Source: Rhodospirillales bacterium | GTDB taxonomy: Bacteria; Pseudomonadota; Alphaproteobacteria; UBA828 | DNA: 56,816 nt | Assembly (NCBI GenBank): GCA_028818855.1 | Contig: JAPPMY010000091.1 | Span: forward strand, 1 to 56,816 | Reading direction: 5' to 3' | In this document: positions 1 through 56,816 of the stretch, piece after piece | Position numbering within the stretch: the first letter of the stretch is position 1 | How the letters are laid out: each line of letters opens with the position of its first letter | Position numbers and translations under genes: made by a program | The notes under the pieces: model-generated | The model's database searches: none | Seen by the model: only the letters and a program-made list of their open reading frames with translations | What the model was told of the DNA's origin: nothing

Positions 1-549
1 GGCTCGCCCTACGCCATCGCCTGCGGCTTCGCCTGCGGCGCGGCGGTCTCGTTCACGCCCTTCATCGGCTTTCACTTCATCCTGGCTGCGGTGCTCGCCT
101 GGGCGCTGCGCGGCAACGTCATCGCGTCCGCCATCGGCACGGCGGTCGGCAATCCGTGGACCTTCCCCTTCATCTGGGCTGGCATCATGTGGATCGGAAC
201 CTGGATCCTCGGCTACGAGCGCGGGCAGGAGCTGCCTGCGGAGCTCACCTTCGGCGCCATATTCGAGCAGCCGGGGACGGTGCTCCTGCCCATGCTGGTG
301 GGCGGCCTGCCGACGGGGGTGATCGTCTGGCTCCTGATCTTCTTCCCGATCCGCCGGGTGGTGGCCAACTACCAGCACCACCGTCAGGCGAAGCGTCTGC
401 GCCGGCGCCGCGTGCTCGACGAGGAGCGCCGCGCGAGGGAGGGTCAGGCCGAGAAGGCGGAAGACGACATCTCCATCCCCGACGCCGCCGAGCCGGTCGC
501 AGCGAACGTGACCCACCTCGACCAGGTGATGGTGGACCGCGGCCGCTGA
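1..549 (+). CDS. DUF2062 family membrane protein (5' end outside window)
   Basis: The reading frame is open from the first base, so the N-terminus lies outside the window. The visible 182 residues start with a segment rich in Gly, Ala and Phe ([19 protein letters not shown]), then NPWTFPFIW, then further hydrophobic stretches. A basic, charged tail follows the last membrane segment (residues after [15 protein letters not shown]). The 'FTPF.GFH' and 'NPWT.P' signatures are typical of DUF2062 proteins, small inner-membrane proteins with no settled biochemical role. In alphaproteobacteria they are often encoded just before acpS-lepB-rnc-era, as here. An internal GTG at 91 is unlikely to be the true start because the conserved region begins upstream of it. 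Confidence 0.85.
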
Positions 550-637
550 TGGCGCACATGGGGCGGTGCGAGCGGCGCTCTGGAGCGGTACGTGCGCCTG
601 TACCATGAGCGCTGCGACGGAGCCGCAGGGGTGGCCG

Positions 638-1042
638 ATGATCGTTGGCCTCGGCACCGACATCGTCGACATCCGGCGGATCGCGGCCACGCTCGACCGC
701 TTCGGTGCGCGCTTCACGCAGCGCGTCTTCACCCCGGCGGAGCGCGCCCGCGCCGAGCGCCGCCTGCGGCCGGAGGAGACCTATGCGCGGCGCTTCGCCG
801 CCAAGGAAGCCTGCGCCAAGGCGCTCGGCACGGGCTTACGCAACGGCGTCTTCTGGCGCGACATGGCGGTGGTCAACCTGCCCTCGGGCCAGCCGACCAT
901 CGAGCTCAGCGGCGGCGCGCTCAAGCGCTTGCAATCGATCACGCCTTCGGGCATGAGGTGCCGCATCGACGTGACGTTGACCGATGAGCCGCCCATCGCC
1001 CAGGCCATCGTGGTAATCACGGCAATCCCCGCAACAGACTGA
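638..1042 (+). CDS. acpS: Holo-[acyl-carrier-protein] synthase
   Basis: Transfers 4'-phosphopantetheine from CoA to the serine of apo-acyl carrier protein in the cytoplasm, which activates fatty-acid synthesis. The 134-residue product has the family length. It starts with the AcpS N-terminus [15 protein letters not shown], where the Asp of GTDI is a metal ligand, and has [16 protein letters not shown] near residue 55, carrying the conserved Glu-Ala and Lys. I chose ATG 638 because the conserved N-terminus begins exactly there and AGGGG lies about 8 nt upstream. An upstream frame from 566 would add a tail unlike AcpS. Followed after 59 nt by lepB, the usual order. Confidence 0.95.
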
Positions 1043-1101
1043 CGGCACGCAGGTCAGCAGGCGGCGTGGGCCGCGATCAGCCGGAGTCGAACCGACCGCA
1101 C

Positions 1102-1869
1102 ATGTGGCGCGCCAAGACTGAAGACAAGGGCTCGGCCAAGAAGAAGTCCAGCGGCCTGTGGGACACGGTCCGGACCCTGATCTATGCGGTGATCGCAGCC
1201 CTGGTCGTGCGCACGGTCGCCATCGAGCCCTTCAACATCCCGTCGGGCTCGATGATCCCGACGCTGCTGGTGGGCGACTACCTGTTCGTCTCCAAGTACG
1301 CCTACGGCTACAGCAAGTACTCGCTGCCCTGGAGCATCGACCTCTTCGACGGGCGCATCATCGACAGCCCGCCCGAGCGCGGCGACGTCGCCGTCTTCAA
1401 GCTGCCGCGCGACAACGAGACCGACTACATCAAGCGGATCGTGGGCCTGCCGGGCGACCGCATCCAGGTCCTCAAGGGCGTGCTCCACATCAACGGCACA
1501 CCGGTCGAGCGCGAGCGCGTCGACGACTTCAGCTATGCGGACCGCTACGGCCGCGAGCGGGTGCTGCGCCAGTATCGCGAGACGCTGCCCAACGGCGTCA
1601 CCTACATGACCCTCGACGCGAGCCCGACCGGCGGCCTCGACAACACGCAGATCTACACCGTGCCGCCCGATCACTACTTCGCCATGGGCGACAACCGCGA
1701 CAACTCGCTCGACAGCCGCGTGCCGTCGGTCGGGTATATCCCGTCGCAGAACCTCGTCGGCCGGGCCGAGTTCATCTTCCACTCGCTGGCCGACGGAGCC
1801 AGCATCGGGGAAGTCTGGAACTGGCCGGACGCAACGCGCGGCGAGAGGATATTCAAGGCAGTCGACTAG
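1102..1869 (+). CDS. lepB: Signal peptidase I
   Basis: Membrane serine protease (family S26) that cleaves Sec and Tat signal peptides at the periplasmic face. The 255-residue protein has a positively charged N-terminus and one transmembrane segment (TLIYAVIAALVVRTVAI). Then come the catalytic Ser in PSGSMIPTL (box B), the catalytic Lys region RGDVAVFKLPRD..DYIKRIVGLPGD (boxes C/D) and the late box GDNRDNSLDSR (box E). ATG 1102 gives a short cytoplasmic N-terminus. GTG 1066, in the same frame, would add 12 residues and cannot be excluded. Part of acpS-lepB-rnc-era, so it is probably cotranscribed with rnc. Confidence 0.95.
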   Translation: MWRAKTEDKGSAKKKSSGLWDTVRTLIYAVIAALVVRTVAIEPFNIPSGSMIPTLLVGDYLFVSKYAYGYSKYSLPWSIDLFDGRIIDSPPERGDVAVFKLPRDNETDYIKRIVGLPGDRIQVLKGVLHINGTPVERERVDDFSYADRYGRERVLRQYRETLPNGVTYMTLDASPTGGLDNTQIYTVPPDHYFAMGDNRDNSLDSRVPSVGYIPSQNLVGRAEFIFHSLADGASIGEVWNWPDATRGERIFKAVD

Positions 1870-1925
1870 CGCCCGAGGGCGCGGCGGCCCCGCCGGCCGG
1901 GGCGGACGCCGCGACGGCGGAGACC

Positions 1926-2597
1926 CTGGAGGCCGCGCTCGGCCACCGCTTCGCTAGCCCGGCACTGCTTGCGCGCGCGCTTCGCCACCCGAGCGCAGGC
2001 TCGCAGGGCGGCAGCAACCAGCGCCTGGAGTTCCTGGGCGACCGCGTGCTCGGCATGGTCGTGGCGGCGATGCTCTACGAGGCGTTTCCGCACGAGGCCG
2101 AAGGCGCCCTCTCCCAGCGATATGCGGCGCTGGTCCGCCGCGAGGCGCTGGCGGACGTGGCGCGCGCGCTCTCGCTCGGCCCGCAGCTCGCAATGGGGCG
2201 CGGCGAGGTCGAGGGCGGCGGGCGCGACAACCCGGCCAACCTCGCGGATGCCTGCGAGGCGGTGATCGGCGCGCTCTATATCGACGGCGGGCTCGGCGCT
2301 GCGGAACGCTTCATCCGCCGCCGCTGGGCGCCGGCGATGGCAGCCGATCCCGAGCCTCCGCGCGACGCCAAGACGCGGCTCCAGGAATGGACGCAGGCCA
2401 GAGCGCTCGGGCTGCCCGCCTACCGCACGCTGTCGGCAAGCGGGCCCGCCCACGCGCCCCTCTTCGAGGTCGAGGCGGACGTCCCCGGCCTCGGCAGGGC
2501 GGTGGCCACCGGCGCCAGCAAGCGCGCCGCGGAGCAAGGGGCCGCCGGCGCGCTGCTCGCGCAGATTGCCCGCAACGCCGGCCGCGGCGATGGCTGA
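1926..2597 (+). CDS. rnc: Ribonuclease III (non-canonical start, probably CTG)
   Basis: Double-strand-specific endoribonuclease acting on rRNA precursors and some mRNAs. Visible are GHRFASPALLARALRHPS, the signature RLEFLGDRVL with catalytic Glu and Asp, DACEAVIGALYIDGG with the second acidic pair, and a C-terminal dsRNA-binding domain (DAKTRLQEWTQ... to GASKRAAEQGAA). The frame has no ATG, GTG or TTG for a long way upstream of the conserved N-terminus. The first canonical start inside the gene (ATG 2055) falls after the catalytic signature begins. CTG 1926 gives a 223-residue protein of normal RNase III length, with GGCGGAG just upstream. ATT 1851 (248 residues) is the alternative. Function is certain; the start is a judgement. 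Confidence 0.9.
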   Translation: MEAALGHRFASPALLARALRHPSAGSQGGSNQRLEFLGDRVLGMVVAAMLYEAFPHEAEGALSQRYAALVRREALADVARALSLGPQLAMGRGEVEGGGRDNPANLADACEAVIGALYIDGGLGAAERFIRRRWAPAMAADPEPPRDAKTRLQEWTQARALGLPAYRTLSASGPAHAPLFEVEADVPGLGRAVATGASKRAAEQGAAGALLAQIARNAGRGDG

Positions 2598-3492
2598 GGG
2601 CGGCACCCGGGCAGGCTTCGTCGCCGTGCTGGGGGCGCCCAACGTCGGCAAGTCGACCCTGGTCAACCGGCTGGTGGGCGCCAAGGTCGCGATCGTCTCA
2701 CCCAAGGTCCAGACCACGCGGAGCCGCCTGCGGGGGATCCGTGTGCTGGACGAGGTCCAGCTCGTCTTCGTCGACACGCCCGGTATCTTCGCCGCCAGGC
2801 ACCGCTTCGAGCGCGCCATGGTCCACGCGGCCTGGAGCGGGGCGAGCGATGCCGATGCCATCCTGCTGCTGGTTGATGCGAAGCGGGGGCTCACGGGCGA
2901 GACCAGGGCGATCATCGAGAGGCTCCGGGAGACCGGGCGCGAGACCCTGGTCGCGCTCAACAAGATCGACCTGGTGCCGCGCCACCGGCTGCTGCCGCTC
3001 GCCGCAGCGGTGCAGGAGAGCGGGCTTTCGGCGGAGATCTTCATGGTGTCCGCACTTGACGGCGACGGCGTGGACGACCTGCTGGACGTGCTTAGGGCGC
3101 GGATGCCGCCGGGCCCCTGGCTCTATCCCGAAGACCAGCTCACCGACATATCGGAGCGCCTGCTGGCGGCCGAGATCACGCGGGAGCAGCTCTTCCTGCA
3201 GCTCCGCCAGGAGCTGCCCTACGCGGTCGCGGTGGAGACCGAGGGCTGGAGCAGCGGGCGCGGCGGGGCGGTCAGGGTCGAGCAGGTGATCTACGTGCAG
3301 CGCGAGACGCACAAGGGGATGGTGCTCGGCCGGGGCGGGCAGCGGATCAAGGCCATCGGCACGGCCGCGCGCGCCGAGCTTGCGCAGATCCTGGGCTGCC
3401 CCGTCGATCTCAAGCTCTTCGTGAAGGTGCGCCAACGCTGGCTGGAGGACCCCGAGCGCTACCGCGACATCGGCCTCGAATACGATGTGTGA
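2590..3492 (+). CDS. era: GTPase Era
   Basis: Essential Ras-like GTPase that binds the 3' end of 16S rRNA and assists 30S maturation. In 300 residues: P-loop GAPNVGKST (residues 15-23), switch II DTPG, the G4 motif NKID, and a C-terminal KH domain (HKGMVLGRGGQRIKAIG ... VDLKLFVKVRQRW). ATG 2590 overlaps the rnc stop (2595-2597) by 8 nt, which suggests translational coupling. An in-frame TTG at 2566 is a weaker option. recO, which commonly follows era in alphaproteobacteria, is not here; a transporter gene follows instead. Confidence 0.96.
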   Translation: MAEGGTRAGFVAVLGAPNVGKSTLVNRLVGAKVAIVSPKVQTTRSRLRGIRVLDEVQLVFVDTPGIFAARHRFERAMVHAAWSGASDADAILLLVDAKRGLTGETRAIIERLRETGRETLVALNKIDLVPRHRLLPLAAAVQESGLSAEIFMVSALDGDGVDDLLDVLRARMPPGPWLYPEDQLTDISERLLAAEITREQLFLQLRQELPYAVAVETEGWSSGRGGAVRVEQVIYVQRETHKGMVLGRGGQRIKAIGTAARAELAQILGCPVDLKLFVKVRQRWLEDPERYRDIGLEYDV

Positions 3493-3585
3493 CGTCGCCC
3501 GGGCACGGAGCGATACACGTCTCTTACTCCTGGCCTGCCCGTGTGGCAGAGTACGCTTCGCGCTCCGTGGCAGGGAGGGTGCGGC

Positions 3586-5343
3586 ATGACGACAGGCGGC
3601 TCCGAGCGGCCCGGCGGGGTTCGCTACGAGCCTGACGAACGGCCGCCGCCGGCGCTCGCGGGCGGGCTCGGCCTGCAGCTCGCCGTGCTCTGCATCGCCG
3701 GCGTCGCGCTGACGCCCGCGATCGTGGTCCGCGCGGCCGGCGGCTCTGAATCCTACCTCTCATGGGCGGTCTTCGGCGCGGTCCTGGTCAGCGGCATCAC
3801 CTCGGTCATCCAGGCGGTGCGCGTCGGGCGGATCGGGGCCGGCTACGTCCTCGTCATGGGCACCTCCGGTGCCTTCATCGCGATCTGCGTCGGCGCGATC
3901 GCGCAAGGCGGGCCGGCCATGCTCGCCACGCTGGTGGTGATCTCCTCGCTCTTCCAGTTCCTGCTGGCGTGGCGGCTCTCGCTGCTCCGGCGCATCCTGA
4001 CGCCCACCGTCGCCGGCACCGTCATCATGCTGATCCCCGTCACGGTGATGCCGATCGTCTTCGGCATGCTGTCTCACGTGCCGGCGGAGACGCCGGCGCT
4101 GGCGGCGCCGCTGTCCGCGCTGGTGACCATCCTCGTCATGTGCGGCATCTCGCTGAAGGCGACCGGCGTGCTGCGCCTCTGGGCGCCTGTCGTCGGCATC
4201 GTCGCCGGCTGCGGCGTGGCTGGCTACTTCGGCATCTACGATGTCGCCAGCATCGGCGCGGCATCGTGGGTCGGCCTGCCGCAAGGCGAATGGCCGGGCT
4301 TCGACCTCGACTTCGGGCCCGTCTTCTGGGGCCTGCTGCCGGCCTTCGTGTTCGTGACGCTGGTCGGCGCCATCGAGACGGTGGGCGATGGCGTCGCCAT
4401 CCAGCGGGTCTCCTGGCGGAAGCCGCGCGCGGTGGATTTCCGCGCGGTGCAGGGCGCGGTGAGCGCCGACGGCGTGGGCAATCTCTTCTCCGGCCTGATG
4501 GGGACGGTGCCCAACACGACCTACTCGACGAGCATATCGGTCACCGCGCTCACGGGCGTCGGCGCCCGCAGCGTGGGCGTGGCGCTCGGCATCTCCTTCG
4601 TCGTCGTGGCGTTCGTTCCGAAGGCGCTCGCCGTGGTGCTGGCGATTCCGGGCCCGGTGGCGGCGGCCTACATCACCGTGCTGCTGGGGCTGCTCTTCGT
4701 GGTCGGCATGCGGGTCGTCGTGCAGGACGGCATCGACTACCGCAAGGGCCTGATCGCCGGCGTGTCGTTCTGGGTCGGGGTCGGCTTCCAGAACGGCGTG
4801 ATCTTCCCCGAGCATGTCGCGGGCATCGCCGGCGGGCTCCTGGAGAACGGCATGACGGCGGGCGGCATGACCGCGATCCTGCTCACGCTCTTCGTGGAAC
4901 TGACGGCGCCCCGCCGGCGGCGCATCCAGACGCCGTTCGAGGTCGCGTCCCTGCCGCAGATCAGGGAGTTCCTGCAGACCTTCGCGTCGCGCAGCGGCTG
5001 GGGCGAGGCGATGGCGCACCGACTCGACGCCGCCGCCGAGGAGGCGATCCTGACCCTGCTCCGCCACGACGAGGAGGAAGAGGAAGAGGCCGGTGAGACG
5101 CGCAGCAAGCGGCGCCTGCTGCTCACCGCCCACAAGGAGGCCGGCGGCGCGGTGCTGGAGTTCATCGCAGCGCCCGGCGAGGAAAACCTGGAGGACCGGA
5201 TGGCGGTGGTCGGCGAGGCCTCCGACGATGCGCCGGAACGGGAGGTCTCGCTACGTCTGCTGCGCCACCTCGCCTCCTCGGTCCACCACCAGCAGTATCA
5301 CGACACGGATATCGTCACGATCCGCGTGGATGCACGGGCGTAG
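3586..5343 (+). CDS. NCS2-family nucleobase permease with ATPase-like C-terminal extension
   Basis: Predicted nucleobase:cation symporter of the xanthine/uracil permease family in the inner membrane. Residues up to about 440 are a run of hydrophobic helices. They include the NCS2 hallmark GAIETVGDGVAIQRVSWRKP (the conserved Glu of the substrate site) and a GLMGTVPNTTYSTSISV stretch. About 140 further residues are soluble and resemble a degenerate SpoIIAB/RsbW-type ATPase fold: an AAEEAILTLLRHD helix, a strand ending in EFIAAPGEENLEDRM, then EVSLRLLRHLASSVHH and a closing VTIRVD strand. The Asn of the N-box and the D-x-G loop are missing, so ATP use is doubtful. Start ATG 3586 has AGGGAGGGT upstream. 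The specific substrate is unknown. Confidence 0.85.
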   Translation: MTTGGSERPGGVRYEPDERPPPALAGGLGLQLAVLCIAGVALTPAIVVRAAGGSESYLSWAVFGAVLVSGITSVIQAVRVGRIGAGYVLVMGTSGAFIAICVGAIAQGGPAMLATLVVISSLFQFLLAWRLSLLRRILTPTVAGTVIMLIPVTVMPIVFGMLSHVPAETPALAAPLSALVTILVMCGISLKATGVLRLWAPVVGIVAGCGVAGYFGIYDVASIGAASWVGLPQGEWPGFDLDFGPVFWGLLPAFVFVTLVGAIETVGDGVAIQRVSWRKPRAVDFRAVQGAVSADGVGNLFSGLMGTVPNTTYSTSISVTALTGVGARSVGVALGISFVVVAFVPKALAVVLAIPGPVAAAYITVLLGLLFVVGMRVVVQDGIDYRKGLIAGVSFWVGVGFQNGVIFPEHVAGIAGGLLENGMTAGGMTAILLTLFVELTAPRRRRIQTPFEVASLPQIREFLQTFASRSGWGEAMAHRLDAAAEEAILTLLRHDEEEEEEAGETRSKRRLLLTAHKEAGGAVLEFIAAPGEENLEDRMAVVGEASDDAPEREVSLRLLRHLASSVHHQQYHDTDIVTIRVDARA

Positions 5344-5358
5344 GGTCGCGGCCGACGC

Positions 5359-6186
5359 TCAGCCGAGGAACCCGTCGACCAGGCGGTTGAAGCGCTCCGG
5401 GTTCTCCATGAACATGAAGTGGTTGCCGCCGTCGGCCTCCTCGAAGATCTCGAGCTGCGAGCCCGCGATCTGGCGCTGCATCCATTCCTGCGAGCGCCAG
5501 TCGATCAGGCTCGCGCGGCCGCCGACGATAAGCGTCGGCAGCGTGATGCGGGGGATCAGGTCGCGCCAGTCCTGCGTCGCGTGGTTGAGCAGGAGCGAGG
5601 CCGCGTGGCGGCGCGGCATCTTGCGGTTCTGCTCGATGACCCAGGCCACGCGCTCGGCCGGGAAGCCGCCCGTGAACATGCTGCTGATGAAGCCCTTCGT
5701 GGTGCCCACGCCGTCTGCGCCGGCAAGGGCGGCGATGGTCTCGTAGAGGCTCGTGCCGTCGAAGATCGCGCCGGCGTCCTGCTTCTCCTGCTCGGACCAC
5801 TCGCTCCGCGCGGTGATGGCCGGCATCTGGTCGACGAGGACGAGCCGCTCCAGCCCCGCTTCACCGAAGAGGTCGATGTAGCACCAGATTACCGAGCACC
5901 CCATGGAGTGGCCGAGCAGGCTCACCCGCTCGAGGCCGAGCGCCTCGATGGCGCCGCGCACGTCCATCGCAAGGCGCTGGATCTTGTAGCCGTGCTCGGG
6001 CTTGTCGGACTCGCCGTGGCCGCGCATGTCGAAGGCGATGACCCTGCGCCCGGCGGAAAGCCCTTCGAGCTGCGCCTCGAACTGCGCGGCGGTCTGCGAC
6101 CAGCCGGGGATCATGACCAGGGGCGCGCCGCTGCCGCGCTCCACGTAGTTGAGGCGGACCCCGTCGTTCGTCGTGATGTGCGGCAT
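5359..6186 (-). CDS. Alpha/beta hydrolase
   Basis: Alpha/beta-hydrolase-fold enzyme of 275 residues, cytoplasmic (no signal peptide). Visible are the oxyanion region VMIPGWSQT, the strand RVIAFDMRGHGESDKP, the nucleophile elbow GHSMGC (Ser) and the late His in GGNHFMFMENPE. The acid residue is probably the Asp in SLIDW. Overall it resembles the esterase/haloperoxidase/epoxide-hydrolase-like group, and the substrate cannot be told from sequence. ATG 6186 was chosen over an upstream in-frame start at 6225 because GGAGGAGACGG lies just upstream. It is convergent with the NCS2 permease gene and 35 nt downstream of the MFS gene, so it may be cotranscribed with that carrier. Confidence 0.85.
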   Translation of the reverse strand: MPHITTNDGVRLNYVERGSGAPLVMIPGWSQTAAQFEAQLEGLSAGRRVIAFDMRGHGESDKPEHGYKIQRLAMDVRGAIEALGLERVSLLGHSMGCSVIWCYIDLFGEAGLERLVLVDQMPAITARSEWSEQEKQDAGAIFDGTSLYETIAALAGADGVGTTKGFISSMFTGGFPAERVAWVIEQNRKMPRRHAASLLLNHATQDWRDLIPRITLPTLIVGGRASLIDWRSQEWMQRQIAGSQLEIFEEADGGNHFMFMENPERFNRLVDGFLG

Positions 6187-6221
6187 GGTTCCGTCTCCTC
6201 CCTGTTCAGCCGGCCTGCCTC

Positions 6222-7427
6222 TCAAGCCGCCCGCCTCGCCGATGCGCCGAGCCTGTCACGGCGGGGAAGACCCGCGTAGAACGCCGCGCCCACGAACGCG
6301 AGAATGGCGATCAGGATAACGGCCGTGCCGTAGTGCTGATCGGCGTCGTAGATCGCGCCCGCAGTGAACGGCCCAAGCAGGCCGCCGAAGCCGTAGGCGA
6401 GGGCGATGCGGCCGAAGACCCGCGGCAGTGCCGCCGTACCGTAGTAGCCCGCGACGGTTATGGGGTGCGCGCTCGCAAGGACGCCGAAGGCCATGCCGAC
6501 CGCAGCGATGGCGGCGAGCCCCATGACCACGCCCGGCGCGAAGTAGAGTGCCAGCAGGAACACACCCATGACGAGACCGACGCCCACGAGCACGCGCCTG
6601 CCCGTCAGCAGATCGGTGAGCCAGCCGCCCACCAGGGCGCCCGCCACGTAGCCTGCGCTGCTCAGCATCGGCGCGAACTGCGTCTCGCCCGCCGACGCGC
6701 CCCACGCGGCCATCATCGTCGCCGCATGGGCGATGATCGCCAGCGCCGTGAAGGCGATGCAGAGGAAGCCCAGGAAGATCGCGATCACCACGCGCGGCCG
6801 ATCGGTCAGCAAGTCCTGGAACAATCCGACGGCGCCGGTCGCAGGCGCTTCCTTGCCGGAGAATGCGATGAGCGCGGTGCTGATCGCGGCGGCCGCAAAA
6901 ACGACCGCGGCGGTCATGCCGAAGGCCGTTGCCAGCCCCTGCGCATCGATCACGAGAGCGAGGCCGGGAGACCAGGCGATGCCGCCGGCGGCGACCGCCG
7001 ACATGTTGATGCTCATGGCGATGCTGGGTCGCACCGGCCCCTCGATGGCGGCCGCCGTCATCGCGATGAAATAGAGGATGCCGGCGGCGAAGCCGTAGAG
7101 CACGCCGTAGCCCACATAGAGGGCCGCAACGGAGTCGCCGAAGCCCACGAGTGCGAGCCCGGCTGCCGTCACCGCGCCTGTGACGAGGGTGAGCTGCGGC
7201 AGCGTGAACCAGTGCAGCAACCGGTACATCACGAAGCAGCCGACGGTCGCGGTGAAGAGGCAGAGCGACTGCGCGCCGCTCACCGTCGCGCGGTCGGCGT
7301 CGAGCTGGGCCTCCAGCGGCGCCACGAAGACGCTCCAGGCGTAGAGAATCCCGATCGAGAGGTTGATCAGGACCCCGGCAGCGAGCGGAAAGTACGGGCG
7401 CAGCGTCGCCCCCGGCCGCGTTTCCAT
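6222..7427 (-). CDS. MFS transporter, OFA (oxalate/formate antiporter-like) type
   Basis: Twelve-helix major facilitator of 401 residues. The opening helix GVLINLSIGILYAWSVFVAPLE and the following DRATVSGAQSLCLFTATVGC match the OFA family, whose members exchange small carboxylates such as oxalate and formate. There is a central cytoplasmic loop (SGKEAPATGAVGLFQDLLTDRPR) between helices 6 and 7, and a second half with GALVGGWLTDLLTGRR. The adjacent alpha/beta hydrolase gene follows after 35 nt. Substrate unknown; a small organic acid is the family expectation. Confidence 0.85.
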   Translation of the reverse strand: METRPGATLRPYFPLAAGVLINLSIGILYAWSVFVAPLEAQLDADRATVSGAQSLCLFTATVGCFVMYRLLHWFTLPQLTLVTGAVTAAGLALVGFGDSVAALYVGYGVLYGFAAGILYFIAMTAAAIEGPVRPSIAMSINMSAVAAGGIAWSPGLALVIDAQGLATAFGMTAAVVFAAAAISTALIAFSGKEAPATGAVGLFQDLLTDRPRVVIAIFLGFLCIAFTALAIIAHAATMMAAWGASAGETQFAPMLSSAGYVAGALVGGWLTDLLTGRRVLVGVGLVMGVFLLALYFAPGVVMGLAAIAAVGMAFGVLASAHPITVAGYYGTAALPRVFGRIALAYGFGGLLGPFTAGAIYDADQHYGTAVILIAILAFVGAAFYAGLPRRDRLGASARRAA

Positions 7428-7482
7428 CGGCGCTCCACGGTTGGATGCGCCACGGCGGCTCGATGGGTGGCGCGGGGCCAGC

Positions 7483-7926
7483 CTATGGACGGCGGTGCCC
7501 CCCGTCCAGAGGCGGGCGCTCGTCGCCCTCGTCCGCCCGCGCCTGCCGGCTGCGCCACACCACGGCGATCCAGACCGGCGCGCTCAGCACCAGGGCGGCG
7601 ACGGCGATGCCGAGCGGGCCGAAGAGGCCGGCCGGGAGCAGCGCCGCCACCGTGGCCACGCCGAGCGCCGCGCCCCCGATCCAGGCCAGGCGGGGGTGGC
7701 CGAGACGCCCCAGCCGCCGGCAGGCGAGCGCCAGCGGCAGACCGCAGACGGCCGCCACGATCAGCGACGAGGACGCCATCGCCATCGCCGTCAGCAGCTC
7801 GCCCGGCGCCACCGCGGCGGGCCCGAACCGGATCGCCGCCGACGCCACCACGCCCGCCGGCAGCCACAGCAGGGCAGCGGCCCAGAAGAGCGCGCGGGAG
7901 CCTGCAGGCGGGGGACGATCCGTCAC
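7483..7926 (-). CDS. Small hydrophobic membrane protein, unknown function
   Basis: A 147-residue protein with about four predicted membrane helices (ALFWAAALLWLPAGVVASA; LLTAMAMASSSLIVAAVCGL; LAWIGGAALGVATVAALLP; IAVAALVLSAPVWIAVVW) and a charged C-terminal tail. I do not recognise the family. It starts with GTG, ends shortly before the MFS gene, and lies 8 nt downstream of the cytochrome c gene on the same strand. That suggests cotranscription with the copper/redox genes, but no copper ligands stand out. Confidence 0.6.
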   Translation of the reverse strand: MTDRPPPAGSRALFWAAALLWLPAGVVASAAIRFGPAAVAPGELLTAMAMASSSLIVAAVCGLPLALACRRLGRLGHPRLAWIGGAALGVATVAALLPAGLFGPLGIAVAALVLSAPVWIAVVWRSRQARADEGDERPPLDGGHRRP

Positions 7927-7934
7927 GTCGGGGT

Positions 7935-8423
7935 CTACTCCCGTGGCGAGGACACGGCTTCCTGCCGGGTCAATCGCTCCTGGTGGCGGCGGATGTCTCG
8001 GGGCCAGGTGCTCTTGATGAAGGCGAGGATATCGCGGATTTCGTCGTCGCTCAGCACGTGGCCGAAGCCCGGCATGCCGCTCTCGAAATCGGCGATCCCG
8101 AGCATAGCCATCGCCTCCTCGCCGCCCAGCTTCGTGTAATCGAACAGGAGGCGATCACCGTGGTGCCAGGTGTGGCCGGTCTCGTCGTGGGGCGGCGCCG
8201 GATAGAGCCCGTCGGGGCCCATGCTGCGCCAGTCGGGCTCGCCCTCGAGATTCTTGCCGTGGCACGAGGCGCAGTGCTCGGCGTAGAGATCGGCGCCCTG
8301 CGCGAGATCGTCCGCTGCCAGCGCAGGATGACTGGCCGGCAGCCAGCCGGCGACGACCGCCGCCGCGGCGCCGATGGCCCGTCCCACCCAGCGCACGCCG
8401 CCGCCCCTAGACCCGCGCCGCAC
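7935..8423 (-). CDS. Monoheme c-type cytochrome, periplasmic
   Basis: Small electron-transfer protein (162 residues) with a positively charged N-terminus, a hydrophobic signal ([17 protein letters not shown]) and an Ala-rich cleavage site before [11 protein letters not shown]. One heme site, CASCHGK, follows the YAEHC motif, and a methionine-containing late loop ([26 protein letters not shown]) supplies the likely axial Met. The GTG start at 8423 overlaps the 3' end of the copper ATPase gene by 17 nt. A GTG a few codons further in, before GRAIGA, would give a more typical signal peptide. Probably part of the copper-responsive operon. Confidence 0.85.
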
Positions 8424-10713
8424 GCAGCCTGAGCGCGTTGCCGATGACGGAGACCGAGGAGAGGCTCATCACGGCGGCGGCGATCATGGGCGAGAGCAGG
8501 ATGCCGAAGGGAGGGAACAGCACGCCGGCTGCGACGGGGATGGCCAGGGCGTTGTAGACGAAGGCGAGGAAGAGGTTCTGGCGCACGTTGCCCAGGGTCG
8601 CGCGCGCGAGCCGGCGGGCGCGCACGATGTCGCGCAGGTCACCCTTGACCAGCGTGATGCCCGCGCTCTCCAGCGCGATGTCCGCGCCGGTGCCGATGGC
8701 GATGCCGACGTCCGCCGACGCCAGGGCCGGGGCGTCGTTCACCCCGTCGCCGGCCATGGCGACGGTCAGGCCCTGCCCGCGAAACCGCTCGACGAGGGCG
8801 GCCTTCTCCTCCGGCACGAGGGCTGCGTGCACCTCGCCGATGCCGAGGGCGCCCGCGACGAGGGCGGCCGCGCGGGGACTGTCGCCGCTCGCCATGACGA
8901 CGCGAAGGCCCATCGCTTCAAGCTCCCGCATCGCAGCGGGGGCGCTCTCCCGCACCCTGTCGGCGACCGCGATCACGCCCGCGAGCACGCCGTCCACGGC
9001 CACGAACACGACCGTCTTGCCCTCGCCCTCCAGCGCGCCTGCCTCTGCCTCGTGTGCGCCGAGCGCGACGCCCAGGGCCCGCATCATGGCGGCGTTGCCG
9101 AGCGCGACGTCGTGGCCCGCGACACGGCCATGCACGCCCCGGCCGGCCAGGGAGTCCACGTCGCTCACCCCGAGGTAGGGGGCGCCCGCCGCCTCGGCCG
9201 CGTCCACGACCGCGTCGGCGAGGGGGTGCTGTGCGCTCCGCTCCAGCGCCGCTGCGAGCGCGAGCAGCCGGGTGCGGTCGAGACCGGCCAGCGGGATCAC
9301 GTCGGTCACGGTGGGCCGGCCCTCGGTCAGGGTGCCGGTCTTGTCCACGACCAGCAGGTCGGCCCCGGCGAGCCGCTCCAGCGCCTCGGCATCGCGCACC
9401 AGCACGCCGGCCCGGGCGCCGCGCCCGGCCGCCACCATGATCGACATGGGCGTCGCCAGCCCGAGCGCGCAGGGGCACGCGATGATGAGCACGCTCACCG
9501 CCGCGCTCAGTGCGTAGGCCAGCGCGGGCGCGGGGCCGGCCACCGACCAGCCGATGGCAGCGAGCACGGCGACGGCGACCACGGCCGGCACGAAGACGCC
9601 GGCGACCCGGTCGGCCAGCGCCTGGATCGGCGCGCGGCTGCGCTGGGCCTGGGCCACCAGGGCGACGATACGGGCGAGCGTGGTCTCAGGCCCGACGCGC
9701 TCCGCCCGCATCACGAGGCTGCCGGACTTGCTGAGCGTGCCGCCGGTCAGCGGATCGCCCGGCGTCTTCTCCACGGGCAGCGGCTCGCCGGTGAGCATGC
9801 TCTCGTCGACGGTGGCGCTGCCCTCGCTCACGAGGCCGTCCACGGGCACGCTCTCGCCGGGGCGCACGCGGAGCAGGTCGCCGGGGCGGACGGCGTCGAG
9901 CGGCACGTCGGCCTCGCCACCCTGCTCCAGGCGGCGCGCGGTCTTGGGCGCGAGGCCCATGAGCGCGCGGATGGCATCGCCCGTCCGCTCGCGGGCGGCC
10001 GTTTCCATGAGCTGCCCGACCAGCACCAGCACCAGGATCACCGCCGCCGCCTCGAAATAGGCCGGCGGCTGCCCGCCCGGGCCGAGAACCGCGACAGGGA
10101 AGATGCCCGGCGCGAGCAGCCCTGCCAGGCTGAAGAGCCAGGCGGCACCGGTGCCGAGCGCGATCAGCGTCCACATGTTGGGCGAGCGGTTGCGGACCGA
10201 GGCCAGCCCGCGCAGGAAGAACGCGCGGGCGATCCAGAGCACGGGCGTCGCCAGCAGGAATTGCAGGGCGACGAAGAGGCGCGGGCCGAGCCAGGCGTCG
10301 AAGGGGATGCCGGCGTGGCTCCCCATCTCCAGCGCGAACACGGCGCCCGCGAGCGGCGCGGCAAGCCGGAGCCGGCGCCGCAGGTCGCCCAGCTCGGGCG
10401 AGGGCCCCGCATCGGCCGCCGGCACCATGGGTTCAAGCGCCATGCCGCAGATCGGGCAGTCGCCGGGCACGGGCTGCACGATCTCGGGGTCCATCGGACA
10501 GGTGTAGAGGCTCCCCTCGGGCGCAGGCGCGGGCGCAGGGCGGCCGTTCAGGAAGTCCTCCGGCGTCGCGATGAACCGCTCCCTGCACCGGGCGCAGCAG
10601 AAATAGAACGTCCGCCCCCCGTGCCGGGCCGTGTGGCGGGCGCCGTCGCGCTGCACCGTCATGCCGCAGACGGGATCGCGCGCCGCGTCCTCGACGGGTG
10701 TGTGGCAGTCCAC
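8407..10713 (-). CDS. Copper-translocating P1B-type ATPase with YHS/heavy-metal-binding N-terminus
   Basis: Exports Cu(I) across the inner membrane at the cost of ATP. The 768-residue protein has no classical GMxCxxC heavy-metal-associated domain. Instead it has a YHS/TRASH-like DPVCGM (Cys16) with CCARC (39-43), then a CPM...CPICGM metal-binding segment (72-91). Later come the actuator motif MLTGEPLP, the membrane CPC motif in [11 protein letters not shown], the phosphorylation site DKTGTLTEG, and the hinge [13 protein letters not shown] 10713 is chosen because GCGAGG lies 6 nt upstream and it falls after the promoter; the frame stays open further upstream into cueR. Transcribed from a CueR-type promoter at 10746-10776. 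Confidence 0.93.
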
Positions 10714-10745
10714 CGTTGGCCTCGCCGGGTCCCTCTCCTCACGCG

Positions 10746-10776
10746 AAGGTAGGAATTCCAGTAACTGGAAGGTCAA
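10746..10776 (-). promoter_or_regulatory. CueR-type promoter/operator for the copper ATPase
   Basis: Read on the reverse strand: TTGACC (-35, bases 10776-10771), a 19-nt spacer, then TACCTT (-10, bases 10751-10746). The spacer holds the dyad TTCCAGTTACTGGAA. A 19-bp spacer with a central dyad is the mark of promoters activated by MerR-family regulators through DNA distortion. The first 10 bases (TTGACCTTCC) match the start of characterised copA/CueR promoters. It sits 33 bases upstream of the ATPase start. Confidence 0.85.
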
Positions 10777-10790
10777 GGGGTCTCGCGGCC

Positions 10791-10821
10791 TTGACCTTCC
10801 AGTCACAGGAGCCTTTATGGG
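10791..10821 (+). promoter_or_regulatory. CueR-type promoter/operator for the cueR-cytochrome c transcript
   Basis: Forward strand: TTGACC (10791-10796), a 19-nt spacer, then TATGGG (10816-10821). The spacer starts TTCCAGTC and continues with an imperfect repeat half. This is a second MerR-type promoter, facing away from the ATPase promoter 14 bp to the left, so cueR and the genes after it are probably also copper-induced. Confidence 0.75.
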
Positions 10822-10839
10822 AGTCACGCGGAGGCGGCG

Positions 10840-11244
10840 ATGAAGATCGGCGACGTTGCGCAAGCGAGCGGGCTGTCCGCCAAGACGATCCGCTACTACG
10901 AGGACATCGGCCTCGTCCGGCCGGTGCGGGGCGAGAACGGCTATCGCGCCTTCGTCGAGACCGACGTGCACAAGCTGCGGTTTCTCGCCCGTGCGCGCTC
11001 GCTCGGATTCTCGATCAGGGAGTGCCGCACGCTGCTCTCGCTCTACGAGGACCGCGAGCGGGCGAGCGCCGACGTGAAGGCGCTGGCGGAAGCGCACCTG
11101 CGGCGGATCGACCGCAAGATCGCGGAGATGGAGGGGCTGCGCGGCACGCTCGCCACCCTCGTGGAGCGCTGCCACGGCGACGCGCGGCCCGACTGCCCTA
11201 TCCTGGACGACCTCGCCGGCCCGGCCAGCGGAGGCGAACGATGA
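10840..11244 (+). CDS. cueR: MerR-family copper regulator, CueR type
   Basis: Cytoplasmic transcription factor of 134 residues that activates copper-efflux promoters on binding Cu(I). It has the MerR winged-helix N-terminus ([20 protein letters not shown], then EDIGLVRP and NGYR), a dimerisation helix, and the metal loop CHGDARPDC. That loop has two Cys with seven residues between them, the spacing of Cys112/Cys120 in E. coli CueR; this marks Cu(I)/Ag(I) rather than Hg or Zn sensing. ATG 10840 has GAGGCGG upstream. Its stop overlaps the start of the next cytochrome gene (ATGA). Confidence 0.92.
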
Positions 11245-11666
11245 TGAAGGTCTTGAAGGACAAGCTCTACCTCGTCGCGCTCGCGGCCGCGGCGATCGCA
11301 GGCGTGGTCGGGTGGACACAGTGGTTCGCCGGCGCGCCGGCGCACTCCGACGGCGCCGCCGTGACCATCACGATCCCGGCGCTCTCCGCCGAGGCGAAGG
11401 CGGGCCAGGCGCTGTTCGAGGAGAACTGCATGACCTGCCACGGGCCCCACGCGACCGGCTCGGACCAGGGGCCGCCGCTGGTCCACCGGATCTACGAGCC
11501 GAACCACCATGCCGACATCTCGTTCATCCTCGCCGTGCGCAACGGTGTTCGCGCCCACCACTGGCCCTTCGGCGACATGGCGCCGGTGGACGGCGTCTCG
11601 GACAAGGACACGCTCAGGATCATCCTCTACGTGCGCGAGCTTCAGCGGGCCAACGGTATAGAATGA
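11241..11666 (+). CDS. Monoheme c-type cytochrome, membrane-anchored or exported
   Basis: A 141-residue protein with an uncleaved anchor or signal sequence ([20 protein letters not shown]) followed by a short linker and a class I cytochrome c domain. The heme site is [18 protein letters not shown], and late Met candidates lie in [11 protein letters not shown]. It starts at ATG 11241, overlapping the cueR stop by 4 nt. It is therefore translationally coupled to the copper regulator and probably copper-induced. Possible roles are periplasmic electron transfer or Cu(I) oxidation; the sequence does not decide. Confidence 0.85.
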
Positions 11667-11776
11667 GCGGCCAAGCGAGCCGATTTCCGCCGCGCGACAG
11701 GGCCGGCGCGGTCGAACCCGGCCGGCGAACGACCACATCATCCGAGTACCCGAACGCCAACGACGAGGACAGGACA

Positions 11777-12289
11777 ATGATGAAACTGACGGGAGCCAGC
11801 ATCTTCCTGGCCGCCGCCACACTGGTCGCGGCCACCCAGGGGGCGAGCGCGGCAGAACAGGCGCGGGCTGCGATGATGAACGCGAACGGAGAGTCGGTCG
11901 GCACGGTGACGCTGAGCGAGACGCCGCAGGGCACGCTCCTGCACGCGACGCTCGAGAACCTGCCGGCGGGCGCCCACGCCTTCCACGTTCATGCGGTAGG
12001 CGTCTGCGAGCCGCCCTTCAAGTCCGCCGGCGGGCATTTCAACCCGGAGGGCAAGAAGCACGGCATCAACAACCCTGAGGGGATGCACGCGGGCGACATG
12101 CCCAACATCCACGTGCCGGCCTCGGGCACGCTGGAGATCGAGGTCTTGAACACGCTGCTCCGGCTCGACGACGCGCTGTTCGACGAGGACGGCGCGGCGA
12201 TCGTGATCCACGAGGGACCGGACGACTACGTGACCGATCCGGCCGGCGCCGCCGGCCCCCGCATCGCCTGCGGGGTCATCGGCAAGTAG
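11777..12289 (+). CDS. sodC: Cu/Zn superoxide dismutase, periplasmic
   Basis: Converts superoxide to O2 and H2O2 in the periplasm. The 170-residue product has a signal peptide ending ASA-AEQA and the copper ligands FHVHAVG and GGHFNPEGKKHG. Zinc-side residues include HAGDMPNI (Asp), and a further copper His is in VIHEGPDDY. Disulfide Cys lie in GVCEPPF and IACGV. It starts at ATG 11777 (a second ATG follows directly). The gene is 110 nt after the cytochrome gene on the same strand and completes a copper/redox-stress group. Confidence 0.95.
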   Translation: MMKLTGASIFLAAATLVAATQGASAAEQARAAMMNANGESVGTVTLSETPQGTLLHATLENLPAGAHAFHVHAVGVCEPPFKSAGGHFNPEGKKHGINNPEGMHAGDMPNIHVPASGTLEIEVLNTLLRLDDALFDEDGAAIVIHEGPDDYVTDPAGAAGPRIACGVIGK

Positions 12290-12396
12290 CGGCGCAGTCT
12301 CCGGGGGGCGAGGGCGCGCGCGGCGCCTGCCCCCTCCCCTCCGCGCGGCCGGTCTCCCGGTTGCGGGCGCCGGGGCGCGTCCGCTAGGACTGGGGC

Positions 12397-13473
12397 ATGA
12401 GCGAACGCACGGGCGCGGCCTTCGGCTTTACCGTGGGCCCGGTGATGCCGGCGGCGCAGGACGGCCCCGCCGGCGACCGCGAGCGCTATCGCGAGATGCT
12501 GGAGGACTGCCGCTACGGGCAGTCGCTGGGCTTCGGCAGCGTCTGGCTGCTGGAGCATCACTTCACCGACTACTACCCCTCGCCCTCGCCGCTGCTCTTC
12601 CTCAGCCATGTCGCGGCTGCCTGCCCCGGCCTCGGGCTCGGCACCGCGGTCATCGTGCTGCCCTGGTACGAGCCGGTGCGCTTCGCGGAAGAGCTGGCGA
12701 TGCTGAGCATCATGACCGACGCCGAGCTGCATATCGGGCTCGGGCGCGGCGTGGCCCGCATCGAGTACGCCGCCCGCGCCATCGACATGGCGCACTCGCG
12801 AGACCTCTTTCGCGAGCACTACGAGATCGCCGACGGGCTGCTGCGCGGCGCGCCCTTCCGCTACGAGGGCACGCACGCCACGATCCCGCGCCAGGTGACG
12901 CTCCGGCCGGGCCCGGCGCGGGAGCGCATCCATTTCTACGGCGCCTGCAACAACCCCGGCACGGCCGAGCGCATGGCGGAGATGGGGCTCGGCCTGCTCT
13001 GCACGTCGGCCTCGCCCTTGCCACAGAACGCCGATTCCATCGGCGCGTGGAAGGCGGTCACGGCAGTCAGGGGCGGGCGGGCGGACGCCAACATCCCGCT
13101 CTGGGTCCATTGCTTCATCGCCGACGACGAGGCGCAAGCGAAGGAGGAGGCGATTGCCTGCCTCGCCGAATTCTTCCGCGCGGTGGTGGCGCACTACGAG
13201 ACCCACGCCAACCCGTGGAAGGACGTGCCCACCTACGAGCGCAACGTGCAGCAGATGGAGCGGATGGAGGCGATGGCCGACCCGGCCAACCTGCCGCCCT
13301 TCCTGGAGCATCAACTGGTGGGCACGCCCGAGCAGGTGGCCCGTCAGGTACGGCGCTACCGGGAGATCGGCGTCACGCAATTCGCCATCAACACCGCGCA
13401 GCCGGGCCGGGCCGCCGAGAGCCGGCGCGGCTCGATGGAACGCTTCGCCCGCGAGGTGATGCCGCTGGTGTAG
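12397..13473 (+). CDS. Luciferase-like (LLM class) flavin-dependent oxidoreductase
   Basis: A 358-residue TIM-barrel monooxygenase of the bacterial luciferase/alkanal monooxygenase superfamily. Typical features are GFGSVWLLEHHFTDYYPSPSPL early, LGLGTAVIVLPWYEPVRFAEELAMLSIM, ELHIGLGRGVA and a late VGTPEQVARQVRRYREIGVTQFAI. Such enzymes use reduced FMN (less often F420) to oxidise small organic or sulfur compounds. The substrate is unknown. It begins with ATG 12397. No partner flavin reductase is adjacent. The gap before it is GC-rich and shows no clear gene. Confidence 0.88.
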   Translation: MSERTGAAFGFTVGPVMPAAQDGPAGDRERYREMLEDCRYGQSLGFGSVWLLEHHFTDYYPSPSPLLFLSHVAAACPGLGLGTAVIVLPWYEPVRFAEELAMLSIMTDAELHIGLGRGVARIEYAARAIDMAHSRDLFREHYEIADGLLRGAPFRYEGTHATIPRQVTLRPGPARERIHFYGACNNPGTAERMAEMGLGLLCTSASPLPQNADSIGAWKAVTAVRGGRADANIPLWVHCFIADDEAQAKEEAIACLAEFFRAVVAHYETHANPWKDVPTYERNVQQMERMEAMADPANLPPFLEHQLVGTPEQVARQVRRYREIGVTQFAINTAQPGRAAESRRGSMERFAREVMPLV

Positions 13474-13546
13474 GCCGCGGACCCCGGTTCGAGTAGTCAC
13501 GGACGGTGGTAGTGTGGGGCGTCGTGCGGGGGAGCGGGGCACCGGG

Positions 13547-14905
13547 GTGACGAGACGGATCGCCATCGTCGGCGGCGGAATATCGGGGCTGGGTGTGGCC
13601 TGGGCGCTGCATCGGCAGCCCGAGCGCTTCGACTTCCGGCTGTTCGAGGCGCAGGCGCAGGTGGGCGGCAACGCCATCACGGCCGACATGCCGCAGGACG
13701 ACGGCACGTCGATACCGTTCGACATTTCCGTCACCGCCTGCATCCCCTCGGTCTACCACCACATTCTCCTGCTCATGCAGCAGCACGGCATCGAGCTGGT
13801 CGATACCCGCTTCAGCTATAGCGTGAAGTACCGGGGCGGGATTTACGCGCACGATTTCGATTCCGACATCAGGCGGCAGTTGCAGCCCGAGATCGCGAAG
13901 TTCCAGCGGCTCCTGAAGCGCCTGAAGCGGTTCGGCCGGCTCAACCGGTCAAGATCCAGGCTGCTCAACGCGCTCAACCCCTACAACTACGTCAGCATGG
14001 GAACGGTCCTCAACCTGGGCAGGTTCTCCGGCGATTTCAGGTACAAGATTCTGAAACCCATGTTCGTCAATTTCCTGATGGCGACGAACGTGTTCGACAT
14101 GCCGGCCTCGCTCTTCTCGCGCTACCTGGAGTTCTTCGACATCGAAAGCGCGACGCCGATGCAGACCTGGGAGCGCGGCACGCGGCGCATCTACGAAACC
14201 ATGTCGGCCGGCTTCAAAGACAAGATCTACCTGGAGCGGCCGGTGCGAAGGGTCCTTCGGCGCTCATCCGGCGTCGTCGTGGAGGACGAGAGCGGCGGGA
14301 CGGAGACGTTCGACGACGTGGTCTTCGCGTGCAACGCGAACCAGACGCTGATGATGCTCGACAAACCGACCGTGCTGGAGAGCGTTATCCTGTCCTCGAT
14401 CCGCTACGAGAGCGAATTGCACAACCACACGATCGTTCACTCGGACGGCTCGATCCTGCCGGACAACGAGGCGAAGCCCCTCGCCACCCGGAGCAACCAC
14501 ATCGAGCAGTACGGCGCGAGGCCCGACAACTACGAGATCACCTACATCATGCACAACCAGCAGCCCTGGGCGAACCGCTCGGACAAGCCGTGCCTCGTGA
14601 CCTACAACCCGATCAGCCGCATCGACGAGAACAAGATCATCAAGAGATGGTGGTTTCAGCACATCGTGCACGACGTGCGTCACATCGCGGTCCTGATCCA
14701 CCTGTTCCGCTTCGTGCAGGGCAGGCGGCGCACCTGGCACTGCGGCGCGCACACGCTCATCAACAGCCAGGAGACCTGTTTCGTCACCGGCCTCGTCACC
14801 GCGCGGCAGCTCGGGGCGGACTACCCGTTTCAGGATACGGAGGCGCGAAGGTGGTTCAACTTCTACGGGCGCACGATGTACGGCAGGCGCTTCAGGAAGG
14901 CGTGA
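13547..14905 (+). CDS. FAD/NAD-binding protein resembling the COG2907 family
   Basis: A flavoprotein of about 452 residues with an N-terminal Rossmann motif (IAIVGGGISGLGVAWAL) and the FAD-contacting acidic residue in FRLFEAQAQVGGNA. The middle is a substrate domain rich in aromatic and basic residues. The end, GAHTLINSQETCFVTGLVTARQLG, resembles the second FAD-binding region of amine-oxidase-like proteins. COG2907 members are often encoded with fatty-acid cyclopropane-type genes, but no such partner is here. Starts at 13514 (GTG) or 13547 (GTG) are both possible; I prefer 13547 because the Rossmann strand follows directly. Function unproven. Confidence 0.75.
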   Translation: MTRRIAIVGGGISGLGVAWALHRQPERFDFRLFEAQAQVGGNAITADMPQDDGTSIPFDISVTACIPSVYHHILLLMQQHGIELVDTRFSYSVKYRGGIYAHDFDSDIRRQLQPEIAKFQRLLKRLKRFGRLNRSRSRLLNALNPYNYVSMGTVLNLGRFSGDFRYKILKPMFVNFLMATNVFDMPASLFSRYLEFFDIESATPMQTWERGTRRIYETMSAGFKDKIYLERPVRRVLRRSSGVVVEDESGGTETFDDVVFACNANQTLMMLDKPTVLESVILSSIRYESELHNHTIVHSDGSILPDNEAKPLATRSNHIEQYGARPDNYEITYIMHNQQPWANRSDKPCLVTYNPISRIDENKIIKRWWFQHIVHDVRHIAVLIHLFRFVQGRRRTWHCGAHTLINSQETCFVTGLVTARQLGADYPFQDTEARRWFNFYGRTMYGRRFRKA

Positions 14906-16997
14906 GCTGCGCCTTGCCGGCGACGGCGAGGACGAAGGCGTAGGCCATCGCGACCTCGACCAGCCGGCGGAAGCGGCCGGAGGCGCCGCCGTGGCCGGCC
15001 TCCATGTTGGTGTGCAGCAGCAGCGGCTGGTCGCCGGCCTTGAGGTGGCGCAGCTTCGCCACCCACTTCGCCGGCTCCCAGTAGGTCACGCGCGGGTCGG
15101 TCAAGCCCGCCGTCGCGAAGATCGCCGGGTAGGCCTGGGCCGTCACGTTCTCGTAGGGCGCGTAGGCGGCGATGGTGCGGTAGGCGTCCTCGTCCTCGAT
15201 GGGGTTGCCCCATTCCGGCCATTCCGGCGGCGTCAGCGGGAGATCCGCGTCGCACATGGTGTTGAGCACGTCGACGAAGGGCACCTCGGCGACGATGCTG
15301 GCGAAGAGGTCGGGCCGCATGTTGGCGACCGCTCCCATCAGCATGCCGCCGGCGCTGCCGCCGTGGGCCGCAATCCGCCCCTTGGCTGTGTAGCGCTCGG
15401 CGATCAGGTGCTCGGCGGCGACGATGAAGTCGGCGAAGGTGTTGGTCTTCTTCGCGAGCTTGCCGTCGAGGTACCAGCCGTAGCCGCAGTCCGAGCCGCC
15501 CCGGATGTGGGCGATGGCGTAGACGAAGCCGCGATCCACCAGGCTGAGCCGGTTGGTGGAGAATGCCGCCGGGATCGCGTGGCCGTAGGAGCCGTAGCCG
15601 TAGAGGAGGAGCGGCGCGGAGCCGTCGAGCGGTGTCGTGCGGCGGTGGAGGAGCGAGACCGGCACGCGGGCGCCGTCGTGGCTCACGGCCGAGAGCCGGC
15701 GGGTGACGTAAGCGGCGGGATCGTGCCCGCTCGGCACCTCCTGGGTCTTGCGCAGCGTTCTGGCGCGGGTGCGCATGTCGTAGTCGTAGGTCTGCCGCGG
15801 CGTCGTCATCGAGCTGTAGACGAAGCGGAGAGTCGCGGTCTCGAACTCGTAGCCGGGCAGCAGCACGAGGTCGTAGGCCTCCTCCTCGAAGACGATCGCG
15901 TGGGCCGCGCCGTCCCCCAGATCGGTGACGACGACGCGCGGCAGGCCGCCGACGCGCTCCAGCCGCACGTGGTGGCCGGCGAAGAGAAGCTGGCTGCGGA
16001 CGTAGGTTCCGGCTTCGTGGGGGAGCCAGTCGCGCCACGCCGCGCGGCCCGGCGTCTCCAGCGGTGCGGTCATGATCTTGAAGTCGGTCGCGCCGTCGGC
16101 GTTGGTGAGGATGTAGAGCAGCCCGCCACGCAGGGAGACATCGTACTCGACGCCGCGCTCCCGCGCAGCGACGACGCGGGGCGCGCTCTCGGGCGCGGCG
16201 GAATCGATCAGGTGAACCTCGGAGGTCGTGTGGTCGTGCGCCGAGATCATCACGAAGCGACGGCTCTCGGACTCGCCGATTCTGATGAAGAAGCCCGGAT
16301 CGGCCTCCTCGTAGACCACCGGGTCCGCGCCCGGATCGCTGCCGACCCGGTGGCGGCGCACCTGGTAGGGGCGGTGGTTCTCGTCGAGCACGGTGTAGAA
16401 GACGGTTTCGCCGTCGGCCGCCCAGATGGCCTCGCCGTGGGCGTCCTCGACGGGCCCGTCGACGACCGCGCCCGATGCGATGTCGCGGACGAAGAGGCGG
16501 TAGCGCTCCGAGCCGTTGAGATCGAGGGTGTAGGCGAGGCGGCGGTGGTCGTGGCTGTGCTCGCAGTCGCCGATCCTGAAGTAGGCCTCGCCCTCGGCCT
16601 CTCGGTTGCCGTCGAGCAGCAGCACCTCCGCCGTCTCGTCCTCGTGCGGGGCGCGGCAGTAGAGCGGATGCTCGCCGCCCTCGGCGTAGCGGACGTAGTA
16701 GGCCCACGCCCCGTCCGGCGCGGGCACCGATGACTCGTCCTCCTTCATGCGCCCGCGCATCTCGGCGTAGAGCGCCTCCCGCAGCGCCTCGTGGGGCGCG
16801 AGGAAGGCTTGCGCGTGATCGTTCTCGGCCTCCAGGTAGGCGCGGATATCCGGGTCGAGCGCATCGGGCTCGCGCATGACCCGCTGCCAGTCGGGATCCT
16901 TGAGCCAGGCGTAGTCGTCGCTGCGGCTGATCCCGTGCAGCGTCGACGTGACGGGTCTGCGGGCCGCGACGGGGGGCTTGGAGGCGGGAGCGGACAT
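14892..16997 (-). CDS. Oligopeptidase B (S9A prolyl-oligopeptidase family)
   Basis: Serine peptidase of 701 residues that cleaves short peptides after basic residues in family members. The N-terminal beta-propeller begins around DDYAWLKDPDWQ. The catalytic domain near the C-terminus has GGSAGGMLMGAV (Ser), TAGLTDPRVTYWEP (Asp) and NMEAGHGGASGR (His). No signal peptide, so cytoplasmic. ATG 16997 has GGAGAG upstream; an in-frame extension to 17096 has no family resemblance. Its 3' end overlaps the FAD protein gene by 14 nt in convergent orientation. Confidence 0.92.
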   Translation of the reverse strand: MSAPASKPPVAARRPVTSTLHGISRSDDYAWLKDPDWQRVMREPDALDPDIRAYLEAENDHAQAFLAPHEALREALYAEMRGRMKEDESSVPAPDGAWAYYVRYAEGGEHPLYCRAPHEDETAEVLLLDGNREAEGEAYFRIGDCEHSHDHRRLAYTLDLNGSERYRLFVRDIASGAVVDGPVEDAHGEAIWAADGETVFYTVLDENHRPYQVRRHRVGSDPGADPVVYEEADPGFFIRIGESESRRFVMISAHDHTTSEVHLIDSAAPESAPRVVAARERGVEYDVSLRGGLLYILTNADGATDFKIMTAPLETPGRAAWRDWLPHEAGTYVRSQLLFAGHHVRLERVGGLPRVVVTDLGDGAAHAIVFEEEAYDLVLLPGYEFETATLRFVYSSMTTPRQTYDYDMRTRARTLRKTQEVPSGHDPAAYVTRRLSAVSHDGARVPVSLLHRRTTPLDGSAPLLLYGYGSYGHAIPAAFSTNRLSLVDRGFVYAIAHIRGGSDCGYGWYLDGKLAKKTNTFADFIVAAEHLIAERYTAKGRIAAHGGSAGGMLMGAVANMRPDLFASIVAEVPFVDVLNTMCDADLPLTPPEWPEWGNPIEDEDAYRTIAAYAPYENVTAQAYPAIFATAGLTDPRVTYWEPAKWVAKLRHLKAGDQPLLLHTNMEAGHGGASGRFRRLVEVAMAYAFVLAVAGKAQLTPS

Positions 16998-17147
16998 GGG
17001 GGTACTCTCCGGCAGATGACGGCGGACTCCTAGCCCAAGTCCCCGGTCGCAACCACCCTGCGGAGCGGCGGCAACCTCGGGATGCCTTCGCGGCACCGCG
17101 CCGATCGATTATGGTCAGGCGCGCCAACGGCAGGGACCGGCCAGACC

Positions 17148-18440
17148 GTGAGTTCGGAACAGACCGCCATTCAGGTGCCGGAGGGCTACAGGGCCCTCGA
17201 CGTGGAGACGCTCGCGCCCTATCTCGCGGGGCTGCCCGCGCTCGGCGCGCGGCTCGGCGGCGGCGCGGACGACTGGCGGGTGGAGGAGGTCGGCGACGGC
17301 AATCTCAACCTCGTCTTCATCGTGCGCGGCCCCGCCGGCGGGCTCTGCGTGAAGCAGGCGCTGCCCTACGTGCGGCTGGTGGGCGAGAGCTGGCCGCTGC
17401 CGCTCGACCGCGCGTTCTTCGAGCACGAGGCGCTGGTCGAGCACGGCCGCCACGCGCCGGGGCTCACGCCCGCCGTCCACCACTTCGACCCGGTGCTGAT
17501 GCTGACGGTGATGGAGCTGCTGGAGCCCCACATCATCATGCGGCGCGGCATGATCCAGGGCATCCGCTACCCGCGGGCCGCCACCGACATGGCGGAATAC
17601 ATGGCGCGCACGCTCTTCTTCACCTCGGACCTCGGCATGAATGCTGCCGAGAAGAAGGCGCGCGTCGCTCTCTTCTGCGGCAACACGGCGCTCTGCAACA
17701 TCACCGAGGACCTGATCTTCACCGAGCCCTACATGGTCCACGACAACAACTGGTGGACCTCGCCGCAGCTCGACGACCTCGCCGCCGCCGTTCGCGCCGA
17801 CGCGGAGCTGAAGCGCGCCGTCTCCGGCCTCAAGTGCAGGTTCATGGGGAACGCGGAGGCGCTGATCCACGGCGACCTGCACACCGGCTCGATCATGGTG
17901 ACGGAGGACGACACGCGGGTGATCGACCCCGAGTTCGCCTTCTTCGGGCCGATGGGGTTCGACACCGGCGCCTTCGTCGGCAACCTGCTGCTCAACTACT
18001 TCAGCCAGGACGGCCACGCGACCGAGGCGGACGACCGCACCGCCTACAGGGACTGGGTGCTGGAGACCGCGGAAGCCTTCTGGCACGCCTTTGCCGAATG
18101 CTATGGCGCGCTCTGGGCCGGGCGCACGGGCGGCGCCTATCCGGCAGCGCTCTTCGCGGGGCCCGAGGGCGAAGCCTCGCTGGAGCAGGCGCGGGACGAC
18201 GCGATCGCCGCGTTGCTCACCGATACGATCCGCTTCGGTGCCGCCAAGATGATCCGCCGGATTCTCGGGATCGCCCACAACATCGACTTCGAATTGATCG
18301 ACGACCCCGACCGCCGCGCCGCCTGCGAGCGCCCTGCCCTGCTGCTGGGCCGGGAGCTGCTGGTGAACGGCGCCGGCTATCGGACGATCCGGGCCGTCAC
18401 CGACGCGGCACGGGAATTCCACGCCCGCGCCGGTGCGTGA
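17148..18440 (+). CDS. mtnK: S-methyl-5-thioribose kinase
   Basis: Phosphorylates S-methyl-5-thioribose at C1 in methionine salvage. The 430-residue protein has the MtnK hallmarks GDGNLNLVFIVRG, VKQALPYVRLVGESWPLPLDRAFFEHEAL, and the kinase catalytic loop IHGDLHTGSIMV with the following DPEFAFFGPMGFD (metal Asp). GTG 17148 is chosen because the family N-terminus begins near there; an ATG at 17082 would add 22 unrelated residues. The isomerase mtnA, often next to mtnK, is not seen in the window. RidA and aminotransferase genes follow. Confidence 0.88.
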   Translation: MSSEQTAIQVPEGYRALDVETLAPYLAGLPALGARLGGGADDWRVEEVGDGNLNLVFIVRGPAGGLCVKQALPYVRLVGESWPLPLDRAFFEHEALVEHGRHAPGLTPAVHHFDPVLMLTVMELLEPHIIMRRGMIQGIRYPRAATDMAEYMARTLFFTSDLGMNAAEKKARVALFCGNTALCNITEDLIFTEPYMVHDNNWWTSPQLDDLAAAVRADAELKRAVSGLKCRFMGNAEALIHGDLHTGSIMVTEDDTRVIDPEFAFFGPMGFDTGAFVGNLLLNYFSQDGHATEADDRTAYRDWVLETAEAFWHAFAECYGALWAGRTGGAYPAALFAGPEGEASLEQARDDAIAALLTDTIRFGAAKMIRRILGIAHNIDFELIDDPDRRAACERPALLLGRELLVNGAGYRTIRAVTDAAREFHARAGA

Positions 18441-18498
18441 CGGCGCGTTGCCCGCTACCATCGAACCGACGACCAACCGCAGGAAACGGAGACCAGAC

Positions 18499-18846
18499 AT
18501 GACGATCCAGCGCTTCGACGTAGGCCCCCGCATGAGCCAGGCCGTGGTGCACGGCGACCGCGTCTACCTCGCCGGCCAGGTGGCGGACGACACCAGCCAG
18601 GACGTGGCCGGCCAGACCCGGCAGATCCTCGCCAAGATCGAGGCCCTGCTGGAGAAGGCGGGGTCATCCAAGGACAAGCTGCTCACCGCCAACGTCTGGC
18701 TCTCGGACATCTCGACCTTCAACGAGATGAACAGCGTGTGGGACCCCTGGGTGGACAAGGAGAACCCGCCCTGCCGGGCCTGCGTCGAGAGCAAGCTGGC
18801 GACGCCCGCCTTCACGGTCGAGATCATGGTGGTGGCCGCGCGCTAG
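18499..18846 (+). CDS. RidA-family protein (YjgF/YER057c/UK114)
   Basis: A 115-residue member of the Rid family, which hydrolyses reactive enamine/imine intermediates released by PLP enzymes. Features: HGDRVYLAGQVADD, a central helix (QTRQILAKIEALLEKAG), LLTANVWLSDISTF, and PCRACVESKLATPAFTVEI with the Arg that contacts the substrate carboxylate. ATG 18499, with a GGAGA upstream. It lies directly before a PLP aminotransferase gene (46 nt), which fits a role in removing that enzyme's reactive by-products. Confidence 0.9.
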   Translation: MTIQRFDVGPRMSQAVVHGDRVYLAGQVADDTSQDVAGQTRQILAKIEALLEKAGSSKDKLLTANVWLSDISTFNEMNSVWDPWVDKENPPCRACVESKLATPAFTVEIMVVAAR

Positions 18847-18892
18847 CGGCCGCCGCAGCGGAGGCGGGTGCCGGAGGACGCAGGAGGGAGAC

Positions 18893-20215
18893 ATGAGCGA
18901 ATCCGTGACGGCCGGCGCGAACCGGCGCTACGACATCATCCCCTGGGCCGCGCAGAACGCGGTGGACACCGTGATCGAGATGGAAAGCGGCGAGGGCGCC
19001 TACTTCTACGACACGGCGGGCAAGCGCTACCTCGACTTCTCGTCGCAGCTGGTGAACGTCAATCTCGGCTACCAGCATCCCGGGGTGATCGCGGCGATCC
19101 AGGAGCAGGCCGGCAGGCTCTGCTACATCGGCCCGCACCACACCACGGCCGCGCGCGAGCGGCTCGGCCGCAAGCTCGCGGAGATCGCGCCGGGCGATAT
19201 CCAGACCGCCTTCTTCACGGGCAGCGGCAGCGAGGCCACGGAGATCGCGATGACCGTGGCCCGCCTCGTCACCGGCCGGCGCAAGATCCTGGCCAAGTAC
19301 CGCTCCTACCACGGCACCACGTCGGGCTCGCTCAGCGCGAGCGGCGATCCGCGGCGGCTCGCCGTCGGCTACGACCACCCGAACATCGTCCGCTTCCTCG
19401 ACCCCTACTGCCATCGCTGCCCGTTCTCGCTCTCCTACCCCGGCTGCGGGGTGCAGTGCGCGAAGAGCGTGGAAGAGGTGATCGAGCGCGAGGGGCCGGG
19501 GCAGATCGCTGCGGTCATCGTCGAGCCGATGACGGCGGCGAGCGGCGGGATCAAGCCGCCGCCCGAGTACTTCCCCATGCTGCGCGAGATCTGCGACCGC
19601 TACGACATCCTGATGATCGCGGACGAGGTGATCTGCGGCTTCGGCCGCACCGGGCGCTGGTTCGGCATCGAGCACTGGGACGTGGTGCCGGACCTGATGG
19701 CGGTCTCCAAGGGCATCACGTCGGGCTACATCCCGATGGGGGCCGTGCTCATGCGCCCCCACGTCGCCGCCAGCTTCGACGACGCGTGGTTCCCGCTGGG
19801 CTCGACGCAGACCGGCAACCCCATCGCCTGCGCCGCCGCGTGCGCGGCGCTCGACGCCTACGAGAACGATGGGCTGATCGAGAACGCGGCGCGGATGGGC
19901 AAGGTGCTGGCGGAGGGGCTGGACGGGCTGAAGGCGCGGCATCCGAGCGTCTCGGACGTGCGCTCGCTCGGCCTGCTGGGCGCGATCGAGCTGACCGCCG
20001 ACCCCGCCACCGACGCGCCGTTCTCGACCGCGCCGAACCACGGGGCGGTGAACGACCTCATCAAGCGCCGGCTGCTGGAGCAGGGGCTGGAAGCCAGGAC
20101 CTGTCTCAACGGCATGCTGATCGGCCCGCCGCTCTGCATCGACGCCGGGCAGATCGGCGATGCCATCGCGATCCTCGACACGATCCTCGGCGAGGTCGAC
20201 GCCGCACTCGGCTGA
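18893..20215 (+). CDS. Class III PLP-dependent aminotransferase
   Basis: A 440-residue omega-amino-acid aminotransferase. Seen: FTGSGSEATEIAMTVAR (PLP-phosphate binding), YHGTTSGSLSASGD, IADEVICGFGRTG (Asp to the pyridine N), and the Schiff-base Lys in MAVSKGITSGYIPMGAV. A Cys-rich insert (YCHRCPFSLSYPGCGVQC) is characteristic of a subgroup that includes taurine-pyruvate-type and similar enzymes. AGGAGGGAG precedes ATG 18893. The amine donor is not determinable. Context (MtnK, RidA upstream) suggests a small amino-acid salvage or catabolic group. Confidence 0.88.
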   Translation: MSESVTAGANRRYDIIPWAAQNAVDTVIEMESGEGAYFYDTAGKRYLDFSSQLVNVNLGYQHPGVIAAIQEQAGRLCYIGPHHTTAARERLGRKLAEIAPGDIQTAFFTGSGSEATEIAMTVARLVTGRRKILAKYRSYHGTTSGSLSASGDPRRLAVGYDHPNIVRFLDPYCHRCPFSLSYPGCGVQCAKSVEEVIEREGPGQIAAVIVEPMTAASGGIKPPPEYFPMLREICDRYDILMIADEVICGFGRTGRWFGIEHWDVVPDLMAVSKGITSGYIPMGAVLMRPHVAASFDDAWFPLGSTQTGNPIACAAACAALDAYENDGLIENAARMGKVLAEGLDGLKARHPSVSDVRSLGLLGAIELTADPATDAPFSTAPNHGAVNDLIKRRLLEQGLEARTCLNGMLIGPPLCIDAGQIGDAIAILDTILGEVDAALG

Positions 20216-20224
20216 GACGGCCCC

Positions 20225-21061
20225 CTACTGCTTGATCGCGCCGAGCGTGAATGCGCGGGCGAGGTGCTTCTGAATCATGAAGCCGAAGAAGACGATGGGG
20301 AGCGCGGCCGCCACCGCAAGCGCCGCCTGCACGCCGTAGACGCCGGTGTGATGGTGCAGGTAGATCGGCACGGTGACGATGAGCTTGTCGCTCAGCGTGA
20401 CCGTGAGCAGGAACTCGTTCCAGGTGAGGATGAAGATGAAGAGGCCGGTGACGGCGAGGCCGCCCCGGATCATCGGCACGGTGACGACGAGGTGCGCGCG
20501 CAGGCGGCTCATGCCGTCCATCATGCCGGCCTCCTCGATGGCGGGCGGCACCTCGTCGATGAAGCTCTTCAGCATCCAGAAGGCGAAGGGCACGCCAAAA
20601 GCGGTGTGGACGAAGATGATGCCGATGTGCGTGTCCCGCAGGCCGAAGGAGGTGAAGAGGAAGAGCGCCGGGATCGCCAGCGTGATCGGCGGCACCGCGC
20701 GGACGGCGAGGATCCCGATGGCAAGCCGGTCGCTGCCCGCGCGGTAGCGGGAGAAGCCGATCGCCGCCATGAGGCCGATGACCAGCGCCAGCGCCGTGGT
20801 GCCGCCGGCGATGATGCAGGAATCCAGAATGGCGCCGAGCCCGGTCCGGGGCGCGGTGACGTAGCTCTCCTCGTAGCGCATGTAGAGGGGCGCGTAGTTG
20901 CCGAGCGTGAGATCGCGCGGCACCCAGGGCGGCGGCACCGCCGCCCACTCGCCGAACGGCTTGAGCGAGGTCGACACCATCCAGAAGATCGGGAAGAGCG
21001 CGAAGGCAAGCGCGGCCGCGAGGCCGAGCGCGTGGTGGGGCCGGAAGCGAGAAGAGGTCAC
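20225..21061 (-). CDS. Orphan carbohydrate-type ABC transporter permease (MalG-like)
   Basis: Inner-membrane permease subunit of a carbohydrate uptake ABC system (278 residues). Six helices are visible, starting ALGLAAALAFALFPIFWMVSTSLKP. The EAA loop is DEVPPAIEEAGMMDGMSRLRAHLVVTVPMIRGGL. The C-terminus AFTLGAIKQ is typical of MalG/UgpE-type subunits. GTG 21061 is the likely start. No solute-binding protein, second permease or ATPase lies beside it. The upstream side, where partners would be expected, is the AT-rich island, so the operon may have been broken. Confidence 0.88.
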   Translation of the reverse strand: MTSSRFRPHHALGLAAALAFALFPIFWMVSTSLKPFGEWAAVPPPWVPRDLTLGNYAPLYMRYEESYVTAPRTGLGAILDSCIIAGGTTALALVIGLMAAIGFSRYRAGSDRLAIGILAVRAVPPITLAIPALFLFTSFGLRDTHIGIIFVHTAFGVPFAFWMLKSFIDEVPPAIEEAGMMDGMSRLRAHLVVTVPMIRGGLAVTGLFIFILTWNEFLLTVTLSDKLIVTVPIYLHHHTGVYGVQAALAVAAALPIVFFGFMIQKHLARAFTLGAIKQ

Positions 21062-21367
21062 AGGCGGGCACCGGGGCGGAGAGTGAGCCCGAGCCCCCTC
21101 GGCCCTGGCCCCTCGGCGCCGCAACAGAGCTTACGCGTTCGCCGCGCGAGCGACAAAGTAGACTCACCGTTATAGGCGGTGATGCACTCGGCCCTTATGT
21201 CAGCTGTGAAAGCCGACTAACGGACTGAACACATCAGCAACGGGAACAAGTGAGCTTCAAGCCAACGAGGTAAGTGGTGCTGTCCGGTACAATTGCTTGA
21301 ATTCAGCCACTGGGCCACTACCATATTTACTTCTTATCATCAGAATATATACTGAAGGTCACGGAGG
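21062..21367. other. Left border of an AT-richer island, no gene seen
   Basis: The first part (to about 21150) has the GC-rich composition of the neighbours. Composition then falls sharply; bases 21301-21360 contain 23 G/C of 60. I find no start-to-stop frame that looks coding, no tRNA and no convincing inverted or direct repeat that would mark an integration end. The 3' end of the dinD-like gene begins at 21368. Confidence 0.6.
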
Positions 21368-22216
21368 CTATCGACCGGAGTCGCCATCAAGATTCTTTTG
21401 GTTCTTCACTCTTCTTTTGACGTCCTTGATTGGCTCCTCTGCTGGAAGTTCCTCTGGTGGACGTGATCCACTATCAATCATCGTTTGTCGAACCCGCTGA
21501 GCAACTTGTTTATTCTTCTGGATTACCTTTGTTTCACCTCGGACGCTTTCCTTTTCAATTGTTTCAGCAGCTAAATTCATTTGAAAATCATTTGCAGATA
21601 GTTCAAGCGCGCCCATATGGTCGAAAGCACTGTCCTTCTGCCTAATGCCCTTTCGATTCTTCATTTCACGTGCAGACATTCCATAAAGACCTTGATATCG
21701 AGCATCGTGGAAAATGGGCTGTTTTCGGCTCGTTACCCCGGCCTGACTTGCAACTTTACTAACGTTTTTGTGGGACTTCTTGATCTTCTCACGCAAATCT
21801 AACCGTTTCTCATCTTCACTTGCAGTAGCTTCAACCTCTCGCTCTCTTGTCTGCACAGCGAAGTATGCTTGCGCCGCAGCAATTTCGTGCTTGGAGGGGT
21901 CGCCATTCATCGCGATGAGATAGCATGCGGCGCGCGAGAGGAAGAAGTCGCGCTCTGAACGTCTGCCATCATTTCCGATTGCCATCATTTTGCTTGTCTC
22001 GACAATATGATGTGACGGCAAAACCTCGTTTGCCAACATAGACGCCCTTGCGCGATCTATCACACCCTCAAAGCTCCGCCATCCCTTGTAGCCCAGAGTT
22101 TCCTGAATTTCCCTTGCTAGCCAATATTCTGAGCCCTGACTACTTGTTCGACGCAGTTCCTCCAGGCGATCCATTGTGCCTCGATAAGTGGGGCTTTGTG
22201 ACAATTCGAGCGGCAT
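21368..22216 (-). CDS. DinD-like DNA-damage-inducible protein
   Basis: A 282-residue homologue of DinD, whose E. coli member is induced by DNA damage and inhibits RecA-mediated strand exchange. Seen: EYWLAREIQETLGYKGWRSFEGVIDRAR (BRO-N-like start), LPSHHIVETSKM, DFFLSRAACYLIAMNGDP, AAAQAYFAVQTREREVE, RYQGLYGMSAREMKNRKG, and VRQTMIDSGSRPPEELPAEE. ATG 22216 gives the family N-terminus; an upstream start at 22318 would run across the divergent promoter. I see no LexA-like GAAC/GTTC pair upstream. Codon use is much more AT-rich than in neighbours, which suggests transfer. Confidence 0.88.
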   Translation of the reverse strand: MPLELSQSPTYRGTMDRLEELRRTSSQGSEYWLAREIQETLGYKGWRSFEGVIDRARASMLANEVLPSHHIVETSKMMAIGNDGRRSERDFFLSRAACYLIAMNGDPSKHEIAAAQAYFAVQTREREVEATASEDEKRLDLREKIKKSHKNVSKVASQAGVTSRKQPIFHDARYQGLYGMSAREMKNRKGIRQKDSAFDHMGALELSANDFQMNLAAETIEKESVRGETKVIQKNKQVAQRVRQTMIDSGSRPPEELPAEEPIKDVKRRVKNQKNLDGDSGR

Positions 22217-22239
22217 CGTCCGCGACTCCGAGCACGATC

Positions 22240-22267
22240 TGTGATATGGTATGTACCATACATCACA
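22240..22267. promoter_or_regulatory. 28-bp dyad between the divergent dinD-like and coiled-coil/wHTH genes
   Basis: The core is a perfect inverted repeat, TATGGTA (22245-22251) and TACCATA (22254-22260), separated by 2 bp. Outer arms TGTGAT (22240-22245) and ATCACA (22262-22267) are also inverted repeats, offset by two bases. It lies 24 nt from the dinD-like start and 17 nt from the other start, where it would control both. The winged-helix protein encoded to the right is the obvious candidate binder (inference). Confidence 0.6.
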
Positions 22268-22283
22268 TGCGGGAGTCGACATC

Positions 22284-22751
22284 ATGTCAGAGCGATCCGT
22301 CATTGAGGCAAAGATCAAGAGAAAAGAGGCGGAAATTCAATCACTTGAGAAGAAGTTGGAGGCCGCGAAGGTTTATCTGAGTGCTCTGAAAGATATTCTC
22401 AGAGCTGTGGAGAGGGCTGCGGAGGACACGCGGTCTGATGAGACTGCTCTGAGAAGCGGTAGTTCTGTAGCACAAGCGCGAGAGGTGATCCTGAGGCTTG
22501 GTACACCTGTCCACATCGATGAACTGCTTCGACATCTCGGAAGAGATCTCACCCGTCAGAACAAGGCATCCCTTACAGGTTCTTTGGCTGCCTATGTGCG
22601 CCGTGGAGACATCTTCACGCGTACATCTCCGAATACCTATGGGCTGCTCGAACTCAAGCACTTTGGGCTGGATCAGACTCCCCCCGAACCCCCACAAGAC
22701 TTCGGCAGCATATCTTCGCCAAGAGACCTAGGTGACGATATCCCATTCTAA
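22284..22751 (+). CDS. Coiled-coil plus winged-helix (HARE-HTH-like) protein
   Basis: A 155-residue protein of uncertain function. Residues about 1-45 form a heptad-rich coiled coil (RSVIEAKIKRKEAEIQSLEK and on). Residues about 65-130 resemble a HARE-HTH-type winged helix: AREVILRLGTPVHIDELLRH, then ASLTGSLAAYVRRGDIFTRT and NTYGLLEL. The tail is acidic, ending DLGDDIPF. GGGAG precedes ATG 22284. It is encoded divergently from the dinD-like gene across a dyad, in AT-richer DNA. It could be a repressor of the pair or a partner subunit. I do not recognise a named family. Confidence 0.7.
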   Translation: MSERSVIEAKIKRKEAEIQSLEKKLEAAKVYLSALKDILRAVERAAEDTRSDETALRSGSSVAQAREVILRLGTPVHIDELLRHLGRDLTRQNKASLTGSLAAYVRRGDIFTRTSPNTYGLLELKHFGLDQTPPEPPQDFGSISSPRDLGDDIPF

Positions 22752-22796
22752 TGGCAACATTATCCCTAGCAGCAAGCGGAAATGGGACGACTTGCT

Positions 22797-23267
22797 ATGA
22801 CGGTGCAACGACCCGCGCGACAAGCGGAGGCAGCGGGCGAGGAGTGGCAATACCAGCTTCGCGTCGATCTGGCCGAGGAGGCCGCCGGGGCGGCGCGGGC
22901 GGGGGCGGCGCATGCGGGGCTCGGGCCGCTCCGCGACATCCTCGCCGCCCACGATGCCGCGCTCGTCTGCCAGTACGACGCCTTCGCCGGCTACTGCGCG
23001 GAAGCCGAGGCGCGGGGCGTCGAGCACTACCCCCTCTATGCCTGGACCAAGGCGGTGATCGCGGATGCGGCCAAGCGGGCGAAGTACGTCAAATCGTTCT
23101 CGCTCCACGTGGGCGGCGCGGCGGTCTACGCGAAGGAGACGGCGGACGCGCTGGAGGCGGCGCTCGCGCCGCTCGTGGGCGCGGGCGTGGTGACCCGGCT
23201 GGCAAAGCACGACACCAATCCCGCCAACAGCCCGCAGATGCCGGAGAAGTACCGCGCCGGAGCGTGA
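22797..23267 (+). CDS. Hypothetical protein
   Basis: A 156-residue soluble protein with GC-rich codon use like the chromosome, lying just outside the AT-richer island. Features include ARQAEAAGEEWQYQLRVDL, a Tyr-rich centre (CQYDAFAGYCAEAEARGVEHYPLY), KRAKYVKSFSLHVGG and DTNPANSPQMPEKYRAG. I do not recognise the family. ATG 22797 or ATG 22782 could be the start. Its natural upstream region appears to have been replaced by the island, so its expression may depend on island sequence. Confidence 0.6.
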   Translation: MTVQRPARQAEAAGEEWQYQLRVDLAEEAAGAARAGAAHAGLGPLRDILAAHDAALVCQYDAFAGYCAEAEARGVEHYPLYAWTKAVIADAAKRAKYVKSFSLHVGGAAVYAKETADALEAALAPLVGAGVVTRLAKHDTNPANSPQMPEKYRAGA

Positions 23268-23279
23268 CGGGGCGCGGCC

Positions 23280-23798
23280 TCAGCCCCCGTCTGCCGCGAG
23301 CTTTTCGCGGAGGTAGGGGATGAGGCCGCCGGCCTGCAGCATGCCGCGCTCGGCGGTGGAATAGGGGGCGATGGGGAGCGTGCCGCCCCGGCTGAGATTG
23401 CGGACCTGGGTTGCCTCCCAGTCGATCTCGACCTCGTCCCAGCGCGCGACCAGGCCGGTGATGCCGGGGCAGGCGATCTGCGGAAAACCCTCGGCGATCT
23501 CCTCCCGCCAGTAGCCGGTGGCGAAGGACTCCGCGATCACGGCACGGATGCCTAAGCGCCGGAGCCCGATCATCGGCGCGAAGTGGGGATGGCCGTAGCC
23601 GAAATTCTCGGCGCCGACGATGACGTCGCCGGGCGCGACCTTGTCCGCGAAGCCGGGGTCGAAGCGGCGCATGGCGCAGGCGGCGAGCGCGTCCGCATTG
23701 GTCAGGCGGATGTTGTCCACGCCCACGATCTGGTCCACGTCGAAGTCCGCCTCCGCGAAGACGTAGGCCACGCGGCCGCGCAACGACGCGAGGCTCAC
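23280..23798 (-). CDS. Aconitase/3-isopropylmalate dehydratase family small subunit
   Basis: Swivel-domain subunit (172 residues) of a two-subunit [4Fe-4S] hydro-lyase. Seen: VDNIRLTNADALAACAMRRFDPGFADKVAPGDVIVGAENFGYGHPH, where LeuD-like proteins have the substrate-recognition loop, and AVIAESFATGYWREEIAEGF. The GTG start overlaps the large-subunit stop (GTGA), so the pair is translationally coupled. There is no leuA or leuB nearby and the pair follows putA, so a catabolic hydro-lyase is more likely than leucine synthesis. The substrate is unknown. Confidence 0.85.
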   Translation of the reverse strand: MSLASLRGRVAYVFAEADFDVDQIVGVDNIRLTNADALAACAMRRFDPGFADKVAPGDVIVGAENFGYGHPHFAPMIGLRRLGIRAVIAESFATGYWREEIAEGFPQIACPGITGLVARWDEVEIDWEATQVRNLSRGGTLPIAPYSTAERGMLQAGGLIPYLREKLAADGG

Positions 23799-25078
23799 GC
23801 GCCCGCCTCCGCGGCGTGCGTGAGGTAGGGGCGGGGGTCGGCGATCCGCCCTTCCAGCGCCGACGCCGCCACCGCCGCGGCGTTGCAGAGGTAGATCTCG
23901 GAGTCGGGGCTCCCCATGCGCCCGGTGACGTTGAGCGTGCCGGTGGAGACCGCGCGCTGGCCTGCGGTCATGGTGGCGATGCGCCCGTAGCAGTAATCGC
24001 AGGAGGACGAGGTGACGAAGGCGCCGGCCTCGATCAGCGTCGTGAGCAGGCCCTCGCGGGCGGCGTCGGCCATGATGGCCTGGCTCGTCGGCACGACGTG
24101 GAGCTGGAAGCCGGGCGCCACGCGGCGGCCCTTGAGCACCGCCGCGGCGGCCCGCAGGTCCTCGAGCCGGCCGGAGGCGCAGGAGCCGAGATAGCCGGCC
24201 TGCACGGCGAGGCCGGCGTGGTCCGCGAGGTCGGCCGTCGCGGCCGGGTTGGGCGGCACCACAACTACGGGAGCGAGACCGGTGAGATCGACCTCGTGGA
24301 GCGCGGCGTATGTGGCGTCCGCGTCGCTCGCCTGCGGCTCGAAGGGCAGGTTCACGTGGGCTCTCGCGTGGTCGAGCGCGAGGCGGTCCGGGTTGCAGAT
24401 CGCCGTCAGCGCGCCGGTGAACATGGCGAGCCCGGTGATGGTCTGGCGGCCCTCCAGCGAGATATCGCCGAGCGCCGGCCCGCCCAGCTCCAGCACCTGG
24501 AAGCGGCAGGAGCGGGGGCCGAGCACGCGCACCAGGTGGTGAAAGACGTCGCGGGCCATGACGCCGGGGCTGAGCGCGCCGGTGAGGTTCACCCGCGTGG
24601 TCTCGGGCACGGTGAAGTCGATCCGCTCGCGGACGAAGGCCTCGAGGAGCTGCGTGTGGATGCCGATGGCGAGCGTGCCGAAGGCGCCGAGCTGCGCCAC
24701 GTGGCCGTCGAAGTGAACGACGAAGCCGCCCGGCACGGCGTAGCCCGCCTCCGCCGCGACCTGATGGCCGATGCCCTCGCGCTCGTGGAGCTTCACGCCG
24801 TTGTCCGCGCACCAGGTGCGGGTGACGATGTGAAGCTCCTCCTCGTTGGGCGTGTTGGCGGGCACCATGTGGTCGATGAAGAGGGCGAAGCGTTCCGGCT
24901 CGGCGACGCGCTCGATGCCGAACTCCTCCCTCATCTGCCTGAAGATCAGGTCGAGGTAGCCGGGGAAGTCGTAGCCCAGCACGAAGTCGGGCTTGACCTC
25001 GACCTCCGTGCCGGCGGGTAGGGGCACGCCTGCGCGGCTCGCGCGCCCCAGGATCTTCTCGGCGATCGTGTAGCCCAT
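23795..25078 (-). CDS. Aconitase/3-isopropylmalate dehydratase family large subunit
   Basis: Catalytic [4Fe-4S] subunit (427 residues) that interconverts hydroxy-acid isomers through an alkene intermediate. The start MGYTIAEKILGRASRAGVPL and the FIDHMVPANT, GIGHQVAAEAGYAVPG and GSCASGRLEDLRAAA motifs are those of the LeuC/homoaconitase group. Cluster Cys are in GSC and in SSSCDYCYG, which differs from the CSMCL seen in leucine-pathway LeuC. GGAGAGGC precedes ATG 25078. It lies 61 nt after putA and is coupled to its small subunit. Homoaconitase, dimethylmalate or methylaconitate-like substrates are possible. Confidence 0.86.
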   Translation of the reverse strand: MGYTIAEKILGRASRAGVPLPAGTEVEVKPDFVLGYDFPGYLDLIFRQMREEFGIERVAEPERFALFIDHMVPANTPNEEELHIVTRTWCADNGVKLHEREGIGHQVAAEAGYAVPGGFVVHFDGHVAQLGAFGTLAIGIHTQLLEAFVRERIDFTVPETTRVNLTGALSPGVMARDVFHHLVRVLGPRSCRFQVLELGGPALGDISLEGRQTITGLAMFTGALTAICNPDRLALDHARAHVNLPFEPQASDADATYAALHEVDLTGLAPVVVVPPNPAATADLADHAGLAVQAGYLGSCASGRLEDLRAAAAVLKGRRVAPGFQLHVVPTSQAIMADAAREGLLTTLIEAGAFVTSSSCDYCYGRIATMTAGQRAVSTGTLNVTGRMGSPDSEIYLCNAAAVAASALEGRIADPRPYLTHAAEAGA

Positions 25079-25139
25079 GCCTCTCCGCCCGCGGCTCCCT
25101 GCCTCTCCGCCCGATGGTAGCGCGGAACGCCGGGCGCGG

Positions 25140-28100
25140 TCAGCCGCCCGCTTGCGCCAGCAGCGACGCGTTGCCGCCGGCCGCCGTGGTATCGACGCAG
25201 ACGTGGCGCTCCAGCGCGTAGCGTTCGGGCGCATCCGTGTCCACGATCAGCGGCAGGATGGGGCCGGCGCGCCGGGCAAGGGCTACGCGCATCGCGCGGA
25301 GCGCATCGGGGGCCGCGCAGCAGGCGACGGCGGCGATGCCGCCGAGCGTGGCGAGCGCTGCCGGCGGCACGTGGCCGTCCAGCACGACCACGCGGGGGTC
25401 GTCGGCCGAGGCCGTGAGCGCCCCGCTTGCGCCGGCGGCCACCGCGACGACGGCGTTCCCCGCCGCGCGGGCGGCTGCGACCTGCGCCCGCACCACCGGC
25501 CCGCCGGGGCCGAGGCAGAGGACCACGCCGCGGGGCGCGAACGAGAGCCGGTTGGACTCGCCGGTGGGGCCCGGCAGGTCCATCGGGGCGAAGCAGCCGC
25601 CATCGCCACGGCGCGGGCGCAAGACGAGGCCGCGCGCGGCATCGGTGATGGCGGCGGCGAGCAGGGCCTCGCTCACTTCCGCGCCGGCGGGCATGCCGCC
25701 TGCAGGCGCAGCGTCGGCCGTGAGGCGGCGCACGTAGTGCGGGCCGCCCGCCTTCGGCCCGGTCCCGCTCAGGCCTTCGCCACCGAAGGGCTGTGAGCCC
25801 ACCACCGCGCCGATCTGGTTGCGATTGACGTAGATGTTGCCGGCGCGGACCCGGTCGACGACGTGCTGCACGCGGTCGTCGATGCGGGTGTGCAGGCCGA
25901 AGGTGAGGCCGTAGCCGGCGCCGTTGACGGCATCCACCACGGCGTCGATCTCGTCGGCGGCGAAGGAGGCCACGTGCAGTACGGGACCGAACACCTCCCC
26001 GGCCAGCGCCTCGATGCCCTCCACCCTGAGCACGGTGGGCGGGAAGAACGTCCCCTCCCCCGGCGCCGCGAGCCGTTTGAGCACGCGGCCTTCCCGCTGG
26101 GCCTGCGCGCAGTGGGCCTCGATACGGCTTCGCGCGTCCGCGTCGATCACGGGGCCGACGTCGGTGGCGAGCGCCCAGGGGTCGCCGATGCGAAGCTCGT
26201 CCATGGCGCCCAGGAGCATCGTGAGGATGCGTTCCTCGACCTCGCGCTGGACGTAGAGCACGCGGAGCGCCGAGCAGCGCTGGCCGGCGCTCTGGAAGGC
26301 CGACGCCACGATGTCGCGCACCGCCTGCTCGGGCAGCGCGGTGGAATCGACGATCATCGCGTTGAGCCCGCCGGTCTCCGCGATGAGGGGCGCGGCGGGC
26401 GCGAGGTTCGCCGCCATCGCGCGGTCGATACGGCGCGCGGTCGCTGTCGAGCCGGTGAAGCAGACGCCGCTGATACGGGGATCGCCGACCAGCGCCGCGC
26501 CGACCGCCCCGCCGCCGGGCAGGAGCTGCACCGTGCTCTCGGGAATGCCGGCCTCGTGCATGAGCCGGACCGCGCGCGCCGCGATGAGCGGGGTCTGCTC
26601 CGCCGGCTTGGCGAGGACCGCGTTGCCGGCGGCGAGCGCGCCCAGAATCTGGCCGGAGAAGATCGCGAGCGGGAAGTTCCAGGGCGAGATGCAGGCGATG
26701 ACGCCGCAGGGCGCGCGCCCGCCCTCGCGGCCGAGGCGCAGCGCCTCACCCGCGTAGAAGCGCGCGAAATCGCAGGCCTCGCGCACCTCGGCCACGCAGT
26801 CGGGCAAGGTCTTCCCGGCCTCTCGGGCGGCGATGGCGAAAAGCTCCGGCGCGTGCGCCTCGTAGAGATCGGCCACGCGGCAGAGCAGGCGCGCCCGTTC
26901 CTCGACGCCCACGGCGGCCCATTCCGCCGCGCCGCCTCCGGCTGCCTCGAGCGCCGTCTCGATGTCCGCCTGCGCGGCCTCCGTCACGGTGCCCACGATG
27001 TCGTCCGGCCGCGCCGGGTTCCGCACCTCCGTGCTGGCGGCGCTTCCGACCTTGCCCGCGATGAGCGGCGCCGCCTCCCAAACGGCGGCCTGGAACGGCG
27101 CGCGCGCCGCCTCGATGGCCTCGACGGCGAGAGGATCGGTGAGGTCCCAGCCCTTCGCGTTGCCGCGGGCGGGGGCAAAGAGGGCGGCAGGCGCCGCGAT
27201 GGCGGGGTTCGCGACCGTGCCGCCGAACCCCTCCACCAGAGCGACGGGATCGCGCGCGATCTCCTCGGCCGGCACGCTCTCGTCCACGATCTGGTTCACG
27301 AACGAGCTGTTGGCGCCGTTCTCCAGCAGGCGGCGGACGAGATAGGCGAGCAGGTCGTGGTGCGCGCCCACCGGCGCGTAGATGCGGCAGCGGACGCCGT
27401 GTGCCGCGCGCACCGCTTCGTGCAGGGCCTCGCCCATGCCGTGCAGGCGCTGAAACTCGAAGTCGTCGCGGCCGCCCGCCATGTGCAGCACGGCCGCCAC
27501 CGTGTGCGCGTTGTGGGTCGCGAACTGGGGGTAGAGGCGATCCGCCATCCCCAGCAGCCTGCGCGCGCACGCGAGGTAGGCGACATCGGTGCCGGCCTTG
27601 CGGGTGAAGACAGGGAAGCCCGCGAGGCCCAGCGTCTGGGCGCGCTTGATCTCGGTGTCCCAGTAGGCGCCCTTGACGAGGCGCGCCATGACGCGGCGTC
27701 CGTGCGCCCGCGCCAGCGCGCCTACCCAGTCGATGACGTGCAGGGCCCGCTTGCCGTACGCCTGCACGACGACGCCGAAGCCATCCCAGCCGCCGAGCGC
27801 GGGGTCGGCGAGCACCGCCTCGATGACGTCGAGGGAGAGGTCGAGGCGCTCGGCCTCCTCGGCATCCACGTTGAGGCCGATGTCGGCGGACTTCGCGAGC
27901 AGGGCGAGCGCGCCGAGGCGGGGCGCAAGCTCCGTCATTACGCGCTCGCGCTGCGCGAACTCGTAGCGGGGGTGGAGCGCGGACAGCTTGACCGAGATGC
28001 CGGGCCGCTCGCGGATGCGCTCCCCCCGGCCGGCGGCGGCGAGGGCGGTGATGGAATCCGAATAGGCCAGGTGGTAGCGCCGCGCATCCGCTTCCGTTCG

Positions 28101-28727
28101 CGCCGCTTCGCCCAGCATATCGTAGGAGAAGCTGTAGCCCTGCGCCTCCAGCTCAGCGGCGCGGGCCGTGGCCTCGCCCATGTCGCGGCCGAGCACGAAC
28201 TGGTGCCCGAGCTCGCGCATGGCCTGGGCGACCGCGGTGCGGATCACGGGCTCGCCGAGGCGGCGGATCGCGCCGTGCAGGGCGCCGGCGAGGCCCTCCT
28301 CCGCCTCGCCCAGCACCTTGCCCGTGAGCAGCAGCGCCCAGGTCGACGCGTTGACCAGCGGCGAGCTGGAATGGCCGAGATGCGCGGCCCAGTCCGACGC
28401 CGCGATCTTGTCCTCGATCAGCGCGTCGATGGTCTCGGTATCGGGGACGCGGAGCAGCGCCTCGGCGAGGCACATGAGCGCCACGCCCTCCTGGGAGGAG
28501 AGCCCGTACTCGGCGAGGAAGCCCTGCATGATCGAGGCGGTGCCGCTCGCGCGCACGGTGCGCACCAGATCGGCCGCGTGCCGGCCGATCGCGGCCCGGT
28601 CCGCCGGCGGGAGCGCTGCGGCGTCCACCATGCGGCGGACCGCGTCCCTCTCGTCCTCGATGGCGGCGGCGCGCATCGCCGCCCGAATCTCAGCGAGACC
28701 CTGTGAAGCCCGGCAGGGGCGGCTCAC
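25140..28727 (-). CDS. putA: Bifunctional proline dehydrogenase / L-glutamate-gamma-semialdehyde dehydrogenase
   Basis: Oxidises proline to P5C with FAD, then glutamate semialdehyde to glutamate with NAD+. The 1195-residue product has an arm/PRODH region up to about residue 480 (QGYSFSYDMLGEAART, VKLSALHPRYEFAQRERVM, HNAHTVAAVL, FEFQRLHGMGEALH). The aldehyde-dehydrogenase domain follows (ISPWNFPLAIFSGQ; catalytic Glu in AETGGLN; catalytic Cys in SAGQRCSALRVL), then a C-terminal domain. The N-terminal ribbon-helix-helix repressor domain of longer PutA proteins is absent, so it should not be autoregulatory. The GTG start overlaps the ABC permease stop (GTGA). Confidence 0.95.
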   Translation of the reverse strand: MSRPCRASQGLAEIRAAMRAAAIEDERDAVRRMVDAAALPPADRAAIGRHAADLVRTVRASGTASIMQGFLAEYGLSSQEGVALMCLAEALLRVPDTETIDALIEDKIAASDWAAHLGHSSSPLVNASTWALLLTGKVLGEAEEGLAGALHGAIRRLGEPVIRTAVAQAMRELGHQFVLGRDMGEATARAAELEAQGYSFSYDMLGEAARTEADARRYHLAYSDSITALAAAGRGERIRERPGISVKLSALHPRYEFAQRERVMTELAPRLGALALLAKSADIGLNVDAEEAERLDLSLDVIEAVLADPALGGWDGFGVVVQAYGKRALHVIDWVGALARAHGRRVMARLVKGAYWDTEIKRAQTLGLAGFPVFTRKAGTDVAYLACARRLLGMADRLYPQFATHNAHTVAAVLHMAGGRDDFEFQRLHGMGEALHEAVRAAHGVRCRIYAPVGAHHDLLAYLVRRLLENGANSSFVNQIVDESVPAEEIARDPVALVEGFGGTVANPAIAAPAALFAPARGNAKGWDLTDPLAVEAIEAARAPFQAAVWEAAPLIAGKVGSAASTEVRNPARPDDIVGTVTEAAQADIETALEAAGGGAAEWAAVGVEERARLLCRVADLYEAHAPELFAIAAREAGKTLPDCVAEVREACDFARFYAGEALRLGREGGRAPCGVIACISPWNFPLAIFSGQILGALAAGNAVLAKPAEQTPLIAARAVRLMHEAGIPESTVQLLPGGGAVGAALVGDPRISGVCFTGSTATARRIDRAMAANLAPAAPLIAETGGLNAMIVDSTALPEQAVRDIVASAFQSAGQRCSALRVLYVQREVEERILTMLLGAMDELRIGDPWALATDVGPVIDADARSRIEAHCAQAQREGRVLKRLAAPGEGTFFPPTVLRVEGIEALAGEVFGPVLHVASFAADEIDAVVDAVNGAGYGLTFGLHTRIDDRVQHVVDRVRAGNIYVNRNQIGAVVGSQPFGGEGLSGTGPKAGGPHYVRRLTADAAPAGGMPAGAEVSEALLAAAITDAARGLVLRPRRGDGGCFAPMDLPGPTGESNRLSFAPRGVVLCLGPGGPVVRAQVAAARAAGNAVVAVAAGASGALTASADDPRVVVLDGHVPPAALATLGGIAAVACCAAPDALRAMRVALARRAGPILPLIVDTDAPERYALERHVCVDTTAAGGNASLLAQAGG

Positions 28728-29665
28728 CGCCGGTTGCCGCCCGCGCTGATCCCGATCGCGGCGAGGATGACCAGCCCGGTGGTGAGGTCGCGGTAGAAGG
28801 GATCGGCGTTCAGGATGTTGAAGCCGTTGCTGATGAGCGCCAGCAGGAAGACGCCGCCGAGGCTGCGCCAGACCGCGCCGGAGCCGCCGTAGATGCTGGT
28901 GCCGCCCAGGATCACGGCGGCGATGGCCTGCAGCTCCATGCCCTGCCCGGCCGCCGCCTGCCCCAGCGCCACGCGCGATGTCGCGATGATCGAGGCGAGC
29001 CCCGCCGCGAAGCCCGCAATGGCGAAGGTGGCGGTCTTCACGCGGTCCGTGCGGATGCCGGAGAGCACCGCCGCCTCCTCGTTGCCGCCGACGGCGAAGA
29101 CCCGACGCCCGAAGGCGGTCCGGGTCAGGGCGAAGGTCAGGATCATGGCGAAGACCGCCATGATCCAGACGGCGATGAAGACGCCGCCCGCCTTGTCGCG
29201 CCCGAGCCAGGTGAAGGTGTCGAGGCGGACGGAGATCAGCCGCCCGTCGGAAATCACAATGGCGACGCCCTTGAAGATCAGACTCGTGGCGATGGTGGCG
29301 AGAAAGGAGTGGACTCGGAGCGCATTGATGACGACGCCGTTCATGGTGCCGAGAATGAGGCCGATGAAGGGCGCCACGAAGAGGCCGACATAGGGGTCCA
29401 CATTGAGCGCGATCCAGGCCGACATGACCGAGCCCATGGAGAAGATCGCCGCCACCGAGAGGTCGAACCCGCCCGCGATGATCACCAGCGTCATCGCCGA
29501 CGCCATGATCGCGAGCGGCGCGTTCTGGTTGAGGATGTTCAGCAGGTTCCGGGGCGTCAGGAAGTTCTCCGACATCATGCTGAGCGCGATGACCAGGAAC
29601 ACGATCATGATCAGGACCGCGTAGGTCTGGAGGAAGCGCCCGATGTGGAAGCCGCGGATGGTCAT
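28724..29665 (-). CDS. Ribose-type ABC transporter permease (RbsC-like)
   Basis: Inner-membrane permease of 313 residues from the monosaccharide/autoinducer-2 importer class. The N-terminus FLQTYAVLIMIVFLVIALS, GGFDLSVAAIFSMGSVMSAW, the long hydrophobic core and GTSIYGGSGAVWRSLGGVFLLALISNGFNILNAD are typical of RbsC-like proteins. The ATG start overlaps the ATPase stop (ATGA) and the stop overlaps the putA GTG. Genes around it (HyuAB, PutA) suggest the solute is a nitrogen compound rather than a sugar, but this is inferred. Confidence 0.92.
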   Translation of the reverse strand: MTIRGFHIGRFLQTYAVLIMIVFLVIALSMMSENFLTPRNLLNILNQNAPLAIMASAMTLVIIAGGFDLSVAAIFSMGSVMSAWIALNVDPYVGLFVAPFIGLILGTMNGVVINALRVHSFLATIATSLIFKGVAIVISDGRLISVRLDTFTWLGRDKAGGVFIAVWIMAVFAMILTFALTRTAFGRRVFAVGGNEEAAVLSGIRTDRVKTATFAIAGFAAGLASIIATSRVALGQAAAGQGMELQAIAAVILGGTSIYGGSGAVWRSLGGVFLLALISNGFNILNADPFYRDLTTGLVILAAIGISAGGNRR

Positions 29666-31179
29666 GCGGCGCCGCGCCTCTGGCTCTGATGCTGGAAGAG
29701 CAGCGCGAGGAGGTCGGCTTCGCTCGACTCCTCGGGGATCACCTCCTCGACGATGCGCCCGCCGTCCGTGAGGTAGGCGCGGTGGGCGAGGCCCAGCACC
29801 TCCTCGATCTCGCTGGAGATGAGGAGGACGCCGGTGCCGCCCGCCGCAAGCTCGGCGATGGCGAAGTGGATGCGCTCACGGGCGCCCACATCCACGCCGC
29901 GGCTCGGCTCGTCGAGGATCACGATGTCGGGATTCTCCATCAGCCACTTGCCGATCAGCACCTTCTGCTGGTTGCCGCCGGAGAAGGTGGCGACGTTGCC
30001 GTTGGGGTCCGCCGGACGCACGTTGAAGTGCTCGATCAGGCTGAGTGCGCGGGTGCGCTCGGCGCGGCGTCGCATGACGCCAAGGTGCGCGAAGCGGCCG
30101 AGGTGAGGCAAGGTCATGTTGGGCGAGACGCGCATGGTCATCACCAGTCCCTGCTTGCGGCGGTCCTCCGGCGACATAACCATGCCGAGCGCGGCGGAGC
30201 GGCGGATGGAGCGCTTGCGGTAGGGCTCGCCCCTGAGCCGGACCTCGCCGGCGGTCGCCGGATCGGCGCCGACGATGGCGCGCGCGATCTCGCTGCGGCC
30301 GCTGCCGACGAGGCCGGTGAGGCCCACGATCTCGCCCCGGCCGACCCAGAGGCTGGCGCCGTTGGCGCCCTGGTCGCTCTCGAGGTCCTCCACCTCGAGG
30401 ACGGGCTCGGGCTTCTCCGGCCGGGCGCGCGGCGGGAAAGGAGTCTCGCTCTTGCCCCCGCCCAGCATCGCGGCGACGAGGCTGGAGCGGGTCTCGCCGG
30501 CGGCTGGCGCCGTCTTCACGTGCAGGCCGTCGCGGAGCACGGTGATCCGGTCCGAGACCTCGAGAATGTCGTGGAGGAAGTGCGAGACGTAGATGATCGA
30601 GCGCCCCTCGTCCCGGAGCTTCCGCATCGCGAGGTGGAGCTGGGAGACCTCGTCCCGCGAGAGCGAGGACGTGGGCTCGTCCATGACGATGATCCGCGCT
30701 TCGCGCGCGAGCGCGCGGAGGATCTCGATCTTCTGCTGGTCGGCGATGGGGAGGCGCGAGACGATGGCGTTGGGATCGAGCTGGAAGCCGCTCGTCTCCA
30801 TCAGGGCCTTGAGGCGGTCCGCCTCGGTGCGGCGCAGCACGCCCCAGCGCTGGTCCTCCAGGCCGAGGAAGACGTTCTCCGCCACGGTGAGCGCGGGCAC
30901 GAGCTGAAGCTCCTGGTGCATGATGGCGACGCCCTTGGAGAGCGCCATCAGCGGGTCCCACGCACTCGCGCGCTCGCCGAAGACGTCGAGAGAGCCGGCG
31001 CTGGCTGCGTAGTAGCCGCCGAACACCTTGCCGAGCGTCGACTTGCCGGCGCCGTTCTCGCCGATCAGCCCGTGGATCTCGCCCGGCAGGATGTCCACCG
31101 AGACGTCGCTGAGCACCCAGACGCCCGCGAAGGCGACACCGATGCCGTTGGCCCTGAGCGCGGGTTCCTCAGCCTGCAT
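29662..31179 (-). CDS. Ribose-type ABC transporter ATP-binding protein (RbsA-like, two ATPase domains)
   Basis: A 505-residue double ATPase. The first domain has IGENGAGKSTLGKVFGG (Walker A), a signature replaced by RLPIADQQKIEILRAL as in RbsA, and RIIVMDEPTSSL (Walker B). The second has a degenerate Walker A region (VGSGRSEIARAIVG) and an intact TFSGGNQQKVLIGKWLM signature with DIVILDEPSRGVDVGA. This asymmetry is normal for the RbsA/MglA family. It powers import through the adjacent permease and is coupled to it by a 4-nt overlap. Confidence 0.93.
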   Translation of the reverse strand: MQAEEPALRANGIGVAFAGVWVLSDVSVDILPGEIHGLIGENGAGKSTLGKVFGGYYAASAGSLDVFGERASAWDPLMALSKGVAIMHQELQLVPALTVAENVFLGLEDQRWGVLRRTEADRLKALMETSGFQLDPNAIVSRLPIADQQKIEILRALAREARIIVMDEPTSSLSRDEVSQLHLAMRKLRDEGRSIIYVSHFLHDILEVSDRITVLRDGLHVKTAPAAGETRSSLVAAMLGGGKSETPFPPRARPEKPEPVLEVEDLESDQGANGASLWVGRGEIVGLTGLVGSGRSEIARAIVGADPATAGEVRLRGEPYRKRSIRRSAALGMVMSPEDRRKQGLVMTMRVSPNMTLPHLGRFAHLGVMRRRAERTRALSLIEHFNVRPADPNGNVATFSGGNQQKVLIGKWLMENPDIVILDEPSRGVDVGARERIHFAIAELAAGGTGVLLISSEIEEVLGLAHRAYLTDGGRIVEEVIPEESSEADLLALLFQHQSQRRGAA

Positions 31180-31216
31180 GTCTCACCGGGGGCACGGCCT
31201 GCATCGCCTCCCGCCG

Positions 31217-32938
31217 TCAGGCGCGCGGTTCGGACCCCTGCTCGTCGATGGCAAGGCCCGGGGCGATCCGCACGCCATAGTCCCTGAGCGCGCCGTCGGG
31301 GGAAACGTACCCCCGCAGGACGTCGCGCCGCACCTCCTCGAAGGGGCGCGCCCTGGGATCGCCGTTGCCGCCGCCGCCGCCTGTCCTGGTCTCGACCACG
31401 GTGCCGGCTGCGACCGGCCTGGCGCGCATCTTGAGCGGCCCTTCGGTGGACCCGTCGGGGAGGGTGATCTCGACTTCAGGCCCGATGGCGTCCCTGCCGC
31501 CGTTCAGCCCCCAGGCGGGGGTGCGGGAGCGCTCGAACCAGAGGGCGCAGTGGCAGTCCTCGAGCGCCCTGTAGCGGCGCACGACGCCGCAGCCGCCCCG
31601 GTGCCGCCCCGGCCCGCCGGAATCGGTGCGGATGGAGAACTCCTCGAGGCGGACGGGGAACTTCGTCTCCATCACCTCGGCCGGGATGTTGCGGAAGCTG
31701 CCGTTCACCAGGTTGATGAGCGCGCTCTGGCCGTCGCCGTCGTTGCGGCCGCCCCATCCGCCGGCGGTGGCCTCGATGGACATCCACTGGCCCCGCGTGC
31801 GGTCGACGGAGAAGAAGAGGGACACCATCGAATCGCCGTAGTGGGCGGCGGTGGAGCGCTCCGGGATCGCTTCGGAGAGGCAGGAGATGAAGAGGTCCGC
31901 CAGCAGGCCGAGGCCGGTGAAGTACCACTCGCAGGCCGCGGGCTCTCTGGCGTTGAACATGCAGTCGTCGGGTATGTGGACCGTCATGGTCTCGAAGGAG
32001 CCGCCGGTGATCGCGCGCTCCGGGTTTATCATCGTCTTGTAGGCGAGGCGGAGCAGGGAGACGGTCTGGCTCGCGCCGCAGTTGACGGAGCCGGGGACGA
32101 TGCCCGACGAGCCTTCGAGGTCGACGATCAGCTCCTCGCCCTTGACGGTGAGCCTGAGCGCGACCTTGACCGGGTCTTCGCCTGCGCCGTCACTGTCGAG
32201 ATAGCCGTCACGGTACCAGGTGCCGTCCTCAATCGCGGCGATCGCTTCTCGGTCCATGCGCCGCGCCTGCTCGAAGATGTTGTCGCAGGCGGCCCGGTAG
32301 GTCTCGATGCCGATGCGCTCCAGAAGCTGCGACAGCCGGCGTTCGCCGGTGCGGACGGCGGCGATCTGGGCGCCGAGGTCGCCGATGCTCGCGTCCGGCA
32401 TCCGAGTGTTGAGACGGAGCAGGTCGAACCACTCGCGGATGGGCTTGCCCTTCTCGACGATGCGCGTCGGCCCGAGGCGCAGCCCCTCCTGGTAGATGTT
32501 GGTGGAGCCCATGACGGTGCCGGGGTCGATGGCGCCGATGTCGTTCCAGTGCGCGCGCGCGGCGCCGAAGCCGATCAGCTCGCCCGCGAAGAAGATCGGC
32601 CCCACCACCGAGACGTCATGCAGGTGCGAGCCCTGCATGTAGCTGTCGTTCATGATGAAGACGTCGCCGGGCGCGATGTCGTCGCCGTAGTACTCGATCA
32701 CGTGGTGGACGTTGGCGTCGATGGCGCCGATGAAGAGCGGCACGCCGCTCGACTGCCCCAGCATGTTGCCGTCGGCGTCCAAGAGGCCCACGGCGCTGTC
32801 GCGGCCCTCGTAGATGACCGCCGAGTGGGCCGAGCGCCAGAGCGAGGCGTTCATGTCCTCGGCGCAGGAGATGACGAAGTTGCGCACGATCTCCGTCGTG
32901 ACGGGGTCGGCCGCGTTGCGCAGGCTCGCGTCGTTCAT
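31217..32938 (-). CDS. hyuB: Hydantoinase B/oxoprolinase family subunit
   Basis: The 573-residue partner of HyuA in an ATP-dependent cyclic-amide hydrolase (N-methylhydantoinase, 5-oxoprolinase class) or a related carboxylase. Family signatures are present: [86 protein letters not shown]. Later come the [17 protein letters not shown] strand and the Gly-rich end [24 protein letters not shown]. Its ATG overlaps the HyuA stop (ATGA), as expected for subunits of one enzyme. It cannot be told from sequence whether it hydrolyses or carboxylates. Confidence 0.93.
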
Positions 32939-34962
32939 GCTCCCGCCTCCTTCGTCATGGAGAGGTGGCCGCCCTCGATCACCGCGGCCTGCCAGCCGGG
33001 CGGCACCAGCGTCGTCGCCGTCGATTCCTCGATGATCGCAGGGCCCGCCACGGCGTCGCCGATCGCGAGCCCGTTGCGGTCGAGGACCGGCGTCCTGAGC
33101 GGCCGGCCCGCGAAGAAGACGTCGCGCTCGCGCGCCTCCCGCGCGGGCTCCGGGGCAGGCGGCGCGGACTCAGGCCGCGCCAGGCGGCCGAGCGCGGCCA
33201 GGCGGATGTTCGCCATCTCCACGCGGTTCTCAGGGCTGGAATGGCCGTACTGGCGATCGTAGGCCACATCGAAGCTCGTGCGCACGGCCGCCATGTCGAT
33301 CGGCCCCCCGGGCAGCGGAATGGTGAGCACGTATTCCTGCCCGTAGTAGCGGAAGTCGATGGAGCGCTCGAAGGCGATCGCGTGCCCGGCGATGCCCTCG
33401 GCCAGCAGGTGGTGGCGGCCTCTCTCCTCCAGGCCCGTGAAGGCGGATTCGAGCACGGCAGGCTCGATGAGGTCCCAGAAGCCGTAGAGGGTCTCCTTGT
33501 AATCGTGGCGCACGTCGGTCTGCAGCATGCCCCAGGCGGAGAACGCGCCGGGATGCACCGGCACGATGACTTCGCGGATCTGCAGCTCCTCGGCGAGCGC
33601 GCCTGCCTGGGCCGGGCCGGCCCCGCCGAAGGCGACGAGGGAGAAGTCGCGGGGGTCGATGCCGCGCTGCACCGTGATGGTGCGGATCGCGTCGGCCATC
33701 TTGGCGTTCACGACATCGACGACGCCCTGCGCCATGGCCTCGGCCGAGAGCCCGAACGCAGCGCCGATGCCCTGGAGCGCGCGCACCGCCGCGCCCCGGT
33801 CGAGCGTCATCGCGCCGCCGGAGAAGTTCGCGCCGTCGAGCCGGCCGAGCACGAGGTTGGCGTCGGAGACCGTGGGCTCCGTGCCGCCTTGGCCATAGCA
33901 GGCCGGCCCCGGCATGGAGCCGGCGGACTGGGGGCCGACGCGCATGGCGCCCGCCTCCTCCCACGCGATGGAGCCGCCGCCTGCGCCGATGACGTGGATG
34001 TCCACCACGGACATCTGGACCGGCAGCCCCTCCAGCCTGGCCTGGTTGGAGCCGGACGGCAGCCCGTCGATGATGAGGCTGGCATCGAAGGAGGTGCCGC
34101 CCATGTCGATGCAGATGAGGTTGGGCCGCCCCGTCGCCGCCGAGAGCGCCCTGCCGCCGATGGCGCCGCCCACGGGGCCGGAGAGGAGCGTCTGCAACGG
34201 GGTCTCGCTCGCCGTCTCTGCCGTCATCACACCGCCGTTCGACTGCATGACGTGGAGCCCCCGGCCTTCGGGCAGGCGGTCGCTGAGCCCTGCGATCAGC
34301 GTCTCCAGATAGCCTCGCACGACGGGGGCGAGGTAGCTGTTCATCACCGTGGTCGACGTGCGCTCGAACTCCCGCCACTCGGGCGAGACGCGGTGCGAGA
34401 GCCCGATGGGGATGCCGGGCAGGCGGGCGGCGAGGTACTCGGCGGCCTCCAGCTCATGCTTCGGGTTCTTGAAGGCGAAGAGGAAGGCGATGGCGACGGC
34501 CTCGAAGTCCTCCTCCCTCACCGCGCTCACGAGGGGGTCGAGATCGGCGGTCTCCAGCGGGGTCGCGACCTCGCCCGTGGCCGCCATGCGCTCCCGCGCC
34601 GTGAACGTGTGCTCGAGCGGTGTCAGCGGCTCGGGCTTGTCCCAGCGGATCGAGAAGATCTCGCCCCGGTCGTTGCCCTGGATCGTGTAGACGTCGCGGA
34701 AATTCCGGGTGGTGAGCAGCGCCACCTTGGCGCCCCGCCGGGTGAGCAGCGCGTTCAGCCCCACCGTGGTACCGTGCACGAAGAAGTCGATCGCGGCCTC
34801 GGCGGGGATGGCCGCCTCGATGCCTCTCAGCACCGCGAGGCCCGGGTCGTCCGGCGTCGAGAGGACCTTGGCCGCGCCGCACGCGCCGGACGCGCAATCC
34901 TGGTAGACGATGTCGGTAAACGTGCCGCCGATGTCGGCGGACACCCGGTAGTGTCGGGTCAA
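32935..34962 (-). CDS. hyuA: Hydantoinase A/oxoprolinase family subunit
   Basis: ATP-binding subunit (675 residues) that phosphorylates the ring substrate. The ASKHA-fold start MTRHYRVSADIGGTFTDIVYQD carries the phosphate loop GGTFTD. Further motifs are HGTTVGLNALLTRRGAKVALLTTRNFRD, MQSNGGVM, LLSGPVGGAIGG, CIDMGGTSFDASLI, VGPQSAGSMPGPACYGQGG and FGGAGPAQAGALAEEL. The start is TTG 34962 (no ATG available at the conserved N-terminus) with GGGAGGT about 6 nt upstream. It follows the solute-binding-protein gene with a strong hairpin between them. Confidence 0.93.
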   Translation of the reverse strand: MTRHYRVSADIGGTFTDIVYQDCASGACGAAKVLSTPDDPGLAVLRGIEAAIPAEAAIDFFVHGTTVGLNALLTRRGAKVALLTTRNFRDVYTIQGNDRGEIFSIRWDKPEPLTPLEHTFTARERMAATGEVATPLETADLDPLVSAVREEDFEAVAIAFLFAFKNPKHELEAAEYLAARLPGIPIGLSHRVSPEWREFERTSTTVMNSYLAPVVRGYLETLIAGLSDRLPEGRGLHVMQSNGGVMTAETASETPLQTLLSGPVGGAIGGRALSAATGRPNLICIDMGGTSFDASLIIDGLPSGSNQARLEGLPVQMSVVDIHVIGAGGGSIAWEEAGAMRVGPQSAGSMPGPACYGQGGTEPTVSDANLVLGRLDGANFSGGAMTLDRGAAVRALQGIGAAFGLSAEAMAQGVVDVVNAKMADAIRTITVQRGIDPRDFSLVAFGGAGPAQAGALAEELQIREVIVPVHPGAFSAWGMLQTDVRHDYKETLYGFWDLIEPAVLESAFTGLEERGRHHLLAEGIAGHAIAFERSIDFRYYGQEYVLTIPLPGGPIDMAAVRTSFDVAYDRQYGHSSPENRVEMANIRLAALGRLARPESAPPAPEPAREARERDVFFAGRPLRTPVLDRNGLAIGDAVAGPAIIEESTATTLVPPGWQAAVIEGGHLSMTKEAGA

Positions 34963-34987
34963 GTCGGCACCTCCCGGCGCAAGGGCG

Positions 34988-35013
34988 CCGCCGGGGCGCG
35001 AAGGCCCCGGCGG
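34988..35013 (-). other. Intercistronic RNA hairpin after the solute-binding-protein gene
   Basis: Perfect 10-bp GC stem (CCGCCGGGGC pairing with GCCCCGGCGG) around a 6-nt loop, 14-39 nt downstream of the binding-protein stop. No U-run follows on the reverse strand, so it is not a typical intrinsic terminator. Such hairpins between a binding-protein gene and the rest of the operon commonly protect the first message end or attenuate downstream expression. Confidence 0.6.
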
Positions 35014-35026
35014 GTCGTATCGTCGG

Positions 35027-36019
35027 CTACTGCTCCCACTCGCCCTTGAAGTCGGGATTTGCGTCGAGAATGGCCTTGTCGATCATGGCCCGGAGCGGGC
35101 CCGAGACGTCCATGTTGATGGCGTTGGTCACGGGCTTGCCCTCGATGGCGTTGGCGATCTGCTCCATCCCCAGCGAGCCCATGGTCTTGGGGAAGTAGGC
35201 GAGCGTCGCGTCCCAGCGCCCTTCGCGGATCGCCTCGATCGAGATGGCCGCGGCGCCGCCGCCGATGAGGTAGAGGTCGGCCACGTTGTAGCCCTCGGCC
35301 TCAAGCGCGATCTCCGCGCCCACCAGGTGCTGGTCGGCGTTCGACAGCACCACGTGCACGTCCTTTGCCGCCTGCAGCATGTCCTGCATCGCCTTCAACG
35401 AGGTATCCGGCGAATACCAGCCCTCGCCGACGCCTACGATCTTGATGTTGGGATACCCGGCCAGCACCTTCTCGAAGGTCTCGAGCCGGAGGTTGTCGAA
35501 GGGGAAGGTCTTGAAGCCGATGATGATGATGACGTTGCAGGGATCCTTGTCCGCACAGTGGGCGGCGGCGGCCTCGGCCTGCCAGGTGGCGCCGTCGACG
35601 GGAGGCGACGCGACGGTCGCCGTGATCCCCTGCACCTGCGGCTCGAGGGTGTTGAGCTCCGGCCCGATCGGGAACAGCAGGGTCGCGATCGGCACGCCGG
35701 CCTCGACGACCTGCTCGACGGCACCGGAGATGCCGACGGGATCGTTGGGCAGCACGATCATGCCCTCGAAGCGGCCGCTGGCGAGCACGTCCTCGATCTG
35801 GCTGTACTGGTGGACGGCGTCGAACTTGCCGTCGTAGATCTCGGCCTCGTAGCCGAGCTCGGTGGCCTTTTCCTCGACCCCTTCGAAAGCGGCCTGATTG
35901 AAGCCGTTCTGCGAAGAGGCGGCGAAGACGGCGATTTTCTTGGATTGCGCCATTGCCGGCGCGGCAAGGGCGAGGGCCAGGGCCGCAGCCGCCAGCACAA
36001 ATGAGATGGATCGCGTCAT
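35027..36019 (-). CDS. Ribose-type ABC transporter periplasmic substrate-binding protein
   Basis: Type I periplasmic binding protein (330 residues) that delivers solute to the RbsC/RbsA-like transporter encoded downstream. A signal peptide (SISFVLAAAALALALAAPAMA, cleaved before QSKK) is followed by KIAVFAASSQNGFNQAAFEGVEEKA, MIVLPNDPVGISGAVEQVVEAGVPIATL, ADQHLVGAEIALEAEGY and a late KPVTNAINMDVSGPL. It is the first gene of the cluster and faces the gntR gene across a 103-bp gap. The ligand is not evident. ATG 36019 has GGGAG upstream. Confidence 0.92.
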   Translation of the reverse strand: MTRSISFVLAAAALALALAAPAMAQSKKIAVFAASSQNGFNQAAFEGVEEKATELGYEAEIYDGKFDAVHQYSQIEDVLASGRFEGMIVLPNDPVGISGAVEQVVEAGVPIATLLFPIGPELNTLEPQVQGITATVASPPVDGATWQAEAAAAHCADKDPCNVIIIIGFKTFPFDNLRLETFEKVLAGYPNIKIVGVGEGWYSPDTSLKAMQDMLQAAKDVHVVLSNADQHLVGAEIALEAEGYNVADLYLIGGGAAAISIEAIREGRWDATLAYFPKTMGSLGMEQIANAIEGKPVTNAINMDVSGPLRAMIDKAILDANPDFKGEWEQ

Positions 36020-36061
36020 GTCATGCTCTCCCTGGTCAGTCTTGACTTCGAGGCATCCTAT

Positions 36062-36079
36062 CATTATGCAAACATAATG
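36062..36079. promoter_or_regulatory. Inverted repeat in the binding-protein/gntR intergenic gap, candidate GntR operator
   Basis: A perfect 7-bp dyad, CATTATG then CAAA then CATAATG, is the only AT-rich palindrome in the divergent gap. On the reverse strand TTGCAT (36081-36076) and TAGGAT further down could be a -35/-10 pair, with the dyad across the -35 and spacer. Binding there would repress the ABC-hyuAB-putA genes. The sequence is seen; its use by the adjacent GntR protein is inferred. Confidence 0.6.
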
Positions 36080-36122
36080 CAATACTTCGCAATTCGCTGG
36101 TCGGCCGCCTGACTATCGTCGC

Positions 36123-36854
36123 ATGGCAGCGAAGACCAGGGCAGAGACTCGCAAGCGCGGGCGCCGCGGCGCGCTGCAGGTCTATGACGTGCTGCGCGAG
36201 GAGATTCTCTGGGTGCGGATCGCACCGGGCACGGCCTTGGACGAGCGCAAGCTCGCCGCCCGCTTCGAGGTCTCGCGCACGCCCATCCGCGAGGCCCTGC
36301 TCCTGCTCGCGGGGGAGCGGCTGGTCCGGTTCCTGCCGAACCGGACCAGCATCGTGGCGCCCTTCTCGCTCGACAACGCGGGCGACTACCTCGACACCGC
36401 GCTGATCATCGCCCGTGCGGTGGCGCGCTCGGCGGCGCTCTCCGGCCGGGTCGACGCGGCGGTTTTGCGCGAGCGCGTGCAGCGCTTCGTCCGCGCCGTG
36501 GAGGCGGACGACTGGGAGGATTCGCTGAAGTGCGAGCTGGAGGTCCTGCGCCATCTGGCGGGGCTCTCCGGCAACATCTTCCTGATCAAGTTCTACGACG
36601 AGGTCATCGATGCGGGCATGCGTATGTGGGTGCTTCACTACGTGCCCAATGCGAGCACGGACGAGCGGCGCGCCGCGGTCGGCCGCCTGGAGGCGCTGGT
36701 GGAGGCGGTGCTCGCGGGCGATGCCGAGGCGAGCGACCGCGCGATCGAGCGAATGATCCTGGCCGATGCCGCGATCGTCGCCCGCTCGCTCGAGCCCCGC
36801 TTCGGCGGGGAGATGGGGCTCGGGCGCTTCGGCGAGGGTCTCCGCGCGCTATGA
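36123..36854 (+). CDS. GntR-family transcriptional regulator (FCD/FadR subfamily)
   Basis: A 243-residue regulator. Residues about 18-85 form a GntR winged helix (YDVLREEILWVRIAPGTALD, then ERKLAARFEVSRTPIREALLLLAGERLV). The rest is an all-helical FCD effector domain, with the metal-site His in LEVLRHLAGLSGN and probably in VLHYVPNAS. It most likely controls the divergent cluster through the dyad at 36062-36079, with the transported compound or a product as effector. The stop overlaps the next gene (ATGA). Confidence 0.9.
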   Translation: MAAKTRAETRKRGRRGALQVYDVLREEILWVRIAPGTALDERKLAARFEVSRTPIREALLLLAGERLVRFLPNRTSIVAPFSLDNAGDYLDTALIIARAVARSAALSGRVDAAVLRERVQRFVRAVEADDWEDSLKCELEVLRHLAGLSGNIFLIKFYDEVIDAGMRMWVLHYVPNASTDERRAAVGRLEALVEAVLAGDAEASDRAIERMILADAAIVARSLEPRFGGEMGLGRFGEGLRAL

Positions 36855-37951
36855 CACGCCGTGCGAGGCGCCGCGCGCGCGCGGCGGAGCTGATCCGGAG
36901 CGCGGGCCTCGATGCCGCAGCCTTCGTGCCCGGGCCGAGCTTCCACTATCTCACCGACCTCGACTTCCACCTGATGGAGCGGCCGACGCTGCTCTTCGTC
37001 ACGGCGACGGGCGGGCTGCTCGCCATCATGCCGGAGCTGGAGCGGCTCAAGTGGTCCGGCGCCTTCCCCGAGGCGGAGACCTTCTACTGGCAGGACAGCG
37101 ACGGCTTCGAGGGCGCGTTCGAGGGCGCGATGCGCGCGCTGGGAGCTGCCGCCGTGGGCGTCGAAGGCGGGCGGATGCGCATGTTCGAGTACGACGCGCT
37201 GCGCCGCCACATGGGCAACGGCGACGTGCGGGACGCCGATGCGGCCCTGCAGGCGCTCCGCATCGCCAAGGACGAGGACGAGATCGCGAGCCTCTCGCGC
37301 GCGATCGAGATCAGCGAGCTGGCGCTGGCCGAAACCCTGGACGAGGTCCGCGCAGGCGACAGCGAGCGGGCCATCGCGGCGCTGCTGAAGACCCGGATGC
37401 TGGCGCACGGCTCGGCGGCGTTCGGCTTCGATCCCATCGTGCTGGCCGGCGCCAACGCGGCGAACCCGCACGGCACGCCGGACGACACGCCGCTCCAGCC
37501 GGGCGACGCGCTGCTGATCGATTTCGGCGCGAAGATCGACGGGTTCAGCGCGGACATCACGCGGACCTTCTTCTGCGAGCACGCGAGCGAGCGCCACGCG
37601 GCGATCTACGAGACCGTGCGCGAGGCGAACGCGCTCGGCCGGTGCATGGCAGGACCGGGGGTCACGGCGCACGAGCTGGATACGGCCGTCACCGGCGTGC
37701 TCCGCGCCTCGCCCTTCGCCGACCTCATCGTGCACAAGACGGGCCACGGCCTCGGCCTCGACGTGCACGAGGCGCCGCAGGTCATGGTCGGCAACCACCA
37801 GAGGCTGGAGCCCGGCTACGTCATCACCATCGAGCCCGGCCTCTACGGCGCGGGCGACGTCGGCGTCAGGATCGAGGACGACGTGACCGTCACCGAGAAC
37901 GACGCGCGATCGCTCACGTCGTTCTCCCGCGCGCTCCGCCTGATCGGCTGA
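36851..37951 (+). CDS. M24-family metallopeptidase (prolidase/creatinase fold)
   Basis: A 366-residue pita-bread enzyme. The five metal ligands appear intact: two Asp in IDFGAKIDGFSADITRTF, His in KTGHGLGLDVHE, Glu in TIEPGLYGAG and Glu in VRIEDDVTVTEND. The second His, in LDVHE, and upstream FDPIVLAGANAANPHG also match aminopeptidase P/prolidase enzymes. With all metal ligands present a dinuclear X-Pro peptidase is favoured over creatinase, which lacks them. Translation is coupled to gntR by a 4-nt overlap. Together with putA nearby it suggests release of proline from a dipeptide. Confidence 0.88.
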   Translation: MTRRARRRARAAELIRSAGLDAAAFVPGPSFHYLTDLDFHLMERPTLLFVTATGGLLAIMPELERLKWSGAFPEAETFYWQDSDGFEGAFEGAMRALGAAAVGVEGGRMRMFEYDALRRHMGNGDVRDADAALQALRIAKDEDEIASLSRAIEISELALAETLDEVRAGDSERAIAALLKTRMLAHGSAAFGFDPIVLAGANAANPHGTPDDTPLQPGDALLIDFGAKIDGFSADITRTFFCEHASERHAAIYETVREANALGRCMAGPGVTAHELDTAVTGVLRASPFADLIVHKTGHGLGLDVHEAPQVMVGNHQRLEPGYVITIEPGLYGAGDVGVRIEDDVTVTENDARSLTSFSRALRLIG

Positions 37952-38046
37952 GGCGGCAATACTGCAGCAGTTGCTGGTGTCGGCGATGTGTCCGTCGCTG
38001 TCGACCGAGACCACGGCCACGACATGACTGCGGAGCGGGGACCCGG

Positions 38047-38817
38047 TCAGCGCCCCCCGCTCCGGCGGCGCTTGAGCCGCTCCGCGCCGGCGCGGAGACG
38101 GGCCTGCGCGTCCGCGCCGGACCAGATCTCGACTTGGCGGGCGATGCGGGCGGGCATCTGCTCCCGCAGGTCGGCGCAGAACTTGCCGAGCCGCATGCGC
38201 TTCGATTCCCGGAACGCCTCCGGCGCGAGGTCGCGCAAGAAGAGCAGACGCTGCCACGCCGCAACCTCGATCTCCGCTTTCGGCCCGACCGCGTGGACGA
38301 GGTTGAGGGCGGGGCCCTCCTCGGCGCGGACGAGCTTGCCGGTGTAGATCATGTCCGAGGCGACGAAGTCGCCGGCCACGAAGCGGAGCAGGCGGTCGCC
38401 GTAGTAGGGGTTGGGCACGCCGAGGAGGATTTCCGGCTTGCCGATGAGCACGTGCCCCGTGGCGGCGTAGCGATAGTCGCAGGCGAGGTAGATGGCCATG
38501 CCGCCGCCGATGGCGTGGCCCCTGATGGCGCCGACGATGGGCACGGGCGATTCCAGCATGGCGAGGATGAGGTCCGCCAGCGCGTGGAACATCTCCTTGA
38601 TCTCTTCACGCGAACGGCTGAGCGCCCAGTCGAGATCGAGGCCGTTGCAGAAGAATTTCTGGCCGCCGCAGAGCATCGCGCCGCGCGCCCCCCGGTTGGC
38701 CTCCGCCACCGCCTGCGCGAGGTCGCGGATCACCGCCGTCGTCAGCGCGTTGGCGGTGCCGCTGGCAAGACGGATGCGGAGGCAGTCGTCCTCGCGCTCG
38801 CAGAGAATGTTGCTCAA
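38047..38817 (-). CDS. Enoyl-CoA hydratase/isomerase (crotonase family)
   Basis: A 256-residue crotonase-fold protein with an oxyanion-hole strand (GGQKFFCNGLDLDWAL) and the second hole segment VGAIRGHAIGGGMAIYLACDYR. GKPEILLGVPNPYYG lies near where hydratases and isomerases hold their catalytic acids. It resembles delta3-delta2-enoyl-CoA isomerases more than classical hydratases. No ATG is available. TTG 38817 has GAGGGAGAGAG immediately upstream, and TTG 38844 would overlap the DUF35 stop (TTGA). Last gene of the second cluster. Confidence 0.85.
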   Translation of the reverse strand: MSNILCEREDDCLRIRLASGTANALTTAVIRDLAQAVAEANRGARGAMLCGGQKFFCNGLDLDWALSRSREEIKEMFHALADLILAMLESPVPIVGAIRGHAIGGGMAIYLACDYRYAATGHVLIGKPEILLGVPNPYYGDRLLRFVAGDFVASDMIYTGKLVRAEEGPALNLVHAVGPKAEIEVAAWQRLLFLRDLAPEAFRESKRMRLGKFCADLREQMPARIARQVEIWSGADAQARLRAGAERLKRRRSGGR

Positions 38818-38840
38818 TGCTCTCTCCCTCGGTCTGCCGG

Positions 38841-39254
38841 TCAACCCCGGCGCGGGCGGAAGCGGGGCAAGGTGAGGACGTCCGTCACCCGGTCGAACAC
38901 GATCTCGACGGCGAGGCCCACCCGGAGCGCATCCGCCGGGCAGTCGACGATGTTCGCGGTCAGCCGCACGCCCTCCGCCAGCTCGATCTGCGCCACGGCG
39001 TAGGGGATCTCAGCCCTGAACGCGGGGAACCAGTCCTTGTGGACCAGGGTCCAGGCAGAGACCGTGCCCCGGCCCTCCGCCTCCTCCCAGCCGATGCGCT
39101 CCGAGAAGCAGGCAGGGCAGACGGGGCCGGGCGGCCAGTGCCAGGCGCCGCAGGCGGCGCAGCGGGGCAGGCGGAGCACGCCCTCGTGCGCGCTCTCCCA
39201 GAAGCGCGCGTTGTCCGGGTTGATGCGGGGCTCGGGCTTCTCGTACGCGCTCAT
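38841..39254 (-). CDS. Zn-ribbon/OB-fold (DUF35) protein, partner of the thiolase-fold protein
   Basis: A 137-residue protein with a rubredoxin-like zinc ribbon (LPRCAACGAWHWPPGPVCPAC: two CxxC pairs) followed by an OB-fold (GTVSAWTLVHKDWFPAFR, VPYAV-like AEIPYAVAQIELAEGVRLTANIVD). Such proteins form complexes with thiolase-fold enzymes, for example the ChsH2/Ltp2 aldolase of steroid degradation. They are needed for acyl-CoA binding or stability. It is encoded 18 nt after the thiolase-fold gene, on the same strand. Confidence 0.9.
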   Translation of the reverse strand: MSAYEKPEPRINPDNARFWESAHEGVLRLPRCAACGAWHWPPGPVCPACFSERIGWEEAEGRGTVSAWTLVHKDWFPAFRAEIPYAVAQIELAEGVRLTANIVDCPADALRVGLAVEIVFDRVTDVLTLPRFRPRRG

Positions 39255-39272
39255 GCTCTCCGCCCGCTGCGC

Positions 39273-40451
39273 TCAGTTCCGCAGAATCACGGAATCGCCC
39301 CAGGCCGTCGCCCACTGGAGCGCGCCGGCGCCCTCGATCTGGCGCGGCCCGGCGTCGCCCCGCAACTGGCGCACCATCTCGCAGAGCGAGTTCCAGCCGG
39401 CGACGTGGGCTTCCGACAGCAGGCCGCCGGAGGTGTTGACCGGCAGCGCGCCGCCGGGGCCGATGCGGCCATCCTGCACGAAGCCCGCGGCCTCGCCGGC
39501 TGCGCAGAAGCCGAAGCGCTCCAGCACGAAGAGCACCAGCGGCGAGAAGGCGTCGTAGGTGTAGAGGCCCTGGATCGCATCGCGCGGGATACCGGCCGAG
39601 CGGTAGACCGCGAGGTCGCGCGGGGCGGGGCGCGCCTCCCGCGTGCCGCTCTGCTGATTGATGCCGAGCCCCGGCGGGGCGAAGATGAACTCGTCGCGGC
39701 CCGCCGCCATGCCCTGCATCCCGGCGATGAGGACGGGGCGCTGGCGGAGGTCCCGCGCATGCTCCGCCGTCGTCACCAGCACCACCGCCGCCCCGTCGCT
39801 CACGATGCAGCAGTCGAAGAGCCTGAGCGGGTCCACCACCATGCGCGAGGCCTGGTGATCGGCGACGCTCATGGGCCGCTGCATCACGGCGGCGGGGTTG
39901 AGGCGCGCGTGGGCGCGGAGCGCCACCGGCACCGCGGCGAGCCCGGCGCTTGTCACGCCGTAGAGCGCCATGTAGCGCTGCATGGCGAGCGCGGCGCCGC
40001 CGGCCGGCGCGGTCAGGCCGTAGTGCGGCGTCTCCGCATGGGTGCCGCCGGTCTCGCGGTAACCCTCGAAGTCGTGCGGCCCGCCGAGGATGTCGCGCTC
40101 GCGGGTGAAGCTCAGCACGTTGACGCAGGCGACGACCTTCGCCATGCCGCAGGTCACCGCCATCGCGGCGGTCTGCAGGCTGCCGGTGACGAAGCGGCCG
40201 TGGGTCCACGCCTGGTTGACGAAATCGATCTCGAGGCCGAAGGCCTGGGCGACCTGGTCGTAGTCGACGCCGAGCGGCCAGCCGATGTGGATGGAGAGGC
40301 CGTCGATGTCGTCCCTCTGCAGCCCCGCGTCGGCGAGCGCCGCCTTGAGCGCGCTCGCGGCCAGCGCAAGCTGGCTCTCTGGCAGGTTGCGGCCGAACCG
40401 GCTGGTCCCGATGCCGACGATCGCTGCCCGGTCGCGCAGCGCTTCCGACAC
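39273..40451 (-). CDS. Thiolase-fold acyl-CoA enzyme lacking the nucleophilic Cys (Ltp2/SCP-x-like)
   Basis: A 392-residue thiolase-superfamily protein. The N-terminus AAIVGIGTSRFGR and ALADAGLQRDDIDGL are standard. Where thiolases have the nucleophile (LCGSG/CASG) this protein has GRFVTGSLQTAAMAV, so no Cys. The later signature is VNTSGGLLSEAHVAGWNSL with the His kept, like Ltp2-type proteins, which act as retro-aldolases with a DUF35 partner. It starts GTG 40451, overlapping the ligase stop by one base (TAGTG). Thiolysis is therefore unlikely; C-C bond cleavage by a retro-aldol reaction is the better guess. Confidence 0.85.
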   Translation of the reverse strand: MSEALRDRAAIVGIGTSRFGRNLPESQLALAASALKAALADAGLQRDDIDGLSIHIGWPLGVDYDQVAQAFGLEIDFVNQAWTHGRFVTGSLQTAAMAVTCGMAKVVACVNVLSFTRERDILGGPHDFEGYRETGGTHAETPHYGLTAPAGGAALAMQRYMALYGVTSAGLAAVPVALRAHARLNPAAVMQRPMSVADHQASRMVVDPLRLFDCCIVSDGAAVVLVTTAEHARDLRQRPVLIAGMQGMAAGRDEFIFAPPGLGINQQSGTREARPAPRDLAVYRSAGIPRDAIQGLYTYDAFSPLVLFVLERFGFCAAGEAAGFVQDGRIGPGGALPVNTSGGLLSEAHVAGWNSLCEMVRQLRGDAGPRQIEGAGALQWATAWGDSVILRN

Positions 40452-42037
40452 TACGGCGGGTCCGCGCCGAAGAATTCGCCGAGCCGGGCCTTCTGCAGCT
40501 TGCCGGTGGTGGTGAGCGGCAGGTCGCCCGCGCCGACGAAGCGAAATTCCCGCGGCACCTTGTAGGCGGCGAGGTGCGCGCTGCAGTGGGCGGCGAGGGC
40601 CTCGGCGTCGGGCGTGGCGCCCTCGCGGGGCACGATGACGGCGGCGACGCGCTGGTCGCGCTCCGGGTCCGGCAGGCCGATCACGTAGGCAAGCTCCACG
40701 CCTGCCACCTCGGCCAGCACCGCTTCCACCTCCGCCGGCGAGACGTTGATGCCGCCGGTCTTGATCATCTCCTTGAGCCGCCCGCGGAAGTGGAGGAAGC
40801 CCGCGTCGTCGAGCAGCCCGAGGTCGCCGGTGCGGAACCAGCCGTCGTGAAAGGCCCGTGCGTCCTGTTCCGGGTCCTTGTAGTAGCCCACCGTGACGTA
40901 GCCCCGGACGAGGATCTCGCCCACGGAGCCGGCAGGCAGCGGCGCCAGGGTCTCGGGGTCGGCGATGCGGATCTCCGTGCCCGGCAGCGCGCGGCCCACG
41001 GTGTTCAGGCGCTTCTCCAGCGGGTCGTCCACGTCGGTGACGTTGGAGTTGCCGTAGGTCTCGGTCAACCCGTAGATGTTGCAGGTCTCGCTCACGCCGA
41101 GGTCGATGAGGCGCCTGATCTGCTCGGGCGAGCCCAGCGTCGCGCCGGCACGGAGCGAGGAGATGTCGCGCGCCGGGCGCTCGGGGTGGCGCTCCAGCGC
41201 GTGCACCATATTGGGCGTGCCGTAGAAGACGGTGCAGCGCTCGCCCTCGATCAGCCTGAGCGCGTCCCCGGCATCGAAGTGCTCCTGCAGCACGATGCAG
41301 CCCGCATGGGTCATGACGGCGAAGAGCGCGTTCTCGCAGCCGAGGCCCCAGAAGAGCGAGACCGCGAGCCAGAGCCTGTCGCCGGGGCGGAGGTGCAGGC
41401 GCTCGCCGATGTTCCACATGTTCTCGATGAGGGCGTAGTGCTGGAGCTGCACGCCCTTGGGCAGCGCCGTGGTGCCCGAGGTGTAGAGCAGGTAGGCCAC
41501 GTCCTCGCCCTGCACGGCCGCCTGGGCGCGCTCGATCGCCGCGTCGTCGACGGTCTCGGCCAGCTCCCACAGGGTCTCGAAGCGCCGCGCCGGGTGGCCG
41601 GGCGGCCCGCCCACGCGCACGATCTCGTCGATGCCCGCCAGCGCATCGCCCTCGCGGCCGAGCGCATCGAGGGTCTCCAGGTAGTTGTGCTTGAGGAAGC
41701 GGTCGACGGTGATCAGGACCTTCGCATCCGAGTGGACGAGCAGGTGGGCAAGCTCCCGCCGGCTCGCCCAGGTGTTGATCGCCACCATTGTCGCGCCCAG
41801 CAGCGTGATCGCGAAGTCGGCGAGGAGCCATTCCGGCCGGTTGCCCATGAGGATGCCGACCTTGTCGCCCCGGCGGACACCCAGAGCGTGGAGGCCCCTG
41901 GCCAGCCTGCGCACCTCGGCGCGCAGCGCGCGGTAGCTGAGCCGCGTCCCGCCGCCAACCAGCGCCTCGTGGTCGGGGTAGCGCTCCGCCAGCTCGTCGA
42001 GCAGGTTCGGGATGGTCTTCGCGCGGGGCGGGCGCAT
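40451..42037 (-). CDS. AMP-dependent acyl-CoA ligase
   Basis: A 528-residue ANL-superfamily enzyme that converts a carboxylate to its CoA thioester via an acyl-adenylate. Seen: LLYTSGTTALPKGVQ (P-loop, residues about 183-197), NIYGLTETYGNSN (A5), the WFRTGDLG and GRLKEMIKTGGINVSP motifs (A7/A8), and the C-terminal catalytic Lys in TTTGKLQKAR. The ATG start is clear. It sits between the dehalogenase-like gene and the thiolase-fold gene, so it should activate the acid produced upstream for CoA-dependent degradation. Confidence 0.93.
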   Translation of the reverse strand: MRPPRAKTIPNLLDELAERYPDHEALVGGGTRLSYRALRAEVRRLARGLHALGVRRGDKVGILMGNRPEWLLADFAITLLGATMVAINTWASRRELAHLLVHSDAKVLITVDRFLKHNYLETLDALGREGDALAGIDEIVRVGGPPGHPARRFETLWELAETVDDAAIERAQAAVQGEDVAYLLYTSGTTALPKGVQLQHYALIENMWNIGERLHLRPGDRLWLAVSLFWGLGCENALFAVMTHAGCIVLQEHFDAGDALRLIEGERCTVFYGTPNMVHALERHPERPARDISSLRAGATLGSPEQIRRLIDLGVSETCNIYGLTETYGNSNVTDVDDPLEKRLNTVGRALPGTEIRIADPETLAPLPAGSVGEILVRGYVTVGYYKDPEQDARAFHDGWFRTGDLGLLDDAGFLHFRGRLKEMIKTGGINVSPAEVEAVLAEVAGVELAYVIGLPDPERDQRVAAVIVPREGATPDAEALAAHCSAHLAAYKVPREFRFVGAGDLPLTTTGKLQKARLGEFFGADPP

Positions 42038-42064
42038 CGGGTCGGGTGCTCCGGCGCGCGCCGC

Positions 42065-42793
42065 TCAGGCCCAGCCGCCGGCGAAGGGCATGACGTGCCC
42101 GGTGATGAAGTCGCTCCTGTCGGAGGCGTAGAAGGCCACCAGGGCCGCGACCTCCTCGGGCTTGCCGAGGCGCTTCAGCGGGACGTTGCGGGTCATCCTG
42201 GCGAGCGTCGCGGGATCGTTCACCAGCTCGGGCGGGAAGTACGTCGGGCTCTCGACGTAGTTGGGCGCGATGGCGTTGACCTGGATGTTGTCGCGCCCGA
42301 GCTCCTGGGCGAGCGACACGGTGAGCGCGTTGGTGGCGCCGCGGGCCGCCACGTACATCGAATAGTTGGGCAGCCCCCGGAGCGGCGTCGCCGAGGTGAT
42401 GAAGAGGATCTTGCCGCTCTTGCGCTCCTTCATGTGCGGCACGACGGCGCTCGCCATCTCGAAGGGAAAGACCACCATCTCCTCGAGCGCGGCCCGCAGG
42501 TCGTCCACGCGCGCCGCCTCGATGGGCGCGCGGAGGGCGGCGCCCGCGTCGTTGCAGACGACCGTGTCGATCCGGCCGCAAGCCTCGATCGCCGCCGCGA
42601 CGATCTCCGCAGGCGTCTGCGCGCGGACGACGGCGAGCACGGGATTGGCCGCGGCGAACGCTTCGGCCTCGGCGGCATCGGCGAAGCTCCTGTCGTGACA
42701 GACCACGGTTGCCCCTTGGGCTGCCAGCTCCGCCGCGACGGGGCGGCCCACGAAGTGTTCGACGTTGGTGATGAGAACGACGCGGTCCTTCAT
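42065..42793 (-). CDS. Short-chain-fold protein with halohydrin dehalogenase motifs
   Basis: A 242-residue SDR-fold protein. The NAD(P) loop TGxxxGxG is replaced by TNVEHFVG (residues 9-16), which fits T-x4-F-x-G. The active site is Ser134, Tyr147, Arg151 (S-x12-Y-x3-R), where SDR enzymes have Tyr-x3-Lys. Both motifs are diagnostic for halohydrin dehalogenases, cofactor-free enzymes that convert vicinal haloalcohols to epoxides and back. VCHDRSF and FITSATP also match the known HheC sequence as I recall it. It is encoded 59 nt after HyuB2 and 27 nt before the CoA ligase. Function is strongly suggested; the substrate is unknown. A keto-reductase role is less likely without the nucleotide loop. 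Confidence 0.82.
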   Translation of the reverse strand: MKDRVVLITNVEHFVGRPVAAELAAQGATVVCHDRSFADAAEAEAFAAANPVLAVVRAQTPAEIVAAAIEACGRIDTVVCNDAGAALRAPIEAARVDDLRAALEEMVVFPFEMASAVVPHMKERKSGKILFITSATPLRGLPNYSMYVAARGATNALTVSLAQELGRDNIQVNAIAPNYVESPTYFPPELVNDPATLARMTRNVPLKRLGKPEEVAALVAFYASDRSDFITGHVMPFAGGWA

Positions 42794-42853
42794 CGCGGCC
42801 CCCGCAGCAGCGTGTCGGAAGGGCGGCGCCCGGAGCAGCCGGGCCGGGCCGCC

Positions 42854-44473
42854 TCAGGCGCCGTCAACGCGGTCCTGCGCGACGCGTTCGGGCGTGCGCC
42901 GGGCGAGGTCGCCGTAGCCGGCACCGCCGCCGGTGCTCATCACCACGCGATCGCCCCTGGCGAGCCGGAAGCTCGTCTTCGAGCCGAGCGAAATCTCCTG
43001 GTTGCCGCGCAGGACGCTGACGAACGCCGCGCCGCCGTCGTCCCCGCCGAAGAGCCCCTCCGGCTGGATGGTGAAGCGGTCGGAGTAGGACTGGTACTCG
43101 ACGTCGTCGGCCAGCACCTCGTAGACGCGCCGGACCCCGCGCCCGCCGCGCATCTCCCCCGCGCCGCCCGAGCCCGCCACGAGCGCATACTCCGCCACGC
43201 GGAAGAACGCGTGCTCCATGTCGATGGCCTCGATGGGGATGTTCGAGCAGTTGGAGAGCGGGCTGTCCACCGCGTCGCAGCCGTCGCCCAGCGCGCTCGC
43301 GCCGTAGCCGCCGCCGAAGATCTCGAGGTAGATGCCGTAGCCGCCTTCGCCCAGGTGGGAGAGGCAGGTGGCGTGCGTGGTGTCGAAGCCGGCCGCCATC
43401 ACCTGCTCGGGCACCGCGTGAGCCAGCGCCTTCATCACCGCGTTGTAGGCGCGGTAGGCAGAGAGCATGCGCGCGCGCACAGGCGCCGGCGGGCGGGGAT
43501 TGAGCAGCGAGCCGTAGGGTGCTGCGATGGTGATGGGCCGCTTCGCGCCTTCGTTGAACGGGATGTCGGGGCTGGTGAGCACCGACTTGATGCAGGAGAG
43601 ACCGGCCGCGATGGTGGACGCGAAGGGGCAGTTCACGTTGGTGCGCACCTGGTCGCAGGTGCCCTCGTAGTCGACCGAGACGGTGTCGCCTGCGATCTCC
43701 ACCCGCGCGCGGACGACCAGCGGCTCGTCGCCCACCCCGTCGCTGTCGAGCTGGTCCCGGCCCGTGTAGACGCCGTCGGGCGCTGCGGCGATCGCAGCCC
43801 GCATGCGCTGCTCGGCGTAGTCGAGCAGGCCCGCCATCGCCTCCGTGACCGCGTCCGCGCCGAACTTCTCGCAAAGCTCGATCACGCGCCGCGCGCCCAC
43901 GCCGTTGGCTGCGAACTGGGCGTTGCAGTCCCCGATGGTCTTCTCCGGCACACGCACGTTTGCGCGCACCAGGCGCTCGAAGGGGCCGCCGTTCCAGTCG
44001 CGGTTCACGTTGTAGCGGCTCGGCGGGAAGATGAGACCCTCCTGGTGGACATCGCCGGCCGCCATGTTGAGGCCCGGCGCGCCGCCGCCGAGGTCGAGGT
44101 GATGGGCGACGGTCGCGCTGAAGCCGACGAGCCTCGCGCCGAAGAAGATGGGCGTGAAGATGAAGATGTCGGGGACGTGCTGGCCGCCGTGGTAGGGGTC
44201 GTTGTTGATGTAGAAGTCGCCGGGCTCCAGCGTTTCGGGCGGATAGAGTTCGGCGCAGGGGCGGAAGGTCGTGCCGATCGGCCCGAGCTGCATGGGTATC
44301 AGCTCCGCCTGGCTCACCACGTTGCCGCCCACGTCGAGCAGCGCGGCGGAGCAGTCGTTGGCCTCCCGCACGATCGGCGAATAGGCCGAGCGCACGAGCT
44401 TGATCCCCATTTCCTTCGCGGCCGCGATCAGCGCCTGGGAAATGATCGCCTGGTCGACCTGGTCGAGCGCCAT
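42854..44473 (-). CDS. Hydantoinase B/oxoprolinase family subunit, second copy
   Basis: A 539-residue HyuB-type protein with MALDQVDQAIISQALIAAAKEMG, LIPMQLGPIGTTFRPCAELYPPETL, DFYINNDPYHGGQHVPDIFI, VGFSATVAHHLDLGGGAPGLN and the closing STGGGAGYGDLARR. It is divergent from the copy at 31-33 kb and follows HyuA2 by 39 nt. The FEGTCDQVRTNVNCPF-like segment and the NDPYHGGQH motif fit the larger oxoprolinase/acetophenone-carboxylase group. It forms a heteromeric ATP-dependent enzyme with HyuA2. Hydrolysis of a cyclic amide and carboxylation of a ketone are both open. Confidence 0.91.
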   Translation of the reverse strand: MALDQVDQAIISQALIAAAKEMGIKLVRSAYSPIVREANDCSAALLDVGGNVVSQAELIPMQLGPIGTTFRPCAELYPPETLEPGDFYINNDPYHGGQHVPDIFIFTPIFFGARLVGFSATVAHHLDLGGGAPGLNMAAGDVHQEGLIFPPSRYNVNRDWNGGPFERLVRANVRVPEKTIGDCNAQFAANGVGARRVIELCEKFGADAVTEAMAGLLDYAEQRMRAAIAAAPDGVYTGRDQLDSDGVGDEPLVVRARVEIAGDTVSVDYEGTCDQVRTNVNCPFASTIAAGLSCIKSVLTSPDIPFNEGAKRPITIAAPYGSLLNPRPPAPVRARMLSAYRAYNAVMKALAHAVPEQVMAAGFDTTHATCLSHLGEGGYGIYLEIFGGGYGASALGDGCDAVDSPLSNCSNIPIEAIDMEHAFFRVAEYALVAGSGGAGEMRGGRGVRRVYEVLADDVEYQSYSDRFTIQPEGLFGGDDGGAAFVSVLRGNQEISLGSKTSFRLARGDRVVMSTGGGAGYGDLARRTPERVAQDRVDGA

Positions 44474-44512
44474 GCTCCCTCCCCGCGCGGCTCCCGGCTC
44501 TCCGCCCCGCGC

Positions 44513-46534
44513 TCAGCGTGTCAGGATGACATTATGGTGCGCGTCCACGTGCGCGCGCCATCCCGGCGGTACGTAGGCGGTGGACGTCTCGTCGGCGACG
44601 AGCAGCGGCCCCTCGCCGGCGCCGGACTCGAGCAGCGCGCTGCGGTTGAGCCGGCGGGCGGGCCTGCGCGCGCCGCCATCGAAGAGCGTGACAGTCGCTG
44701 CGTGCGGGGCGTCGTCCGTGGCTTCGAGCGCAGGCACGCCAGGCGGCGGCGATGCGATGCCGAGCCGGAAGGAGACGATCTCCGGCCGGTTGGTGCGCGA
44801 ATCGTCGAACTCGAAGATGCGGTGGTGCGCCTCATTGAACCGCTCGCGAAGGTGCGCGGCGTCGAGACGCGCGATCTCGTCCGCTCTGAGCTGGATCGGG
44901 ACCTCGAAGGCCTGCCCCACGTAGCGCATCTCGAGCGTGTGGGTGTAGCGGAGGCCGCTGGTGAGCCCGAGCGCGGTGAAGGCGGCCTCGGCATCCCCGC
45001 GCATGGCAGCGAACTGCGCGCGCACCCGTTCCGCAGCGCCCGCCTCGTCGAGGGCGAGCCGGGCGGTACGGCTCTCGTAGCGGACGAAGTCCGAGGCGAC
45101 GAGGCCGAAGGCGGAGAGCACGCCGGCCGCCGGCGGAATGACGATGGTGGCGATGCCGAGCACGTCCGCGACCCGTGCAGCGTGCAGCGGGCCCGCGCCG
45201 CCGAAGGGGACGAGCACGTAGTCGCGCGGGTCCCGCCCCCGCTCGGTCGAGACGAGCTGGATGGCGCGGACGATGTTGTGCTCGGCCACCCGCACCGCGT
45301 CGTCGGCCACCTGCTCGACGCTGCGGCCGAACTGCTGCGCCAGCGTGGCGAAGGCGGCGCGGGCGAGCGCGGGGTCCACGTCCATGCGCCCGCCGAGGAA
45401 GGTGTCGGCGAGCACGGTGCCGCGGACGAGATGGGCGTCGGTGATCGTGGGGTCGGCGCCGCCCCGCCGGTAGCAGGCGGGGCCCGGCTCGGCGCCGGCG
45501 GAGCGCGGGCCGACCCGGAGCATGCCGCCGTCGTCCCGCCACACGATCGAGCCGCCGCCTGCGCCGACCGTCACGATGTCGAGCACCGGGATGCGGATGG
45601 GCAGGCCGTCGATCTCGGCATCGCTCGTCAGCACCGGCGTGCCGTCCCGCACGAGGCAGACGTCGGTGCTCGTGCCGCCCATGTCGAAGGTGATGAGGTC
45701 GCGGTAGCCGGAGCGCTCCGCCTGGCGGATCGCGCCCATGACCCCCGCGGCCGGCCCGGAATAGAGCGAGGTGATGGCGTTGCCGGCCATGCCGCGCGCG
45801 GGCAGCCTGCCCCCGTTGGACTGCATGAGGCTGAAGCGGCCGGCGAACCCGCGCTCGCCCAGCGCGTGCGCGAAGCGGCCGAGGTAGCGGTCGATGACCG
45901 GCTGCACGTAGGCGGCCAACACGGTGGTGGACGCGCGCTCGTACTCGCGGAACTCGCGGGTGACGTCGCACGAGCACGTGATGCCGATGCCGGGGAAGCG
46001 CTCGGCAACGAGCGCCGCCACCCGCCGCTCGTGCGCCGGGTTCGCGTAGCTGTTGAGGAAGCAGATCGCGACGGATTCGTAGCCGCCGCCCTGCAACGCC
46101 CCGGCGATGCGCTGCCGCGCTGCCGCCTCGTCCAGTGGCGTGACCACCGCGCCGTCGGGGCCCACGCGTTCCGGGATCTCGAAGGTGTCGCGTCGCGGCA
46201 CCACCGGCTCCGGCTTGCGGTAGTGGATGTCGTAGATGGAGCGCCGGCTCTGGCGCTGCAGGACGAGGAGGTCGCGGAAGCCCTCGGTGGCGAAGAAGGC
46301 CACCTTCGCGCCCTTGCGTTCGAGCACCGCGTTGGTGGCGACGGTCGAACCGTGCACGAGATCGCCCGTGGCCCCCAGCGGCAGACCTGCCTCGTCGAGC
46401 GCGGCGATGGCGCCCCGGTGCGGCGCTTGCGGCGTGCTCGGCACCTTGGTGATGCGCACGTCGCCGCCCTCGAACGCGACGAGATCGGTGAACGTGCCGC
46501 CGACCTCCACCCCCACCCGGATCGCAGCGCTCAT
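44513..46534 (-). CDS. Hydantoinase A/oxoprolinase family subunit, second copy
   Basis: A 673-residue ATP-dependent subunit. The start MSAAIRVGVEVGGTFTDLVAFEGG holds the phosphate loop. HGSTVATNAVLERKGAKVAFFATEGFRD, MQSNGGRLPA, LYSGPAAGVMGA, TFDMGGTSTDVCLV, VGPRSAGAEPGPACYRRGG and FGGAGPLHAARVADVLG follow the family order. ATG 46534 is the family start; the frame stays open upstream to 46816 without resemblance. No clear ribosome binding site precedes it. It leads the seven-gene reverse-strand cluster with HyuB2, the dehalogenase-like protein, ligase, thiolase-fold protein, DUF35 and crotonase. Confidence 0.92.
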   Translation of the reverse strand: MSAAIRVGVEVGGTFTDLVAFEGGDVRITKVPSTPQAPHRGAIAALDEAGLPLGATGDLVHGSTVATNAVLERKGAKVAFFATEGFRDLLVLQRQSRRSIYDIHYRKPEPVVPRRDTFEIPERVGPDGAVVTPLDEAAARQRIAGALQGGGYESVAICFLNSYANPAHERRVAALVAERFPGIGITCSCDVTREFREYERASTTVLAAYVQPVIDRYLGRFAHALGERGFAGRFSLMQSNGGRLPARGMAGNAITSLYSGPAAGVMGAIRQAERSGYRDLITFDMGGTSTDVCLVRDGTPVLTSDAEIDGLPIRIPVLDIVTVGAGGGSIVWRDDGGMLRVGPRSAGAEPGPACYRRGGADPTITDAHLVRGTVLADTFLGGRMDVDPALARAAFATLAQQFGRSVEQVADDAVRVAEHNIVRAIQLVSTERGRDPRDYVLVPFGGAGPLHAARVADVLGIATIVIPPAAGVLSAFGLVASDFVRYESRTARLALDEAGAAERVRAQFAAMRGDAEAAFTALGLTSGLRYTHTLEMRYVGQAFEVPIQLRADEIARLDAAHLRERFNEAHHRIFEFDDSRTNRPEIVSFRLGIASPPPGVPALEATDDAPHAATVTLFDGGARRPARRLNRSALLESGAGEGPLLVADETSTAYVPPGWRAHVDAHHNVILTR

Positions 46535-46733
46535 GCGCGGCCGTGCGTGCGCTTGCCGCTCGGGACGGGGGACGGGGTCATCTTGGCTCTCCCGGCTGAA
46601 GGGTGCGGCGGATAATAGAGCGTATCCCCCATCGAGGTCATGGCCTGCGGCGCTGCCGGGCCATGACTGGGACGAGAGTTCCGCGCTAGGTTGCGCCGGC
46701 TCAGCGCATGCGCGGCAGGAGGACGTGTCAGAC

Positions 46734-47450
46734 GTGGCAGGCAGACCGGATGTTCGGCACGACGCCGAGCGGGCCTTCGCCGTTCTCGAACGGGGCGGAA
46801 TCGGTATCCTGCCCATGAGCGTCGGCTATTCCGCAATCGGCGGATCGGCGGCGGCGCTCAGGACGATCTTCGAGACCAAGCGCCGCGCGCCATCGAAGCT
46901 GAACGCGATGCTGGGCGACATGGCGCTCCACCGCGAGCTTCACGTGCTCGACCAGAAGGGGTGGGACGTCGCCAGCACCCTGGTCGAGGACTACGACCTG
47001 CCGCTCGGCGCGATCGCGCCCGCGCGCATGGACCACCCCATCCTCAGCAAGATGGAGCCCGAGGCGCTCGACGCCTCCACCAGCGAAGGCACCGTGCTGA
47101 TGCTGCTCAACGCGGGCCCCTTCCATGCAGCGATCACGCGGCTCAGCCGCGAGGCCCAGCATCCGCTGTTCGGCTCGTCCGCGAACCTCTCGCTGTCGGG
47201 CACGAAGTTCCGCGTGGACGACATCGAGCCGGAGCTGATCGCGATCGCCGATATCGTCATCGACCACGGGCTGCGCCTCTATCACCTGTACCGGGCCTCG
47301 TCGACCCTGCTCGACCTGGAGACCTTCGAGGTGGTCCGCTACGGCGCCTGCTTCGAGCTCATCGCCGATGCGCTGAGGCGCCGTTTCGGCATCGTGCTGC
47401 CGCCGCCACCGCCCGGCCACATCCGCGACCTGGTCGGCGACCTCCCCTGA
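46734..47450 (+). CDS. Divergent Sua5/YciO/YrdC-family protein
   Basis: A YrdC-fold protein of about 238 residues. The family pattern is recognisable: GGIGILPMSVGYSAIGG, then KRRAPSKLNAM where Sua5 has its nucleotide-binding KxR...K, and PLFGSSANLSLSGTKF for the SANxSG segment. But the usual PTETVYGLG motif is replaced, and the C-terminus is unlike tRNA-modifying TsaC/Sua5. A perfect AGGAGG (46717-46722) lies upstream; GTG 46725 and GTG 46734 are both possible starts. It is divergent from HyuA2 and 34 nt before the enolase-superfamily gene, so a catabolic role is more plausible than tRNA modification (inference). Confidence 0.75.
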   Translation: MAGRPDVRHDAERAFAVLERGGIGILPMSVGYSAIGGSAAALRTIFETKRRAPSKLNAMLGDMALHRELHVLDQKGWDVASTLVEDYDLPLGAIAPARMDHPILSKMEPEALDASTSEGTVLMLLNAGPFHAAITRLSREAQHPLFGSSANLSLSGTKFRVDDIEPELIAIADIVIDHGLRLYHLYRASSTLLDLETFEVVRYGACFELIADALRRRFGIVLPPPPPGHIRDLVGDLP

Positions 47451-47484
47451 CCCGGCTTCGACCGACAACGATTCGGAAACACCC

Positions 47485-48603
47485 ATGAAGATCACCCGCA
47501 TCGAGACGATCCCGCTCGCCATCCCCCACGATCACGGGGGGCCGCCGCCGGCCTGGGGCGGGCAGGCGTGGCAGGGGCTCACCATCCTCCTGGTCCGGGT
47601 CGAGACGGAGGACGGCGCCAGCGGCTGGGGCGAGGGCTTCAGCTACAACTGCATGCCGGCGCTCAAGGCGGCCGTCGATGCGACAGTGGCGCCCATCGTG
47701 ATCGGCCGCGACGCCACGGAGGTCACCGCGATCAACCGCGACCTGCAGCAGGCGCTGCACCTCTTCGGCCGCTACGGCATCACCATGTTCGCGATCTCCG
47801 CCATCGACATCGCGCTCTGGGACCTTGCGGGAAAGCGGGCGGGGCTGCCGCTCGGCCAGCTCCTCGGCGGGCCGGCCGCGCCGCCCCTCGTGCCGGGCTA
47901 CGCCAGCCTGCTCAAGTACCGGGACCGGGAGCTGGTCGCGAAGACCGTGCGCGATGCGGTGGAAGAGGGCTACCCCGCCATCAAGCTGCACGAGACGGGC
48001 GAGGCCGAGATCGCCGCCGCGCGCGAGGCGATGGGGCCGGAGATGCCGCTATGCACGGACACGAACTGCCCGTGGACGCCGGCCGAGGCGGGGGCGATGG
48101 CGGCGCGGCTCAAGCCCTACGGCCTCCACTGGCTGGAAGAGCCCATCTTCCCGCCCGAGGACTTTGGGGCGCTCGCGCGGCTCCAGCGGGAGTCGGGCAT
48201 CGACCTCGCCTGCGGCGAGAACGCGTGCACGGCCTTCGAGTTCCGCCGCATGCTGGAGGCCGGCGCGGTGCGCTACGTGCAGCCGAGCGTGACCAAGGTG
48301 GGCGGCGTCACCGAGTTCCTCAAGGTGCTCGCAGTGGCGGAAGGCTACAGCGTGACCGTGATGCCGCACTCGCCCTACTTCGGCCCCGGCTGGCTCGCGA
48401 CCCTGCAGTTGCTCGGCGCGATGCCGCTCACCGGCCGCCCCGGCGGGGGCTGGGCCGAGCGCTTCTACACGCGGCTGGAAGCGACGCTCTACCCGGGGCT
48501 CGTCTCCCCGGCCGAGAACGGGCACTTCCGCATCCCCGCCGGCCCCGGCCTCGGCGCCGAGCCCGACCCGGACGTCATCCGCGACTACCGGGCGTCTGCT
48601 TAG
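47485..48603 (+). CDS. Enolase-superfamily enzyme (mandelate racemase/muconate lactonizing type)
   Basis: A 372-residue (beta/alpha)7-beta barrel enzyme that removes a proton alpha to a carboxylate; members act as racemases, cycloisomerases or sugar-acid dehydratases. The three metal ligands are Asp192, Glu218 (LEEP) and Glu245 (GENA). The second-strand motif is Lys167-Leu-His169 instead of the usual Lys-x-Lys, and His295 (MPHSPYFGPG) is a candidate base. The N-terminal capping domain has GWGEGFSYN. It lies in the same direction as the YrdC-like gene and is convergent with the ABC transporter genes. Substrate unknown. Confidence 0.88.
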   Translation: MKITRIETIPLAIPHDHGGPPPAWGGQAWQGLTILLVRVETEDGASGWGEGFSYNCMPALKAAVDATVAPIVIGRDATEVTAINRDLQQALHLFGRYGITMFAISAIDIALWDLAGKRAGLPLGQLLGGPAAPPLVPGYASLLKYRDRELVAKTVRDAVEEGYPAIKLHETGEAEIAAAREAMGPEMPLCTDTNCPWTPAEAGAMAARLKPYGLHWLEEPIFPPEDFGALARLQRESGIDLACGENACTAFEFRRMLEAGAVRYVQPSVTKVGGVTEFLKVLAVAEGYSVTVMPHSPYFGPGWLATLQLLGAMPLTGRPGGGWAERFYTRLEATLYPGLVSPAENGHFRIPAGPGLGAEPDPDVIRDYRASA

Positions 48604-48612
48604 GCTGGGGCC

Positions 48613-49431
48613 TCAGTCGTCCGGCACGCCGAGGCGGAGCGCGCCGACGCGGATCAGCAGGTAGATCGCGAACAGAAGGACGAAGACCAGCGCGTTGACG
48701 ATGGTCGCCAGCGCATAAAGCTCGGGCTCGATGCCGTGGCGAAGCGTGCCCCAAGCGATGGTGGGAAGCGTCGGGATGGCGGCCACGTTGTAGAAGGTGA
48801 TCTCGAAATTGTTGAAGCCGAGGATGAAGCTGATGATGAAGGCGCCGAGGACAGCGGGCCAGATGTTGGGGAACGTGACCTCCCGGAAGCAGCGGAACGG
48901 GCGCGCGCCGAACACCTGGGCGACCTCGTCGAAGCGCCAGTCGTAGCGCACGAGCTGCGCCAGGATCACGAGGAAGGCGAAGGAGACGCTGTAGGTCGTG
49001 TTCGCCACGATCGCGGACTCGATGTTGCCGGGAATGCCGAGCACGTTCCGGTTGAACATGAGCGTCGAGATGCCGATCAGGATCTGGGCGATGAAGAGGG
49101 GCGCGAGAAACAGCACGACGACGAACCCGCGGCGCCGGAGCGGGTAGCGCAGGATCCCGATCGCCGCGGCCGTGGCGAAGAGCGTCGACAGCACGGCGGT
49201 GCCGACCCCGATGAGCAGGCTGTTCACCAGGCCCGTGTGGAAGTCGCTCATGATCATGAGGCGGCCGTACCACTCGCCGGTGAACACGGGCGGGAACGGC
49301 CAGACGCTGTTCTCCATCGTCGACAGGTAGCCGATGTAGAAGATGGGGAAGTAGAGGAAGAGGTAGAGCGCCAGCAGCATCACGGTCTGGCCGCCGACCA
49401 CGAAGCGCTCGCCCGGGTTCACCGCGGCCAT
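48613..49431 (-). CDS. Spermidine/putrescine-type ABC transporter permease (PotC-like)
   Basis: A 272-residue inner-membrane subunit with about six helices. The helix LLALYLFLYFPIFYIGYLST follows a short N-terminus. The EAA loop region is VAQVFGARPFRCFREVTFPNIWPAVLGAFIISF, then LGFNNFEITFYNVA. The gene starts 1 nt after the stop of its partner permease. It is part of a polyamine/opine/Fe-type importer with the ATPase and binding protein encoded upstream. Confidence 0.91.
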   Translation of the reverse strand: MAAVNPGERFVVGGQTVMLLALYLFLYFPIFYIGYLSTMENSVWPFPPVFTGEWYGRLMIMSDFHTGLVNSLLIGVGTAVLSTLFATAAAIGILRYPLRRRGFVVVLFLAPLFIAQILIGISTLMFNRNVLGIPGNIESAIVANTTYSVSFAFLVILAQLVRYDWRFDEVAQVFGARPFRCFREVTFPNIWPAVLGAFIISFILGFNNFEITFYNVAAIPTLPTIAWGTLRHGIEPELYALATIVNALVFVLLFAIYLLIRVGALRLGVPDD

Positions 49432-49432
49432 C

Positions 49433-50314
49433 TCAGGCGCCTGCGCCCGTGAAGCCTGCCCGGCGCAGACGGATCGTGCGCCAGAGCATGAAGGTGACCA
49501 CGAGAGAGGCCACGCACATCACCACCCCCATCGCCGAGCCCAGCGCCCAGGTGCCGGCCGAGCCGAACTGGTGCTCGAGACGGTTGACGAACATCGCGCC
49601 GTCCGTCCCGCCCAGGAAGCGCGGCGTCACCGAGGCGGCGAAGGTGGGGATGAAGACGAGGACGATGCCGATGGCCGTCCCGATCCAGTTGAGCGGCCAG
49701 GTGACTTCGAGAAAGGCCCGCCACGGCCGCGCGCCGTTCACCTTCGCCACCTCCAGCAGCTCGAAATTGAAGTTGAAGAGCGAGAGGTAGATGGCGAGCA
49801 GCATGAAGGGGATCCACAGGTAGATCAGACCGACCGCGCTGGCGACGTTGGTGTACATGAGCACTTCGACAGGCGGCAGGCCAAGCTCCATCAGCGCCAT
49901 GTTGACCAGCCCGATGGGGCCCAGGATCTGCTGCATGGCGGTGATGCGCAGCAGGATCCCGGTGAGGAAGGGCGCCGCCGTCAGCAGCACGAGGATCAGG
50001 CGGTAGCGCCCGCCGTGCTTGGCGATCAGGTAGGCGCAGGGCCAGGCGTAGACGAGGCAGACGACAGAAACCGCAGCGGCCATCGCGAGCGAGCGCAGCA
50101 GGAACTTGAGGTAGATCCACTCACCGAGAACCGACTCGTAGTTGTTCACGTTCCAGTCGTCGATCAGCTCGTAGCTCTCGGTTCGCCAGAAGCTGAAGAC
50201 CAGGATCGAGAGCAGCGGAATCAGCAGGAAGAGGACGATGAAGATGGCGCCCGGCCCCACCAGCGCGGCGAAGCGCACGCGCGGGTCGAGGTGCAGGGCG
50301 CGGCGCGCCGTCAC
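49433..50314 (-). CDS. Spermidine/putrescine-type ABC transporter permease (PotB-like)
   Basis: A 293-residue permease. The first helix is ALVGPGAIFIVLFLLIPLLSILVFSF. The loop AKVNGARPWRAFLEVTWPLNWIGTAIG is the EAA motif, and the core has TAAPFLTGILLRITAMQQILG, as in PotB-like subunits. GTG 50314 overlaps the ATPase stop (GTGA), so the two are coupled. With the PotC-like subunit it forms the membrane channel. Confidence 0.91.
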   Translation of the reverse strand: MTARRALHLDPRVRFAALVGPGAIFIVLFLLIPLLSILVFSFWRTESYELIDDWNVNNYESVLGEWIYLKFLLRSLAMAAAVSVVCLVYAWPCAYLIAKHGGRYRLILVLLTAAPFLTGILLRITAMQQILGPIGLVNMALMELGLPPVEVLMYTNVASAVGLIYLWIPFMLLAIYLSLFNFNFELLEVAKVNGARPWRAFLEVTWPLNWIGTAIGIVLVFIPTFAASVTPRFLGGTDGAMFVNRLEHQFGSAGTWALGSAMGVVMCVASLVVTFMLWRTIRLRRAGFTGAGA

Positions 50315-51405
50315 GGCTCGCCGTCCTCGACCGTGAACACGTCGGCGGCTTCCACGGCCCAGCCGAGGCTCGCGCGGGAATTGCGATCCACGCCCGCGAT
50401 GCTGGGCGGCCCGCTCACGACCAGCTCGACATCGTTCTCGGCGCGGACGATGTAGTCGGCGAACTGGCCCTTGAAGATGATGTCCCGCACGGTGCCCTCG
50501 AACCGGTTCTCGTGGCGGACGGCATCGGCCGCGGGGCCAAGGGCGATCCGCTCGCTCTTGATGAAAAGCTCCACCGGATCGCCCGGCCGGGCGCCGCCGA
50601 GGCCGCGCCCGGTGAGCGCGATGCCGCCCCAATCGATGCGCGTGAGCCGGCCGTCGCCCTCGATCACGCGGCCGGTGAGCCTGTTGGGCGCGCCCACGAA
50701 GGAGGCGACGAAGCGCGTGGCGGGCGCGTTGTAGACATCGAGCTTCGGGCCGATCTGCTCCAGGCCGCCCTCGTGCATCACCGCCATGCGGTCGCTCATG
50801 GTGAGCGCTTCTTCCTGGTTGTGCGTCACGTAGACGAAGGGGATGCCCAACTCCTCCTGATAGCGGCGCACCTCGATCTCCATCTCCTTGCGCAGCTCGC
50901 GGTCGAGATTGGCCAGCGGCTCGTCCAGAAGGAGAAGCTCGGGCCGCGCGATCAGCCCGCGCGCCAGCGCCACGCGCTGCTTCTGGCCGCCGGAGAGCTG
51001 GTGCGGGAAGCGGTCGCCCAAGCCTTCCATGTGGACGAAGCCCAGGATCCAGTTGAGCTGCTCCTGGCGCTCGGCCTGGCTGCGGCCCTGCATCTTGAGT
51101 GGGAACGTGATGTTCTCGGCGACCGTGCGATGGGGGAAGAGGAGGAAGTCCTGGAACACCATGCCGATGCGGCGCAGATAGGGAGGCAGCGCCGTTACGT
51201 CGGCACCGCCAATCTCCACCCGGCCGCGATCAGGCGTCTCCAGGCCGGAGACGATGCGGAGCAGCGTGGTCTTGCCCGAGCCGCTCGGCCCCAGCAGCGC
51301 GAAGAACTCGCCCCGCCCGATCTCGAGGCTCACGCCGTCGACCGCGCGGACGGCGCCGAAGCGCTTCTCGACCGCCTCGATACGCAGGATCGGCTGATCG
51401 CTCAT
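50311..51405 (-). CDS. Spermidine/putrescine-type ABC transporter ATP-binding protein (PotA-like)
   Basis: A 364-residue ATPase with a C-terminal TOBE domain. Walker A is GPSGSGKTTLLR, the Q-loop QDFLLFPHRTVAEN, the signature LSGGQKQRVALARGL, Walker B LLLLDEPLANLD and the H-loop VTHNQEEALTMSDRM. The C-terminus (VRDIIFKGQFADYIVRAEN) fits a TOBE regulatory domain. ATG 51405 is the natural start; a TTG three codons upstream is unlikely. It lies 128 nt after the binding-protein gene and drives the permeases. Confidence 0.93.
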   Translation of the reverse strand: MSDQPILRIEAVEKRFGAVRAVDGVSLEIGRGEFFALLGPSGSGKTTLLRIVSGLETPDRGRVEIGGADVTALPPYLRRIGMVFQDFLLFPHRTVAENITFPLKMQGRSQAERQEQLNWILGFVHMEGLGDRFPHQLSGGQKQRVALARGLIARPELLLLDEPLANLDRELRKEMEIEVRRYQEELGIPFVYVTHNQEEALTMSDRMAVMHEGGLEQIGPKLDVYNAPATRFVASFVGAPNRLTGRVIEGDGRLTRIDWGGIALTGRGLGGARPGDPVELFIKSERIALGPAADAVRHENRFEGTVRDIIFKGQFADYIVRAENDVELVVSGPPSIAGVDRNSRASLGWAVEAADVFTVEDGEP

Positions 51406-51533
51406 CGCGCCCAAACCCTCGCCACCCTTACCGCGGCAGCGAGCGCCGACAGACGAACAAAGTCAACACCCGGAGAGAGGGACCGGACCGCGGGGCCCGA
51501 TCCCCCTCCGCTCAGGCTTCCCGGTCGTCAGGG

Positions 51534-52736
51534 CTAGGCCGCTTCCACCGCCGACCAGATGCGCTCCCACTTCTCGGGCGAGGACGGCGCGTCGAACTGG
51601 TAGAGGCCGTGGATCGCTTCGGTCTCGTTGAGGAAGAGCGTGTCGACGTAGCGCTCGTCGAGCATGTCGCGAACGTCCACGGTGGGCGCCCAGCCGATCT
51701 CGACCGCCACGGTCCTCATGCTCTCGCGCTCGAGCCGGAAGTCGATCCACTTGTGGGCGATCTCCAGCTTCTCGCTGTCGGTGACGCCTGACGTGATGGA
51801 CCACTGGTCCACCCAGCCGAGCCCGCCTTCCGTGGGCTTGAGGACGTGGCGCATGTTGAGATCGGACTTGCCGTCCAGCTTGTCGAAGTGGATGCGCCGG
51901 TAGATGCCGGACCACTCCGGCGAGGCCCACACCACTTGGGCGCGGAGCAGGCGCTCCAGCGTGTCCTCGTCGTTCCAGCGGTTGACCAGCAGCGGCTTCT
52001 GCTTGATCAGGAGGCGCTTGCACTCCTCCAGCTCCTCGTCCGAGAGCACGTAGGGGTTGAAGCTCTTGCCGTCGGGCCGGGGGCCGTCCTTCGTCCCCAT
52101 GTTGTGCGCGGCCAGGATGCCGGCGAGCGCGATGTTCTCCTCGAAGCGGGCGCTGGTGGAGAGGTGCCCGTCGTACTTCTCGTTGAACAGGAGGTTGACC
52201 GATTCCTGATCCTCGGCCGCAACCTTGTCCATGTTGACCGTGAACCCGTATCCGCCCCAGCAGTTGGGGGCGGCGATCATGTCCTCGCTGTCCTCCGCAC
52301 GAAGCAGCGTGAACTTGGGCGGCACGAAGTCGTCGAACACGTTGCTGAGGTCGAGCTTCGAGTAGTCGACCGACTGGACCAGCCCCTGCTTGGCGTAGAG
52401 GCGGGGCCAGAAGCCGTCCGCCATCACCAGGTCGAAGTCCTGGGTGCCGCCGGCCCGGAGCTTGTTCCAGGCCTCGGAGTTGCCGTCGAAGAAGCCGGCG
52501 CTGATCTTGACGTCGTGCCGGGCCTCGAACTCGGCGGTGAGGCTCTTGACGTTGTAGTGCTCCCAGCCGAGCCAGCGCAGCTCCAGCGTGGCCGCCTCGG
52601 CATTGCGGACGAAGGGACCGGTGCTCTTCCAGGTGAAGCCGGCGACCGCTGCCGCGGCTGCGCCCTTGAGCACGCCTCGCCGCGATACGCGGCGCTTCGT
52701 CGGCTGCGATTTCGCGTCGGTCCTGTTCTTGCTCAT
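51534..52736 (-). CDS. Extracellular solute-binding protein of polyamine/opine-type ABC transporter (Tat signal)
   Basis: A 400-residue periplasmic binding protein. The N-terminus has a twin-arginine signal (RVSRRGVLKGAAAAAVAGF), so it may be exported folded by Tat. Then LELRWLGWEHYNVKSLTAEFEA, DFDLVMADGFWPRLYAKQGLVQSV, YGFTVNMDKV, QVVWASPEWSGIYRR and a late SEKLEIAHKWIDFRL. This is the PotD/PotF-like or 2-aminoethylphosphonate-type binding-protein family. GGGAGGATC lies just upstream of ATG 52736. First gene of the cluster; ligand unknown. Confidence 0.9.
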   Translation of the reverse strand: MSKNRTDAKSQPTKRRVSRRGVLKGAAAAAVAGFTWKSTGPFVRNAEAATLELRWLGWEHYNVKSLTAEFEARHDVKISAGFFDGNSEAWNKLRAGGTQDFDLVMADGFWPRLYAKQGLVQSVDYSKLDLSNVFDDFVPPKFTLLRAEDSEDMIAAPNCWGGYGFTVNMDKVAAEDQESVNLLFNEKYDGHLSTSARFEENIALAGILAAHNMGTKDGPRPDGKSFNPYVLSDEELEECKRLLIKQKPLLVNRWNDEDTLERLLRAQVVWASPEWSGIYRRIHFDKLDGKSDLNMRHVLKPTEGGLGWVDQWSITSGVTDSEKLEIAHKWIDFRLERESMRTVAVEIGWAPTVDVRDMLDERYVDTLFLNETEAIHGLYQFDAPSSPEKWERIWSAVEAA

Positions 52737-53164
52737 CGTTGATCCTCCCTGTGGTGTGGCGCCGCAAACCCGTTGACCGGAGCGGACGCCGCCGCCGCCG
52801 TCATTGCGTGCGCCGGCAGTTCTAAGAAGGGCGTCGCGGTCTGCGTGACCCGAGCGGATCATAACACCGCGCTTATGCCTCTGCATGGTCGACGTGCGGC
52901 GCGGCTCTGCGCCGCCGGCCGGGGCAAGGGCCGGCGAGCCGCAGCATCCTCCCGCCATCTTCGAATTCGATCGCGCCGGCCGCCGCCCCTTGAAAGGGCC
53001 AATCCGCGCAACTACTGTCTAAGGTGATGTCAAATTACGCCGTTGGAGGTCGTTCTCTGAATGGTTTCGATTGCGAGGATCGCATAGTGCAGTCCGTTAT
53101 TCCCGGCCTTCTATTGCAACTAAGCCGGGCGGGGTTGTAGCCCGTAACGGTGAAGGAGGTGGCG
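52737..53164. other. 428-bp intergenic region without a gene
   Basis: A GC-rich stretch with several inverted repeats (for example GGCGC...GCGCC and GCCGGCC...GGGCCGGC near 52895-52935), none followed by a U-run. Near 52990 a TTGAAA (52990-52995), 17-nt spacer and TACTGT (53013-53018) could be a promoter for the DM13 gene, but this is weak. I see no complete coding frame or RNA gene. Confidence 0.4.
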
Positions 53165-53650
53165 ATGCGGAAGTGGATTATCGCGTTCTTCGTTGGCGGG
53201 GTCATGGGCACGGCCTTCGGCGTCGCCGTCGGGTTTTTCATCTTTCCCTACGTGTTTCCGCCGCCGCCGGCTATGGAAACGCTCACCGCGGAGGAGCAGA
53301 CCGATGTCCTCGCGCGGGGAACGTTCATTCACGCGAACCCCTCCGATCCCATCCACTACGGCGAGGGCAACGTCACGGTTTACGAGGACCTGGTGTTCCT
53401 CGAAGAGGACTTCAAAGTGGGGCCGGGGCCCGCGTTCCACGTCTATCTCGTGCCCCAGGAAGAAATCCGCGAATCCTCGGATGTCAAGGGAACGATGTAC
53501 ATCGATCTCGGCAAGTTGCGCGCCTTCGAGGGGAGTCAGAAATACCCCATACCGAAAGGCGTGGACCTGCAGGACTATCCGAGCGTGGTCATCTGGTGCG
53601 TGCAGTTCGGCGTGTTGATCTCGCCTGCGGATCTGGCCCTCGAATCCTGA
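53165..53650 (+). CDS. DM13-domain protein, membrane-anchored
   Basis: A 161-residue protein with an N-terminal signal/anchor (WIIAFFVGGVMGTAFGVAVGFF) and a DM13 domain after a proline-rich linker (PPPPA). DM13 features are RGTFIHANPSDPIHYGEGNV, VYEDLVFLEEDFKVGPGPAFHVYL, LRAFEGSQKYPIPKGVDLQDY and the late SVVIWCVQFGVLIS with its conserved Cys. DM13 domains are thought to handle redox chemistry at the cell surface, but few are characterised. ATG 53165 has a strong AAGGAGGT 6 nt upstream. It stands alone, convergent with tlyA. Confidence 0.88.
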   Translation: MRKWIIAFFVGGVMGTAFGVAVGFFIFPYVFPPPPAMETLTAEEQTDVLARGTFIHANPSDPIHYGEGNVTVYEDLVFLEEDFKVGPGPAFHVYLVPQEEIRESSDVKGTMYIDLGKLRAFEGSQKYPIPKGVDLQDYPSVVIWCVQFGVLISPADLALES

Positions 53651-53721
53651 TTTCGAGCCGATAAGTCCGCAGCTCCCGCCGTTGTAATTCCGGTGGGGCC
53701 GGGCCGGCGTGCCTGACCGTC

Positions 53722-54510
53722 TCAGGGCCTGCGCCGCGCCGCGATCAGGAACTCGGTGTTGCCGTCGCGGCCCTTGATGGGGCTCTCGACGAGCCCCGTC
53801 ACCGGCCAGCCCTCGGCCGTCAGCCAGTCCCGGATCGTGCTGCACACCTCCTCGCGGACGGCCGGGTCGCGGACGATGCCGCCCTTGCCCACGCGCCCGC
53901 GCCCTGCCTCGAACTGCGGCTTGATGAGGGCGACGAGGCGCGCGCCCGGACCCGCGAGCGCAAGCGGCGCCGGCAGGATCGTCCTCAGCCCGATGAAGCT
54001 CGCGTCGCAGACGACGAGGTCGACCGGCTCCGGCACGTGCGCCTGCGTAAGGTAGCGCGCGTTGGTGCGCTCCAGCACGCGCACACGGGGGTCGCTCCGC
54101 AGCCGGGAGTCGAGCTGGCCGTAGCCGACGTCGACGGCGTAGACGCGGCTCGCGCCCCGCTCGCACAGCACATGTGTGAAGCCGCCGGTGGATGCGCCGA
54201 TGTCGAGCGCGACGAGCCCTTGCGGGTCGATGCGGAAGCGTGCGAGCGCGTGGTCGAGCTTCACGCCGCCGCGCGAGACCCAGGGGTGCGCCTTGCCGCG
54301 CAGGCTGAGCGGGAGGTCGCGGTCGACCTGCATGCCGGGCTTCTCGAGCCGGCGCTCGCCCGAGAACACGTGGCCGGCCAGCAGCAGCGCCTGCGCCTTT
54401 GCTCTGGTCCCGGCGAGGCCGCGCGCTACCAGCAGCGCATCGAGCCGCTCCTTCCCCGGGCGGCGGCGGGTCGGCGCGGGCGTCGCGTCGCACCCGGGGC
54501 GGCGGCTCAG
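53722..54510 (-). CDS. tlyA: TlyA-type rRNA 2'-O-methyltransferase, CTG start likely
   Basis: Methylates 16S/23S rRNA riboses in family members. A 262-residue product with an N-terminal S4 RNA-binding domain (RLDALLVARGLAGTRAKAQALLLAGHVFSG, VSRGGVKLDHAL) and an FtsJ-like domain (DIGASTGGFTHVLCERGA, VYAVDVGYGQLDSRL, ASFIGLRTILPAPLALA, ALIKPQFEAGRGRVGKGG). No ATG, GTG or TTG lies between the ispA stop and the S4 domain. CTG 54510 overlaps the ispA stop codon (CTGA), has GGAGCGG upstream and gives the usual length. It normally follows dxs; here it follows ispA directly. Confidence 0.88.
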   Translation of the reverse strand: MSRRPGCDATPAPTRRRPGKERLDALLVARGLAGTRAKAQALLLAGHVFSGERRLEKPGMQVDRDLPLSLRGKAHPWVSRGGVKLDHALARFRIDPQGLVALDIGASTGGFTHVLCERGASRVYAVDVGYGQLDSRLRSDPRVRVLERTNARYLTQAHVPEPVDLVVCDASFIGLRTILPAPLALAGPGARLVALIKPQFEAGRGRVGKGGIVRDPAVREEVCSTIRDWLTAEGWPVTGLVESPIKGRDGNTEFLIAARRRP

Positions 54511-55394
54511 TGGCGCCGCTCCACGATATAGCGGGCGGCGGCGCGCAGCGGCTCCGCCTTCCCGTCGAAGCCGGCGAGCGCCGCGACGGCGTCCTCCACC
54601 AAAGCCCCGGCCCGCCGCCGCGCCTCGCTTGCGCCGAGCAGGCCCACGAAGGTCGCCTTGCCGGCGGCGGCGTCCTTGCCCACGGCCTTGCCGAGATCGG
54701 CCTCCGAGCCCTCGTGATCGAGCAGGTCGTCGGCGATCTGGAAGGCGAGCCCGATGCAGGCGGCGTAGTCGCGGAGCGCCGCGCGGGCGGCGCCGTCCTC
54801 CCGCGCGAGGATGGCGCCGGCTTCGCACGAGAAGCCGAAGAGGGCGCCGGTCTTGAGCCGCTGCAGCCGGATGATCTCGTCGAGGTCAAGCTCCCGGGTT
54901 TCCGCCGCGAGATCGATCGCCTGGCCGCCCGCCATGCCGTCCGCACCGGCCGCCCGCGCCAGCGCGCAGGCGATCTCGGCCCGCACCGCAGGGTCCGGGT
55001 GCCCTTCCGGCGCCGTCACCGCCTCGAAGGCCAGGGTGAGGAGGGAGTCGCCCACCAGGATCGCCGTCGCCTCGTCGAAGGCGATGTGGCAGGTGGGCTT
55101 GCCGCGGCGCAGCTCGTCGTCGTCCATTGCCGGCAGGTCGTCGTGGACGAGCGAATAGGTGTGCACCATCTCGATGGCGGCGGCGGTGTTGACCGACCAG
55201 GGGCGCGGCACGCCGAAGAGGTCGGCGGCAGACAGCACGAGGAAGGGCCTGAGCCGCTTGCCGCCGGCGAAGAGGGAGTAGCGCATCGCCTCCGAGAGCC
55301 GCCCGTCGCTGCCGTTGGGCGCGGGAACCAGCGATTCGAGCGCCGCGTCCACGGCTTCGGCTGAGCTGCGGAGCGCATCCTCCAGAGACGTCAC
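54507..55394 (-). CDS. ispA: Polyprenyl synthetase (farnesyl diphosphate synthase type)
   Basis: Condenses isopentenyl diphosphate with allylic diphosphates to make farnesyl diphosphate. The 295-residue protein carries GGKRLRPFLVLSAADLFG, the first aspartate-rich motif HDDLPAMDDDELRRG with two further residues between the Asp pairs, and the second QIADDLLDHEG. GTG 55394 is the start, following xseB closely, as in the conserved xseB-ispA order. dxs, which usually comes next, is absent. It overlaps the tlyA start. Confidence 0.93.
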   Translation of the reverse strand: MTSLEDALRSSAEAVDAALESLVPAPNGSDGRLSEAMRYSLFAGGKRLRPFLVLSAADLFGVPRPWSVNTAAAIEMVHTYSLVHDDLPAMDDDELRRGKPTCHIAFDEATAILVGDSLLTLAFEAVTAPEGHPDPAVRAEIACALARAAGADGMAGGQAIDLAAETRELDLDEIIRLQRLKTGALFGFSCEAGAILAREDGAARAALRDYAACIGLAFQIADDLLDHEGSEADLGKAVGKDAAAGKATFVGLLGASEARRRAGALVEDAVAALAGFDGKAEPLRAAARYIVERRH

Positions 55395-55403
55395 CCGGCC
55401 GCC

Positions 55404-55652
55404 TCAGCCGGTCTCGAACGGCTCCGTCCGGGCCGCGCCCTCGGAGTCGCCGTCGATCTTCTCGACCCGGAGCTCGGCCTGGCGCAGCTTGTCCTCGCAG
55501 AACTTCTTCAGCTTGACGCCGCGCTCATAGGCCGCAATTGCCGCCTCGAGGCCGGTGTCTCCGGCCTCCAGCTCGTGCACGATCCCTTCAAGCTCGCGCA
55601 TCGCGCTCTCGAAGGTCTGCGCCTCGCCATCCTTGTCCTCGTTCTCAACCAT
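55404..55652 (-). CDS. xseB: Exodeoxyribonuclease VII small subunit
   Basis: An 82-residue three-helix subunit of exonuclease VII, which degrades single-stranded DNA in the cytoplasm. The core FESAMRELEGIVHELEAGDTGLEAAIAAYERG...LKKFCEDKLRQAELRVEKI is the XseB signature. ATG 55652. The large subunit gene xseA is not in the window, as is common. First gene of the xseB-ispA-tlyA run. Confidence 0.95.
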   Translation of the reverse strand: MVENEDKDGEAQTFESAMRELEGIVHELEAGDTGLEAAIAAYERGVKLKKFCEDKLRQAELRVEKIDGDSEGAARTEPFETG

Positions 55653-55713
55653 GCTCCGAGTCTAGAGAGTGCCCGAACGCTCGGCAACAACCAGCGGGAG
55701 CCGGAGGCCCATG

Positions 55714-55986
55714 TTACTCGTTGAAGAGGTCGGCGTGGGTGCCGGTACGGACCAGCCGCAACTCGTCTCCCTCGACACAGTAGATCAGCAACCAGTCGGG
55801 CTCGATGTGGATTTCTCGATAACCCTGCCAGCTTCCCCGCAATGGATGATCGCGGTAGCGAGCAGGCAGGGACTCTTGGCGGGCCAAAGCCGTCAAGGGC
55901 AGGCGAAGTTTGGCCAAGTCCTTTCCGCGACGTTGCGCTCTCTTGACGTCCCGCTTGAACTGCGCGGACCTGACAGGGATGAGCAC
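55714..55986 (-). CDS. yafQ: YafQ-type RelE-superfamily toxin
   Basis: A 90-residue mRNA interferase of the RelE/YafQ family, which cuts translated mRNA on the ribosome. Four residues that correspond to the E. coli YafQ active site are present: His in YRDHPLRGSW, His and Asp in EIHIEPDWLLIY, and His in RTGTHADLF. GTG 55986 gives the normal length and starts 1 nt after the antitoxin stop (55988-55990). A TTG at 55998 is an alternative. Translation is probably coupled to the antitoxin gene. Confidence 0.9.
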   Translation of the reverse strand: MLIPVRSAQFKRDVKRAQRRGKDLAKLRLPLTALARQESLPARYRDHPLRGSWQGYREIHIEPDWLLIYCVEGDELRLVRTGTHADLFNE

Positions 55987-55987
55987 G

Positions 55988-56245
55988 TCAGGCGCCAATA
56001 TCCTCGAACAACTCGTCGGTGTTGGCGAAGCGCTTGCCCCTGCCCTCCTCCAACTCCTTCATGGCCTTGACGGTGGTTGCGTTTGGCACCTGTACTGCGA
56101 ACGGCAGCCGCTTCTCGTCGGCCACTCTCAACAGCATCAGACGGATGGCATCAGACACCGTAAGGCCCATGGCATGAAGAGCCTCCGTGGCCCGCGCCTT
56201 GGTGTCGCTATCGATCCGTGCTCGCACAACAGTATCCGCGCTCAT
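55988..56245 (-). CDS. dinJ: DinJ/RelB-type antitoxin
   Basis: An 85-residue antitoxin with an N-terminal ribbon-helix-helix (MSADTVVRARIDSDTKARATEALHAMGLTVSDAIRLML) that binds DNA and a C-terminal toxin-wrapping segment (NATTVKAMKELEEGRGKRFANTDELFEDIG). It neutralises the YafQ-like toxin encoded directly downstream. It most likely represses its own operon at the palindrome 28 nt upstream of the start. ATG 56245. Confidence 0.92.
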   Translation of the reverse strand: MSADTVVRARIDSDTKARATEALHAMGLTVSDAIRLMLLRVADEKRLPFAVQVPNATTVKAMKELEEGRGKRFANTDELFEDIGA

Positions 56246-56272
56246 TGGGGCTTCTCCAGACTTGTGGCATCA

Positions 56273-56284
56273 TTGTAGCTACAA
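56273..56284. promoter_or_regulatory. Perfect 12-bp palindrome upstream of the antitoxin gene, candidate operator
   Basis: TTGTAGCTACAA is a perfect self-complementary site in the promoter region of the DinJ-YafQ pair. Ribbon-helix-helix antitoxins bind short palindromes in their own promoters. The site is seen; binding is inferred. Confidence 0.65.
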
Positions 56285-56340
56285 CCGCACAAGTGGACAA
56301 GGGCAGCGCTCCGGTTTCTCACCAATGCGTCGAGGAAAGG

Positions 56341-56816
56341 CTAACCCGCGACGCTCGGGCGGGCGGAGACCTCGGCGTGCCAGCGGCGCGCGTTGGTGTG
56401 ATCCTCCGGCAGGCCGACCTTGGCCCCCCTGGTCGCGAAGTCGACGATGCAGAGCGCGGTGATGTCGGCGACGCTGAAGCGCGACCCCGCGATGAAGCGG
56501 TTCTCCGCAAGCTGGCGCTCGATGCGGCCGTAGAAGCCGGCGAGCCGCTTCCTGCCGCGCTCGATCAGGGCCGGGATCTGCTCGATCGGCTCCTCGAAGC
56601 CCGGCAGGCCGCGCCCGGCGAAGGCGGGGGTGGAATTGCGGAACACCTCCGCCACGCCGTTGAAGCCCTCGTTCTCGGCGCGGCGCTCCCACATGTCCAC
56701 GAGGGCGCGGTCCTTCCTGTTCACGCCGAAGAGCGGCGGCGCCGGATAGGCGTCCTCGAGGTAGCGGCAGATCGCCATCGCCTCGCCGATCTGCGTGCCG
56801 TCGTCGAGCTCCAGCA
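56341..56816 (-). CDS. Glutathione S-transferase family protein (N-terminus outside window)
   Basis: The frame continues beyond the right edge of the window, so the protein is incomplete at its N-terminus. The visible 157 residues begin LELDDGTQIGEAMAICRYLEDAYP, the end of the thioredoxin-like domain with the Glu-Ala/Ser-type glutathione-contact site. The all-helical C-terminal domain follows, ending RFSVADITALCIVDFATRGAK, with the usual Asp N-capping residue. It detoxifies or transfers glutathione. The substrate is not determinable. Confidence 0.9.
   Translation of the reverse strand, partial: LELDDGTQIGEAMAICRYLEDAYPAPPLFGVNRKDRALVDMWERRAENEGFNGVAEVFRNSTPAFAGRGLPGFEEPIEQIPALIERGRKRLAGFYGRIERQLAENRFIAGSRFSVADITALCIVDFATRGAKVGLPEDHTNARRWHAEVSARPSVAG

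What the first reader, a model, noticed from the sequence alone, without database searches (positions are those of the whole stretch)
42065..42793. Halohydrin dehalogenase candidate with both diagnostic motifs, inside a catabolic operon
The protein has lost the SDR nucleotide loop and carries T-x4-F-x-G at residues 9-16 and S134-x12-Y147-x3-R151. I know these two motifs as the definition of halohydrin dehalogenases (HheA-HheG types). VCHDRSF and FITSATP also look like HheC, as I remember it. These enzymes are rare and often have no known natural context. Here the gene lies with HyuAB, a CoA ligase and a thiolase-like aldolase, which would give such a context.
Basis: partly seen in the sequence, partly recalled or inferred. 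Interest (0 to 1): 0.85.

Follow-up and report, generated by a model that had tools for sequence, protein, structure and literature searches.

The report
Halohydrin dehalogenase with unconserved neighbours
The gene very probably encodes a halohydrin dehalogenase, an enzyme that strips chloride or bromide from alcohols without a cofactor, but the pathway genes beside it appear to be a recent local arrangement and do not reveal its natural job.

Summary
The ORF at 42065-42793 (-) and both motifs are real. The protein is a halohydrin dehalogenase (HHDH) by the sequence and model tests made. In the PDB, 6A41 (50% identical), HheC (42%) and HheA (39%) score ahead of every ordinary SDR. Foldseek ranks 1-16 are HHDHs. 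A tree separates 60 HHDH-side rows from 16 SDRs at 100/99. Neither motif occurs in 67 SDR rows (66 readable); both occur in 45 of 59 HHDH-side rows. It lies on the A/C side, without HheC's C-terminal extension.

The "catabolic operon" reading is not supported. The HyuAB-HHDH-CoA ligase-thiolase order was seen only here and in one sister species. In four other congeners the CoA-ligase and HyuAB blocks lie apart without HHDH between them; the HHDH found in two of these sits elsewhere. The genome has 48 Hydantoinase_B matches, so a HyuAB neighbour is weak evidence. In a class sample 41 of 385 genomes hold a match at E <= 1e-45, in a phylum sample 2 of 398. Activity and natural substrate are untested. 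New member of a known kind, of modest interest.

The parts
42065..42793 (-). halohydrin dehalogenase candidate, 242 aa
42746..42769 (-). codons of motif 1, residues 9-16 TNVEHFVG (replaces the SDR glycine-rich loop)
42341..42394 (-). codons of motif 2, residues 134-151 (S134, Y147, R151 triad)
42233..42262 (-). codons of residues 178-187 (Asn178-Tyr179 ... YFP): Asn in place of the SDR Gly, and the two-residue insertion shared by the HHDH-side rows
42806..42857 (.). junction: DNA similarity to the HHDH segment of sister species stops at 42805, similarity to their HyuAB segment starts at 42858
42037..42065 (.). junction: similarity to sister-species CoA-ligase segments stops between 42037 and 42058, similarity to their HHDH segments starts between 42048 and 42065
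42854..44473 (-). HyuB-like (Hydantoinase_B) protein; neighbour, not a conserved partner
44513..46534 (-). HyuA-like (Hydantoinase_A) protein; neighbour (start codon not certain)
40451..42037 (-). AMP-binding acyl-CoA ligase; neighbour, not a conserved partner
39273..40451 (-). thiolase / lipid-transfer-protein-like
38841..39254 (-). ChsH2-type zinc ribbon / OB-fold protein
38047..38844 (-). enoyl-CoA hydratase/isomerase family protein

Best explanation
The gene encodes a halohydrin dehalogenase on the A/C side of the family. By analogy with HheC (inferred): Ser134 orients a vicinal halo-alcohol, Tyr147, its pKa lowered by Arg151, takes the hydroxyl proton, the oxygen displaces the neighbouring halide to form an epoxide, and the halide leaves into a pocket lined by the motif-1 loop and, I think, the Asn178-Tyr179 loop, where an SDR would hold NAD(P)H. 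The reaction is reversible, so it could also open epoxides with small anions. It is an accessory gene (found in 5 of 8 genomes of the genus, own included) under purifying selection. In this lineage it came to lie between a HyuAB pair and a CoA-ligase/thiolase operon; the gaps of 60 and 27 bp would allow co-transcription, but a shared pathway is not shown. The natural substrate is unknown; a naturally occurring halo-alcohol or epoxide, catabolised or detoxified, is the likeliest class (inference).
For: PDB sequence search: 6a41 3.4e-73, HheC 6e-52, HheA 8.4e-47; first ordinary SDR (4nbu) 1e-28. Five separating columns or features between 59 HHDH-side and 67 SDR rows. Tree 100/99 for the HHDH side. 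AlphaFold2 model pLDDT 93.9; Foldseek ranks 1-16 HHDH, first ordinary SDR at rank 17. Review PMC4989007 (sections 4 and 5 read): the two motifs picked 37 new genes, and activity was confirmed for a selection of 19. dN/dS 0.11-0.21. Synteny of window, G003 and other congeners.
Against: No activity was measured. The nearest reference with a solved structure is 50% identical and the PDB calls it only 'dehalogenase' / 'Dehalogenation enzyme'; a search of the paper library for its code found nothing. NCBIfam gives only generic SDR families, the 25 shown all below their cut-offs. By phmmer HheB ranks below about a dozen ordinary SDRs, and in Foldseek ordinary SDRs reach TM 0.88, above the HheD2 chains (0.81-0.85), with HheD8 at rank 22: the fold alone does not separate HHDH from SDR. 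HHDH/SDR labels of the rows were set by me; only 16 SDR rows were in the tree, which warned of long branches meeting, and HheE, HheF and HheG references were absent. No EHN-type epoxide hydrolase was found in this genome, so the fate of an epoxide product is unexplained.
Confidence: 0.83

Rival explanations
1. One reading: the HHDH is a step of a dedicated catabolic pathway with HyuAB, CoA ligase and thiolase, and this neighbourhood is its natural context.
For: Same strand, gaps of 60 and 27 bp; the whole order is shared with G003/L010. In other genera of the family HHDH also lies near Hydantoinase genes: a racemase and then HyuA and HyuB on L167 and L168, and a HyuA at the contig end on L161.
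Against: In G002, G005, G006 and G007 the CoA-ligase block and the HyuAB block exist without HHDH between them; in G006 the contig ends 233 bp after HyuB, so there the CoA-ligase side alone shows the separation. The HyuA of L161 and L167 is 38% and 34% identical to the one beside HHDH in the window (L168 was not compared with it), and that unit also follows RadC without HHDH in G013, G015 and G018. 48 Hydantoinase_B matches in this genome make such neighbours likely.
Confidence: 0.1
2. A member of the HHDH clade that no longer, or never mainly, acts on halogenated compounds: the triad and anion pocket serve epoxide opening or another elimination with a small anion (nitrite, cyanide) or another leaving group.
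For: Found in 41 of 385 sampled alphaproteobacterial genomes with very mixed neighbours; PMC11976700 (passages seen) says the tested substrates are probably not HheC's natural ones.
Against: Both motifs are intact in the window protein, and the review reports confirmed activity for 19 motif-picked enzymes.
Confidence: 0.2
3. An ordinary NAD(P)H-dependent SDR that shares these residues by chance.
For: Pfam and the 25 NCBIfam families shown name only generic SDR families; SDR folds are close in TM-score.
Against: Glycine-rich loop gone, Lys replaced by Arg, SDR Gly replaced by Asn178, insertion present; tree and sequence search place it with HHDHs.
Confidence: 0.03

Closest known systems
PDB 6A41 'Dehalogenation enzyme'
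   Same: 50.4% identity over 242 residues, best sequence and fold match, both motifs
   Different: groups with rows of another alphaproteobacterial family, f68; no paper found by its code
HheC of Agrobacterium radiobacter AD1 (1PWX; strain as named in the PMC5292711 abstract)
   Same: 41.9% identity over 236 residues, fold TM 0.92; same CHD-SF, FITSATP and PNY stretches
   Different: lacks HheC's C-terminal extension with Trp249 (extension described in PMC4989007; window protein ends at residue 242); HheC's gene lies with an epoxide hydrolase gene (PMC11976700, passages), this one does not
HheA / HheA2 (4Z9F, 1ZMO)
   Same: 38.7% identity to 4Z9F, fold TM 0.90-0.92, chains of 244 residues
   Different: separate long branch in the tree
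HheB (4ZD6), HheD2 (7B73), HheD8 (8XXB)
   Same: both motifs (read from the alignments)
   Different: 31.9% identity to HheB; other side of the HHDH tree
FabG-like SDRs (for example 4NBU)
   Same: Rossmann fold, TM 0.88; Ser and Tyr positions shared by 66 of 67 SDR rows
   Different: the SDR rows have the glycine-rich loop and Lys

Membership tests
Halohydrin dehalogenase | motif 1, T-x4-F/Y-x-G | tested here: met
   TNVEHFVG at 9-16
Halohydrin dehalogenase | motif 2, S-x12-Y-x3-R | tested here: met
   S134, Y147, R151
Halohydrin dehalogenase | SDR glycine-rich nucleotide loop lost | tested here: met
   N at position 10 and F at 14, where SDR rows have G (66 of 67) and G/A (66 of 67)
Halohydrin dehalogenase | groups with characterised HHDHs apart from SDRs | tested here: met
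   60-row side with HheA, HheA2, HheB, HheC, 7B73 (HheD2), 8XXB (HheD8) and 6A41, support 100/99 against 16 SDRs; HheE, HheF, HheG not included
Halohydrin dehalogenase | HHDH fold | tested here: met
   model pLDDT 93.9; Foldseek ranks 1-16 are HHDHs, though SDR folds are close
Halohydrin dehalogenase | homotetramer | not tested
   only a monomer was modelled
Halohydrin dehalogenase | cofactor-free halide release / epoxide opening | not testable with these tools
   needs a purified enzyme
HHDH subtype C | C-terminal extension carrying Trp249 | tested here: not met
   protein ends GGWA at residue 242; HheC chain 1pwx is 254 residues
HHDH subtypes A-G | assignment to one subtype by phylogeny | tested here: inconclusive
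   on the A/C side (54 rows, 95/79) but the inner order is partly open and three subtypes lack references
Caprolactamase (CapAB), for the neighbours HyuAB | NCBIfam equivalog cut-off of 1000 bits | tested here: not met
   468.5 and 214.9 bits

The most novel reading that the evidence does not exclude
In this alphaproteobacterial family the HHDH is a mobile accessory gene that moves as a single-gene segment between catabolic loci (after RadC, beside Rieske or TauD oxygenases, between HyuAB and a CoA-ligase operon), serving the breakdown of natural marine halo-alcohols or epoxides in host-associated bacteria rather than industrial xenobiotics.
Probability: 0.22. Interest if true: 0.6.

Novelty: new member of a known kind. 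Interest (0 to 1): 0.36.

Why it matters
Earlier HHDHs came from enrichments on haloalcohols or epihalohydrins and later ones from database mining (PMC4989007, section 5); HheC's natural substrates are unclear (PMC11976700, passages), and one paper calls known HHDHs restricted to enzymes evolved on post-industrial pollutants (PMC9396626, passages). Matches spread over 20 alphaproteobacterial families of one class sample (my count from the 41 rows, own family included; not every match was checked for motifs), and purifying selection on this one, argue for an older natural role and name genomes in which to look for it. The negative result on context warns against reading a pathway from this one neighbourhood.

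Tried and rejected
Epoxide hydrolase partner: EHN family (PF06441) found in 1 of 9 genomes searched (G048), not in the window's genome; other epoxide-hydrolase families were not searched. Plasmid origin: no match at E <= 1e-40 in the plasmid collection. Literature on 6A41: none found. A link to sponges: the labels RHO and COS of some sister MAG records suggest sponge metagenomes (PMC8163846, search listing and passages, sampled Rhopaloeides odorabile and Coscinoderma matthewsi), but the passages do not give the bin names and the window's own source is unknown; kept as a lead only. Word starts 'haloge' and 'bromin' do not occur in that paper. Searches for papers on HHDHs with sponge symbionts, gene clusters, physiological role or Alphaproteobacteria gave nothing on a natural context of this subclade in the listings seen. 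A regular link with oxygenases was considered: a Rieske-type gene directly after HHDH in L009/L011/L015 (one orthologous arrangement), TauD in L012/L013, a ring-hydroxylase beta subunit in L014; I saw no such gene next to HHDH in the other loci that I scanned, so it was not adopted. Gene calls in the relatives come from home-made ORF scorers, with Pfam run on a selection only. Rows dropped before the tree (duplicate contigs, partial proteins, most SDR rows) are set in the script; several duplicates were dropped before too. In one search the HHDH of L165 was not picked up by the scorer, so that locus gives no context there.

Full report
What is there. The ORF at 42065-42793 (-) encodes 242 residues. 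The motif definitions are those given in PMC11976700 (passages seen) and PMC4989007 (sections 4 and 5 read).

Is it an HHDH? phmmer against PDB sequences (605 matches, best 60 shown) puts 6a41 'dehalogenase' first (3.4e-73), then HheC entries (6e-52 and on) and HheA (8.4e-47). Before the first ordinary SDR, 4nbu at 1e-28, come also 8h8y ('alpha/beta hydrolase'), 8xxb and 7b73 ('Short-chain dehydrogenase/reductase SDR'), 8hqp (AbHheG_m) and 7wkq (HHDH); titles 7b73 as HheD2 and 8xxb as HheD8, and that 8h8y is an HheG-type enzyme is my recollection. HheB entries come later, after about a dozen ordinary SDRs. In an alignment of 126 rows that I labelled as 59 HHDH-side and 67 SDR (one SDR row empty), five features separate: position 10 (G in 66 of 67 SDR rows, in 0 of 59 HHDH-side rows), position 14 (F/Y/W in 55 of 59; G/A in 66 of 67), position 151 (R in 57 of 59; K in 66 of 67), position 178 (N in 56 of 59, G in one; G in 65 of 67) and a two-residue insertion (59 of 59 against 0 of 67). 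Motif 1 in its strict form is missed by 13 of 59 and motif 2 by 4 of 59 HHDH-side rows (L102, L104 and the second copies of the tandem pairs on L124 and L126); L029, without motif 1, is partial.

Tree and fold. A maximum-likelihood tree of 76 rows splits 60 HHDH-side rows from 16 SDRs at 100/99; the window lies in a 54-row A/C side (95/79) with HheA, HheC and 6A41, while HheB, 7B73 and 8XXB lie on the other. The program warned that long branches meet. The AlphaFold2 model (pLDDT 93.9) matches HHDHs at Foldseek ranks 1-16: 6a41 TM 0.94, HheC 0.92-0.93, HheA/HheA2 and an HHDH mutant (8oxf) 0.89-0.92, one HheD2 chain 0.83. Rank 17 is FabG 4nbu (TM 0.88), and HheD8 is at rank 22, so the ranking owes much to sequence. 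Identity to the window: 6A41 50.4%, HheC 41.9%, HheA 38.7%, HheB 31.9%.

How common. In relatives 17 of 95 genomes, and in an even sample of the class 41 of 385, match at E <= 1e-45, own genome included in both. In a phylum sample it is 2 of 398, again including the own genome. The samples are drawn differently and should not be compared as rates. Not every match was read: 30 loci were returned and 17, with overlap. Variants of motif 1 exist: W for F in L094, L105, L019 and L022, S for T in L013, L111 and L116, M for T in L101 and L102.

Context. Window and G003 (contig of L010) share HyuAB-HHDH-CoA ligase-thiolase-OB-ECH. In G002, G005, G006 and G007 the CoA ligase (82-88%) and HyuB (91-93%) orthologs lie on different contigs, or in G002 about 104 kb apart on one contig, and the CoA-ligase operon starts without HHDH. 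On G006 the HyuB contig ends 233 bp after the gene. G001 has the HyuB ortholog but no CoA-ligase match, G004 the reverse. HHDH is found in G000, G001, G002, G003 and G006 and not in G004, G005 and G007; G004 is only 62% complete. DNA comparison puts the block borders at the gene edges: CoA-ligase block up to 42037-42058, HHDH block from 42048-42065 to 42805, HyuAB block from 42858. That the linked order is the derived one is parsimony, an inference. In G002, G006 and L015 HHDH is followed by a Rieske-type oxygenase gene (Pfam on L155; 95-96% identical genes in the others); in G002 nucleotidyl-transferase, RmlD-like and glycosyltransferase genes lie upstream. In L012 and L013 it lies after MetAP and RadC and before TauD and an SDR, in L012 with one opposite-strand gene call between HHDH and TauD. 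In G010, G011 and G014 it lies after MetAP (with RadC in G010 only) and near a racemase and another HyuA; HyuB follows in G011 and G014. G013, G015 and G018 have such a RadC-HyuA-HyuB backbone without HHDH. That HyuA is 38% (L161) and 34% (L167) identical to the HyuA beside HHDH in the window. The genome has 48 Hydantoinase_B matches, some of them fragments, so HyuAB neighbours carry little information.

Selection and mechanism. dN/dS of about 0.11-0.21 against six orthologs indicates purifying selection (from dN and dS). The mechanism in the best explanation is transferred from the HheC work summarised in PMC4989007; the part of the Asn178 loop in the pocket is my recollection; only the presence of the residues and the fold is shown here.

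Verdict. The enzyme call is right as far as sequence can say; the pathway call is not supported. New member of a known kind. The open question, a natural role of HHDHs, is sharpened but not answered.

Noticed in passing
G000 (whole genome), incl. window 31220-32938 and 42854-44473: 48 Hydantoinase_B (PF02538) matches in one 4.78-Mb genome, some of them fragments. A large HyuAB expansion.
   Followed up: partly
L124, L126 (family f98: G314, G225; also two matches in G117): Two HHDH-like genes side by side; in L124 and L126 one copy has motif 2 and the neighbour lacks both motifs. Possibly a heteromeric or degenerate partner.
   Followed up: no
L094, L105, L019, L022: HHDH-side clade with Trp in the motif-1 aromatic position (HWAG). 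L019 and L022 are labelled Rhizobium and Kuenenia but carry nearly the same gene and similar neighbours, so at least one contig is probably mis-binned.
   Followed up: no
L101, L102: HHDH-side proteins with Met in place of the motif-1 Thr.
   Followed up: no
L195-L201, L161, L167, L168, L012, L013: The slot after MetAP-RadC holds HHDH, a HyuAB unit or other genes in different relatives: a variable site.
   Followed up: partly
L014 6212-7931: The gene before HHDH looks like an MBL-fold alkylsulfatase-type protein split over two frames (by eye); left as it is.
   Followed up: no
window 46734-47447 (+): Sua5/YciO/YrdC-domain protein next to the HyuA gene, an unusual neighbour; its ortholog also lies on the HyuAB contig of G006 (L152).
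   Followed up: no
window 25143-28676 (-): PutA-type proline dehydrogenase/aldehyde dehydrogenase, 1178 aa.
   Followed up: no
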